From contig NC_134677.1 in the NCBI RefSeq assembly GCF_024713945.1, forward strand, positions 2,731,001-2,795,000: a stretch of 64,000 bases of DNA, read 5' to 3'. The notes under the pieces are model-generated. The model had not been told where the DNA came from. It saw nothing but the letters and a program-made list of their open reading frames with translations, and did not search any database. The position numbers were made by a program, and so were the translations under genes. This document shows positions 1 to 64,000 of this stretch, in pieces; the first letter of the stretch is position 1, and each line of letters starts with the position of its first letter. The DNA is from Dermatophagoides farinae (Eukaryota > Arthropoda > Arachnida > Sarcoptiformes > Pyroglyphidae).

Positions 1-663
1 TTCTCTCAGCATGATGATGATGATGATGATGATGGACTGATATGGGATTTCTATTGTTGTATTCGTCTGTGTGTGTATACGATATCCGTTTAAATGCTAA
101 TATGTCCGACATTATAAATCTTTTTTTTTTGTTGAATATTCGGCCATATTTTGAATTTTTAAAATCGAAAAATAGCTCATTTGTATGATATCTAATCTTG
201 AATCTAAAATTCAAAAATTCATATACAATGCATAATCATTTTCAATCAAATTCATTCAGATCTTGTTGAATCTGATCTGATTATCTTCGATTATGATGAT
301 GATGATTGTGACAAGAAATCGGATAATTTGTTTAGAGGTCATATAGTTCATTGAATAAGTTTAAGTTTCTGTTTAGCTAACCAGCTCATTATGCTCAAAT
401 AGAAAGCGTATATTGCAGGTTTCATTTGCATTACTTACTCTGGAACTGTTTTAAATTTAAGTTAGTTTCTTTTTTTCTTGCCAATTTTTTTTTCTCAAAA
501 AAAGAAAAATTTCATAATAAGTTTAATATGAAAATGATCGAGTGTCTATTCCGCTATCTCTAACTTCATTTATACTTGGAATAATCTTGACGTGAATCAT
601 TAAAAATTTTTTTTTTGGATATTGAGTATAGATTCATATTATATTGTCGACAATTTTTGGTTA

Positions 664-696
<33 letters not shown>
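664..696. repeat. (ATG)11 microsatellite
   Basis: Eleven uninterrupted GAT-class triplets. The same triplet class recurs throughout the window. Confidence 0.95.
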
Positions 697-968
697 GTTT
701 TCTCGTCGATTGAATTATTCATTACCTTTATGATGGGAAAAAATACATGAAAAGCAAGCACTAAAATAGTAAAATGATAGGAAAATTCACTATTCTTCAA
801 TTGTGAAATTATAACTGGTTCTCTTGTATGCCCCTCTCCATCTTTTTCATTTAAATTGATTTTATAGCTTCTTTTTTTTCAAAAAAAAAAGTTTTTTGTT
901 TCAAATTTTTCGAAAAAAAGTTATTGAATTTTTTTTAATATTCATAAAAAACGAGATAATCGACCTTA

Positions 969-1104
969 ATGATCATCATGGCAAGCTCGTTTATTTTTTT
1001 TCCTCATATGAATATATCGCCAGATTTTCTCTTCTTTTTTTTTATTCAAATTTTCATTACTAATTTTAATTTTATTTTTCTATTTTTCTTTTTCTATTTT
1101 TTAG
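969..1104 (+). CDS. Candidate first coding exon (signal-peptide-like), possibly of the Ig gene
   Basis: An ATG opens 45 codons rich in Phe, Ile and Leu and runs into a TTAG|GTAAGC donor, leaving one base of a split codon. The Ig-superfamily gene at 20,274 starts with the other two bases (CA), so joining them would give a phase-correct Ala followed by Gln-Pro-Tyr, a plausible signal-cleavage junction. That would need an intron of about 19 kb. Against it: the segment is mostly poly-T, which gives Phe-rich open frames by chance, and the hydrophobic stretch is long for a signal peptide. This is an inference from splice phase only. Confidence 0.18.
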
Positions 1105-4100
1105 GTAAGCCTTCGACGTTTTTTTTTAGAAAAATCGTTTTTTTTTTGGGTGATAATCTGACGAATTTAAAATGACAATCAACTTTAAAAACTGTCCCTG
1201 ATGATAATAAAACATACACACGCACACACATATGGTGTTAATACATATATATGTGATGAGATTTTCATCATCATTATCATTCAAAAGTGCTACTGAATGA
1301 AAACCATACCATACCCAATATTATCCACCAGTTCATTACAATTCGAATCCATTAGAAATGACAGCCATCCAAACAAGGATGAGTATCATCATTGTTGATA
1401 TTATTGAAAATGAAAAAAAAAACATCTGCCCCATATGAATTTGGTTCAAAATCATCATCATCATCATCAACATCATTTGGAACTAAAAAGTTATACTCTT
1501 GTTAGATAGTGTATAATAATGCAATAGATATCGAGAATGATTAAGAATCATAAATTATCTTTTTTTTTCTACCACTATGAATGTTATAAAAAAAACTCAA
1601 AGTGAAGAGTTCACTTTTCACTATTTGACTTGACGATTGTCACTTGTATTTCGGTCTTTGACTGAATTATTGGATTATAGCATTCTTTAACAAAGAAATG
1701 AAGAAGATGAAGCAAAAAAAAGCATATGATATCGATGATATTGGATTGAGAGAGTGAGAGAGAGAGAGAATGTTTGATAATCGTGGTGATGGCAGAGAAC
1801 TGAGAGAAAAAATTGACTCAAACTTTTTTTTGGACTTTTTTCATATATTTGTACTTAATGATATAGAATCAAATTCATTTAGATAAATGACTATTTTGGA
1901 TGTGTCATCATGATGATCATTGTGTGTGTGTGTATAGAGATATACAGAAGAGTGTAATAATGATAATTGATGATTGAGATCATCCCTATGACACCATTTT
2001 CATTCAATGATGTTTTGTGATTCAATGACTTATGTTTGATCGTTCCATCTCGTTTTACGTTCACATAAAATGTGTTTAAACCACTTTGAAATTATGTTCG
2101 TTTTTTTTTGGTTGTTATTGTTGAAATAGTCTGTTTTTTTAGAAATTTTTTTTTTTTCATTTTTGACCTTTGACATTGTAAATACAATATCGAATGGTTT
2201 TTAATTTCAAACTGGTCATTTATTTTCCCTTCTCTTTCTTCCAATCCAATTAGTCGCCGCTATGCTATTATTTGATGTAACAACGACTTTTTTTGCTTGT
2301 TTGTTTTCAAAAACGCTTTTTACAATTGGATCAAAAATCCAAATGAAAAAAAATTATAATGATTTTGAATTGAAAATCTTATTTCAAACACGTTGTGATT
2401 CCGATTTTTTTTCCAGTTCTGCCCAAAAAAAAGGCAATCAAACCAAGTTCTAATAGCCTTTTATTTTATTCTATTTTTTAGTATTTGTTGTTGTTGTTGT
2501 TATATCAAAAATCCTGAAATGATGACCGTATACCTCTCTCTATGGAACCATGAAAAATGTTATCTGAAAATAGAAAACATTTTTAAGCATCTGTTTCATG
2601 TTTTGTTTGAATCGTATATGGCAAGTTGAAATTTAAACTATCAAATGTGTGACGATGACAACAACAGTTGTTGTCATTTAAGAGTCCATCACACACTTAC
2701 ACTGATGATGACGGTGATGATGATGACAAGTCACATTCGTTGGATCATTTTTTTTTTGTTCATGCTTTTGATTTTGACAGTGACAGCTGACTGACAAATG
2801 ACAAATAATAATAATAACAATAATTTGAATCGAGATGTTGAGATTTCTGGTGTTTTTTTTTTTTTTTGATTTTGATTTTCTATTTGATATGCACAGTTGA
2901 GCTCTCTGTTTTTCATTTATTCATTCAAAATAAGTGAAATCAGTCTGAATGAGAGGGTAACGCCTTCATTTTTGATTATGTATTATTTTTTTTTTGGTTG
3001 GAGAAAAAAAATTCAAATATAATCAAAATTATCATAACATTTTTGCATTTTTTTGGTGGCGAGGGGGTAAACTTGTCAAACTTTGGATAGTCTGGATTAT
3101 ATTCATTCACAATTTTTTTTTGCGTTTTGTGATATGCAAGGCGATAATTGTAATTATCAAACAATTCTAGCTCCAAAAAATTCTTCATCATCTTGACCGG
3201 ATAATTATCCTCTTTTTATTTTGCATTTCACATATGAAACGAAACAAAAATTTACCCTGAATATCTCGAATCTATCTGTCTGTTTTGAATTCTCATTTTT
3301 CTTTCTTTCGTTTGAATCACTCCTTTGCTATGAATCGGTCTGAAATCATATGGATCCAATTGTAATTGACTAATATGTTTATTATCATCTTTGGTTTTGG
3401 TCTGTTGAACGGATAATGTTTTCCGTATGCACATAGTACCGAAACCGAAATGAATTTATTTTAACTACCATTACAGCTAAATGATGATGACGATCATCAT
3501 CATCATGAATGAATAGATGAGCGATGAATTTTTGTCAGAATTCTGATTCTCTACAGTGAATATAATGAATTTGTATTATATTCTTGATTCCAACAACAAT
3601 ACAGCAACGACTACAGTATATTATAACAATGATGGAAAAAAACTTTTTTGTATTATAAACTAAAATGAAATGAAATGAAAAGAAAAGAAAAGAATAATTA
3701 AACCAAAAACTAAAGACTTTTTTTTGGTTGATTCAAGCTGTAACTAATTTTACTTTTATCTTGTTTAATCGGTTTTGGGTGTCGGGTTTGAAGGGGTTTC
3801 GCATTTTCGGTTATGCATAATGCCCTTTTGATGGTAATGCTGATGATGAGAACATAGTATCAGTCAGTGTGTGTGATGTTTAAGCCTTGATCGATGTTGA
3901 CATGAGTGAAAAAAAAATCCAGGGTATTATTAACATTGAACTACAATTTGATTTCATTATATCCAAATTCATTCATTCATTCATTCATCAATGTATCAGA
4001 ATACGGAAAACAAAAGAAAAAGTTTCCACGATCACGATCCAAATGCAATGAAGCCTATACAAACATAATACATCTAACATCTCTGATAAGAATTTTTTTT

Positions 4101-7100
4101 GTGAAACTCATTTATAAATTTGAACACGCACGTTAATTTTGATAAAACTTGCAAAACAATTTTTAGAACATCAAGCTGAGGTTGATGTTGGGAAAAGAAA
4201 ATTCTCTGATGTTAATTATCGACAATTTTTTTTATGTCTATCGATCGATCGACAGATCGATTATGAATCTGGTTAATGTTTTGTGTATGTAACATTGTAC
4301 CGGAAATTTTTTTTTTCTCATTTGTATGATACTCATTAAAATTCTTGTCTTACCAAATGAGGTAACCAGAAAAAAAAATTCGTATAGACCCTGTGGGTAA
4401 ACGACAACAACATTCTGTTGTCAAACTTATGAAACAAAAAGCTGCATTACCCGAAAGCAATTTTTGTTGAATTGAACACAATTCTAGCCGATTCATGAAC
4501 ACAGAATCTTTTTTTCATGTTGTCTATAAGTACTGTGTGTGTGTCTATCTTTAGTAAACGAAATGAAAAAGAAGAAACAAAAAAAAATTAGTGCACAAAG
4601 CTGTTAACAGATCCATTATTTCATCATGATAGTAATGATGATTCTAATAATAATAACAATAATGATAATGATGAGTTAACCCCCTTGCAGCTAATACACA
4701 CACACACACACACAAACGCGAATGAGAATGAGAATGGCGAAAATTAATAGGAACATCCGACCAGAATAAGAGCAGTGAAAATAATATAACTAAATTGAAC
4801 AAAAAAAAAGAAAGAAAAAAAACGGAAAATTAATTTACTTTGTCTTCATCGTTTTTTTTCATGCCGTTTGGTTTTTTTTGTTTTTTTTTGCTACACACAT
4901 TTTTTTCTGTTTCATTCATTTGTCATTTTGGGTTTGGTTTGGTTTGGTTCGGTCGATCTGTAGAAATTTTACGAGTATGGGCCGCATCATTCTCCAGGAG
5001 GTTCGTCATTTTCATCATCATCATCGCCATCGTCGTCGTCGTTAGTTATTGTTATTATAGTTTAGGTAATTTTCTCTATACTATCTTTCGTATTCTGTTT
5101 TTTTTCCACATCAAAGAATCGACAAACGAGCCACTTGCTTATGAAACATCTATACAGAATATATTTATCTTGATTCTAGCATTGTGGCAGGTTTTTTTTT
5201 CTTCTTTTTTTCGAATGTTGATGATGATTATTTGAATGTTTCAATGAAAGAAAGAAAAATAAATGTACACTTGAAACCGACCAACGGACCGACTGATGAC
5301 GAAAATCTCAACATTAACATTTTGATTGGTTTTTTTCTGGTTCCATTCTAATTTTCTTTCTTTTTCGGATACCGTTTTTTTTGTATGTTCTGTATTCGTT
5401 TTCATTCATTCATTCATTCCTGATTGATTTGATTCAATACAAGCACAGAATTTTTTTTTTGTTTTGTTCTCTTCGATTCTCGAATTTTCCTTAGAGAGCG
5501 AGAGAGTGAGAGAACTAACCATTCATTTTAGCTTAATTGAATTTCGGTATCGTCATTGTATTTTTTCTTCTTGTTTGTTTTTTTTTCTGACTATCCATGG
5601 AAAACTCGATGATAAAATAATGTCACCAACTGGCTGTGTGTAACGAAATTTGTCATTTTCTTGCTACTGTGTTTAAAACGATTAAAAATCAAAACAGGAA
5701 TGGTAGTAATTGATTGTGAAAAAAAAAATTTAAAATCGACCACAAAATTTTATGAATGAAACAGTTATTCTTGATGTGTGTGATGAAAAACCTACGCATG
5801 TTTTTTCAGGAATTCACTATTCTTTATTCTTCATCTTTGTTCATTCATTCTGAATTCAAAAAAAAAGAAGAAAAATCTACGCACAGGAATCGTAATTCAC
5901 AAATTTCATTTTTAACCAGAAAAAAAATCCTATCCTATTCAAATTTAAATTATTTATCATTAAAAATCGTAAACTTTTTCTTTTAGGTTTTTTTTACAAT
6001 TCAGTGAAAACAAAATTCATCGATGTGTCATAATCATTGTCAATGATGTCGTGTTGTGTTGATTTCTTTTATCACCAAACGATAATAGCCAGAATTCATA
6101 GACAAAAATGAATCGGTAAATTCATACATATTAATCATTGAAAGGGATAAAAAATTTCTTTTGAATTTATCTCCCCTCCAATCGTTCTATCTACATGCTT
6201 GGTTGATTGTCATTCGAAATGGCAATTTTGTCGCCAAAAAAAAAATTGTTCCAAATGAAAGGATTTTTTTTCTCTTTCTTTTCTTTTCATTGGCAATTCC
6301 ATTTTATTTTCATTTCTGTTATTATTGCAAATTCTGTCGCGAGAAACATTCTTCCTTTCATTCAATTCATCATCATTTTTAGTGATTAATTTGTCGTATA
6401 TACATCATTTTTTTCTACTTGAGCTTTTTCATTTTCATTCAAAATTCTTGTTTATTTATTATAAGTGATGATTACCATCCGTTATGCTTGGCTGATTTCC
6501 TATTCGAATTCAACTCGATTCAATGATAACGGTTGATGATGGTCACTCTATTTTTTTTCTTGGAAGTTTTTTGCTTTTCCTGTATATGTTTGTTTGTTGA
6601 AACTTTGTGTGTATGTTTGGATATTTGGATGACTAATTTTTATATTGGACCAATAAATATAGCATGCCAATATCTATTTGTCGGTTTATTGTAACAATTT
6701 TTATTCATCTAGTGTTTGTTACTGCTGTTACAATTTCCATGTAACATTGTGGTCGATCCAATGGTTCAGTCCAATTTTTGATCATGGCATATATATACTA
6801 TATGGCTGAAATGGTTGGTTTATTGTTTACATTTGAAATTACAATACATCAATTCATTGATTCTTTATATGAATAAATTCTATAAATTGGCCTAATGGAA
6901 AATTGCACCAACAATAACAACAAAAATAACATTCACAGTGAAACAATCAATTCAATTATGTTTAGAAATTCCGGTTTAAATATTGAATCTATCAACTTTG
7001 GCCATTTACTTCATAGTCAAGCTAATTGATTAAGCTTTTGGTTTTCACTCTCTCTAACTTTCTCTGTTTCTTTTTCTATTCCAAAACCAGAAAATTGATT

Positions 7101-7673
7101 GACCACCACTACTGGTGCTATTACAATCATCACTAATTTTAGCTTTCGATTTTTCACAAGATTTTTTTTTCTCTGTAACTTGCACAGTATGCATGCAATA
7201 ATGTTCAGACAGACAGCAGCGATTGTAACAAGGAAACGAAAACAAGAAAATTGGTCCATTTGCATAAAGTGGTCCGATAACAAGCCGAAATAATAATTCA
7301 CATGAATCTACTATATATGAATGAACCAATCCAAAATGTAAATAAACTTTTTTTTTTGGTCGAGCTTGTCACGGATTTTTTCTATACAATCAAAATATTT
7401 GACCATTGGCTCATCCTATCAACATCAACACATTCAACAATTCATCTATTCATTCATTCATTCAATCATTTACAGAAACCACAATGGGCGAAAGAAAAAA
7501 AAACTTTTTTTCTTCTAAATGATGATGGATTCTAGATTCTGGATTCGAGTAAATATTATTGTTAATGATAATGGAATGAATAGACAAATGTAAATGTAAA
7601 TAACTTTTATTTTCTGACTCTAGTTTTTCTAATTCATTCATTCTTTTATTTTTTCAATGGCGATGATGTTCGT

Positions 7674-7674
<1 letters not shown>

Positions 7675-7704
<30 letters not shown>
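7675..7704. repeat. (ATC)9-10 microsatellite
   Basis: Uninterrupted ATC/GAT-class triplet run. It produces Met- or Ser-type homopolymers in spurious ORFs on either strand. Confidence 0.95.
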
Positions 7705-8531
7705 AGCACAACAGCTCAGAATTCCATAGAGATGATATGACAACCAAATGATAGACACCAGATATGGTTATTGGTGAATGGTTATAACAACTACAACAAC
7801 AACAACAACAACATTTACCACTAAAACCAACAACTTTGTTTGGATATGTTGTGTCTGTGTCTATATGTGGAATATTATAAATATACAACACACACACACA
7901 CACAATGAAAGAATCACAGATGAAAAAAAAAAATTTTTTTCCATGTTTGTGTTTGTGTTGTAAACAGAATTACCAGACTTATATACTCATCATCATCATC
8001 ATCATCATCATCGATATATATCCAAACTCCAATTTATGCATATCATAGATCCAGATCCAAAATAAAAGTTTGAATATTACACAAAGTGAAAAAAAAAATA
8101 TAAAAGTAAAAGGAAAAACCAAATATCCGAAAATTGATGATGATGATAAAAATGGGAATGGTTTTTTTTCTGGCTAGTGATTGTGTTATTATTATTATTA
8201 TTATAACCATCTGTATATTTATGCACACACACACTGAATGAATGAATGAATGAATATTTTGGATCATAACAACCGTTGAGGTTCTCTTTATTTTTAATAG
8301 TCAGTAGAGTAATATCAATTTTATTCTAACTATACATAACTATAAGTATTTTCTCATTCAAATGTTATTGTGGCTGACTTAATTTTGTTTCAAGAATAAT
8401 GCATCATTCTCATTTGATTCAATCTATTCTAACTGTTTTTTGTTCCGAATTCAAATTGACTATCTTTCTATGTTTGTTTTTGTTTATTTTGAATTTCAAG
8501 TTCTTGTAACATATTTTGATCATTATTATCA

Positions 8532-8717
8532 TCAATGACCATTTGGATTGTTGAAATTGATGATAATTGATGTACGAATATCAATTGTTGTTGATGATAT
8601 TGGTGATTTTTTTTGCCAACAGTCATAGTGTTGATGAACATGAATAGCTTTCACTTTTCTCTTGTTAAAAATGATGATTGAAATTTTATACTCACAAATA
8701 GGACATTGTATCATCAA
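8532..8717 (-). CDS. Candidate terminal exon with a C-x2-C ... H ... H-x2-C zinc-finger-like motif
   Basis: The - strand reads a 61-codon open frame that ends in TGA. It contains Cys-Pro-Ile-Cys, then about 21 residues later a His-Val-His-Gln-His-Tyr-Asp-Cys-Trp cluster. This resembles the C2HC layout of UBZ4-type ubiquitin-binding fingers (CPxC ... H-x3-C, usually followed by Leu), but the spacing is longer and the His positions are shifted, so the family is not established. No clear acceptor precedes the frame, and a GTGAGT donor sequence lies inside the CPxC codons, which argues against it. It could be a C-terminal exon, a decayed copy or chance. Confidence 0.27.
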   Translation of the reverse strand: MMIQCPICEYKISIIIFNKRKVKAIHVHQHYDCWQKKSPISSTTIDIRTSIIINFNNPNGH

Positions 8718-10493
8718 TTGGGATTTTTTTTTTGTTTTTAATTCTAATCGTTGTCATCATCATCATCATCGTCATCAGAATAAATTGTGCAAGTCGACAA
8801 TTGTTCTTTTTTTTCAACAACTGTTATACAATGGCTATACTATAGTGATGAATTGAAGCTGATGATGACTTGGACTTGAGGTTGTTGAATATGAAAAGAA
8901 CAACAACAACAACAACAAAAATTTGAATTGTAAATCACTGAAAAAAATGCTTACAATTTTTGTCTGACTGGCTACCGATCACATTAGATTGATGACCAAG
9001 CTATATACTGATTTATATCATTGTACAGTATTTTATTTCATTTCAGTTTGATTCTTTTTTTTTCCAATGCAAATATCATCAGCATACATCACAGGATTTA
9101 TTCAAATTAGTTAGATTTATATGCACCAACAACAGCAACATTAAGTCCAAGGATTATGTCCGGTTTTTTTTATTTCGATTTACGAAAACCGAAAATGTGT
9201 TTGCATTTTTTTTTTTTTTTTTTTTTTGAATGAAAATGTTCAATTCAAATAAGATATTTATATGAATGTAATCTAAAAATAGCTTAAATGTATATATAGA
9301 ATGAAATCAATCAGATTTAGTGATTTTGATGTTTGAGCAAATATTTTTTTTTTCATTCATTCTCAAAAGGAATTCTTCAAATTTTTTTTGAGTTTCCGTA
9401 TCCGTTTATCGGTACCAGTTACCAGTCTCTGTTTGTCATAAATGACCTAGAAAACTTTTAAAATTTATTATCAAATCTATTGGTCAACAACACAATGTGA
9501 CCAGCGAGAGAGAGAGAGCTAGATCAACTTTAAATGTATTTACAAAATGTGCATAGATTATTATTCTTGTCACTGTATTGGTACTGTATCAAAATGAATA
9601 TAAATCATATTAACCATCATGTAACAAGAAGGCAAAAATATCTTTCCAACACACACACCCCCACACACACAAGGTATATATAATGAAACAATTAATGAAA
9701 AAAATAAAAGATCTGCTTATTTTTTCCATATATATTCATTATATCACCGTAGAGAGTGCGTACAATCACTATCAATAGTGAAAAAAAAGTTAATCAAATT
9801 TACTTTATTTATTTCATTTAAATGTGAATGTTTCACCTGAACAATATAAAATATTTATTCTTTTTCCGTTTTCCATTTGAACGGAAAATAAAACGAACCC
9901 AAATGAATAAAACCAAAGGTAATATCGGGAGTTTATTATGACGATGATGTTGGTTAATATTATTTTCATGTATGAGCTTTTCGTTGCTGTAAATCTTTTT
10001 ATTCTCATTTCATTTTCATAACTCGTTTTTAGCCATCACTCATTTCTATCCAAAAAAAAAACGAAAAGTTTTTTTTTCTGATATTACATTTTTTTTTATT
10101 TCCACTTAATATTCTGGATCTATAGTATGAAAGTAATAAAATAAAACGAACAAAAAAGAGAAATTGACTAGAATCGGTTACTAGTCGTCGATCGAGATAT
10201 TAATTAATTGTATACGACGACCTTTTGTGTCTTTGCAGGTTTTTTTTTGTTTTGTTTTCGTTGAAATCGTAATATAATATATATCAACGGTCCATTGATT
10301 ACAAACACATACATAACCTTTGCCGAGTGGCCATTTCACTTTTATATATTATGGTTAATATGCTACTAGTGTAACAATGAATATCATTCATTCATATATC
10401 GTATAATGACCATGTTACTCTGGGTTTTTTTCACGTCATGTTTGCAGAATATAAAGAAGAAAAAAAGATTCAAATTTAGGCTCCGAATCATCT

Positions 10494-10519
10494 TACACAC
10501 ACACACACACACACACACA
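10494..10519. repeat. (AC)13 microsatellite
   Basis: Uninterrupted CA/GT-class dinucleotide run. Confidence 0.95.
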
Positions 10520-11221
10520 AAATCCAATTTGATTTGATGACAGTTTTTTGTTCACCTTTTTTTCTTGTCTGTCTATTCATATTTATCTCTCAAAGAATGT
10601 AGAATTCTTTTTTTTTTCTCACTCATCCATGATATTCGAAGTTTTATTTTGTGTGTGTTTCGTCAACACTAGATTTTGTTTTTAGTTTTTTTTTGTCGTT
10701 GTCGTCATCGTCAACGTAGTACGACTATACAACAACGTATTTCGTGCTTGGAATAATGATAATAATAATATCCAAACTCCGTTATGGATGTGACATTTTT
10801 CTTTTTCATTTCTGTGTTATGTTTCACATTCAATTAATTTTCCATGGTGAATAAGAACAACAAAATCATTGCTTCATCGATTCGACTTGAATCAATTGAT
10901 TAGATTATTAGTGAAATTGAAAAAAATAGAAGAGAGAAAAATCAACTGGAAATAAAAAGTAACGGGAACTTTTTTTTGTCATTATTTTATTTTCATGGAA
11001 AAATTTTTTTTTTTCGTATTCTTTCAGAAAATCGCGTGTTCATTGTTCAATCATTATTTGTGTTTCATCTGATGATGATGATGAAAATGATGAACAACAT
11101 GATTTGTTTCATACAATCTTGACTAGTCTGACTGATTCTCATTCAGATACTGAAATTTAGTTGTTTTTTTTTTTTGAACCTGCTGGCTATATTTTCAATT
11201 TCCAATGGATGAATGATTGTT

Positions 11222-11223
<2 letters not shown>

Positions 11224-11256
<33 letters not shown>
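11224..11256. repeat. (AC)16 microsatellite
   Basis: Uninterrupted CA/GT-class dinucleotide run, the second longest of this class on the left half of the window. Confidence 0.95.
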
Positions 11257-11260
<4 letters not shown>

Positions 11261-12162
11261 CACATGTACGCAGTTCGAATGAAACTTGAAACGTAAATGA
11301 TTTTTGGTAAGCATTTCATTTCATTTCTAATTCATACATGGAATCATAAAAATAACCTTTCTCATAACAAAATTCTAAATCCCAAATCGACACTTTTCTA
11401 TCAGTGATGTTTGTAATAGATGTTGATGTTCATTCATTCATGTTGAAATATTTTTTCCTTCTTCTTTTGACGTTAGGCTGATGGTAAATGCATTTCAGGT
11501 TCATGACTTGAAGTGAAAATTTTATTTTGTTTCCAACATTTAAACTCAACTCATTTTTTTTGGAACATAGTAATAGCGATGATGCTGAAACAGCAAGTTC
11601 AATCTAATTGCAAATTAAACATTTTTACTCCCTCTTTTTTGCTTTTGTTCCTTTGAATTTTGGTTCGGGTTTTTCGCTCCATCCAAAAATAATGGTAGAT
11701 TCCTATGAAGTAGTTAAGTCAAGAATGAAAACGAACATGTACAGATCTCTTTAAATAAGATTAGCTTTAGCCAATATTTTCTCTTTCTCTTTTTCTCTTT
11801 CTTTCGGTCATCACGTATATACGTTTAATGAAACCGACATGAAGACTTTTTTTTGGCATATTCCAAGTTTCAACTTTTTTTCTGAACTTCATCGTTTTGG
11901 TTTAAGTTTTTAGGTTTTTAGAATCTTGAATCATTTTAGCTTTTCCCGAATATCATTGGCCATCTTGTGTTTGAGTTTTCACAATTCTACCAATTTCATT
12001 CATTTGATTAATTAATGGGCGAACAAATTGGAACACAAATGAAAATTCATTTGTGTATAGAAAGGGCACCAAAAAAGGCGTATTCTGATTCACATTCCAG
12101 CATTATTAAATTGCCAAAAAAAATTCATCCAACCAGAAATTTCAACTTATAATGAATTGAGT

Positions 12163-12184
12163 CGACGACGACGACGACGACGAC
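12163..12184. repeat. (CGA)7 microsatellite
   Basis: Short triplet run that is locally GC-rich compared with its surroundings. Confidence 0.9.
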
Positions 12185-13387
12185 CAAACATTAAAATGAT
12201 GTTCCATTTTTCTCAATCCCAGGATCGATTCGATTATCATCATCATTGTCGTTGTCATTTTTTTCTCGAAATTTTTTCTTTTGTTTTTTTTTGATATTCT
12301 TTATATCTATTCTATCCATTCATTCATTCATTCAGCCAGTCAGTCAGTCAGTCAGTCAGTTTTCCTTTTTTCATTTGTCTGTGCAAATGTTAAATGGAAA
12401 GAATAAAAAAAAGAATCGATCTCTTTTTTTTCACCAATTCCATATGGTCTATTATTAAAAATAGATATTTTATTCGTCGAATAAAATATTATCATCATTA
12501 AGAGTCTGCTGACAATGAGTGGATTTTTTTCTGTCTCTCTACGAATTCTTTTTATTGTCCAAAAACCAAAAAAAAAAAAAAAATAAAAATTCTGTATGGA
12601 AACAAATAACAGCCAACGAAACGAATAACATATGAAAAGTGGAACACACAGAATTTCAAATCGAATACTCGACATACTCGATTCGATTGTCATTTATTCC
12701 AGAATACATTTGTTAGAATTTTTTTTTCTTTTTTTTCACAATTAATAAATTATAGCGATTCTTGAATTTCCGAAATTTTTTTTTGTCCTTGACTATCGGT
12801 ACAAAAAATTTTTGTCAGTTAATATTTTTCGTTTCTTTATTTTTGTAATTTTTTTATAGTTACTGTTTTTATTGTTGTTTTGTTTTCACAAGAGCAAAAA
12901 AATATTCGATTTTAGTCGTTTAAAATTTTTTTTATTCAATTTTTATGAGTCTATTTAAGGTTTTTTAACGGCTCGACGACGAATCATTGGTTTTGATATT
13001 TGTGTGTGTGTGTGTGTTATTTGAGTTTGAAAAAAAATAAAAATAAAAATTGAATGGTGAAATAAAAAAAAAGAAAATAGAAACTTAAATGGTGCATCAA
13101 ATATAGAATCGTGAATGAATATAAATAAAATAAAAAAAAATTCGTTAAGGGCCGCCCGTTTAAATAAGTTTGTGTGTTGTATTTCCTTCCTATCTTCAAT
13201 GTGTGTGGTATGTGTGTCGACTTTTTTTCGAGCTTCAATGATTATATTCAATGGGAATTCTACATTTTATTCCCTCCTTGTTCTACATTTCTATTCTTTT
13301 TTTATGTTTTTGCTTAACAATTCTATTGAAAAATTCAATTCATTTCAGGAAAAAAATGGCACCAATTTACAATAAGATTTATGGATA

Positions 13388-13423
<36 letters not shown>
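13388..13423. repeat. (CAT)12 microsatellite
   Basis: Twelve uninterrupted ATC-class triplets, followed by a T run. Confidence 0.95.
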
Positions 13424-13858
13424 ATTTTTTTCTCCTTTATTCCAAATATAAACAACTACGAACTGATGATGACGTTGTTGTTGTCGTCGTAGTCGTCGTC
13501 AAAGGACGATTGTTCCATCATTTGGAAATTCTTTGATTTTTTTTTTGCATGGACATAGAGAAAAAAAACCCCGAAAACTTTCATTGTGAAGAATAACTGA
13601 ATGGATGATTACACGGTTGAATTGCTATTCGATTTTTTTTTTATTTTTACTCTAGTTCTCTAGTTGTTTGCTGAAATTTGTTTGGTTCCAGGAAAAAATA
13701 TAAAATAAAAAAAACAAAATTCTTTCCACTTTGCCAACGTATCAAATATATAAAAAACACTGAAGAAATGTGAATCGCCGTTTCACTTTTTGTTTTGAAA
13801 AAGCTGACTGAAGAAATTTAAAAATCGATTTTTCTTCCATTCTCCATCTCATATGACG

Positions 13859-13884
13859 ATCTATCTATCTATCTATCTATCTAT
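13859..13884. repeat. (ATCT)6 microsatellite
   Basis: Uninterrupted tetranucleotide repeat. Confidence 0.95.
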
Positions 13885-14247
13885 GTTTTATCGTATGGCG
13901 AGGAAACAAAAATTTAAATTTTTTTTTTGCTTCTTTTCTTCGACATTCTTCATATTCGCTGTGATTGTTGTCTGACTATGTTGAGTTGACTGTTTTTTTT
14001 TTCACTCGTTTGCTTTTTACACAAATATTTACGATTGACTTGGTGGTTGTGAATGTTTTTTTTTCTCACAAATGCCTATGTGTCGAACATGAAATCAGAA
14101 TAAAAGAAGAATCGGATTTGATTCTAAAACATTCAACTCGATCAATTTGTCTATTAGGTTGGTGGAGGGGTTTTCTTATTGATGTAATCAATCATTTTTG
14201 TTTTTATTTATTATTCGGTTAATGTCCAATGCCATTATTTTATTGCT

Positions 14248-14276
14248 ATGATGATGATGATGATGATGATGATGAT
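14248..14276. repeat. (ATG)9-10 microsatellite
   Basis: Uninterrupted GAT-class triplet run. Confidence 0.95.
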
Positions 14277-14429
14277 AAAATTGGATCAGAAATCGAAAAC
14301 TTTTATTCCGGTGTTTGACAAACCTTGAATCACACACTTTTTTTGTGTTCCAAAAAATGATTCCATTAATCAAGTAATATTTTCTTCTTGACCAACCTGG
14401 AACTAATTGATTTTTTCACTCCTGATCAT

Positions 14430-14611
14430 TCATCTGTTGTTGTTGTTGTTGTTGTCGTTCAAATGAGCGGTCATTTTTTCTCGATGGCCATTCAATAGAT
14501 TTAGAGTGTAGTTTTCATTACAATCAAAATATCGGGCAATTTTTTCCAAACATTTGGAACAAATTGTTTTATGTTCACAGATTGTATTGCTTTCTGTGTA
14601 TTTCTTTGTGT
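14430..14611 (-). CDS. Candidate Cys/His-rich terminal exon
   Basis: The - strand carries an open frame that ends in TGA after an Asn run. Near its start it has C-E-H-K-T-I-C-S-K-C, another Cys ten residues on, and a later Asn-Gly-His. A CAG that could act as acceptor sits just before the first Cys codons. The C-x-H-x3-C-x2-C string recalls the middle of a RING finger, but RING has H-x2-C, so I do not assign it. The codons are free of the homopolymers that fill the flanks, which is the main reason to list it. No partner exon was found. Confidence 0.25.
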
Positions 14612-14731
14612 GGTCCAAACAACCATCATAACATTACGACAGATGTCGAAAATCATTGAACCAAAATCGGTTAATTGCTCTTCTTTTCTCTCATGGTTAT
14701 TATGATTGGCTTTTTGACCTTTTTTTTCTAG

Positions 14732-14868
14732 TCGAAATTATTCTCCATTCTAATCTATATAAAAATGTAGGTTCATATGGGAAAATAAAACATAATTTTT
14801 ACCATTTTAAAAGCAAAACAAAAATTATGATCATAATTATATTGATTCTAATATATTTTCCTATTTGA
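14732..14868 (+). CDS. Candidate exon after a strong acceptor
   Basis: A pyrimidine-rich tract ending in CTAG precedes an open frame that runs about 45 codons and ends in TGA after a hydrophobic Ile/Leu stretch. A GTAG|GTTCAT donor-like sequence lies after 13 codons and could end the exon earlier. The product is not recognised. Evidence is splice-site context only. Confidence 0.18.
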
Positions 14869-15230
14869 ACAAGAAATCGATAACCAAATAATAATAATAA
14901 TCATAATCATAAATAGTGTTATGGTTCTATTCGAAATTATTCCAATATATTTTCAAACTGTATTTGATTTGATGTATTTATTTATTTTTGGATTTCATTA
15001 TTGCTTTCAATTCAACTATGCAATGTATACTAAAATTAAATCATAAGAATATCATAAGAAGATTTTCATGATCATTCAGATTTGTTACCACTTGAAAAGC
15101 GAAAAAAAAATTAATTTCCCAACAGAATTCTCTATACAGAAAGACATTATTTCAACAGTAGATTAATATCGAATTTTTTTTGCCATATTCTTTAGGATAT
15201 TCTTTTGTTTTTTTTTCTCATCTTTCATAG

Positions 15231-15396
15231 CATTGAATCATTAAATGTTGAGCAAAAACGAAAACCAAAAAAAAAATGTTACATTAATTTTCTGTCATAT
15301 TCTACACTCTTATGGTTGAATGAAGTGGATATACTTGAAACAATAGTTATTCCATTATCATCATCATCATCATCATTATCTAAAATTGTTCAATAA
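15231..15396 (+). CDS. Candidate terminal exon after a strong acceptor
   Basis: A long T/C tract ending in CATAG precedes a 55-codon frame with a basic segment (Lys/Arg/Pro), a Leu-Trp-Leu-Asn-Glu segment and a Ser run encoded by an ATC-class repeat, closed by TAA. The product is not recognised. There is no obvious poly(A) signal directly after it. It could be chance. Confidence 0.2.
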
Positions 15397-17465
15397 TCTT
15401 AGTCAAAAAAAAAACATAAATTCGTCTATTTATGTATCTAAAGAATGACGATGATTCATTATAGAATTCATGAATTTAAAAATTCTGGCCATCACATCAC
15501 TTTACTGCGTACATTTAAACAGGAAACATAAACACACACACACACACAAATGGAGTGAGCCAGTATGAGTTAAGTTGAATATTATTCATTTTTTATTACT
15601 ATTATGTAATAATAAAACAACTAGAAACAACTAGAAATGAAAGCATGTACACTATTGACCATTTATATGGCCAAGGGGAAGTTTTAGGGGGCTTTCATAA
15701 ATTTTGTTTTTCTGGTTAACAAAACAACCAAAAAAGCCAAAATGAATGTGTAGAGCTGAATGGTTGTAGAATTTTTTTTTTGCTGATGTCAACCATATTG
15801 TCATCTTTCATTGTTTTTTTTTTTCGTTTGTTGGCAAAATAATATTGCCTTGTGGCTTTTTTGTTATACTAGACTTTTTGTTTTCTCTTTTCAATACACA
15901 TAAATCGTTTTTAGCCAAATTGTTGTTGTCTTTATATGTTCGATTCCATTCATCCAACAACAAACAACATCATTGAAAGAATCTTATTTGTTGTTTGGAA
16001 ATTATTTATGTTTATATTCGATACGGTCATTGTTTTATAATGATGATGATGATAGTGTGATCAATTCTGGTCAACCAATAGAATCATTGACTGATAAAGA
16101 AAATAATTCATGATGATCTTCATCAAACACACACACACACACACACATGAATCTGTTGAATTATCAATAATAAATGAATCAAACACATATGTGACACATT
16201 ATATTCATTGTAGATGAATGAAGATGAAAAAGATAGCGACAAACGGAAAACTTTTCCAATTAATCGATTCCCGTTATTTTCTTTTGCTTCTTTATTTTTT
16301 TTATACACAATGTGACATTTTTCTTTCACTTTGAATCTCAATCAATTATTGATCAAAAGTTAGGCTTCCATCTTTGTTTGCAATGTTTGGCATTTTTTTT
16401 TCTTTTATTTTTCTTGTTTTTTTTTCGACCTCAATAACTTTTTTTCTGGGCGCCATTACCATGGCCATCAATTTGAATTCGGTGCAACATGAAAAAATAT
16501 AAGATCAACATGCCGAAAGAATTTTTTTTCTTCTTTGAAATACACAGAATTTTTTTTCAAACTTGAACTTTTTTTTGTTGAAAAAGTTGTCTCTAATGTT
16601 TTTTTTTTGTGTGGGTGGGTGGATGAAACTTTAAAATTTTTTTTTTGTTGTTTTTTTTGTTGTAATTTTTTCTTTTCATTCATTTTTTCATCCGAAATAG
16701 AATTCAGTATTCACCAGCTAACGTTTTGTGTGTGTGTGTGTGTGTGTGTGGGAGGCTTTAGACAGAAACTAGATCAAATGAAAAGAAAAGAATAGAAAAA
16801 TCCTTGTAAAGTTGTTGGTCCATTGAGAATTTTTTTTCCTCATTCTTTCTTTCTTTCTTTTCTTTGTTCATCAATAAATAAACCAAGAAATCTGGTAATT
16901 TTTGTAGTCTTTTTTTTCTCACTATAAGTTATCAAAGCTAATCACACAATCAGACACATCAAGCATTAATGATGGCGATTCCTTTGGGCTTTTATCACAC
17001 CATCATAATTGGCCTTTTATCTTTTTTTCGTGGAATAATTTCGTTATTTTTTTTATTTTAAATTTTTTAACGAAAAAAAATTAACAAATTTGAATTCAAA
17101 TTTATTAAATATCATGTTGATTCATGATAATTTTAACAGAATTTTGGAAAATACGGCGATCATGTTGATGATCATGATAATAATGATGACGATGATTACA
17201 TCCATTGTTGTTGGACATCATCATCATTATTTGGTCAAAATGTCAAAAAAATTCCATCACTCTATTCATTCATTCATTCATTGGTCGACCAATATTTTTT
17301 TTAGTTATTCTTAATTTCATTTCCATTCGAAATAAATGCCGTTATAATGTTGTCTATGATAGAATGGTAAAGATAAGGCGACCCTTTTCGCAATTGATGT
17401 GAATCAAAACACAGACAGTTATAAATTACTTTTTTTTCTCGTTCATTTTTGTTTCGTCAGTCTTT

Positions 17466-17471
<6 letters not shown>

Positions 17472-17503
<32 letters not shown>
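17472..17503. repeat. (TG)16 microsatellite
   Basis: Uninterrupted GT-class dinucleotide run. Confidence 0.95.
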
Positions 17504-17506
<3 letters not shown>

Positions 17507-17890
17507 ATGAATGCTAGACAGTTCATTGCTTTTAGATTTTTAGATTCTTATTCTTCTTTGTTGGTCATTTTCTTTTTCTTTTTCTTTTTTGATCATGTCC
17601 ATTTACTTTGTATTTATATGATCAAATAGTAGTAAGCTAATTTAATTTTGGTTGGCCACTGCCAAATTTTTTCTTTGGCCTCAGTATTTCTGGAACAAAA
17701 ATTTCTATAAACGAGCGAGGGTGTGTGTGTGTGTGGAAATTGTGAATGAATTGAGTGTCGGGAAAACCAATTTCTATGGATCGATCGATTGATCGATTCT
17801 CATTTCATTTGCTAAGAAAAATCATCGATTACTATTGTGGTGGCCAAATCATAATCATCATTGTGACTAGGATAAAATTTATCGTAATCG

Positions 17891-17892
<2 letters not shown>

Positions 17893-17921
<29 letters not shown>
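17893..17921. repeat. (AGT)9 microsatellite
   Basis: Uninterrupted triplet run of a class otherwise rare in the window. Confidence 0.95.
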
Positions 17922-20273
17922 CAGTAACAGTAGTAATTGAAAATAAAATCAAATTGACCAAAAAGATTCAAAGAAATTGTTCATTACAAAAAAAAATTGA
18001 GAAATGAGAAGAAATGACGTTTCATTTTTTTCAGCTCTTTCTAACCAAAGGCTATCAATTAGCTAATTATTGATAACTGGTTTTGTTTCATGAAACATAC
18101 AATTCTTATTGATCTTTATATAAAAATTAGCTTCACTTTTTTTTACAAATGAAAATGGTAAATCCTTTCCAATTTTTTTAGGATAAATGATAATTCTCGG
18201 TTCCACACACACACACACACACACGCCCTATGGCGTCATATCATCTAATTATCATCAATCAATAACGATATTTCATTGGAATCTTTTTTTTCAGTTTATT
18301 ATGATATTATTAGTGTAGAGAATAATTCTTTCGTATTATTACTTTTGTGAGAATTTTTCATCTTTATTTTTTTTCTTGGATTTTATGTTCAATTCGAATC
18401 GATTTTTATTCTATCAAATTCATTTTTTTTATTATTACAGATTATTTCTGATCGATATATAATTTTGTAATAGATAGATAGAAAGAAAACATAAAAAACA
18501 AAAACGAAATTCGAAAAAGAATATTCCCAAATGATGGCTCATATAATTTTATTTTGTTTTGTTTAAACTTTTTTTTACCGTGAAATAATAAGGAAATGAA
18601 TTCTTAAAGTTTTCTTTTAGTGGTTTTTTTTCGTCTTGATAATATGTGAATGGTAAAAAGTCAATGAAGTTTTATCGGTTTTCTTTGGTGGTTTGTCTGT
18701 AACATCCCAAATATCGTTTTTTCTCAGTTTGTTAACTAGAATCGATGAGGAAAATCCTTCTAGTCAATACTTTTCTCGTGGTCTTAATAATCGTTTGAGT
18801 ATTGGGTGCCAAAACAAAAACAAAAAAAAAGACATCTTATCTCAAACATTGAAATGATAGCCAAGTGTGAGGTGATTATTTTCATCATCATCATCATCGA
18901 TTTCGTCATAGTCTTAGTTTTTATTTTAATAGCAAACATTCAATATTATATATTAAATCGGGTTTATTGATGCTTTCGCATTTGTTGTCAAAAATTTTGT
19001 GTGTCTGTGTATTCAAAAAAAAAACGAATTTATATTGATTGCCTGGGATTAGACTTACTTGCAAACGGTTTTTTCTTTTTGTTTTTCTATTTTGGTAATC
19101 ATAAATTTGTTACAAGATAAAATAGATCTTTTTTTTATAAATTCGTTGTTTATACAGGATTTGTCAAACAAAAAAAAAAAAATAACCAAACCACAATCTG
19201 AATCCAATAAAATTTAATAAAAGACTGAATCTACTTGTCGACATTTTCATTTTTTTTTACCATGATTCTGATTCAAAAAGAGGTAAAATTTTTCATTCCA
19301 AGATGAAAAAACCGGTGATAACTTGCAACGATCTCCCGTTGTGTGTTGGTTAGTTTTCTGTTATTATGATTTTTTTCTCGTTCAATCTGGATTAAGAATC
19401 GTCATTGTCACTATTTTTCTCTTGTTGTTCTTATTTTTTCCAATGCACTCTATCTGGTTATTCATCAAAGAATTTCTCTATTTTCTGTTTTCTGTCATCA
19501 CTGAATTTCATAGTTAAAGAATTCGAATATAAAAATAAATTTCAATTTAATTTACGATGATGATAATTATTGCATCATTATTTTTTTTTTGCTCCACACT
19601 AATGCCAAAGAAAAATCGATTAAAATTGCAATATTCAATGATACATTGTATCCATATAAAAATATCTTCAATACTTACACGATACATTGGCTTCAATGAT
19701 CATCTTTTTTCATTTCGATTGTTGACTTTTGGTCTTTATATAAAGTATATTGAAATCAAATGATAACTTTTTTTTGTTGTCTGATTCTTATTCTTTATTT
19801 GTTATTATATAATTAATTCTACTAGAATTTTTTTTTTTGGAGGGAAATTAAAACACACAAACATTATATCGATTGGATCAAATAGAATTGAAGTGTATAA
19901 AAAAAAGAAAAAAGAAAAATCTACTTTGAATTTGATTTCGCCACTTTCATTTGTTTTGTTTACTTTTTCTCTTTTTTTTCGAGTGTGTATTATTGAATTG
20001 AAAAGTAAAGTTTGTCATGAAATTTATCATCCAGATAAATAAACATACACACACACACACACATACATACATTCACCAACATCAGATAATAGATATCTTT
20101 GAGCTGACTTTTTCTAATTCATTATATTGATTTGTGATGAATTTTTTTTTCCTGAACATATCTCTCATTTTCCCGAATCGAATGAGAAAAAAACTGATTC
20201 GCTATTTTTATATTTTGCTAATGATTAATTGTGTTTTGATTTTTTTTCTCTATTTTCTCTACTAAATTTTCAG

Positions 20274-22283
20274 CACAACCTTATGATCCGGGTACGAATA
20301 CAATTACTCGTGTAATCAATCCAGGAGATAAGGTGGACATTCCTTGTTCAGTGGTAACGCCCGGTGGTTCAGTTAGATGGGCATTGAATAACAAACCAAT
20401 CCCATTGGTAAGTTTGCTTTGTATATGTGTGTGTGTGTGTGATCAATTATCGATTAAATTTCATGCACTTTTTTCTGATTAGGATTCTAATCAACGTCGC
20501 CATTGGAACATATCAAATGATGGTAAAGCTACATTGACAATAAATCGTGTTTCAAAAATGGATGCCGGTCTTTGGGAATGTTGGAAACTTGATGGTGATT
20601 TCAATATACGACAAAAAGTTCCCATTATGCGAATTGTATTGAATAGTATGTTTGCATTATTATTTTCTTAAAACACATGAAACCGATTTTAAAAAATTTT
20701 TTTTAATTAGATGTACCTGAAGAACCCTATCTAGAATATGAAGGACGGCTTTTATCGTCACATAGTACAATATCCGTACGAGCCAATAATGTAATCAAAA
20801 TCAATTGTGTCATAAAAGGAATGACTTCGATGATAAAATCGGTGCAATGGTTTGTTGGCCAAAATAATTTTACACATCAAAGTCGTTTACTTATGGAATA
20901 TTCGGCTGAAGAAGATGTATCATTGACTATATCTGTATTAACATTGAATGTTAGCGCTAAATTTCATCATGAACCGTTAGTTTGTCAGATATCACATCTA
21001 AGTTGGTCCAATACAGCTAATGTTACGGCTAGATTCAATGTTTTATGTAAGAAATTTATTTAAAATTTATTAGCCATTCCTTTATCTTTGTGTCTTTGCA
21101 GATCCTCCAGAGTTTTCCATTGTTCGTGAACCAGGATTTGGTTTTCCCATAATCGAAGGCATGGATCTTACGCTTCGTTGTGAAATTGATGCAAATCCTA
21201 TGAGTCCAGTCAGATGGGAACGTGATTCTGATCCGAAAATTTCAAACGATTCTTTAGCACCGATTGATACCAGTCCAGATGGAACATTGATTATAAATCC
21301 AATAACCCTAAAAGACATTGGTTGGTATCGTTGTACAACTGAAAATGAATTGGGATTTTTTGCTTCGGTGGGATTCTTCATCAATGTTCGTGAATCATCC
21401 GATGAAATGACAGCATTGGTTGATCAATTACGTTCACAAAATCCACATCTTCCATCGGTACCGGAATCACAGGATGAATTTCATCATAGATCATCTAATG
21501 ATTTTGCTTTCCGCAAAATACACGACCATTCAAATCGAGAATCACATTTTCAAGCTTCTCGATCGAATGGACCAGATTTCCATGGTGGTAATGGTTATAA
21601 TAATCATCAGCCACAAATATCTCGACCCGAATGTTCACCAAATAGTGGATCAATCAATAATGCCGATGGTCGTCCAATAATTGAATCGATAAATTCCACA
21701 GTGATCGCATTGGTTGGATCACAGATTACATTAATTGCACGTTTTTGTTGCATTCCTCGCCCGAAAAAAGTTTATTGGATACATAGACATTTGGCTATGA
21801 TGCCGTCCAGAATTATTGGACGATATACTACACGTGAATTAATCATGGTATAAGTTTATCGATCGATTTCTATAGAATAATCAAAATTTTTAATCAATTT
21901 TTTTTTGTTCATTAGTCATCAAATTCAATGAATTGTTTTACATCAAATTTCATTATCGATGCTGTTAAACCAGAAGATGCGGGTGATGTAATGTTTATGG
22001 TACTGAATCAAAAAGGCATTGACCATGCATTAGTATCATTAAATGTAACAATGGCTAGCTATTCTATTTTATCATCATCATCGAATGGTATGTTTATCGA
22101 TAATTGATTAATACTTGATTGTAATCCTTTTTGTCAATTTATTTAGGAATCATGACTACTTCGGCAGCAATATCCATTATAAATTTGACATCAATAACAA
22201 TGATTCCATTGTCATTACTATGTATGATTATCATTAATGTGATATTGAATTGGAATCATTTATCGATGGATGTACAAAGATAG
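20274..22283 (+). CDS. Immunoglobulin-superfamily membrane protein, 5' partial
   Basis: Six exons can be joined in phase: 20274-20407, 20483-20645, 20711-21046, 21102-21847, 21916-22087 and 22147-22283 (stop TAG); introns are 55-75 bases with GT-AG ends. They encode about 561 residues after the missing start/signal exon. Three Ig domains are clear: domain 1 (exons 1-2) has IPC, VRW and DAGLWEC, with Trp where Tyr is usual; domain 2 is exon 3; domain 3 begins exon 4 with LRCEI, VRW and DIGWYRC. A linker of about 95 residues rich in Ser, Asn and His follows, then a fourth, degenerate Ig-like domain lacking its second Cys (DAGDVMFMV). The end is a hydrophobic segment plus about 10 polar residues, suggesting a single-pass type I protein with a short tail rather than a GPI anchor. 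The role is probably cell adhesion or recognition; the subfamily (nephrin- or sidestep-like) is uncertain. Confidence 0.85.
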
Positions 22284-22520
22284 CGGAATAGATCCAGGGA
22301 TTCATCATAATCATTGTATTCTGCTTCACTTTTTTTTTAGTCACAATCAAATCAATCGATAATACGATGACATGATATTTTAGGGCACATTAATCATATT
22401 TGTTGTTGGATTGTAAAAAAAATGATCATTACCAAGATTATTACTTTTGCTATATAGCAATTTTTCTTTCTGTTTGTTATATAATTATTTTCTGCCACCA
22501 ATCAATATCGTTCATCTGTA

Positions 22521-22526
22521 AATAAA
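22521..22526 (+). terminator. Poly(A) signal AATAAA of the Ig gene
   Basis: Canonical hexamer about 240 bases after the Ig gene stop. A second AATAAA lies at 22603-22608. Confidence 0.6.
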
Positions 22527-22802
22527 ACAATCAATTATCATCATTATTTATATTTATCGTGATTTTCAAAATCAAATTTTACTTTGTAAATTAGCTATAT
22601 AAAATAAAGTGAAAATGAAAATTAAAGTTAATTTTTTTTACATCTGAAAAATAGTAAAACTTTACACGTGTAAATTTGTGTGTTAAGCACTTGTTTATAC
22701 ACTGTTTGTTTATATGAGTGATTAAGAATCATTCGAAAAGATTCATAATCAATGAACTTTAGGTTTTTATGTAATTTGCTCACATTTTGGCCTGATTTTG
22801 AA

Positions 22803-22810
22803 TATATAAA
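22803..22810 (+). promoter_or_regulatory. TATA-like box (TATATAAA) of the 102-codon gene
   Basis: It lies 88 bases before the ATG at 22891, leaving room for a start site about 30 bases on and a short 5' UTR. The chitinase and glycine-rich genes show the same spacing. Confidence 0.5.
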
Positions 22811-22890
22811 AACCAACAGGACATTATGGATGTTACCATTCATCTAGATTTATTGTACAAATAAAGCCGCATCATCATTCTTTCATCAAC

Positions 22891-23295
22891 ATGCCTTTTG
22901 ACATGGAAAAATTTATGAAAATTATTAATACGATGAACGAATTTTTGGTCGAATATGATCGTAAATTGACCCATCTTGAATTTCTTAGAATGAAAACACG
23001 ATTCCTTGAAGAAGAAATGGCCAAAAAACAGAATAATGTTCATAACATTCAAACTCCATCAACATTATCGTCAAGAACAACAAATAAAAAGAAAAAAAAC
23101 TCGAAAAGGTATTCAAACTTATTCATTCGTTATTGAAACAAATAATAATACTAATATAATAGGAATGAATCAACTAATTCTAATTTATCATTATCAGATA
23201 CCAGAAAAAAACCTGATTCATCTTCGACACAATTACCACGAGTGATTATGACAAGATCGAGGACTCGAATGCAACAACAGCAGCAACAAAAATGA
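22891..23295 (+). CDS. Small charged-helix protein with basic, Gln-rich tail
   Basis: Two exons, 22891-23108 and 23205-23295, with a 96-base intron (donor AAAG|GTATTC, acceptor TACCAG|A) encode 102 residues. An alternative acceptor nine bases earlier (ATCAG) would give an early stop, so I chose the later one. Residues about 3-45 form an amphipathic, probably helical segment with alternating acidic/basic and Leu/Ile/Met positions, consistent with a coiled coil. Then comes a Ser/Thr segment, a Lys cluster across the splice, and a tail with an Arg-Ser-Arg-Thr-Arg core ending in six Gln and Lys. There is no signal peptide, so it is probably intracellular; the basic tail could bind nucleic acid or direct nuclear entry. 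I do not recognise the family. It has its own TATA-like box and poly(A) signal, which supports a real gene. Confidence 0.6.
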
Positions 23296-23380
23296 TTTTA
23301 ATTTCAATATATTCATTGTTTACAACATTGTTATTCATAATCTTATTGTACGTTATTGCTTTAATGTTATTGACTAAACT

Positions 23381-23386
23381 AATAAA
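23381..23386 (+). terminator. Poly(A) signal AATAAA of the 102-codon gene
   Basis: Canonical hexamer 86 bases after the TGA. The rest of 23296-23799 is AT-rich spacer and the chitinase promoter region; no gene is seen there. Confidence 0.6.
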
Positions 23387-23711
23387 TATATCTCGACTTT
23401 TGGTATCATCATTATAATCATCATCATCGGAAAATTAAATGGGTGATTTCAATTCTTAATGAAAATCAATTGAAATTTTTTTTTTATATTAAATTTTTAT
23501 ATTGTTTTTATATAGTTGAATATAAGAGAAAAATGACAAAAACAATCTAATCGAATTGAAATATTGAATGCAATAATCTGAAAAAAACAATTGCCAATAA
23601 AGATAATATTGAAAAGCGATAATCCTTAAGATGCATAATCATCTTTATCACCTGTAGCTAGGATTCATAATCTCTTATTATGTTTTTCTATACTATATCT
23701 GATCGATCGAC

Positions 23712-23719
23712 TTATAAAT
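23712..23719 (+). promoter_or_regulatory. TATA-like box (TTATAAAT) of the chitinase gene
   Basis: It lies 88 bases before the chitinase ATG (23800), matching the spacing seen for the preceding gene. A GATC-rich stretch (GATCGATCGA) sits directly upstream. Confidence 0.5.
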
Positions 23720-23799
23720 TGATCAACATTTTTGGCTTTGATTGATTGATTTCGTTTCATTTGATTTTTTTTTAATAATCACATGAGATTGATTTTAAA

Positions 23800-25597
23800 A
23801 TGAAATTTTCCATTTGTTTTTTGTCATTTTTGTTTTTATTGTTGATTTTTGGAACTGTTTCGGCACAGTCCCGTGGTAAGTTTTTTTTATAAAAAAATGA
23901 ATGATTTAAAATTTTCATTTGTTTTTTTTCTTCCTGTAGATCGAAACGATAAACCTTATCGTATTGTTTGTTATTGGGGTACATGGGCATTTTATCGGCC
24001 AGCATCGGGAAAATTTCAGGCCGAAAATGTCAATCCAAATCTTTGTACACACATAATGTATGGTTTCGCTAAACTACAAAATAACAAGATTGCTTTGTAT
24101 GATCCTGATTTGGATGATGGTGATGAAGATTGGAATTCTGGCCTACAATGGGGTCATGGAATGATAAGACGAATGGTGAATCTTCGTACATATAATCCAC
24201 ATCTAACCACTATGATATCATTGGGTGGTTGGAATGAAGGTTCGGATAAATATTCGATTATGGTCCGTGATCCAGCCAGTCGAAAAATTTTCATTCAATC
24301 TGTCCTACATCTTTTGGCTGAATTTGATTTAGATGGTTTAGATTTTGATTGGTATGATAATGATTTTTTTTCATTTTTAAATTATATAATGATTTAATTT
24401 TCTTAGGGAATATCCAGCAATGCAAGCTTCTGGTGATAGTGATCGAAAACCGGGACGAGCAGAAGACAAGGAAGATTTTGTAACTTTATTACGTGAATTA
24501 CATGAAGCATTCCAGCCACATGGCTATGTATTGTCTTCAGCCGTATCTGCCGGTAAACCAACAATTGATCGTGCATATAATATTCCTGAAGTGAGCAAAT
24601 ATTTGGATTTCATCAATTTGATGTCATATGATTATCATGGTGGATGGGAAAGTCATACCGGACATAATGCCCCATTGAATTCATATAAAAATGCCAATGA
24701 ATTAGATAAAGAATTTACTGTCACTTACTCAGTTGAATATTGGCTCAATCATGGTGTTGATCCAAAGAAATTGGTATGCTTATTTCCAATTCCTTAAAAA
24801 TATTATCATCTAATTTTTTTATTTTCGATAATTAGGTCTTGGGAATTCCATTGTATGGTCGTACATTTACATTGGCCGGTTCCGAACATGGAATTGGTGC
24901 ACCAACCATCGGTAAAGGTGGTGAATCCGGAACTATCACACGTACGATCGGTATGTTAGGCTATAATGAAATCTGTACAATGATCAAACAAGGATGGCAA
25001 TTATATCGTGATGAAATTGAACGTATTCCTTATGCTGTACATGCTAATCAATGGATTGGTTATGATGATCGAGAAAGTGTAAATGAAAAATTGAATTTAT
25101 TGATGGCAAAACATCTTGGCGGAGCTATGGTATGGTCAATCGATACGGATGATTTTGTAGGCAATTGTGTGGGTGTCAAATATCCTTTGTTACGATCAAT
25201 ATCAAAAAAATTAAATAACGTTGATGGTCCAGATCCGGATATTAAACGATATCATTATCATACATCGACAGCTAAACCACATACAGATGGTACTACCTCA
25301 ACTCATCATGATCATAAAACAACGACTACGAAACATCATAAGACTACCCAGCCACATCATAAGACTACCCAGCCACATCATAAGACTACCCAGCCGCATC
25401 ATACTCAAACAATAACAACGACAACAGAAAGACCCCATGGTAAATTTCAATGCCATCAAGCTGGATTTTTTGCCGATCCTGAGAATCCAAGAAAATTTCA
25501 TCAATGTGTAGATTTTGGTGGCCATCTTAAAGATTATGAATTTATGTGTGGTGAGGGAACACACTATGATGAAAAATTACATATATGCGTCCGTTGA
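23800..25597 (+). CDS. Secreted GH18 chitinase with C-terminal chitin-binding domain (mite group 15 allergen-like)
   Basis: Four exons, 23800-23875, 23940-24351, 24407-24773 and 24836-25597, join in phase to 538 residues. Residues 1-22 are a signal peptide. Residues about 30-400 are a GH18 barrel: the catalytic motif DGLDFDWE ends in Glu164 and is split by intron 2, with SLGGW before it, MSYDYHGGW at 235-243 and the barrel-closing Trp385. A Thr/His linker with three 7-residue repeats (452-472) leads to a CBM14/ChtBD2 domain (491-536) with four of the six usual Cys. All catalytic positions are present, so it should hydrolyse beta-1,4 chitin outside the cell, for example in gut lining, moult or food digestion. 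Sequence character matches the dust mite group 15 chitinases, but it looks like a paralogue rather than the named allergen. It converges on the cystine-rich gene downstream. Confidence 0.93.
25334..25396 (+). repeat. Three 21-base tandem repeats in the chitinase linker
   Basis: Three copies (25334-25354, 25355-25375, 25376-25396) are identical except for the last base of the third. Each encodes His-His-Lys-Thr-Thr-Gln-Pro. Identity at synonymous positions suggests recent slippage or unequal exchange. Diverged related units flank the block. The linker is a probable O-glycosylation target because of its Thr content. Confidence 0.95.
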
Positions 25598-25637
25598 TAA
25601 ATTTGATCCTTTATATGTTTTGACACTTGAATTAATC

Positions 25638-25643
25638 AATAAA
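25638..25643 (+). terminator. Poly(A) signal AATAAA of the chitinase gene
   Basis: Canonical hexamer 40 bases after the chitinase stop. One base separates it from the oppositely oriented signal at 25645-25650. Confidence 0.65.
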
Positions 25644-25644
25644 T

Positions 25645-25650
25645 TTTATT
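25645..25650 (-). terminator. Poly(A) signal (AATAAA on - strand) of the cystine-rich peptide gene
   Basis: TTTATT on the + strand reads AATAAA on the - strand, 55 bases after the - strand stop at 25706. Confidence 0.55.
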
Positions 25651-25705
25651 ATAAATCAAATTTTTGTTTTTGAAATTATATATTTTGTATATCAAATATG
25701 ATATT

Positions 25706-26007
25706 TCAACCAAGAGACGATGGCAAATTAGCATGTGAAACCAGATTACAAAAACCACCAGTTCCAAGACTATGGTCGCAGAAAAGATCTGTATTACAAC
25801 AGGTAACGCCGCGAACTCCGCCACATACTTCACCAGTTCCTGCACATACTGTTTTAAGAAAAATAAAAATTAAAATCAAAATTCTAGAATATGAAAATTT
25901 TGTATTTTCTTACTGCCTTGATTGATAGTAAAACAAGATATTGAAATAATAAAAAAGATGAATATGACAATGGTCAAAGGCAGAATATGATCACGTAATA
26001 AAGTCAT
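25706..26007 (-). CDS. Secreted six-cysteine peptide with a cystine-knot-like framework
   Basis: Two - strand exons, 26007-25914 (ATG, 31 codons plus one base) and 25848-25706 (stop TGA), are separated by a 65-base intron with donor GCA|GTAAGA and acceptor AAACAG|TA. They join in phase to 78 residues. Residues about 8-28 are a hydrophobic signal segment. The mature part has six Cys at 33, 40, 48, 49, 55 and 65, spaced C-x6-C-x7-C-C-x5-C-x9-C with many Gly, the layout of inhibitor-cystine-knot (knottin) peptides; a tail of about 13 residues follows. Such peptides serve as defence peptides, protease or channel ligands, or venom components in arachnids; which applies here cannot be told. Neither exon is long enough to show up in a simple ORF scan. 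It is tail-to-tail with the chitinase gene. Confidence 0.75.
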
Positions 26008-26440
26008 GGTTTTTTAATTCAATTTTAATTCGGTTGTTCTTGATCGATAGTTGTTCTGGTATGATCGTTTTGCAAATAAAGTGTTGAACAAAATATCGAA
26101 AGTATAAATAAATAAATGCTGAAATTTTGATTTGAATGTCAAGTAAATCAAGATTTAAAGAAGAAAAAAAGTATTGCAATCAGCACTTTAATATAATGCG
26201 AATTGATAAGTGAAAAAAATGACTCAACAAACATGACAGTCAAAACGAATTGTACATTCATTGATAATCAATTGATTTGAGTGATTTATTGATTGATTAC
26301 TGTATAGATTTGTACAAAAACAAATCAAATTGCTGAAAACAAAATATTTTTATTGATAAATCGATCAATGGGGCAAGGTCGATTAACATCCACCCTCAAA
26401 AAAATTGTAAAGGTAATTCAAATTTTTTTTTTAATTTTAG
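26008..26440. other. Intergenic spacer between two divergently placed - strand genes
   Basis: This holds the 5' flank of the cystine-rich gene and the 3' flank of the glycine-rich gene. It is AT-rich with no ORF of interest. I found no convincing TATA box for the cystine-rich gene. Confidence 0.6.
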
Positions 26441-26446
26441 TTTATT
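26441..26446 (-). terminator. Poly(A) signal (AATAAA on - strand) of the glycine-rich gene
   Basis: TTTATT on the + strand, 103 bases after the - strand TAA of the glycine-rich gene. Confidence 0.55.
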
Positions 26447-26548
26447 GCTCAATCTGGATTTTTTTCCACATATACCAAGGTATACAAAGTTAATGAAATG
26501 ACAGTAATTATTTTCAAGAATATGAAATGGATTTCTGATGCCAATTGA

Positions 26549-26773
26549 TTAGCCGCGAAATCGGCCACCACCACCTCCTCGGCCACCACCTCCGCGGCCA
26601 CTGCTTCGTCCTCCCCGGAATCCACCACCGCCACCGCCACCACCACGACCAAAGCTTCGGCCACCACCTCCACCGCGACGACCACCACCACCACCACCAC
26701 GTTGAGCGATTGTAAATGGTGCGATCAAAGCCAAAATGACGATTAACATCAATGAAATTGATAAGATTTTCAT
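26549..26773 (-). CDS. Secreted glycine/arginine-rich peptide
   Basis: This single-exon gene encodes 74 residues. Residues 1-23 are a clear signal peptide (Lys near the start, a Leu/Ile core, then Ile-Ala before Gln). The mature 50 or so residues are almost only Gly and Arg with a few Ser and Phe, in runs of 4-8 Gly broken by Arg-containing units such as RSFGRGG and FRGG. Arthropod Gly-rich secreted peptides include antimicrobial peptides (acanthoscurrin-like) and cuticle or glue proteins; RGG tracts also occur in RNA-binding proteins, but the signal peptide argues for export. The coding region is far more GC-rich than its surroundings because GGN codons dominate. A TATAAAAG box lies 96 bases upstream and a poly(A) signal downstream. 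It is a lone - strand gene, oriented like the cystine-rich gene. Confidence 0.8.
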   Translation of the reverse strand: MKILSISLMLIVILALIAPFTIAQRGGGGGGRRGGGGGRSFGRGGGGGGGGFRGGRSSGRGGGGRGGGGGRFRG

Positions 26774-26868
26774 TTTTGAAGTTTTATTTTCGAAGATTTG
26801 ATTTGTTGATTTAAAGCTGAATTCTTTGTTTGTTATTGGAATGATTTTTTGATCGAAAAAACCAGCTT

Positions 26869-26876
26869 CTTTTATA
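26869..26876 (-). promoter_or_regulatory. TATA box (TATAAAAG) of the glycine-rich gene
   Basis: On the - strand it lies 96 bases before the ATG. A TCATTCC sequence about 25-30 bases downstream could be the initiator. Confidence 0.6.
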
Positions 26877-28352
26877 CGAAAAAAATATCTTAACGAATTC
26901 GATTCGTCTCACCAGAAATATGAAGAAAAGAAAAGAAAACAAAAAAAAAGAGAAGAAAGGTACTATGATCATCAATGAAACGAATCACTGATTATCCATC
27001 AGGCTGGACTTTAATTGTGATTTTCGATAAAAAAAAGATGGAATTATCTTAGTAACTGCTCACGCGACAACAATGTTATTATTATTGTTTTTGTTTTTCC
27101 AAGGGTTTTTTCAGATTGAAAATTTTGGCAATTGGATGTCGAAAAATGTGCAATAATAATAATGATGACGATTGAAAAAAAATAAAACAAAAACAAAGCA
27201 TTATCGCATGGAACACGATAATCGATTAAAAATGGTAATTTTGCCAATGAACATGAAGATCGAAATGTCCTTCGGTTGCCTGAAAGACAAAAATGGCCAT
27301 CATGGATGTCGATTTTTTTTTTGATCAATTCAATTTCAAAAATTTCCCACATTTTTTCAATGATTTATTGTGCATATGTGTTGGACCTAAAACTATGCAC
27401 AAAACTGGTTTCCAAAATTTTTAATCTGGATGATATCTTGATAAAATTTTTTAATTTTTTCAAAAAATTTTATTTTTAAAAATTAATTTTGAAATTTCAA
27501 CGTTTAGTTGACCACAACCGGTCGAAAGCAATAACGAAATCGAATTAAAATTGTGAAAAAATGAGAAGAAATTCGTTCCGCCTGAAATGATGGCCATGAT
27601 CATGATAATGGTTTTGGTGACAAATGATATATGTGATTGTCATCCATTTATCTATCCATCAATTTATTCAACTTTCATCGATAATTAGTGGTCATAAAGA
27701 CATTTCAAAAATGAAAAAAAAATCATTTTATAAATTATAAATTCAAAGTGTTCTTGTTTGATTCATTGATCGATGATATGTATCACCATATATGATCAAT
27801 GACACATATATATACAATACACACAATTAAGTACACCATCACCGGAGGCAGTTAAATAAATTTTCCAATTTTTAATTAGCTTTCCATCATTAAATAGATT
27901 TGTTTGCAAAAATTTTCAATTTATATTGGTCATTTTTATTGAAATAAAAAATTTTTTGGCTTTTGTTTTTAATTTCTTTTTTTTTTTTTTTTTGTTCGGA
28001 TGATTTGTTGATAGTAATGCAGAGGTTCAGAGTTTTTTTTTATCAAGATTTTCTTCCTGGTATGACCTTCAAATGTCTGATATATAATTATTGTTTGTCA
28101 TTCATTTGTGGTTAATTATAACCAAAATTTGAACCATTTGATCAAATAAAAGTTTTGGTAAAGTTTATATTGTTTTTTTTTTGAAAATCATTAATCTCAG
28201 GTCATAATAGGTCTGGTTTCGATTGGTTGGTTAGTTTGTTAATTGACTTATTGATTGATCAATCGAATTGATGATTCATTGAACTCAATAATGATGATTA
28301 ATGAAAATGATTGAATGATTTTGAAATTTAAAATTTATTTTAAAGCGCAATT

Positions 28353-28414
28353 TTAACCATGACCATTACGGTGGCGAAGATTGGATATTTTGATGAAAGT
28401 TTGAGGTTTTGTAC
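28353..28414 (-). CDS. Candidate - strand terminal exon with nearby poly(A) signal
   Basis: On the - strand, a CTATAG acceptor is followed by two split-codon bases and 19 sense codons (basic, with His and Arg near the end), then TAA. AATAAA follows 13 bases later (28334-28339). Acceptor, frame and signal together suggest a last exon, but no matching upstream exon was found and the same bases also encode short open frames on the + strand. Confidence 0.22.
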
Positions 28415-29030
28415 CTATAGATAATTTCGAATAATTAAAATTAATTCATGTCATTGACAAAATAATATTATTATCGATCCTTCCGAGATGGCAGCACATG
28501 TATCATTAATTTTGATTGAGATTTGATTCAATTAATAATAAAAAATACGAATCAGGGATAGTGATTGAAATTAATATTTTTGGTGAAAAAAATCATAAAA
28601 AATATGAAAAATTTTTAACTATGCCACGCCATGCCAATCATGAGAATGATAAAATCGTTGTCGATCAATACACAATACAATTGAATTAATGATTGACAAT
28701 CCCATATAACCTACCTACAAAGTAAACATCCTTGTCTTACATGAATTTCATTGGAAAAGAAAAAAAAAATTCCGGAAAAAATAACGAATTCGACCGCACA
28801 CAGATCGATCGATCGATCAATCGATCATTATGAAAAACAAGCCTGCAAACATTACGTGAACAAACAATGGGAAAAAAGAGTTGAATATTGACAGGTAAAT
28901 TTGCTTCGTTTTGATTTCAAGTATTCAACTTATTGAATAATTTTGGAGGAGCCCAATTATAACAACAACAAAAAAAAACGAAGATAAACACGCGACTATC
29001 GCCATATGTAAATAAAATCTATGTCAAGCT

Positions 29031-29163
<133 letters not shown>

Positions 29164-29818
29164 GAAAACCCGAATTTAGAAGGTCAAACTTATTTTTCTG
29201 GCAATTTGTAGCCCAAATTCATTCTTTTTTCACTGATTTTTCTTTTTCGTTCTATCATTCAATTCCACCCATTTTCATTTCTTTCTTTTTTGCTTTATTT
29301 TGACAGCGTATTAAAGTGTCAGACAAGTATTTTTGTAGTTTGTTTGATGATAAGAAAATTTATGGATCCTTTGTTGTTTTTTAAAAAAAAATTCGATTTT
29401 GCTTTTTTTTGTAGCTTCCACACCACCCCAACACACAGGTGAAAATACATTGGATTCATGTATGGACACGCGTTTTCTTAGATATAAAATGATTTTAAAA
29501 TCGTTTGATTTGTTATTGTCATGGTAGCCTTTTCAATTGAGAATAAAATTCTCTAAAATTTATGGTGATACAAATTTTTTTTTGTTTTGATTGCATAAAT
29601 AAATAAGGTGATCAAACAAAATTGGATCGATAAATAGACAGATGGCCACAATCGAATGGTGTTGATTGTTGAATAATATTTGTATAAGTGATCCATTATC
29701 AAACTATAGGAACAAATGAAAAAAAAATCTAAATTATAGGCAGCAATCCAAAAAAAAAATGATATAATAACGTGCTCTATTCGAGATAAATCATTGATTC
29801 ATTTAATTGATTTGTTTG

Positions 29819-31670
29819 ATGTTTGATCATAAAATGAAAATTATGAAAACAACAACAACTAAAAAAGAATACTATTCATCGTCTTTTAAACGATTAACAA
29901 GAAAATTCACATATGAAAATGTATTATGGTGGTCATTTCGTATATTAATTTATCTGTTTTTAGCATTTATAGCCACTATTTCCATTTATAAATCACAGGA
30001 GCAATATAAAATCAAAATAGCCGATTATAAAAGAGAATTAAAAGATCAAGTTTATTTTCCAGGCATCACAATTTGTGCACCAACTATTATAACACCTAAA
30101 TTATTGTCAAGTAAGCATTTTTTTTTATTCATATGATATGATGAAGTATAAGAATTTAAATTCGACAATTTTTAATTTTAGAATTTTATCCAAAATTTGC
30201 TACATTCATGAACGAAAATGTCAACAAACAATCGGAATCTGTCTATAAAACATTCAAATATTATGAATCAAAAATGTTGAGTAATTATAGCATAAAAGAA
30301 ATAATTTATTACTATAGTGCAAGAATGCGAAATGTGATACGTTCATGTCGTTATAATCCACTAAGATATCGATATATGAATAAATTTAATGAATATATAC
30401 CAGAATTGAATTGTGACTCATTATCAGCTGTTCTAAGCAGTATATTTGCTGGTAAAAAATGTTGGACATTTTTCAGTAAAATGGTGATTAAAATTGATGA
30501 TTGGAAAAATCAATTACCAAATGATACCTATGATTACATGAAAAAACATGGTTCGAATACATTTCTTAGTTATGAAGAGTATATGGTGAATATAATTTGA
30601 TTATATTTAAAATTGTTATTCAAATCTAATCATCAATATATAATTTATTACAGAATTTATATGGAAAACTTGTCTTACAAATGGCACCCGATTATAATCC
30701 AGCCATCAGTATTGATTTGGATCTTGGTGATGATCAATGGAAAAATTTGGCAGATCCAAATGAGATTGGCGTTGCTAGTTAGTACTTTAATTGTTGTATT
30801 TTTCACATTAATTAATCAGGTTAATTTAACTATGAAATAATTGTTTTTGTTTTGTTTTTTTTCTTTATCAAAAAAAAAATCAGTACATCCACCTGAAATT
30901 TTACCTGAAATGAAAAATTTTGTTTATTTCAAACTGAAACGTAACTATATGCTGGAAGTTTCATTTAACAAAGAAAATATTCAATGAAACCGGTTATATT
31001 TTGAATTGTTGTAATTATAATGATGAAGATATCTCGTACAAGTTATTTGGAACACACGATGGTTGTATTAATTCTTGTATAAATCAAAATTTTTTTCGGG
31101 ATAATTTTTGCTATTCCTATTTTCATATGATTACAATAACCAGAATGGTTGATGAGGAAATGAAATTTCGAATTTGTCCACATGAAAAACAGGTATTTGG
31201 TGAATTTATTTGTATTTAATGATAATCAATGAATTTTAAATCAATTAATTCTTTTTTACCCTAAGGATTATTTACGATTTCTTCGACATCGAAATCATTG
31301 TCTTTCTCATTCATCCTGTAGAAAAGAATGTGTCAATAATGAATTGGATATTGATTTTCATTTAACCAGAATTCAACCCCCTAACGGAACGAATTCTTTT
31401 GCTCGAATTCATATACGTCTGTCAACTATTCCATATAAAATTTATAGTTATCGAAATTTAATGACAAATAATGAAGTATTTGGTATAAATGGTGGCCATA
31501 TGGGGTTATGGCTTGGTTTATCCGTTATCGTTTCATACAATGTTATTGCCGATTATATAATTCCATTTCTGAAGCTTTTATTTTGTATAATCTGTAAAAA
31601 ATGTAGATTGATTTGTTTACATTTTTCATATAGTTGCATTAGACATTCTCGATCATATAATTGTAATTGA
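29819..31670 (+). CDS. DEG/ENaC-type amiloride-sensitive sodium channel, copy 1, with apparent frameshift
   Basis: Five exons: 29819-30110, 30182-30585, 30654-30777, 30884-31192 and 31266-31670, encoding about 510 residues if one extra base is ignored. I chose the first real ATG of the frame. TM1 is residues about 35-57; FPGITIC (80-86) is the post-TM1 motif. The extracellular loop has many Cys (for example RSCRY, LNCDS, KKCWT, CCNYND, CPHEKQ). Near the end GGHMGLWLGLS is the pre-TM2/selectivity-filter motif with G-L-S. In exon 4 the frame set by the acceptor hits TGA at 30985, while the frame matching copy 2 continues from the next register; the shift lies between 30938 and 30984. It is either a sequencing error or a disabled allele; all other motifs are intact. 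The donor of intron 3 is the weak GTTAGT. Proposed role: cation channel in sensory cells or epithelia. Confidence 0.78.
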
Positions 31671-31689
31671 CTTTCGGTTTTTTTTATCA

Positions 31690-31700
31690 AATAAAATAAA
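31690..31700 (+). terminator. Overlapping poly(A) signals of DEG/ENaC copy 1
   Basis: Two overlapping AATAAA hexamers begin about 20 bases after the stop. Confidence 0.55.
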
Positions 31701-31850
31701 ATTATATTCCATAAATTGATAATATGAACATATGCTAAAATCAATTGTTAATGATTGTTTTTCCTTGACATTCATTTTGCAAATATAATCGATTGATTAA
31801 AACAATGTATAATGTCATTTGCGAAAATCATTCAATGAATCTCATATACA

Positions 31851-33450
31851 ATGAAAAAATTGAAATTGAAATTTAAATTTAAATCTGATCTGATCAGTTT
31901 TTTTTGGTTTTTAATTCGTGTTCCGATTTATGGTGTTTTATTCTATTTTACTTGGAAATGTTTATTATTAGTTCTTTTGAAATCTATTTTTTTCATTGTT
32001 CATATGAACCATACTGATGCGATTGAAGCAGATTTTCCAGCAATAACAATCTGTGCACCATCCATACTGAGTCCGAAAAATATGTCTGGTATGTTATTTC
32101 AATTGATTTGAATTTTTTTTTTCATAACGGTTTGTCTATCACTATAGGTTATGATCCGAATTTTGCAAATTTTCTCATGAAATATGAAAAAGGAGAATTC
32201 AAAAACTTGTCTGAAAAAGAGTTGAGAGCCAAATTTCAAGGTTTTGAATCTAACTTGCTGAAAAAAATGAAGACTGTAGATTTAGTTGAATATTTCTCGG
32301 CTAATATTTCATCAGTTATACGATCCTGTAAATATAGGCCAATGAATTATCGGATAATGGATGATGAATCTAAACATCATTTTCGAGCAATTGATTGTTC
32401 ATCAATCAAGACTGTTGTTAATAGCATTTTTTTCGGAAGAAAATGTTTTACTTTTTTCTCCAATTTAGTCGATATGTCAGATGATTGGCGACACAATATA
32501 CCGAATGTATCTTGTTCATCATTTAAATGTTCACATACGGGTCTCGATAAAGATATCGTTTTTTTGTATCGAATGTATAAGCGAATATATTCACGAATGA
32601 TAGCTGAACTTAATCCTGAAATTAATATTGAAATCGAAGCTACGGATGATGATTGGAAATTTATGAATGTAGATGGTTTGTTTACGGTTGCAAGTATGTA
32701 TTTTTTTCAAGTTATTTTTGACACAATTTTTTTAATTATATTTATTGACATTAATATTTTTGAATTGTAATAGTTCATAAATCTAATGTATTACCATCAA
32801 TAGAAGATTTCATACAATATTCTATCGTAAATAATCACCGATTGGATATAGGTTTCACAATGACTAATTTGAATATAGTCAATAAAAACACAAACAGCTG
32901 TTTAAATTATAATGATGGATCTTTGTTTACAAGCTATCGAAATAGAGATGAATGTATTAGAATCTGTATTCTTGAACAATTTTTTATTGCAAATTTTACC
33001 TGTCACTATTATTTTCCACCCGTTATTCTTGAACATTTATATGGTGGACAAAAACAATTGACAGTCTGTCCACATGATCAACAAAATTATTTACGATATT
33101 TACAAACAAGACAACTATGTCAATTTCGTTGTGATGAAGAATGTCAACAGGAAAAGCTTGAAACATATTCATTATCAACAAAATTTTCAGGAAAATTAAC
33201 TGGAAAAACCTATGCACAGATTCGAGTACATTTTACCACTTATCCAATAAAATCAATTCGATATCGAAAAATCATTAATGACAATGAATTCATGGCCATG
33301 ATTGGTGGTCATCTTGGACTTTGGCTTGGATTATCTGTAATGACATTTATCAAGATATACTTAAAATTTTGTGTTTTCTTGCTTCGTAGTTGTATTAAAA
33401 TGCTTCACCTTCATCGTATTGCAAAATATTTACTTAAGCATTTTGATTAA
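31851..33450 (+). CDS. DEG/ENaC-type amiloride-sensitive sodium channel, copy 2
   Basis: Three exons, 31851-32088, 32148-32693 and 32774-33450, join in phase to 486 residues, a usual length for arthropod pickpocket-type subunits. A Lys-rich start is followed by TM1 (about 27-50) and FPAITIC (62-68). The loop carries conserved-looking Cys pairs (IRSCKY, IDCSS, RKCFTFF, SCLNYND, CIRIC, CPHD, CQFRCDEEC). IGGHLGLWLGLS (ending at about 449) contains the G-L-S filter and starts TM2, followed by a basic cytoplasmic tail. It shares many motifs with copy 1 directly upstream in the same orientation, so the two arose by tandem duplication, but the copies are well diverged. Copy 2 lacks two introns present in copy 1. 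The His-Gly gating motif expected before TM1 in many family members is not evident. Ligand and expression cannot be told. Confidence 0.88.
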
Positions 33451-33462
33451 CAAATTGAAATG

Positions 33463-33468
33463 AATAAA
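33463..33468 (+). terminator. Poly(A) signal AATAAA of DEG/ENaC copy 2
   Basis: Canonical hexamer 12 bases after the stop codon. Confidence 0.6.
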
Positions 33469-34964
33469 ATTGGATTTTAATCTAGATGAAAAGAAATGAA
33501 AGTAGATTTGTTCATTTTAATCTGTTTTGATGTAATCATCATCATTACCATGACGATGATTGAATGAAAAATAAAACAATCATTAAGAGCATTGCAATTG
33601 TTCAATTATTCTGTTCAATAATAAAAATCATTGTCATAGGTAATTAAACAATGGATAAACAAAAAGAAAAAATTCCTCAACAATCATTATCATCATCATC
33701 ATCATCATCATCATCATTGAAATTGTCGTGATGGTGATGATAATGAAAATTCCATTCTACCATCTTCCAAGTGATATATTGTGTTGTGTTCATAGTAATA
33801 ATGAAAAAAACAAAACATCATGAGAAAAAATGCAACGAATTTCTTATTTGTTTCATACATTTTGTTTTGTCATTGTTTTTTTTTTGTCTTTCCATATAAT
33901 GAATAAGTTTTAGTATTGCCTGAATTAATTGTAATCAAATCGATGATGATTGTACGATCGTCATCAGCAGCCAATAATAATAATAATGATGATGATGATG
34001 ATTATCGAAGAAATGTCGATTATTACTTTGATTTCATTCGAAATCAACATCAATTATAATGAAAGAATGAGAACATTTATTTTTTTTTAAATCTTGAGTA
34101 ATTTCATACATTTTTGCAAAAGAAAAAAATGACTGATGATTAATGAATGTATGAAAAAAATGAGCAATTGAAAGAAAGTTCAAAGTTCAAATCTATTTCC
34201 TATAAATAAAAGTGATTGTGTGTGTGTGGTTGATATGAACAAAATAAAAGAAAAAAATTTCTAGGGCATCAATTTGCGAAATCGATAAAGATTTCATTTC
34301 ATTTCATTTTTGATTTGATGGTTATATTTTGATTTTTGTTGCTGTTATTGTTTCTGGTGGATAAATCAATTTGTAATTATTGGAGCAAAAGCGATCACAC
34401 ACACACACGCACACACAGGTAGTTGTGATGCAAAAATATTTTTTTTTTTCATAAATTTCACCTTGATCTTTTGACCTTTATGTAGGTATGCGTGTTTGAG
34501 TTTGTGTGGGTATTCGCAAAGTTTTAGTTTTTTTTCTCTTTTGATCAGGTAGGTTCCAATTGATTGATTTTAATTGATAATCATCGTCATCATATTCAAT
34601 GAACCGAACCGAGACCAAAATCGAATGATTATCATTTTTCATCATCATCGACAAGTGAAAGTGGTGGTTCCATAGGTCATAGACATGCACATAGATATAT
34701 ATGGGAATTAGTCACGAAAACAATTCATGATTTGTGAATCGAATTGATTATAAATTCTTTTGATCATTTCGAATTGTGATCAATTCAAGAAAAAAAAATT
34801 TTTTTTTTTTTTGGCCAGGAAATTAATTCTATTCCATTCAATCGTGCGTGTGTGGTGTTCTAGTTTAAAAAAAAAAAAATTTTTTCTCATTGTCTAGCCA
34901 CTGATCGGATATAATAAATTTAACCTGATGATGGGAGGAGTTGATGGATCAAATTCAATGATGG

Positions 34965-34982
34965 TGGTCCCAATTGGGACCA
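34965..34982. repeat. 18-base perfect palindrome
   Basis: TGGTCCCAATTGGGACCA reads the same on both strands. It could be a dimer-binding site or a chance palindrome. Confidence 0.9.
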
Positions 34983-37252
34983 TGTTTGTAAAACACAAAT
35001 ATACATGAAATACATTCATACTAGTAGTAGGCGTATATACACCACAAACGGGTGTGTAACATAAACAGAATCAGAAAATAAAAATAATAATAATAATAAC
35101 GAATCGACAAAAAAAAAGACAAAAACCACAAATAAGGTCCTGGAACCAGTCAGTGAATGGAACGATGAATTTTTTTTATCCTACTATGAAATTATGATGT
35201 CAATTAGAACCGGTTATTATCATGTCTACCATACATACAAATGTCAACGGATCACAAACATATGATTCCTTTATTATGGACTTTGTTTTTTTCTGTGAGT
35301 GTGTGATGGTCAATAATCATTATATACGATGATGATGATGATGATGGTGGAGTGTATAACATTATACAATTTCAATTCATATTTTTCAAGTATAGTATGG
35401 TTTTTTTCTCTGTGTGTGTGTGTGTGTGTTTGTTATGTATTTGTATTGTATAATTGTAATTGTAAATGATAAAATCCTAATGATCACTATATTTTTGTTG
35501 TTGATGACTTAATTTACTAATATTTCAATATATATTTTTTTCAATGGATTCGAAAAATTCATCTTTCATGTTTTTTTTCATATTTCATCGATTATTATAT
35601 ATCGAAGGATTTTTTATTAGAAAATGTTCTTGCATACAATTTGTTGTTTGTATGCATGAATTAAAAACATCATCATTCAATTTAGGCGATGAAAACAATA
35701 GAAATATTGTATTCTATTCTAGTTTATTGGGTGAGTCTTTTGTCTGTTTTAACAAATAAAAGCCCTTGTAGACGTAGAAATAAATTCCGGGTCCCTATTT
35801 TTCAAAAATACGATGTTAATTCAGTCCAAAATTAACAGAAAAAAAACAGAAGAAAAAAGAACTGCAGACCGGTCCTGTAGAAATGCTGCATAGAAGAAGA
35901 CGAGAAAAAAAACACCCGTAAAATAATAATCGCCAAATTCACAAAAGATGGAGAAAAATTCTTGGATGATAAAAACAATTTAGGAAGATAATTGCTAGGT
36001 CATCATTATCATCATCATCATTATCATTAAGGTGGTAGTGGTGGTAATGGTGGTGGTGGTGGTATAGTAAATTAGTTGTTATTATTTTAAACAAAAAAAA
36101 ATTCAAAAAAACTTTTAATGATCAAAAACCAAACTTGCGAAAACAACCAAAATAGCTGGCAAGATCTAACGATCGACCAACCAAACAACCAACCAACCGA
36201 AATTGCCTAGGTCTATTGCTGTGATGTTTATCGCAGTCATCATCATCATCATCATCATAGCAATTCATGTGTTTATCATGATCATGATGACCGATCGATG
36301 ATAGCTTATAGCCAAAGTAAAAAAAGGGCCGGTTTTTATTCTCGTTCATTGTTACAATTATTGTCCATTATACATGCATTTTTTGTTGTTGTTGTTTTTG
36401 GTTTGTACGAGAAAAAAAATATTTAATAATCTATCTACATGGCAATAATTTAACCCTCAGAATGTGAATGAATATCCACTTACTACGGGGTATTTACTAT
36501 TTTTGACTGACCATTTTTTCTGTGACCATTATTTCGTTGTTGTTGATGTCTTGTCAAAAATGTAGTCTAGTTAGTATATTGACGGTCAGTGACTGAATTT
36601 TATTTTATTTATATTCATGCACACACAGTTATAAATTGTATTTTTTGTCCATCCCGTTTTTTTTCTTGTTTCTTGTTTCTGGGGACCTCCCGTGATGATT
36701 ATTTTTTGTTGTTGTTATTGTTGTTGTTTTGTTTCATCTTTTTTTTCTCATTCACTCGTGATCATCATGATTTTTTGTTACAATTTTTTTTTTCTGTGTT
36801 CACGACCATCATTATTGTTAACATCAAAGCAGCTTCCTTGTTTTTGTTTTGTTACCATCGAAATTTACTCAAAGTAGAAATGTTTGACGTTTTTTTTTAC
36901 CGTTGTCTCCATTTCTATAATTCCATTTGTGAGGCTAATTTTATTTTGTTTATCTTTGATTCACATTCAGAGTTATCTGCATCGGTAATAACATCTGGTT
37001 TTTTTCTGGTTCCTTTCTTGAATACTAATATAATCTTGGCATATACATTGGGCTTCAATTTTATCGTCACAAAATTAATTATTAATATGTTAATTAAATT
37101 TTCAATTTACTTATCGATTTGTTCCATTGTTTTTTTTTTGTTTTGTTTTTGTTTCTATATGTTTTTTTCCTGCTCATTTATTCTTTATGTTAAGAATTTG
37201 ACATTGGAATAGTAACAAAGAAAAAAAAATGAGAATGTTAATGATGTTGATA

Positions 37253-37279
37253 ATGATGATGATGATGATGATGATGATG
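37253..37279. repeat. (ATG)9 microsatellite
   Basis: Uninterrupted GAT-class triplet run. Confidence 0.95.
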
Positions 37280-37905
37280 TAATAGATGTTTGGAATTTCA
37301 GAACATAAATGAATTCTTATTATAGTTATACTATTCTATTCTTCCTGGTTTCTGTGATCTAAATCCCTAAATGAATCCTGTCGGAATTTTTCTTTACATC
37401 CAACATTCTTTTTTTTTATTCTTATAGAGCTTCTCAAATGTTTATTAATATTACTCAATTTTTTTTTGCTTGCTTTCTCTTTTTTTTCCATTATTTTACA
37501 AGTTGATAAAGTATGCGGATGCGAAATACAAAAAGAATGCCATTTTTGTTACCATCTAAAACATAAATAGAATCAAAAAAAAAAAAAAAAAAGAAAAGAC
37601 AACATACTCGATATATATCTATTTCGATACATAAATATCTATTAACATTCGGTATCTTATAACTTAATCCTTGAAGATTCTTTTTTTTCTCATTTCCGAC
37701 CGAATGAAAATTCAATGAAAACATACTTGAAACAAAAAAAAAACATTTCTTATATTAATAATCATTGTAAATATTTCTGTATTTGATTCTAAGAAACATT
37801 CTACATAAATACTTGATCCAAGAAAAAAAAGTGGGATAAAAATTATGGCATTAACACTTGTCTTTCGACGTTGTTGTTGTTGTTGTTTAGTTTCTCACAA
37901 TTTTC

Positions 37906-38192
37906 TTAGAAATGAATCCAGACAATGTTATTATCATCATCATCTTCAATGAAATTGAACGAATGTGAAAGAGAATTAAAAAAAAATGATCCATAAGAAT
38001 CCTGTGTTTGTGTTTGTGTGTGTGTGTCTATTGTATTAAGATTTTCTACAATAAATGATTCAAATAATTTTAATCCACCAAAAGTATACAATTTTTTAAT
38101 GTTGTCATTGTTGGATTTAGATGGTAAGAATTTTTTTTTCAATACTTTGTTTTCAGTATTAACTCCGGGCGCCCACACATACACAAAGATAT
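37906..38192 (-). CDS. Candidate coding island, strand uncertain
   Basis: On the - strand more than 90 codons are open and end in TAA, with mixed composition (Lys/Asn/Ser/Leu/Phe, a Thr-Gln stretch encoded by a CA repeat and an Asp run encoded by ATC repeats). There is no in-frame ATG, so it would have to be an internal or terminal exon; the only AG in the right place is GGAG before the Val-Asn-Thr codons. The + strand at 38039-38245 is also open after a TTAAG acceptor-like site and ends in TGA. A second - strand island at 38478-38681 lies just upstream. I lean to the - strand on composition, weakly. No domain is recognised. Confidence 0.22.
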
Positions 38193-39432
38193 TATCAGAA
38201 ATCAGAATTGTACATCATTACTTCCGTTTCAACAATGAAATATGAAACCATACACTTGAGAAATTTTAATGATAAATTCATGTTAGAGAATAATTAATTT
38301 TTCAAGAAACGAAAAATAAAGCAAATAATCTGAACAATATGATATATGATATAAATCCTTTTCAGACATTCAATTGAATATTGTTATATCAAAAAAAAGG
38401 CTCAAAGAAAAAATAATTCCTGAAAATATGATTGTTTTGTTTTCTTCAAATTGAAATCCCTTCGTCACTTGATATAATTATTGATTTTGAAATTTTTCTA
38501 CCACAACTCTCAAGTCACAACTCAAATTCACTATTATGTGATCATATAAATCTTGATCTTGATAGATGATTGTGAATGCATTTGAACATTTCATATTTTT
38601 ATTATTAGCCGTTAAGATGACCAATCTAGATTCATGTGTAATAATAAAAAAATTTTTTTTTAAATCACTATATTTTGCCAAACATCAACACATGATGATT
38701 GTTGAAAAAAATTGCCTTGATTGTGGATTTTTGATTTTATTTTTTCTCTCTTTTTCTTTTTTTTTTGGTTTGCTTTACACATGTAAAATGAGGAAATTTT
38801 TACAATAAAATAAATTTTACTCATCATCATGAGAAAAAGAGGTCAGAGACCTGTGAAATTTTTTTTTCAGATCATTTTTTTTCTTCTTTGATAGAGATGG
38901 TTGTTAGAATCTTCTTTTATTTTGTCATGACATTTATGGAATTATTTCGATGGAAAAAAATATTTAAGATGATGATGATTTACGTGTGATTCTCTCTCTC
39001 TCTCTTCGTTCATTCTTTTTTGGCATTTATTTTTTTTTTACCAACAACAACAACAACCAAGAAAAAAAAACCAGTAAACCATTGTGACATTAAATTGAAA
39101 AATGTAATACACAATGGGTCTTGTCTTGTTTTTTTTTCACTATTTTTCATTCAATTCTAATTCGTTCATAGAATTGAATTGAAATTTTTTTTGTTGTCCA
39201 TTCATTCCTTTTCTTTCTAAATGGGTATGATGACCAAGAAAAATACGAAAAAAAAACGTGAAAAAAAATATTTATTATTTGCCATCAAGAATTGATTCCA
39301 TGTAATAATAATAATAATAACAGCGAAAACAACTGTATTCATACAACAAAAATAAGTGATGTGGACAAATGAAAAAACGTTTTGTATTTAGGGTTCATCA
39401 TAAATCCCCCAAAAAAAAAAAAAAAAATTATT

Positions 39433-39467
39433 ATTCCGTCGTATCAACTATAGATATACGACGGAAT
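39433..39467. repeat. Hairpin with 12-base perfect arms flanked by A and T runs
   Basis: ATTCCGTCGTAT (39433-39444) and its exact complement ATACGACGGAAT (39456-39467) surround an 11-base loop. A long A run precedes and a T run follows at near-symmetric distance, so the inverted repeat could extend imperfectly. The arms are clearly more GC-rich than the flanks. Confidence 0.9.
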
Positions 39468-39986
39468 TGTTTTTTTTTCATACGGCACAACAACGGAAGC
39501 GATGATGGAGGAGACTGAATCCAAAACAAAACAAAACAAACAAAAAAAATTTTATGGACATATTTTTATTATTTTATTATGTGATATGTCTTTTCATCCT
39601 CTTCACATTTTCAGTGAAACTGTTTCTTTGATAGATTTTTTGTTTTGTTTTGTTTTGCTGGTAAATATTTTCAGTTTTTTCTATAATATCTACGCTTTTA
39701 CTATGGACACCAAAATGAGACTATTGTTATTGTTTTTTTTTCAATAATTCTGGAAAAGTTATTTTCATAGCTTCTAGCGGCTTTCATTCATCCATTCTTC
39801 ATCACGGTTCACATTCACATTTTATTTTCAGTTTTTTTTTCTTTTGATCATTTCCAATGTTTTAATGGTCATATATTGATGAATGTTGATGATTTTTTAT
39901 TTTATTTTATTTTTGATAATATTTTTGTGTTCCATTCCCTTTAGTACAATAGTGGACATTGTCTTGTCATTGTTATTGTTATTGTT

Positions 39987-40024
39987 GGTCGGTCGGTTGG
40001 TTGGTTGGTTGGTTGGTCGATCGG
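39987..40024. repeat. GGTC/GGTT tetranucleotide repeat
   Basis: Degenerate start (GGTC) followed by about five GGTT units. Confidence 0.9.
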
Positions 40025-42212
40025 TTTTTTTTGTGTGTTTATTAGAATCGAAATGTCATCTTTCTTTTTTTCTTGCTATTGTTAATGTTGTTGTCATTGA
40101 TAGGACCAACGATGAATGGTCAAATTCTTGAACAACGATCTCGAAATGCAACCATTTTTTTTTTGCTGTTGTTGTTTGGTTTTGTTTTTCTTTTTTTTCC
40201 AGACTGCTCTCAAAGTTATTGATTGAACATTTTTCACCATTACATTTGGTGTGTATGAACAACAGTTTTTTTTGTTTTGTTCTTTTTATTTCTGGTCATA
40301 TATTGTATATTGGAAATGGCCTAAAAAAAGGAATCTTTCCATCAATAATAAAAAAAATGGATCCAAATCAAATGAATTGTAGTGAATACAAAATTATCAG
40401 AACTGAAAATATTCAAACACACTCCCATTTTATTTTTATCATCATCATTTTTTCGATGCAAAAAATGCCGATTTTCGGGGTACAAAACATTTACTGTTGA
40501 TTGTTGTTTTTTTTTTGGAAAGCCTCAAGGTTTTTTTTTGCCTGTAACAATTTTTTAGATCTTAGATATATTCATGAAAAAAAAATATTTGCAACAAAAA
40601 ATATCATTTAAGAAACCCAGAATAAAATGAGTAAATGGACACCAGCACAAACAATGCAATGGAATTCATATAATTGGAGTGACATTCTTTGCGTCAGACA
40701 GTCGTTTCTCAATTGTCTTATATGAATAGTTAATGTTTTTTTTCTGCTTTGTTTTTTTTTTTTGTTTTCCGTTGGCCAATTTTCTTTATGTCGTTTTCCG
40801 TTCCAAGAAATTTTTTTGCACTAAACACTGTGAATTGAATTGTCTTTGCTGATTTTCTCTTTTTTTTATCACTTAATGGTTATTGAAATTGCGTGATAGT
40901 TATTGTTTTTATGTGTTCAATTGTCTTCAAAGGCAACAATAATATTCTGGTAAAAACCACATCATTCGATTTGATATTCCACAGTAAGAAAAATTTTTAA
41001 ACGTTTTTAAAAATCCAGACAATCGATGTTTCAATGGCAAGTTGATGATATAATAAAATGGCGTATATTTTTGGTTAATAGTTTGATTTGAAGCAGATCA
41101 GAATTTTTTGTACGTATGACGTCATCAAAGTCCACCAGAAGGCAAATGAAGAAAAATGTATCATCAATGAATTACATTAATTCTATACAATTAATAATGA
41201 TAATGATAATAACAATGTGATTGCCGTTGGGGGTCAACTTTATTTGATCATCATCCGCATCAGACATTGTTTGCTGAAAAAAAATGAGAGGACAGAAATT
41301 CTGTCATATAGGCGCTATGATTTATTATTTGATTTTCTGTTTTTGGACCATTTTGTATAATAGAAAAAAAATTAGTCTGTCTTTTTGGTTAGTTTGAATG
41401 AAAATTTTTTTCATATTACAAACCTCACCATCAAATGTTCATGATAATGATAATAATTTACCATTTTTTTTTCTTTCATTGTCCATATCACCGGAAACTG
41501 ATCGGTAATTTTTTTTTGTTTTGTTTTTTTTTCATTCAGTTATTCATTTCAGGGTCTCTAGGGTTTCGACCGATAAGGGGAAAAATGTTCACTTTTTTTT
41601 GGTCCATAGGTTTTTTTCGGCCAAAAAAAAAAAATATAACTAAATAACTAAATCGCCAGCCGCCTCAAGCATTTTTTGGGACCGAATTCTGATGATGATC
41701 ATTTCATTGATTCAAACCAAATAAATGAATGAATTTATGAAATACCGATAGGAATATAATAAAAAATAAAACATCATTCATTCATGATGACATTTTATGT
41801 ATAATGATCCTTTTGTCAGTATTATATTCAGTTTTGCTGCTTTTCTTTAGGCAATTTATCTTCTATTATATTATTATTAATAACCTAATAATAATTGTCT
41901 ATCATATAGATGAATGATTATATTTGAAAAAAAAATTATGAATAATGTATTATTATTAGTGGTTGATGCTTGAAACGATTTGTTTTTTATTGTTTTATAT
42001 ATCGGCTACTGATGTATTGGTGCCTTATTGTTCACACATATGTGGTATGGTGTGGCGACCTAACCGAATCTGTAATTAAATTTTTTATTTATTTTTTTTT
42101 TGTTCGGTCCAACAACCACTAACGCATTTGTGTTTTATTTTATTCAACCAATGTTGGTGATTATTTTATTTTATTTTTTTTATTCATCCGTTTTGGTGAC
42201 ACTACACTGAGG

Positions 42213-42249
42213 ACAACAACAACAACAACGACGACGACGACGACGACGA
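42213..42249. repeat. Compound (ACA)n-(CGA)n microsatellite
   Basis: A CAA-class run passes directly into a CGA run, a typical point-mutation-and-expansion compound repeat. Confidence 0.9.
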
Positions 42250-45200
42250 AAAAAAAATTTCCGGACTATCACGAATGAGTGTAAATTCGGATGTTGAATT
42301 TTTTTTTGTCTTTGCCATTCTATCCAGAATCAAGTCAAAACAACGGATAAAAACAAACAACAACAACAAAAATACACATACATATACAAAAGCAGTTGTT
42401 ATTAAAGAACTGATAATTAAATTTTCACAGACGCATTTTTTTAGTCGGTATTGGTCTCATTCGACCGACATAAATGACAATAACAACAAAATAATTTATA
42501 TATTTGGACCATAAGGGCCAAAGGTTCATTGTTTATGGTCCATAAACATTATATATTTTGATGATTAAATGTGTGAATGAATAAATAAATAAATAAATAA
42601 ACGATAACGACAAAACAACAACAACAACAACCAGAATTATATGGAATTTTTCACAAACTCATAATATGACAAAATTTTATCATATAAATAATAAACGATG
42701 ACATTGTAAATTAGACACCATTCACAATATATATAAGTGTATGTCATAAGAATATACAGTAACCTGTATTTTTTCATTCAAAATGCGCTTTTTTTTCTCA
42801 TGTCCAAATAAGAATTTTTCCATGAATCAATATGCACAACAGAATAAATCTCCATTCACAACAGTAATGTTTTTTTATTCATATGATAAAGTAATGTAAA
42901 GAATTTGAATTCTATAAAAATGAAAAAAAAATCAAGAATCAACACCATCTAAATCAGGATTTCAAGTTTTTAGCTTTCAAATTTATTTTTGACTATCGAC
43001 CACTTAATCAATAGTAAAGAAAAATTTTTCCAAATCAAAAAGTGAGATTTTATGTTGAAACTATTTTGAAAACTTAAATTCCAAAACTCCAAATTTACAA
43101 TTTAAAGTCGAAAAGTTTCAAAAAAAAAAATATCATAATCAAAGTGGAAAAAACTAAAATTCTAAATCAAACACAAATGAACAGAAAAAAAGCAAAAAAC
43201 AAATGAGCTATAATTTAAAGAATCATATATTCTGGAAAAAAAATTTTTGGGCTCATAAATACATTTCAGAAATATATATAAAATCATTCCCTGTTTGGTT
43301 GGAAAACAAAAAAAAAAAAAAAAATACCAATAAACAATATGGCTCCCGAATCTGCCAACAAAACAAAAGTGTAGTGAAAAAAAAATCAAACAAACGTAGA
43401 TAACACACACACACGCGAAAATAAATGAACCTCGAGAGAGAGAGAGAATGAAGGATAAAAATAATCGTTTTTTTCTCTATTTCTTGTTTTGTTACTAATA
43501 TTAAATCCAAACACACACACACAGAAACGCACAAAATGGTCCAAATGATTGAACAACCAGAATATTAAAAAAAACTATAACGATCATTAATCGTTTTTGT
43601 TCGTCCAATGAATCCAGATTTGGATCATTGTAATGATGGTGGTGGTGGTGGTTTTTTCTATAGATCAAAATAAAATGAAATAAAATAAAATTACACACAC
43701 GATGCCATCATCATCATAAAAGCCATCACCATCAATAGATGAACAAAATATTTTTTTTCTTGTTGAAAAATTTTTTCAATTAATTCAAAATAAATTCATA
43801 ACAATTTCCAATAATGAAATGTTATTCAAACAGGTTATAAAAATCATCCGGTCACGATAGACAAAAAAAAGACCCTAGTTTTTTAAATTTGGTCATATTT
43901 TGGCTACAGTACACAATATATGAACATTTTCTTTTTGAATTTCGTTTAAATCTTATGAAATTGAAATTTATGTGATACAATTATTATGGTTATTGTTTTT
44001 TTTCAATTTCTACTTGCACTTACTGGCTGTCCATAGATTGAATTGTGTGTCCATTTACAATCCAGACTAGCTAAATACCAAAAGCTAGTGAGTTTTAATT
44101 TAACACACACACTCACAAACAAAAAAAAACACCATTTCCATCATTATGAAGCACCAGATGAAATAATTACAAACGAAGAAAAAAATTCTTTTCCTATTAT
44201 GTTTTCATATAGGCTAATATCAATAACCATTTCATTTCATGAGTCGATTCGGTACATTATTGGTCATCATCATTATCATTAGTATCCTGTAGATTAAATT
44301 GAAAGGAATTTGAATGAAAAAAAAGTGCGATAGAAACAACAGTAAAAAAAAGGCAGATGAAATTTCCAAACACTTCTCATCAATGTGTTTTTTTTTGTGT
44401 AATAATATTATTATATCATGTAATGTTGTGAAATATTGATTATATAAAAATGGCATTTGAAGAAAAAACGAATATCGATAAAACAGTATCAACAACAACA
44501 AAAAAAAAGACGAAGAATGACCAAATCGAGTGTAAAAGATCGTGTTTCATGCTTGTTTGATGTTTATATACATTATCTAATTTTAGGAATCTTAATGATC
44601 AGTATTTTTTTTGAAGACCTCTCTGATCAAAACTTCATGATGATGATGATGATGATTATGGTATATAATAATTTTCAATTCATAACCCTTTTTTCATAAC
44701 TCATATCCATTATGATTGGACGATTTCTGAACAGTGAAGTAAATTGCAAATTTTTTTTTTATTTTGAAATTCATTATTTTTTTTCTTGCTTACTTTTTTT
44801 CAAACAAGCTTTCAAAACTCTATTTCGTCAACTAAAGTCAACTGTATGTATGTATAGAATTATAATATATTAGCTTTTTCAATTAATTCTTCTATGTGGA
44901 TTTTTTTTGGATCAAATAAACTTGAAATTCTATAACGCTGGGTAACACACACACACGCACACACGATCATGGTATAATGAGGGTTTTCTCGTACAAAACC
45001 TTTAGTAAGACGTTTAAACACATTGTGAAAGAGTGTTTCCGTTTGTTTTCATTTCTGTTTGTTCATTCTTTCACAGCCATTATGGTTGCATTTTTTTCAA
45101 ATTCAAGTTTTGTTTTGTTTTTCATTTTATTCTTTTTTTTCTGTTTTCTTTTCACATCATTAAACGGTTCAATGAACAAATTGATGTTTTTTTCTTTTTT

Positions 45201-48200
45201 TTTCTCTGTTTTGTTTTATTTTCTTCGATTCATGCAATTGTGGCTAAACAAAAACCCAAAAAAAAAATGATGATTTAGGCACAGTAGGATATACTATTTA
45301 TTCTTATATTCCGTCTGTCTGTCTGTGTTTGCGATTCTACAATAGAAAGAATATCCTTTAAGAGAAAAAAAGATGTATAAAAATTCTTCACTATTTGGCT
45401 TTTATTCTTGTGTAAATATGAAAAAAAATTAATAGCTAAATCGAAGAAGTTTGTTCTGAATTCCCTTAAAATATTGTGTCCGTTGAGAGTCGAAAACGGA
45501 AGAAAAATTCTCTGAGATAAAGTTTCAGTTTTTCTCTCCTGTATCTACCCTCATCTTTCACTTTCTCAAACGAACAAACAAACAACCACATGAAAAACAA
45601 ACTTTCGATTGGATTAAATTATTTTTAGATCAAACAAAATATTTATATATTCAATACAGAAAGAATATTCTCATGTTGATTTAATTAGAATAATTTTTTT
45701 TTTCTCTCTCTCTCTGAGTCAAGTCTTTTTCATTGTTTTTTTTTCTATTATCAAAAACACAAAACAAATCGAGTTGATATTCAAAAATTCATTAGAATTT
45801 TTCACCTTATTCAAGAAAGAAAAACAATGAATGAATGATTGAATCTAAATGAAGTTGACTTTAGTGTTAATACCGAGAAAGAAAAAAAAAACAAGCCAAA
45901 TTTCCATTTATATTTGATGTATACCATGTAAAACCTGAATAAACCTGTTCGATCATGATGCTTGTGCTTGACTCATGTGATTGATGACTTAATTTTCGAC
46001 CATCATTATTAAAACACCATTCAACAAAAACAGACCATTCATATAATGAACAATGAAAAAAAAAATAACCATCACTACTACTCCTACTACTGAACAGTGA
46101 ATATATCATTATTTAGATGTAAAAATTGATGAAAATTATTTGGATAACAACGGAAAAAAATGAACAACAGAAAAAAATGGCCAATAACTTTAAGGTCAAT
46201 TCAATCACCGTGTTTACCGTAGACAAACACACAATCATAGATGATAATGATGATACCGGTGGATTCTTTATAAACGAATCAAAAAAAAAAAAACAAAACA
46301 AAGCAGGAATTTTTTTCAATTAATCAACTTTTTGAAAATGTAAAAAGAAAAAGAAAAAAAACATTCAGCTTGTTAATGGTCGAAAGTTGTAGTAGTGATC
46401 GATGTATGAATGCTGATAATATTTCTTCTATTTTATTTTTGTTTTTATGATATAACAAACAATGTTTGTTTGTTTGTTTTGATTTCAATCTATGATGAAA
46501 GTGATGATGATTGAATTGAATTGAATTCAGTCAAGTCAAGTTGTGGCGATAATTTACCACCCTCCTGGGTCCTACAGATATATATTGATTGATTTTTCAT
46601 TCAACTAATATTTCTTCACTATTTAATTATTATTATTATTATTATTGTACGAATACACAAATAAAAATCTATCTATCTTGTCAATGTGTCAAAATGGACA
46701 CTGAGAAAAAAAAATTTCCACTATCCAATTCCATATGCGACTATTGAACGTTCATCAAAAACATTTTCAAAATCAAAAAAAAAAAAAATAATGGTTCAAT
46801 CATCATTTGTCTTGTCACCAATAATGTTTGTGTTATATATCCAATATAATGAGAATTTTGAAAGGTCAAAATACGGTGAAAATTTTTTTCTCTCTATTCT
46901 TGACCTTTTTTTTGCTTCGATAATGACATTATCGGCGAGAATAGTTTTCGTCTTTTTTTTTGCTATTGCAATTGATGTTCAAATGTTGAAAATTAAAATT
47001 TTATTACCCAATAAAGAAAAGAGAAAACAAAATTTCGAAAATTAAATTGTCACCATAACGACTATCGTTATGTTTTTAAAAATAGATAACAATGACCCAT
47101 GGTGAGAATGACGATGACCAATCAATCTCTCTTTGGGTCAACTTATCGTGAAACTTAAGGAATTAGAAATAAATGAATAATATTTGGAATGTATGAATTT
47201 ATCTTCATTTCAATCTAACTTTTTTGTTGCTGTTGTTGCCGTTGAAATACAGTGTTATCTACATACCTACCTTCTTCAGTAATTAACAAATTCTTGTTTG
47301 GCCATGTTGTCGTTTTCATTGGACATCATGAATTTATTTTACTTTGATAATTTATTTGCAATAACAGATTGTGTATGAATGTGGATATTTTTTTTCATTC
47401 GCTTTTTTTTTTGGTTGACAAATATTTTTCTCCACTCTCTTACATTCATACATTCATGTTATAATGAAATACATATGTGAACATAACATTGAGAATTTAT
47501 TGCGTCACTAGTCAATTATTCTAGCATATGTGATTCCGGTATATTCCGTTTTAGTTTAGGTTTCAGGGTTTTCTGACCAAAAATTAGTCTCTTGAGACAT
47601 GGATTGGATGAACATGGAACAAAAACACTTTTCTTTTTTCTTTTTTTTTATTTTCTCTTTCGCTTTGTTCATGAAAAGGTTTCTCCTAATGTTGTGTTTT
47701 GATGACAATATTTTTTGTCCAGAAAATTATCCTGTCCAGTATGTTTGTTCGTGTTTATGTCTCATCTTCATTATTTTGTTTCATTCATTCATTCATTCAT
47801 TATATGGAGATTGTGACATTACAAAATATAATCCAAATAATTACCATGAAACGTCTCATTACTGTTTTTTTTCGACTGATTGTTCGTGTGTGGTTTTTTT
47901 TATTCACTGAATCTTGATGAATTCTAAGGTCTAAATGCTCACAAATTCTAGCATGGAATCAACAACCAAAATCTACCTTGATGATAATTTGGCTATTACT
48001 TTCTTTTGTTTCAATTGTTTGCTTACATTAAAGTTAATTTTTGTTTTACATAGTGAATAAATCTCAAAGGTATCATTACATTACAACATTTATAATACAT
48101 ACACATAACATAATATTTTTTTCTTTGGATCAACTTGAAAACTTGATAAAGTTTTCTGGCATTTTTCATTTGTTTTTAAAATTAAACATATAAAAAATTG

Positions 48201-50761
48201 TGAGAAAAAATGAAGAATAAAATTAACTTTAGAATATTTTTTTCGAAAAATATTCCATTCTCCTCATTACGATGGATTTTTGTTGGAAAACTTTTCCAGT
48301 TTTCCATGGCAAATAAACAAGCGAAAAAAAATCGATTTAAAATCCAGACCAATTTTCAATAAAGTTGAAACACAATGAATAAATCTCCCAAATCAGAAAA
48401 AAAACTTTTAAACAACAGAATATATAGATGATTGTTAATTAATCTTATTTAATTAGATATAGATGTTTGGAAAAATTTTCAACTTGTTTGTGTACGGACC
48501 TGATATTATACAAGGGCCACATATATCCGTTTGGCTTTCATCGAATTTTTTTTCCAACCATTTTCCGACAATAATTATGATAATTATATTCATAGATGAT
48601 TAAACAATGAAACAATATGTATAATTAGAGTGGACAATATAGGTCGATGAAAATTTTCATGTTTGACTTGAATTCTCTTTATGCATGAATTGATGTAATT
48701 GTTTTTGAATAATAATAATAACAATAATAATAGAAAACTAGGACTCGCCAAAGGCAAATTGACTGATCTATGTTTTGACCAGTACTACAACGACCCAATT
48801 TCAATGTTTATGTCGAAATTCTGAAATTCTTCCTTATGTTGAACATCTTTATTCATTCAAGTTTTGAATATAATAATGATCATTATTATTATGATGATGA
48901 TAATGATGACGATGAGGAGGTTGAATGAGATGTAAGAAAATAATTAACCTTTATCAAAATACTGAATCTAAAAATCTAAATATTCAAACATGTTTTGTTC
49001 CTGTACACAGGTAATAATATTCTAATCAACGACTTGTTAACGTGGCAAGATATTCATTTTCTGCATTTGATTGCTTACTATCTCTCTCTCTCTCTTTCTT
49101 CTTGATTGTTATCGGGCCATGGAAATTATCATGATGTTATCAAGGACAAATAACAAAATTGAAATAAGAGAAAAAAGGTGTGAGATTAGACAGTCTGATA
49201 ATTTACCGGACAGGAAATTTAAATGATGATGAGAATTGAAAAAAAACGAAGAAAACAAAATGTTGTGGGCGTTATTTATTGTTTACATGGTATTATAATG
49301 ACCATGATAATGGTAATGTTTATTTTGTAATGTTGTTGTTAATATAAAAACTTTTAAAATTTTTCTTGTTTTTGTTTTTATCTACTGACAAATTGGTTTT
49401 TTTTCTTCAATGATAATTTGATTCGAATTTTAAATAGATTCCTACATATTTGCTAAACTTTTTTTTTACTTCTAGCATTTTGTTGTTTTGAGTTTCTGAA
49501 AAGAAGACATGTACTCACTAGATCTGGTAACCCTAATCAAAAATAAATAACAAATACGTGTTTTTCAAATCAAAAATCGAATTTGTTTTCATGATTTGTG
49601 ACATAAAGTTTAAATACGATTATCTTGTCACAATCATAGTTGTGTAAGCTTGGCCATCATCATCATCATTGAATTGACTTTTTTCTTCTTCTTTTTTTCT
49701 GGATGCTGATCAAAGAATGAACGTAATTTTTTTTTTGTTCATTCAGATTCTGGTATAACAATATTTTTTTTTCTATCATCCTCCTACAACTACTTTTTCA
49801 TCATTATCATCATCATCATCATCATATGTGTATCATGTGTGCGTGTAAAAAAAATCCACACAGGGTCTTGTTCTTGTTATTATTTATTATATTATATGAT
49901 AATAATTCACCACATTCATATGTCCAATTTGGAATCGGAATCATCATCATCATCATCATAATATCTGGTTTTTTCTCTCTCTCTCTACTGTACTGTCGCT
50001 ATCCAATGTATATTTTATTATCATTATATTATTATTGAAATATATATAAATATTCAAAGAATAATATTTGCATTGGTATTGGATAGAAAGAATGAGAGAA
50101 AAAAAATTCTATCGACATGCAACATGAGAGAGAGAGATGGAATGAAAAAGAGAAAAAAAATCATGTCCTATTTTCAATACAATTTGGTACATGAAAACCA
50201 GGAGTATAGCTTTGAAATTTTGAACAAAGAATTGAATCGATGTTTTTCTCTGTGTCTGTGTGTGTGTGTGTGTGTGTTTGATATTTATGACGATATTATT
50301 GTATATTGAAATCTAGAATGCAATTTTTTTCCACCAAAATCCTTTTGTTCCTTGGATGTATTATTTGTGTCTGTGTCTGGTTTCAATTCGATTTGGATTT
50401 GGAATTTTTTTTTCTCATACTGAATGTTTTTATTGTTGTTGTTGATGATGGTGATGGTGATAGTGATGGTGTAAGTGTGTTTTTGGCGTTTTCTATATTC
50501 ATTTTTTCCCCATGCTTTGTTTGATTCTGTTTATAATAATATTTCGATTCGTTGAGGAATTTTTTTTTTCAAAATTCAAAGAAGCGAAAAAAAACTTTAT
50601 TTTATTTTTTGTTTTTTTTTATCTGCCAATTTTGTCCTGTGTAGGTTCTTTTGCTGTTTGTTTGTTGCTATACGGTTTTAGTTTTTGGTTTGTTGTCTAT
50701 AGTCAATTTTTTTTATGTATTCAAAAATTTTCTGATTTTTTTCCACTGTTTTATTATACAG

Positions 50762-50823
50762 TTATCTATAGATTTTATCTGGAACAAATAAAGGATTTTC
50801 ATGAACAGAACAAAGAATGTTAG
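50762..50823 (+). CDS. Candidate short terminal exon
   Basis: A long pyrimidine tract ending in ATACAG is followed by two split-codon bases and 19 codons rich in charged and aromatic residues, then TAG. The acceptor is one of the best in the distal region. However, the same bases give a short open - strand frame whose stop is followed by AATAAA, so the strand is uncertain. No partner exon was found. Confidence 0.2.
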
Positions 50824-53800
50824 AAAATTGAATACGATCCATATATGCATATTTTATAGAAAATAAATGAAAGAATAAAAATTATTCCATTTATTCTGGT
50901 ACCCATACAAGAACAAACCATAAACATATGATAATAACATCTGCACCGATGATGATGATGATGACAACAACAACAACAATAACGCAGAAGCCATGGTACC
51001 AAAAGGATCCACTATAGTTTATATTATATAAATTGTTCCAGAATATGCAAGAATAATAATAATTCTATTCCCTTTTGGTTTACAAACACACACACACACA
51101 CACATACACACGAAAACACGAATACCTCAAAAGTCCCGTGGTAAAACTTATTTCATAATAATAATAAAAATAATTGTCATAGTGAATAATAACCAAAGCA
51201 GCAATTGTTCACTTCCAATCCAGCAAAAAAAAAAAATTATACTAACTCAAAACACATCCATTTTCGTCCTTGAGTAAAAAAGAAAATTCTGGTCCTTTTT
51301 TCTGATTAATATTTCCCTCATTGAGTGAACACAAGCATTTTTTTTAGTGTGGCAGATGAAATAAAATGAAATTCAACACAACAACAAAAATCATCTCACA
51401 TGCCTCTCACACACACACACAAACAAAATGATTCATAATTTCTTGTTATTATTTATTTTAGTTTCATAGCAATGCAATAAAAAAAATAACATGCCATGAT
51501 GATGATGATGATGAGGATTGTGACACAAAAAATACACACACGCACACACACACACATTTCCACCAAAATAAATAGATTCCATAGTCTACTGGAAATTATT
51601 GAATCTTTTTTTTGGCAAATCATTTTTTTTCAATTCTTTTCACCACTTTATCAATTCGACCAAATGGAAAAAGAAAAATATTCTCTTCGTTTAAAATGAT
51701 TTTTTCTTTCGCAACCACAACAACAATATTTCACATTAGAATTTTTTTTTATGGATTCTATATATTTACATGAAAATTGGATGAATGAATTAATGCCTGG
51801 GATCATAATAATAATAATAATACATATAAATTACAGATAACATGCAATTTTGAATCTTGTATGGTTTAAAAATTCATATTTGTATGGTTTATAATAGATG
51901 AATGAATGGATAATATAAAACGATCAACAATCAGAAACAGATTTTTCATAAAAAAAAAATTTTTTCCTCGTGTTTGTGGTGTTGGTTATGAATTTTCCTT
52001 CTTTTTTTTGCTGATTTTATGTAGGTATTTTTGTAAATATACTGTATGTACCATAAAAATGATGATGATCATTATGGTTATTATAATGGTGATGATCATC
52101 ATCAGGGTTAAGACGATCAATACGAACATAGTAGTGTGAATTTTTCATTTGAATGATCCAGAAAATGATTTTTTTTCCTCACTTTATTTCTCGTTCCAAA
52201 ATACAGTTCCATTTTATATGAGAAGTGAACTTTTTTTTCCAATGCCAGCTCATACTTACCCTGCGGCCCATTGAATGATGATGAAGACGTTTTTTTTTCT
52301 TTCTCTTTCTTTCGCCATTGATTTCTTCTGTGTGCGAAACATTGATTTCAATATGGATTGACATTTACCCTGTCATAATGTTTGGACAAATGTCATTTTG
52401 AGTTGCTTCATATGAATTGCGTTGTTGTTGTTTGATTCCATTTTCAAATAAAAAATGGTGTTCCAAAATTTTGGTCAAGAGATTGTCACACGCAAAAACG
52501 ATCGATATATATAAACAAGCTACTACCTTTTTTTCTTGATTTTAATTCTTTTTTTTCTCTGTTTTCTGGGCATAATAACAAATTTTTTTTTTCATTCAAA
52601 TCAAAAATACCGTATAGGCCATTACAGAGAGTCTTGGTAGTTTTTCCTTTTGACCACCCGCCTACCACCAAGAGGAAGAAAAAAAATTTGGGTGAATGGA
52701 TGAACGAAATTCAATAGCCGATCGTTTTAAGATTGTTTAGAATAGAAGTGAGAGAAAAGTGTGATTGTATTATGAATAATGATAAGAGGTAAGGCTAAAG
52801 GTAGGTCAAGATATGAATTGTTTGTCATTCATTTGTCGTTCGTGGTTTAGATCTTGAACAATATTATGAATTGCGAAAATAAAGGTCGTTGGACTTTTGA
52901 ATTGTAAAGAAATTTTTTCCTTGAGTTTATAAAATTTCGATTAAACGGGAAATCAATTAAATCAATTTGCTTTTCATGTGAAACCAGTGTCAATTTCTGA
53001 CATAAATTCAGTACATTTGGAGATTTATGAATTATGAGATTGATCATAATTTTCAATTATAATGTCCATATAATAATTATTATGATAACGACAAGAAAAT
53101 GGCAATAATTTCAATCATTCGTGAACGACAATTCTATCAAAATACATTCATTCATCAATCCATTTCAAGTTTTTTTTACGAACAATTAATTGTTTCATTT
53201 TCTTCTAGATTCTTCATTTCATAGTATATTTATATTTATTCCATAACGCATTTGTTGTTGTAAGAAATTCCTGAGTATGTATAGCTCAATATACTATTTT
53301 CATTATATCTATTACAATGTGTTCCTGCGGGCTTTTATCTATTTTTAAGTTGTTTCATATTTTTATTTTTTTTTTTTTTGCTTGGCTTGCTGCAGTTGCT
53401 GCTGTTGTAGCTTTTGTCGACCATAAAGAATTAATTTCATCTTTTTCTTTGCGTTTCTAGATTTTTTTTAAGTGTATGATGATGTATTGCATTGTAAATC
53501 TTTAATATCATTGTAAAGTTCAGAGATTTTTTTTCTGGTTCTTTTGTTTTTCTTTTTTTTCTGGATAGAAAAAATTTCTTACATGCTATTGGTGTTGATG
53601 TGATCCATGTGTGTGTGTGTGTGTGTGTGCTTTGGTGAATCGAAGCGGAAAAATGTTTTTTTTTCTGGATCACTATTTTGCTCGATTGTTTTCGTTTTCT
53701 TGTTGCTTGGTTGTAGTTTCCATTCATTTATGAGATGATTATTAATTAAATCATGAAACAACAATGATTTTGAAATGACAAAAAAAAATTAAATCATCTA

Positions 53801-56800
53801 CAATAAATGGAAAGAATTAAAACGATGTCTTTTTTTCTAGTTGTAAATTGAAAAATCCAAGAAAATGGCGAAAAAAATTACTTTTAACAAAAAAATTTGT
53901 TTTTTCTTTCAACAAAAGTTCGTCAAGAAAAAAAAAATCAATATATGTTTCAACAAAAAAAAATAACACTATGATTCTGATCATATTTTTTTTCATTTTT
54001 GAAATTAAGTTGATAAAATAAAAATTTCGACCGAATTCTGTCTGGTCATGGCCATCATCTTTTTTATCCGTTGATTATTTAACCACACAAACTTGTCAAC
54101 GACAATCTCAATGATCTTCACAAACACTGACATTGATGATGATGATGATCATTTTTTTAAAAAGAATTAACGACTTATGGATCTTTTTCCTTTAGAAACT
54201 ACATTCTAAATGGCATTTTATCACGTCTAAAACATAATGTAGTACACGAAATGAGAAAACAAGTATAAACAAAATAATAAAATTATCTAACTGTTGTTTT
54301 ATGTCATAGGAAAAAATGATATTTTCTAATTTTGTTTTATTATAATTATCTTTCTCACTTTGATACTCTTTCACTTGGAAAAGAAAGTGAGGGAAAAAAA
54401 ATACCATCTAGATAAATGAATGATACAAATTGGATTGAATCATTATTTTGGATGGTTACATATCATTTTTGTCGGTTTTTTTTTCTCTTTACTTTCTCTC
54501 TATGTAACTGTCAACATTATGAGTGATTCGTTTATGTGGAGACATTATTTTTATCAACTTTTTTTGTTGTTGTTATTATTAATGCTCTTTTTACTTGTCA
54601 CAAGTTCAGTATACGATAATTAAAGGCCACCCAATGGAATAAGGGACAATATTTTTTTTTTGTTCTGAATCAATTTCTGACAACACACATTGTGGAGACC
54701 ATAAAGTACGACAAATAAAGGATTGAAAATTTTATTTTTATTCTGAATAGATGAAAAATCAACATTTTTTCAGGTTATGAAAAATACAATACACGCAAAG
54801 TGATTCATGATTTTTTTTTGTTATTTCATGTAAACCCATTTTATGACCTCTTTATTTTTTTGTGGCTATGGTTTTCTTTGCGAGATTTTTTCTTAATGAA
54901 TCGAAATACGATCCCAATTTTTAATTTGATTTTATTTTGTTCTGAACTTTTAAATCCGTCGTTTTTCTTCATTCATCGAATATCGTGATGACCGCTCTAA
55001 TGATGGGGAATTTGTTGATTTGTAATCTGATATTGATCAAAACAATCGACCGACCTACTACAAGAATAAACAACAACAACAACAAAAAGGTGCCGAAACA
55101 AACAAAATGAACCGACAAAATCCATACAATAAATATGATGTAGTTATTGTATCGATGTTTGACTTATATATGCATAAATATTTTGTTGCTGACAACATCC
55201 TACATAAGATACTTATTTTTTTCAACTGGAACAGCCTAAAACACAGAAAAATCAATCAATCAATCCGAGAAAATTTGATAAACAAAGTAATGAAATTGCT
55301 TGATCTCGATATCAAATATGAATTTTCAATTTGAAGACATAAATTTGAGCTTTGTTTAGCTTGATCTATTTGAATTGAGCATCATTGATGATCATGATCA
55401 TATTCGACATGTATAAAAAATGATTTGAGATATGATACAAGCAAAAATTGATAAATTTTCTAAACACACCAAGAAACAAAAATGAATTTAGGACTCTGTA
55501 GGCAAGTGTCGAGTTAATATTGTTATTGTTAATGTTGTTCATTCATGGTATTATCGAGAAAAAAAATTTGTCATTGAAAAAAATTTGATTGATTGATTAG
55601 CTATCATCTTCACACAATTATCATGACGAATTATCATCAATATTTAGACAAATTCATATCTGGTATCTACATTTTTTTTATATTTTAGCATATCAATTGA
55701 AAATCTATCAATTTCTTTTACATCTCTATTGAAAAAAAAATTATTGATTTGATTGAATATTTTCAATTTGATCATAAATTTACTATGTTATGTATTTTTC
55801 ATTGATTACAACAATTTCATCCTGGATATTGTATTCTATATTTACCAATGTCTTTATTACTATTGAAATGAATTGAAATTTAATTCTATCTAGAAAGAAA
55901 TTCGAGCAAAGGATCTGTCTATAGTTTCAAGATTAATATATTGGGCTTCAATTTCCGTAATTTCAATTTTATTCTCTGCTGCTTGTGTGTTTATACCGAA
56001 TGTCAATCATTTGAACCAGATTTATTTGTACAAAATTCAGATCAATGAGAAAAAGTAGCTGTCTGTCTGTTTTGATCCTGTTTACTATTAGCTAATTTGA
56101 TCGTATTTGGATAGTATTGTGTCCGGAAAATAAAAATTTTTGTTACAAATATTCAAAACACTTGATTTTTGATCCATTTAATTTTGTCACCATCATTGTA
56201 GCGGTTGTTGTTTTTGTTGTTGTTGCTTTTATCTAATGCTTTCCTGCTATTTTCTGCTCGTTGATGCTGTTAAAGAAAATAAAACCATGCAATAGAAAAG
56301 GCATACATTTCCGTCTCAAAAAAAAAACAAACTAAAAATAAATATACAAAGTGAATGTGTGGTATAAAAATAATCAATTATCAGATTATCAACCAGACAC
56401 ACACACACACACATACGATACATCCAATATATGAATGAAAGTGTTTGTAATTCAAATATAGTCAAACATTTTGAATGATTAAATGAATGAATAAATTTCT
56501 GCTTTTGTTTGATTGGCATTTACATGGATAAAAGAAAATGAAAAAAACCACAACCACTATAAAACTGTTTTCAATGAATTTTTTTTTTTAGTTTATACAA
56601 AATTCTCATTCAAAGAAACAGAAAATCTAAACCAGACAATTGTCAAAATTGGCAGTTTCAGGAAATACGAATCAATAGAATGAATTGAATAGAATTGAAT
56701 GAAAACATACTAGCATTAACATCGCTGTGTGGATCAATGAACAAAATATAATCACAAAAATGAACTTAAAAATTGAGATGATATCAATTCTGTTGGTAGG

Positions 56801-59800
56801 CGGGGGCGGTGTGGTAGTCGATGATTCAATATTGACAACAGCAACAACAACAACAACAATAATAATCACACGCAATATTTTTTGTTTTGTCGAGTCGAAA
56901 CAAACCAACAACATTTCAATTTTCAATTTCCGTTTTTTTTCTATTTTTTTTTGTCGTGATTTGCTGTTGTTATTCATGACAAAAATTTTGATCAAACAAA
57001 ACATCACAAACGCACACACAATCAAACGTTGAAATGATGATGATGAAAATATCCTGCTAAGAAGAAAAATGATGCAGAAAAAAAATGGAAACAATAACTC
57101 AAAGAGAGAAAAATGGCTCTCTCACAATAACAAAAAAAAAACAGCGAATGGAAAACGAAAAAAAAAATTCAACTCTCAAATGAATCCGGAATCGTTCACA
57201 GAACGGGACTTAAAGCCTTGAAAAAAAGCAAGGTAAAAAAATTTAGCAGCTTTACTTGATTTTCAATGTTTCTGAAACAAACAACAATGAATCTCAAAAA
57301 GAATGGGGAAAGAAACGCACCAACACAAAAGCACACGAAATAATAAATAATACATTTTAAATTAAAATTTATTTGCAATGGATTTTGCAAGAAAAAAAAA
57401 CACACTACTTTGCAAAAAAAGGTGAGTGTAGCAATGGATTCAGTATAAACAACAACGACAACGAAGAATCACTACATTGATCTAAAATAATATTCTTTTC
57501 TTTTCTTTTCTTTTTCACTGCCATAACGGTAATAGTAGCGTGTTCAAGTTTTGAAATTGTTCATTTCGTTCAAACAAAATCTAGTAAGTATTTTATTTGA
57601 ACGTTTCGTTTATTTTCTTTCTTATTTTTTTTTTTTTGGAACAATTTTATTCATTTATTCATTGGATTGTTTCCCCTACTTTTATTTTTCAAGATTTTTG
57701 TTTGATATTAAAGCTTTTTTCCATACAAACAATGAACAAAAATTCTTTAGTTCTTTAGTTTTTTTTTCTTGGTTTAGTTTCGATTCATTCTTTTTCGTTC
57801 TTGAGTTTTTTTTTGGATGAGAATTTTCGTAAACTTTTTTTCCCATATGAAACTTGAAAAAATTGGGTCCTATTCATATGGTTGTCAAAAGTGTGTATGT
57901 GTGTATTGGGATCCAAGAATCAGAATCACAATAAATGAATGAATTCAAGTCTTTGTACTGTTGTATGTACTGTTTGTTTGTATGGCTATGGATAGAGAAA
58001 GAAAAAAAAATTGTAGAATGGATCATTTTCTTCCTGAACAAAAAAAAACAGAATGAAAAAATTTAATGAGTCTATCCTGTTCTGTCATTGTTGTTGGTGT
58101 TTGTTTTTTATTTTTTTTGTTTGTTTATATGGTATGGATTTCGGTCCTATGGAATTTTATATTTAAAAAAAAATCTGTGTCTTCTCTCTTTCTCTTTCTC
58201 TGTGTGTGTGTGTGCTAGCTGTATCAGGGAGCTATTTTTCTATTAAAAAAAAATTCTTGAACAAATGAACAAAATTAAATGGGCTCATATATCAAATATG
58301 AATAGCAAAAAAAATATGAAACACTGATGGACGATTATAATAGATTCCTTTAGGGTTTTTTTTAGGATCTACGATCAAAGAATAATAATAATGAACTCTG
58401 GAATGGAAGGAGAAGAAGAAAATTACAACTAGATTCAGTGTGGTTGATGAATCAGGTCGATTTTCTTTTTTTTCTCTCTCATTGATTATTTATTTCAATT
58501 AATAAAATTGATTATTGAGGTTTCGGTGTCGGCAAAAATTTTTTCTTTTCTTCTTTTTTTGCTTTTCATTTCTGTTGCTTAAACTGATTTCAGTTCTACA
58601 CATACCGAAAAAAAAACATCGACAGCCGTGGATTGGAATTTTTTTTCATTCGTTTTTCAATACTGTAGTAGATATTCTACTTTACTCAATCAATCGCTTT
58701 GTCGTCGTCGTCGCCGTTGCCGTCTTGGTAGATCGATCGGCAAACAACAAAATAGGGTTGACAATTTTAATCAATTTGATAATCAATTTTCAAGGCTTCG
58801 ATGAATGTCGATGGCAACAACGAATTAGTTCGATTTCAACCACCGGTTTTTCTTTCTTTCTTTTTTTTCTGGAACATCTATCCATCCATCTTAACGATCA
58901 AAAGAATCTATCGGTTCTTTCACACAGTGTATTTGTTTTTTGCCTATTGCCTAACTTCAATTTGTTTCCAATCTTGGTAGACAACGACAACTACGACAAC
59001 AATAAATTTGAATCAAATTATCGAATAAAATTTTCCTACTGAAAAAAGATTCCGGTACAAAATTAAGGATACAAATAAAGCAATGAGAAAAAAATTGAAT
59101 CTACACAATGAATTAATCGTAAATGAGAAAAAAAATCCAGAAAAAAGAGGTCATGAAAAATTGAATGCCTAATTTGAAGAATCTAGTTTGACATTCGACT
59201 ATATTCGCTGGAATCAAATGAATCTCTTGAATAAGGATTCTTTTGTTTGGGTTTTGACGTTATCAGTGTGCATTTCATTTCATTTGATACCGAAAAACAA
59301 TTTCATAAATGGTATATAACCCCGGAAAAAGCCTTTGGGCGAAACTTGAAGTTTTTTTCATTTCTAGTTGTCATTGTTTGACATCGATTTTATTTCCTGG
59401 GGTTTCAAGTCGATCATGATATGAATATCAAAGGAAGAAACCATTTAAAAGAGATTTTTGTGCTCACCCTCTGATTGAATATGATCAATGAATGAAGTCT
59501 ATGAACCAGAATATGTATGGTGAAAAAAAAGTTTTTTTTAATCTAATTATTCATTTTCAATTACAGCTAACATAGACTTAAAGGGAAAAATTTTGCTTAG
59601 TGCTCAGTCAAAACAACCGGGAAAATTCTTAAGAAATGAGTTTCATCTCAGAATATTCTCTTTGTGAATCTTATTTAATGTATGGATATTTTTTCAGAAT
59701 TAATTAAATTCAAAACGTATGCATATTTTTTTGCAATGGTTTCACAATCATTTCCATAATTATTTCAAGAATTCTTGAAGAAGAAGCATAAACATTGAAT

Positions 59801-62800
59801 CAATACAAAAAAAGTTGACCTTTTTCCCCTTAGTTTAACAGAGGAAATTCAAATTGTTTCACATCTCAAGCATATAAAATGATAATCGATAAAAAATTTT
59901 TCGCCCATTCAAAAATCAATTAGATCAAAATGAAAAACTTTAATTTTCAATGTGACGATTAGTGTGATTTTTTTTTTTTTTTTTTTTGGTTTCGTTCATT
60001 TATATTGTTTCTGATTTTTTTTTGCTTCATTTCAAACACAGTCATGGATGCTAAATTGATTATTAATTCATTGAGGATGAGACTAATGGTATTCTATTGC
60101 ACAATATTGGACCTTGGATTCATCGTCATCATCATCATTATAACGTCACCATTATATGGATCATAATATAACGGAATGAACCATGATCCATTGATGATGA
60201 TGACGATGATGATGATGAACCATTTATCATCGACAATATAAGCATCGACATATATTCATAATGGTGAAATATTCGAATGAAACAGAAAAAAATTATATGG
60301 AACGTCAAACACCCACACATATACACATATAACGAATATATAAAAATCCATTACTAACGATGCTAATTTGTTGAATTATTATTATTATCGATATATGACA
60401 GTAGCCAGATTTTTTATGGTTTCAAACCCAAAGCAATAGAAAAAAAAATGCATTGTATTCTATGGACAGCAACAAGATAACGCTGATCTGACTACAGGGT
60501 TAATCTAATTATTGCACGATCCATAAGTGGGTGGAATTTTTTTATTTATTTTTATTTTTACCAAATGAACTATGAATCCATATATATGTATACAATTCCT
60601 AGTATAGTCATCTATCTATATATATATATCTGGACAAAAACACAGAACACATGGTAGACTAAACTAGAATTTAGATAGATGACCAAAATGTCATAAATAA
60701 CCATGCAACGATCGACCAGAACAGAACGATTCCATATAAATTTAGCGATGCTCAAATATCTGGCAATACACCATTCAATCAGTAGCATTGTAAAAGAGTA
60801 AAAGAGAAAAAATTCTTTTATTTATTTTTTTTTAAGAGATTCGAATTCTGAATTCAATTTATTTTTCTTTTTTTTCCATTTAATATCCTACACAATTCTT
60901 GGAACATAAATTTACAATGACAATGATTATTGATTGATTTTGAAATAGTTTTCGATATTGAACATTGTAATATATTGAAAACGATTGATTAATTTGATTT
61001 CATTTTCAATCCAATGTGTTCATCATCATCATCATCGTCACCTTTGACAATTTCATTATCATAATAATCATTTTATCTTATTCATTTTCTTATTGGTCAT
61101 TCTTATTTCGTAATAAGCAAAAGTAGCATCTTCTTTTTTTTCTATTCATTTTTTCCAATTATTCGAAATTTTGAATGTATTACATACTTACTATGAATGC
61201 ATAACACTGGAAGTATAACACGGAAAGACAGAGTGAGAGAGAGATAATTTTACTAGTAGCATATCAGTATACTGATGTTGTAGATATCAGGATCGAAGAA
61301 AAAAAAATTTAGGTAGCGGTTATCATCAATGAAGAATATGTGTGTGTGTGAAAACCAAAAAAAAAAAACAAAATCGTCTGCCTCCATTCACACATTGATG
61401 GTTGGTTAAAAATTTCTGTGTCTCGGTTTGAATGAATTCATTCATTTCAGTCGTTGTTAGGCTTGAATCGATGTAAGATCCATGAAAAAAAAAATTGTTT
61501 TATGGATTCTCCAATATATAATTTCAATGTGTTTGTTTGTGTGTGTATATTGTGTGTGGTGGTATGTGCGCGCAGCATTTATTTTGATATTTTTTTTTGT
61601 ATATATACAAAAATCTCTATTTTGCGCACGTTTCTATTGTGTAATATTATTCTCTTGTGTATTAATTACTTATCATCATCATCATTACCACCCCCAAATT
61701 CATCATCATTCATTAAAAGTGTAATAATAATTTCATCAAAAGAAAAAAAAATTAAAGAATTTCTTTATTCTTTGATCCATTCTTTCTCTTGTCCATTGTT
61801 TTTTGTTGTTGTTCTTTGTATTCTGTTTGTTGTGGTGTATGCCAAACAAAACAAAACAAAAATTCACCATTATACTTCCGGAAGAATTTTAGTTTCTGTC
61901 TTTTTTGTTTTTTATTTTCTCGCTTCGGTTAATTCCAAAATTCAATTCCAAAAAAAATGATAATGATAATGACGATAATTCTTCAACACCATAATGAATC
62001 CAGAAATATATGTTAATTATTATTAATTTTTATTATTATCCTTGAAAAAAAAATTAATTAACACCACGACTACCGATTTTTATTATTATTACTGCTACCA
62101 CTAATACTATCATCTGGATCATCACAATTTTTTTTTTGTTTCATTATTGTGTGAAAACAAAAAAAAACAAAATTTATATGACCTGAAATGATAATAGTAA
62201 TAATACACATAAATGAGACGAAAGGTTTGCGTGTTTGATATTTTGTTATGGATCAACCACAAGACCAATAACAACAACAACAAAAACAACAAAAACCCAC
62301 ACACACACACACAGAGAGAACTTCATTGAATTTAGTCCCATATTCATTGAATATTATTTATCATGAACAACTTTTTTTTCATCTGTAAAAGATTTGTCTG
62401 ATAGTCTCATTGATATCGATCATGTCTATGATAATTGAAATAAATAAACTATATATATAAATCGTTTCCGTTTGTTCATTTGATATTTGATTAAATAAAA
62501 ACAAACAAAAAAAATAATACAAAATCAATCTGAAAATAACCATAATAATGAACGTGAAAAGTCCATTTATTAGACATATCGATATGTAATGTGTTTTTTT
62601 CTGGAACAACACAATACATAATTTGTCCATCATATCATTGACAAATAATATTCATTGATCACTTTATATCAGATTTATCAATGACAATATATAGGAAAAA
62701 TGTTTATTAGTATTTCATTTACACACACACTTGTACATCATGTATCCTTAGAGATTTACCACTATATATGATGATGATGTAAATAAGAAATCCAAATTTG

Positions 62801-63952
62801 AATATACCATTCATCCATCCATTAGCACCATTGCATCCGTTATGATGAATATTCCATTATTCATTGCTTTGTTGTTGTTAGTCTATGATAGTTTCAACAA
62901 TAATTTTTTAACACCTTTACATTTACAATCAAACTTGTGAATTCATTCAAGAATTTCATCATCAAATGATCAAATAAAATTTTTTCACCAAAAAAAAAAA
63001 TGAAGATGATGTGATTTTGTTTGTGCCAATTAATTTTGTTGTGTTTGTGGAATAAAAATGTGAAAAATTCGAAATTTCCAAATTCGAACTTTTTTACATT
63101 TTGTGTTTGTGTTCATTTTTTTTCAATGGAAATTTCTTTTTACTTCTCTTTTGTTGCTGTTGTCCAAAATCGATCTCTGCGGCTATTTTGGTGAATTTTT
63201 TTTTCGTGGGTGTTTTTTGTTTTCTGTTACTTTTGTGGGTTATTTGAAATAAATAAATTAATCAGATTCGACACACACACACACACACATACCAGTTCTG
63301 AATCGGATAAATTATTTATTTATCTTAATAAAAATTCTGTGTTTGTGTGTGTATTGTGTAAAACTGTAGCCACCAAATTTGTTTTCTGTGTACGTGGTTA
63401 TTCTATACCTGTGTGTATTTGTGTGTGATATTTAAGGCTAATTAGTTTAATTGGCCACAAATGTAGCTAGCTTGTTTGTGGTGGCTGGCTATCGAATTGG
63501 TCATCATCAAAATCATTATTTTATTTTTGTTGTTGTTTGTATACAAAAAAAAGAAAATTCATATAAAGTATATCAAGTATTGGATTCTGTGTTTGAAGAA
63601 TAAGTGTTAGTTGTATGTAAATGTTTCATGTGATGTGAATTTTTTTTTCTCAATCATTTTCAATGTTCAAAATTTGAAATTACACAAAAAATGCAATTTT
63701 TTTTCCATTTATAAATAGTGGGTGTGTGCACGTGTGTGATTGTATAATGTTCATATCTAATCAATGGTTTCTGGTGTTTTTTGTCATTTGAAATCTTGAT
63801 CCTATTTCCATCTGGTTTTTTCTTCAATACATACATCCTGTATTTGTGTATGTGTGTGTATGTGTGTGTGTCTAGTTGTGTTAAAATTTAAATTCCTTTC
63901 GTCATCTATCCGATTATATTGAGAAAAAATATATAATAATAATCAGATAAAA
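50824..63952. other. AT-rich non-coding stretch
   Basis: Simple repeats and homopolymers dominate. Points of local interest: about 56,740-56,860, where a - strand frame has a Thr/Pro segment and the + strand a Gly/Val segment; 58,594-58,668 after a strong TTTCAG acceptor; and 58,675-58,850, which is less AT-rich and open in several frames on both strands. No recognisable domain, RNA gene or transposon. Confidence 0.6.
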
Positions 63953-64000
63953 ATGGCAAAACGTGAGAGAAAAAAATTATTATCATCATCACCATTTTCA
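63953..64000 (+). CDS. Possible gene start running off the window edge
   Basis: An ATG in good context (AAAATGG) opens 16 codons, beginning Met-Ala-Lys-Arg-Glu-Arg-Lys-Lys and continuing into a Ser stretch, with no stop before the window ends. The basic start fits a cytosolic or nuclear protein. The Ser codons come from an ATC-class repeat, so this may also be chance. Only the sequence beyond the edge can decide. Confidence 0.22.
   Translation, partial: MAKRERKKLLSSSPFS

Follow-up and report, generated by a model that had tools for sequence, protein, structure and literature searches.

A two-exon gene convergent with a chitinase gene in Dermatophagoides farinae probably encodes a secreted, knottin-like six-cysteine peptide

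Introduction

Among invertebrate knottins, the asteropsins, the tachystatins and the spider inhibitor cystine knot (ICK) peptides offer a comparison for the mite peptide described here, whose short domain likewise has six cysteines, a CC in the middle and three strands by prediction. Its structural model matched them weakly, but it shows no significant sequence or structure match to these invertebrate ICK peptides. In the usual ICK consensus, which is not strict, the loop between the fourth and fifth cysteines (C4-C5) spans 1-4 residues. A second point of comparison is provided by the Antifungal_pept knottins (PF11410), whose Cys order we take to be similar to that of the mite peptide. At the profile level the two differ, since neither the 78-aa mite protein nor its exon-2 part matched any Pfam family at E <= 10, and the PF11410 profile missed the gene in the genome. 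For small secreted peptides rich in cysteine, annotation often goes no further than "hypothetical protein".

Within the genus, passages of PMC12105342 attribute 16 chitinase genes to the sister species D. pteronyssinus, along with 24 AMP-like cysteine-rich peptide genes of which 11 are male-enriched. These counts, as far as those passages go, place both neighbors at the locus described below, a peptide gene and a chitinase gene, in gene classes usual in the genus. By the class description in those same passages, the D. pteronyssinus peptides are also small and cysteine-rich.

Results

The window, i.e. the whole 64,000-nucleotide (64-kb) stretch of D. farinae DNA that was analyzed, carries the candidate peptide gene on its minus strand, with the following features.

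26007-25914, minus strand: exon 1, 94 nt, with the ATG, a hydrophobic signal-like sequence and, at its end, base 1 of codon 32 (translation and hydropathy)
25913-25849, minus strand: intron, 65 nt, GT-AG (GTAAGA...AAACAG), 15.4% GC
25848-25706, minus strand: exon 2, 143 nt including the TGA, with the six-Cys core followed by a short tail; three-stranded in the structural model
25645-25650, minus strand: candidate poly(A) signal AATAAA of the peptide gene, a motif match only

Translation of the spliced minus-strand frame, open across both exons, yielded a 78-aa product, and the canonical splice sites and in-phase joining of the original prediction proved exact. A TAA lies in frame three codons 5' of the ATG, which makes this ATG the first possible start in exon 1. 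Exon 2, at 44.8% GC, stands out from the intron (15.4%) and the upstream sequence (25.9%), and by codon position the GC content is 55/60/21%; the exon-intron contrast and this periodicity both favor a genuine gene. Exon 2 is contained in a 67-aa open frame, short but detectable, contrary to the idea that each exon would be too short for ordinary ORF detection.

Codon usage was scored with a model trained on the neighboring chitinase only. In bits per codon, the true frame of exon 2 scored 0.291 and an antisense frame 0.325, while the synonymous component of the true frame came to -0.117. These scores are a failed discriminator of the coding strand for exon 2. A plus-strand gene in the antisense frame of exon 2 was rejected, as this frame has no signal-like start, although its codon score is similar.

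The translated product displays the two features that had been claimed for it, a signal-like N-terminus and a six-Cys core. Residues 7-28 are strongly hydrophobic, with a maximum 15-residue mean Kyte-Doolittle hydropathy of 2.94, and a seventh cysteine, residue 25, lies at the end of this hydrophobic stretch. The core encoded by exon 2 has the spacing C-x6-C-x7-CC-x5-C-x9-C, corresponding to the order C..C..CC..C..C, a framework compatible with ICK peptides, in agreement with the cystine-knot-like character first attributed to it. If cleavage occurs after residue 25, the predicted mature peptide is slightly acidic and has a mass of about 5.3 kDa.

A single-sequence AlphaFold2 model of the peptide showed strands at positions 7-9, 21-24 and 31-35 of 46, with a mean pLDDT of 73.0 and a pTM of 0.48. 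The Foldseek search returned 17 matches to this model, none of them significant; judging by their titles, we take 13 of the 17 to be ICK/knottin peptides. These data also bear on a secreted six-Cys peptide adopting a different, non-knotted disulfide fold, an alternative that draws on the low confidence of the model (the above pTM, and a mean pLDDT of about 55 in two of the five models), on a C4-C5 loop of 5 residues, longer than in the consensus, and on the top VIA-align row, a non-ICK module. However, the central adjacent CC and the three strands are placed as we understand to be usual for ICK peptides, and we consider a non-knotted fold unlikely. An ICK-type fold is the likely one for this peptide.

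The NCBI entry "hypothetical protein DERF_001543 [Dermatophagoides farinae]" is identical, from first residue to last, to the 78-aa protein, and the name of this record bears out the mite origin that had been supposed. The gene is thus not hidden or easily missed, as had been thought, but already known as a deposit; what is new is the suggestion of a fold, which is absent from the deposited label. DERF_001543 may itself be a prediction and is not independent proof of transcription. The literature searched contained neither DERF_001543 nor a DERF_0 tag together with Dermatophagoides farinae, and Dermatophagoides was not found there together with "inhibitor cystine knot". In the main-text portions of PMC8487952, PMC10722327, PMC11074847 and PMC12105342, "DERF" occurs 0 times, and passages of the tick-saliva paper PMC9779611, which mentions the cystine knot, name the mite once, for Der f 7.

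Protein searches with the peptide, run through a shared-word filter, returned only the identical record, with 1 candidate each. A six-frame search of the mite's own genome (62.4 Mb, 22 contigs) revealed no second copy, its 1 match being the gene itself. The knottin-profile check suggested with the original prediction came out negative, with 0 Pfam or NCBIfam families matching the peptide. In the reverse direction, the peptide locus was not among the genome matches of the profiles PF11410, PF07740 and PF08117, which amounted to 1 weak match for PF11410 (L002, E 4.7), 4 for PF07740, 1 of which was over the cut-off, and 1 for PF08117. The PF07740 and PF08117 matches were rejected as related knottins: the matched frames of L005 and L007 are multi-Cys stretches that seem to belong to larger proteins, and those of L006, L008 and L009 fall under the Cys limit (at least 4 on one strand, at least 6 on the other). 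A paralogue was also sought through the codon pattern of GVTCCN, which occurs at 2 places in the genome, the peptide gene and C1:7367406, and the latter was discarded for having no ICK-like frame in the three plus-strand frames around it.

The chitinase served as a yardstick of conservation; with it as query, 27 of 7901 candidate proteins reached E <= 1e-150. Dermatophagoides was absent from those rows of this search that carried a species name, which several rows lacked. Since the species does have the gene, the protein collection, its clustering, the length limits or the word filter can overlook records of Dermatophagoides; the absence of orthologues for the peptide therefore proves nothing.

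These searches likewise weigh on the possibility that the peptide is a signaling ligand or growth-factor-like peptide, of an agouti-like or IGFBP-N-like kind, and not a defense peptide or inhibitor. Such a role would suit a gene with no second copy found, unlike the expanded effector families, as well as the acidic character of the peptide and the weak resemblance of its structural model to agouti-related protein and IGFBP-type domains. Yet these matches are non-significant and rank no higher than those to other small Cys-rich domains, and the word-sharing relatives that are usual for conserved ligands were not found by a search that may miss Dermatophagoides kin; we hold a ligand role to be rather improbable.

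The frequency of the Cys pattern was compared with a chance model of 60 first-order Markov simulations. As the broad and strict patterns were drawn after the peptide had been seen, the following chance rates serve as a guide only: the broad six-Cys CC pattern occurs 1 time in the 64-kb window, against a mean of 0.033 per 64 kb simulated and a maximum of 1 in any simulation, and the stricter pattern 1 time, against 0 of the 60 simulations. Elsewhere in this genome, 20 regions totaling 200 kb held 1 occurrence of the broad pattern, in an apparently accidental frame rich in Ile, Met and Leu, and 0 of the strict pattern. A looser pattern, allowing extra cysteines in the loops, is not discriminating, with 8 rows in those 200 kb, mostly Cys runs, and 2 in the window, one being the peptide gene. 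With these rates as a guide only, the six-Cys pattern of the peptide gene exceeds chance; it is uncommon, yet not unheard of alone.

That the locus is a chance open frame accepted by gene predictors, and not a working gene, is very improbable, even though relatives were found neither in the protein searches nor in the mite's own genome, DERF_001543 may be only a prediction and codon scores do not favor the peptide strand, because the signal-like exon, the in-phase GT-AG intron, the six-Cys core, the GC contrast and the same-strand AATAAA occur jointly. A chance origin is unlikely once the Cys pattern is combined with the splice sites, the signal-like first exon, the difference in GC between exon 2 and intron and the identity to a deposited protein. 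The two-exon gene encoding a secreted peptide, its secretion being predicted, is very probably real.

The neighboring gene on the plus strand has the following features.

23800-25597, plus strand: GH18 chitinase gene, four exons (23800-23875, 23940-24351, 24407-24773 and 24836-25597)
25638-25643, plus strand: candidate poly(A) signal AATAAA of the chitinase gene, a motif match only

Its 538-aa product comprises a signal-like start, a GH18 domain, a Thr/His-rich linker and a C-terminal CBM_14 domain, which confirms the identification of this neighbor as a chitinase. The stop codon TGA at 25595-25597 is directly followed by a second stop, TAA. By identity, its best match is the Euroglyphus maynei "mite allergen-like protein (Chitinase-like)", with 82% over 88% of the query, and by E-value the Oppia nitens probable chitinase 10, with 56% over 78%; a Sarcoptes scabiei protein matched with 60% over 81%. 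The peptide gene had been described as lying opposite the chitinase, and the opposite orientation holds, but the coding sequences do not overlap. The peptide gene lies beyond the chitinase 3' end in a convergent arrangement, with 108 nt between the stops (25595-25597 and 25708-25706), a segment of 14% GC with one AATAAA on each strand. The adjacency is a convergent neighborhood only and does not in itself point to a shared function.

Other frames were observed at the locus. Directly upstream of the peptide gene, the minus strand carries at 26549-26773 a 74-aa open frame in which a signal-like start is followed by a tail rich in Gly and Arg; it has no Pfam match. A (TG)n run of 124 bases occupies 29038-29161, where open frames read alternating Cys-Val or His-Thr. 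On the plus strand, several long frames at 29807-33450 look like at least 2 membrane proteins, related to each other and carrying a "GGHxGLWLGLS" motif, which we suppose could be DEG/ENaC-type channels, and the frame at 21074-21853 is one that we assume to resemble an immunoglobulin-domain protein.

Discussion

Taken jointly, a genuine gene and an ICK-like secreted peptide are the probable reading of this locus, in which transcription, secretion, the disulfides and function are the parts that we infer. Cleavage of a signal peptide about 25 residues long would release the mature peptide, which may fold as a three-disulfide, three-stranded ICK-like domain. The order of the cysteines and the low-confidence model suggest the pairing C1-C4, C2-C5 and C3-C6. 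Such a peptide would act extracellularly, in the gut, the haemolymph or a reproductive fluid, as a compact, protease-resistant binder of a protein or membrane target, stable outside cells.

As for its role, an AMP-like or inhibitor-like activity in defense or inhibition is put forward tentatively, with somewhat more doubt than trust. Nothing observed here speaks for a role in venom. It is most doubtful that the gene encodes a lineage-specific, fast-evolving secreted Dermatophagoides knottin with no recognizable relatives, whose expression might be in the gut or the male accessory glands, for instance, and which reaches house dust and acts as a minor allergen not yet described.

At present the gene is an ordinary one that had already been deposited and to which a fold suggestion is now added. 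If it is expressed, one more extracellular peptide of an allergenic mite would become a candidate for tests of expression and IgE binding.
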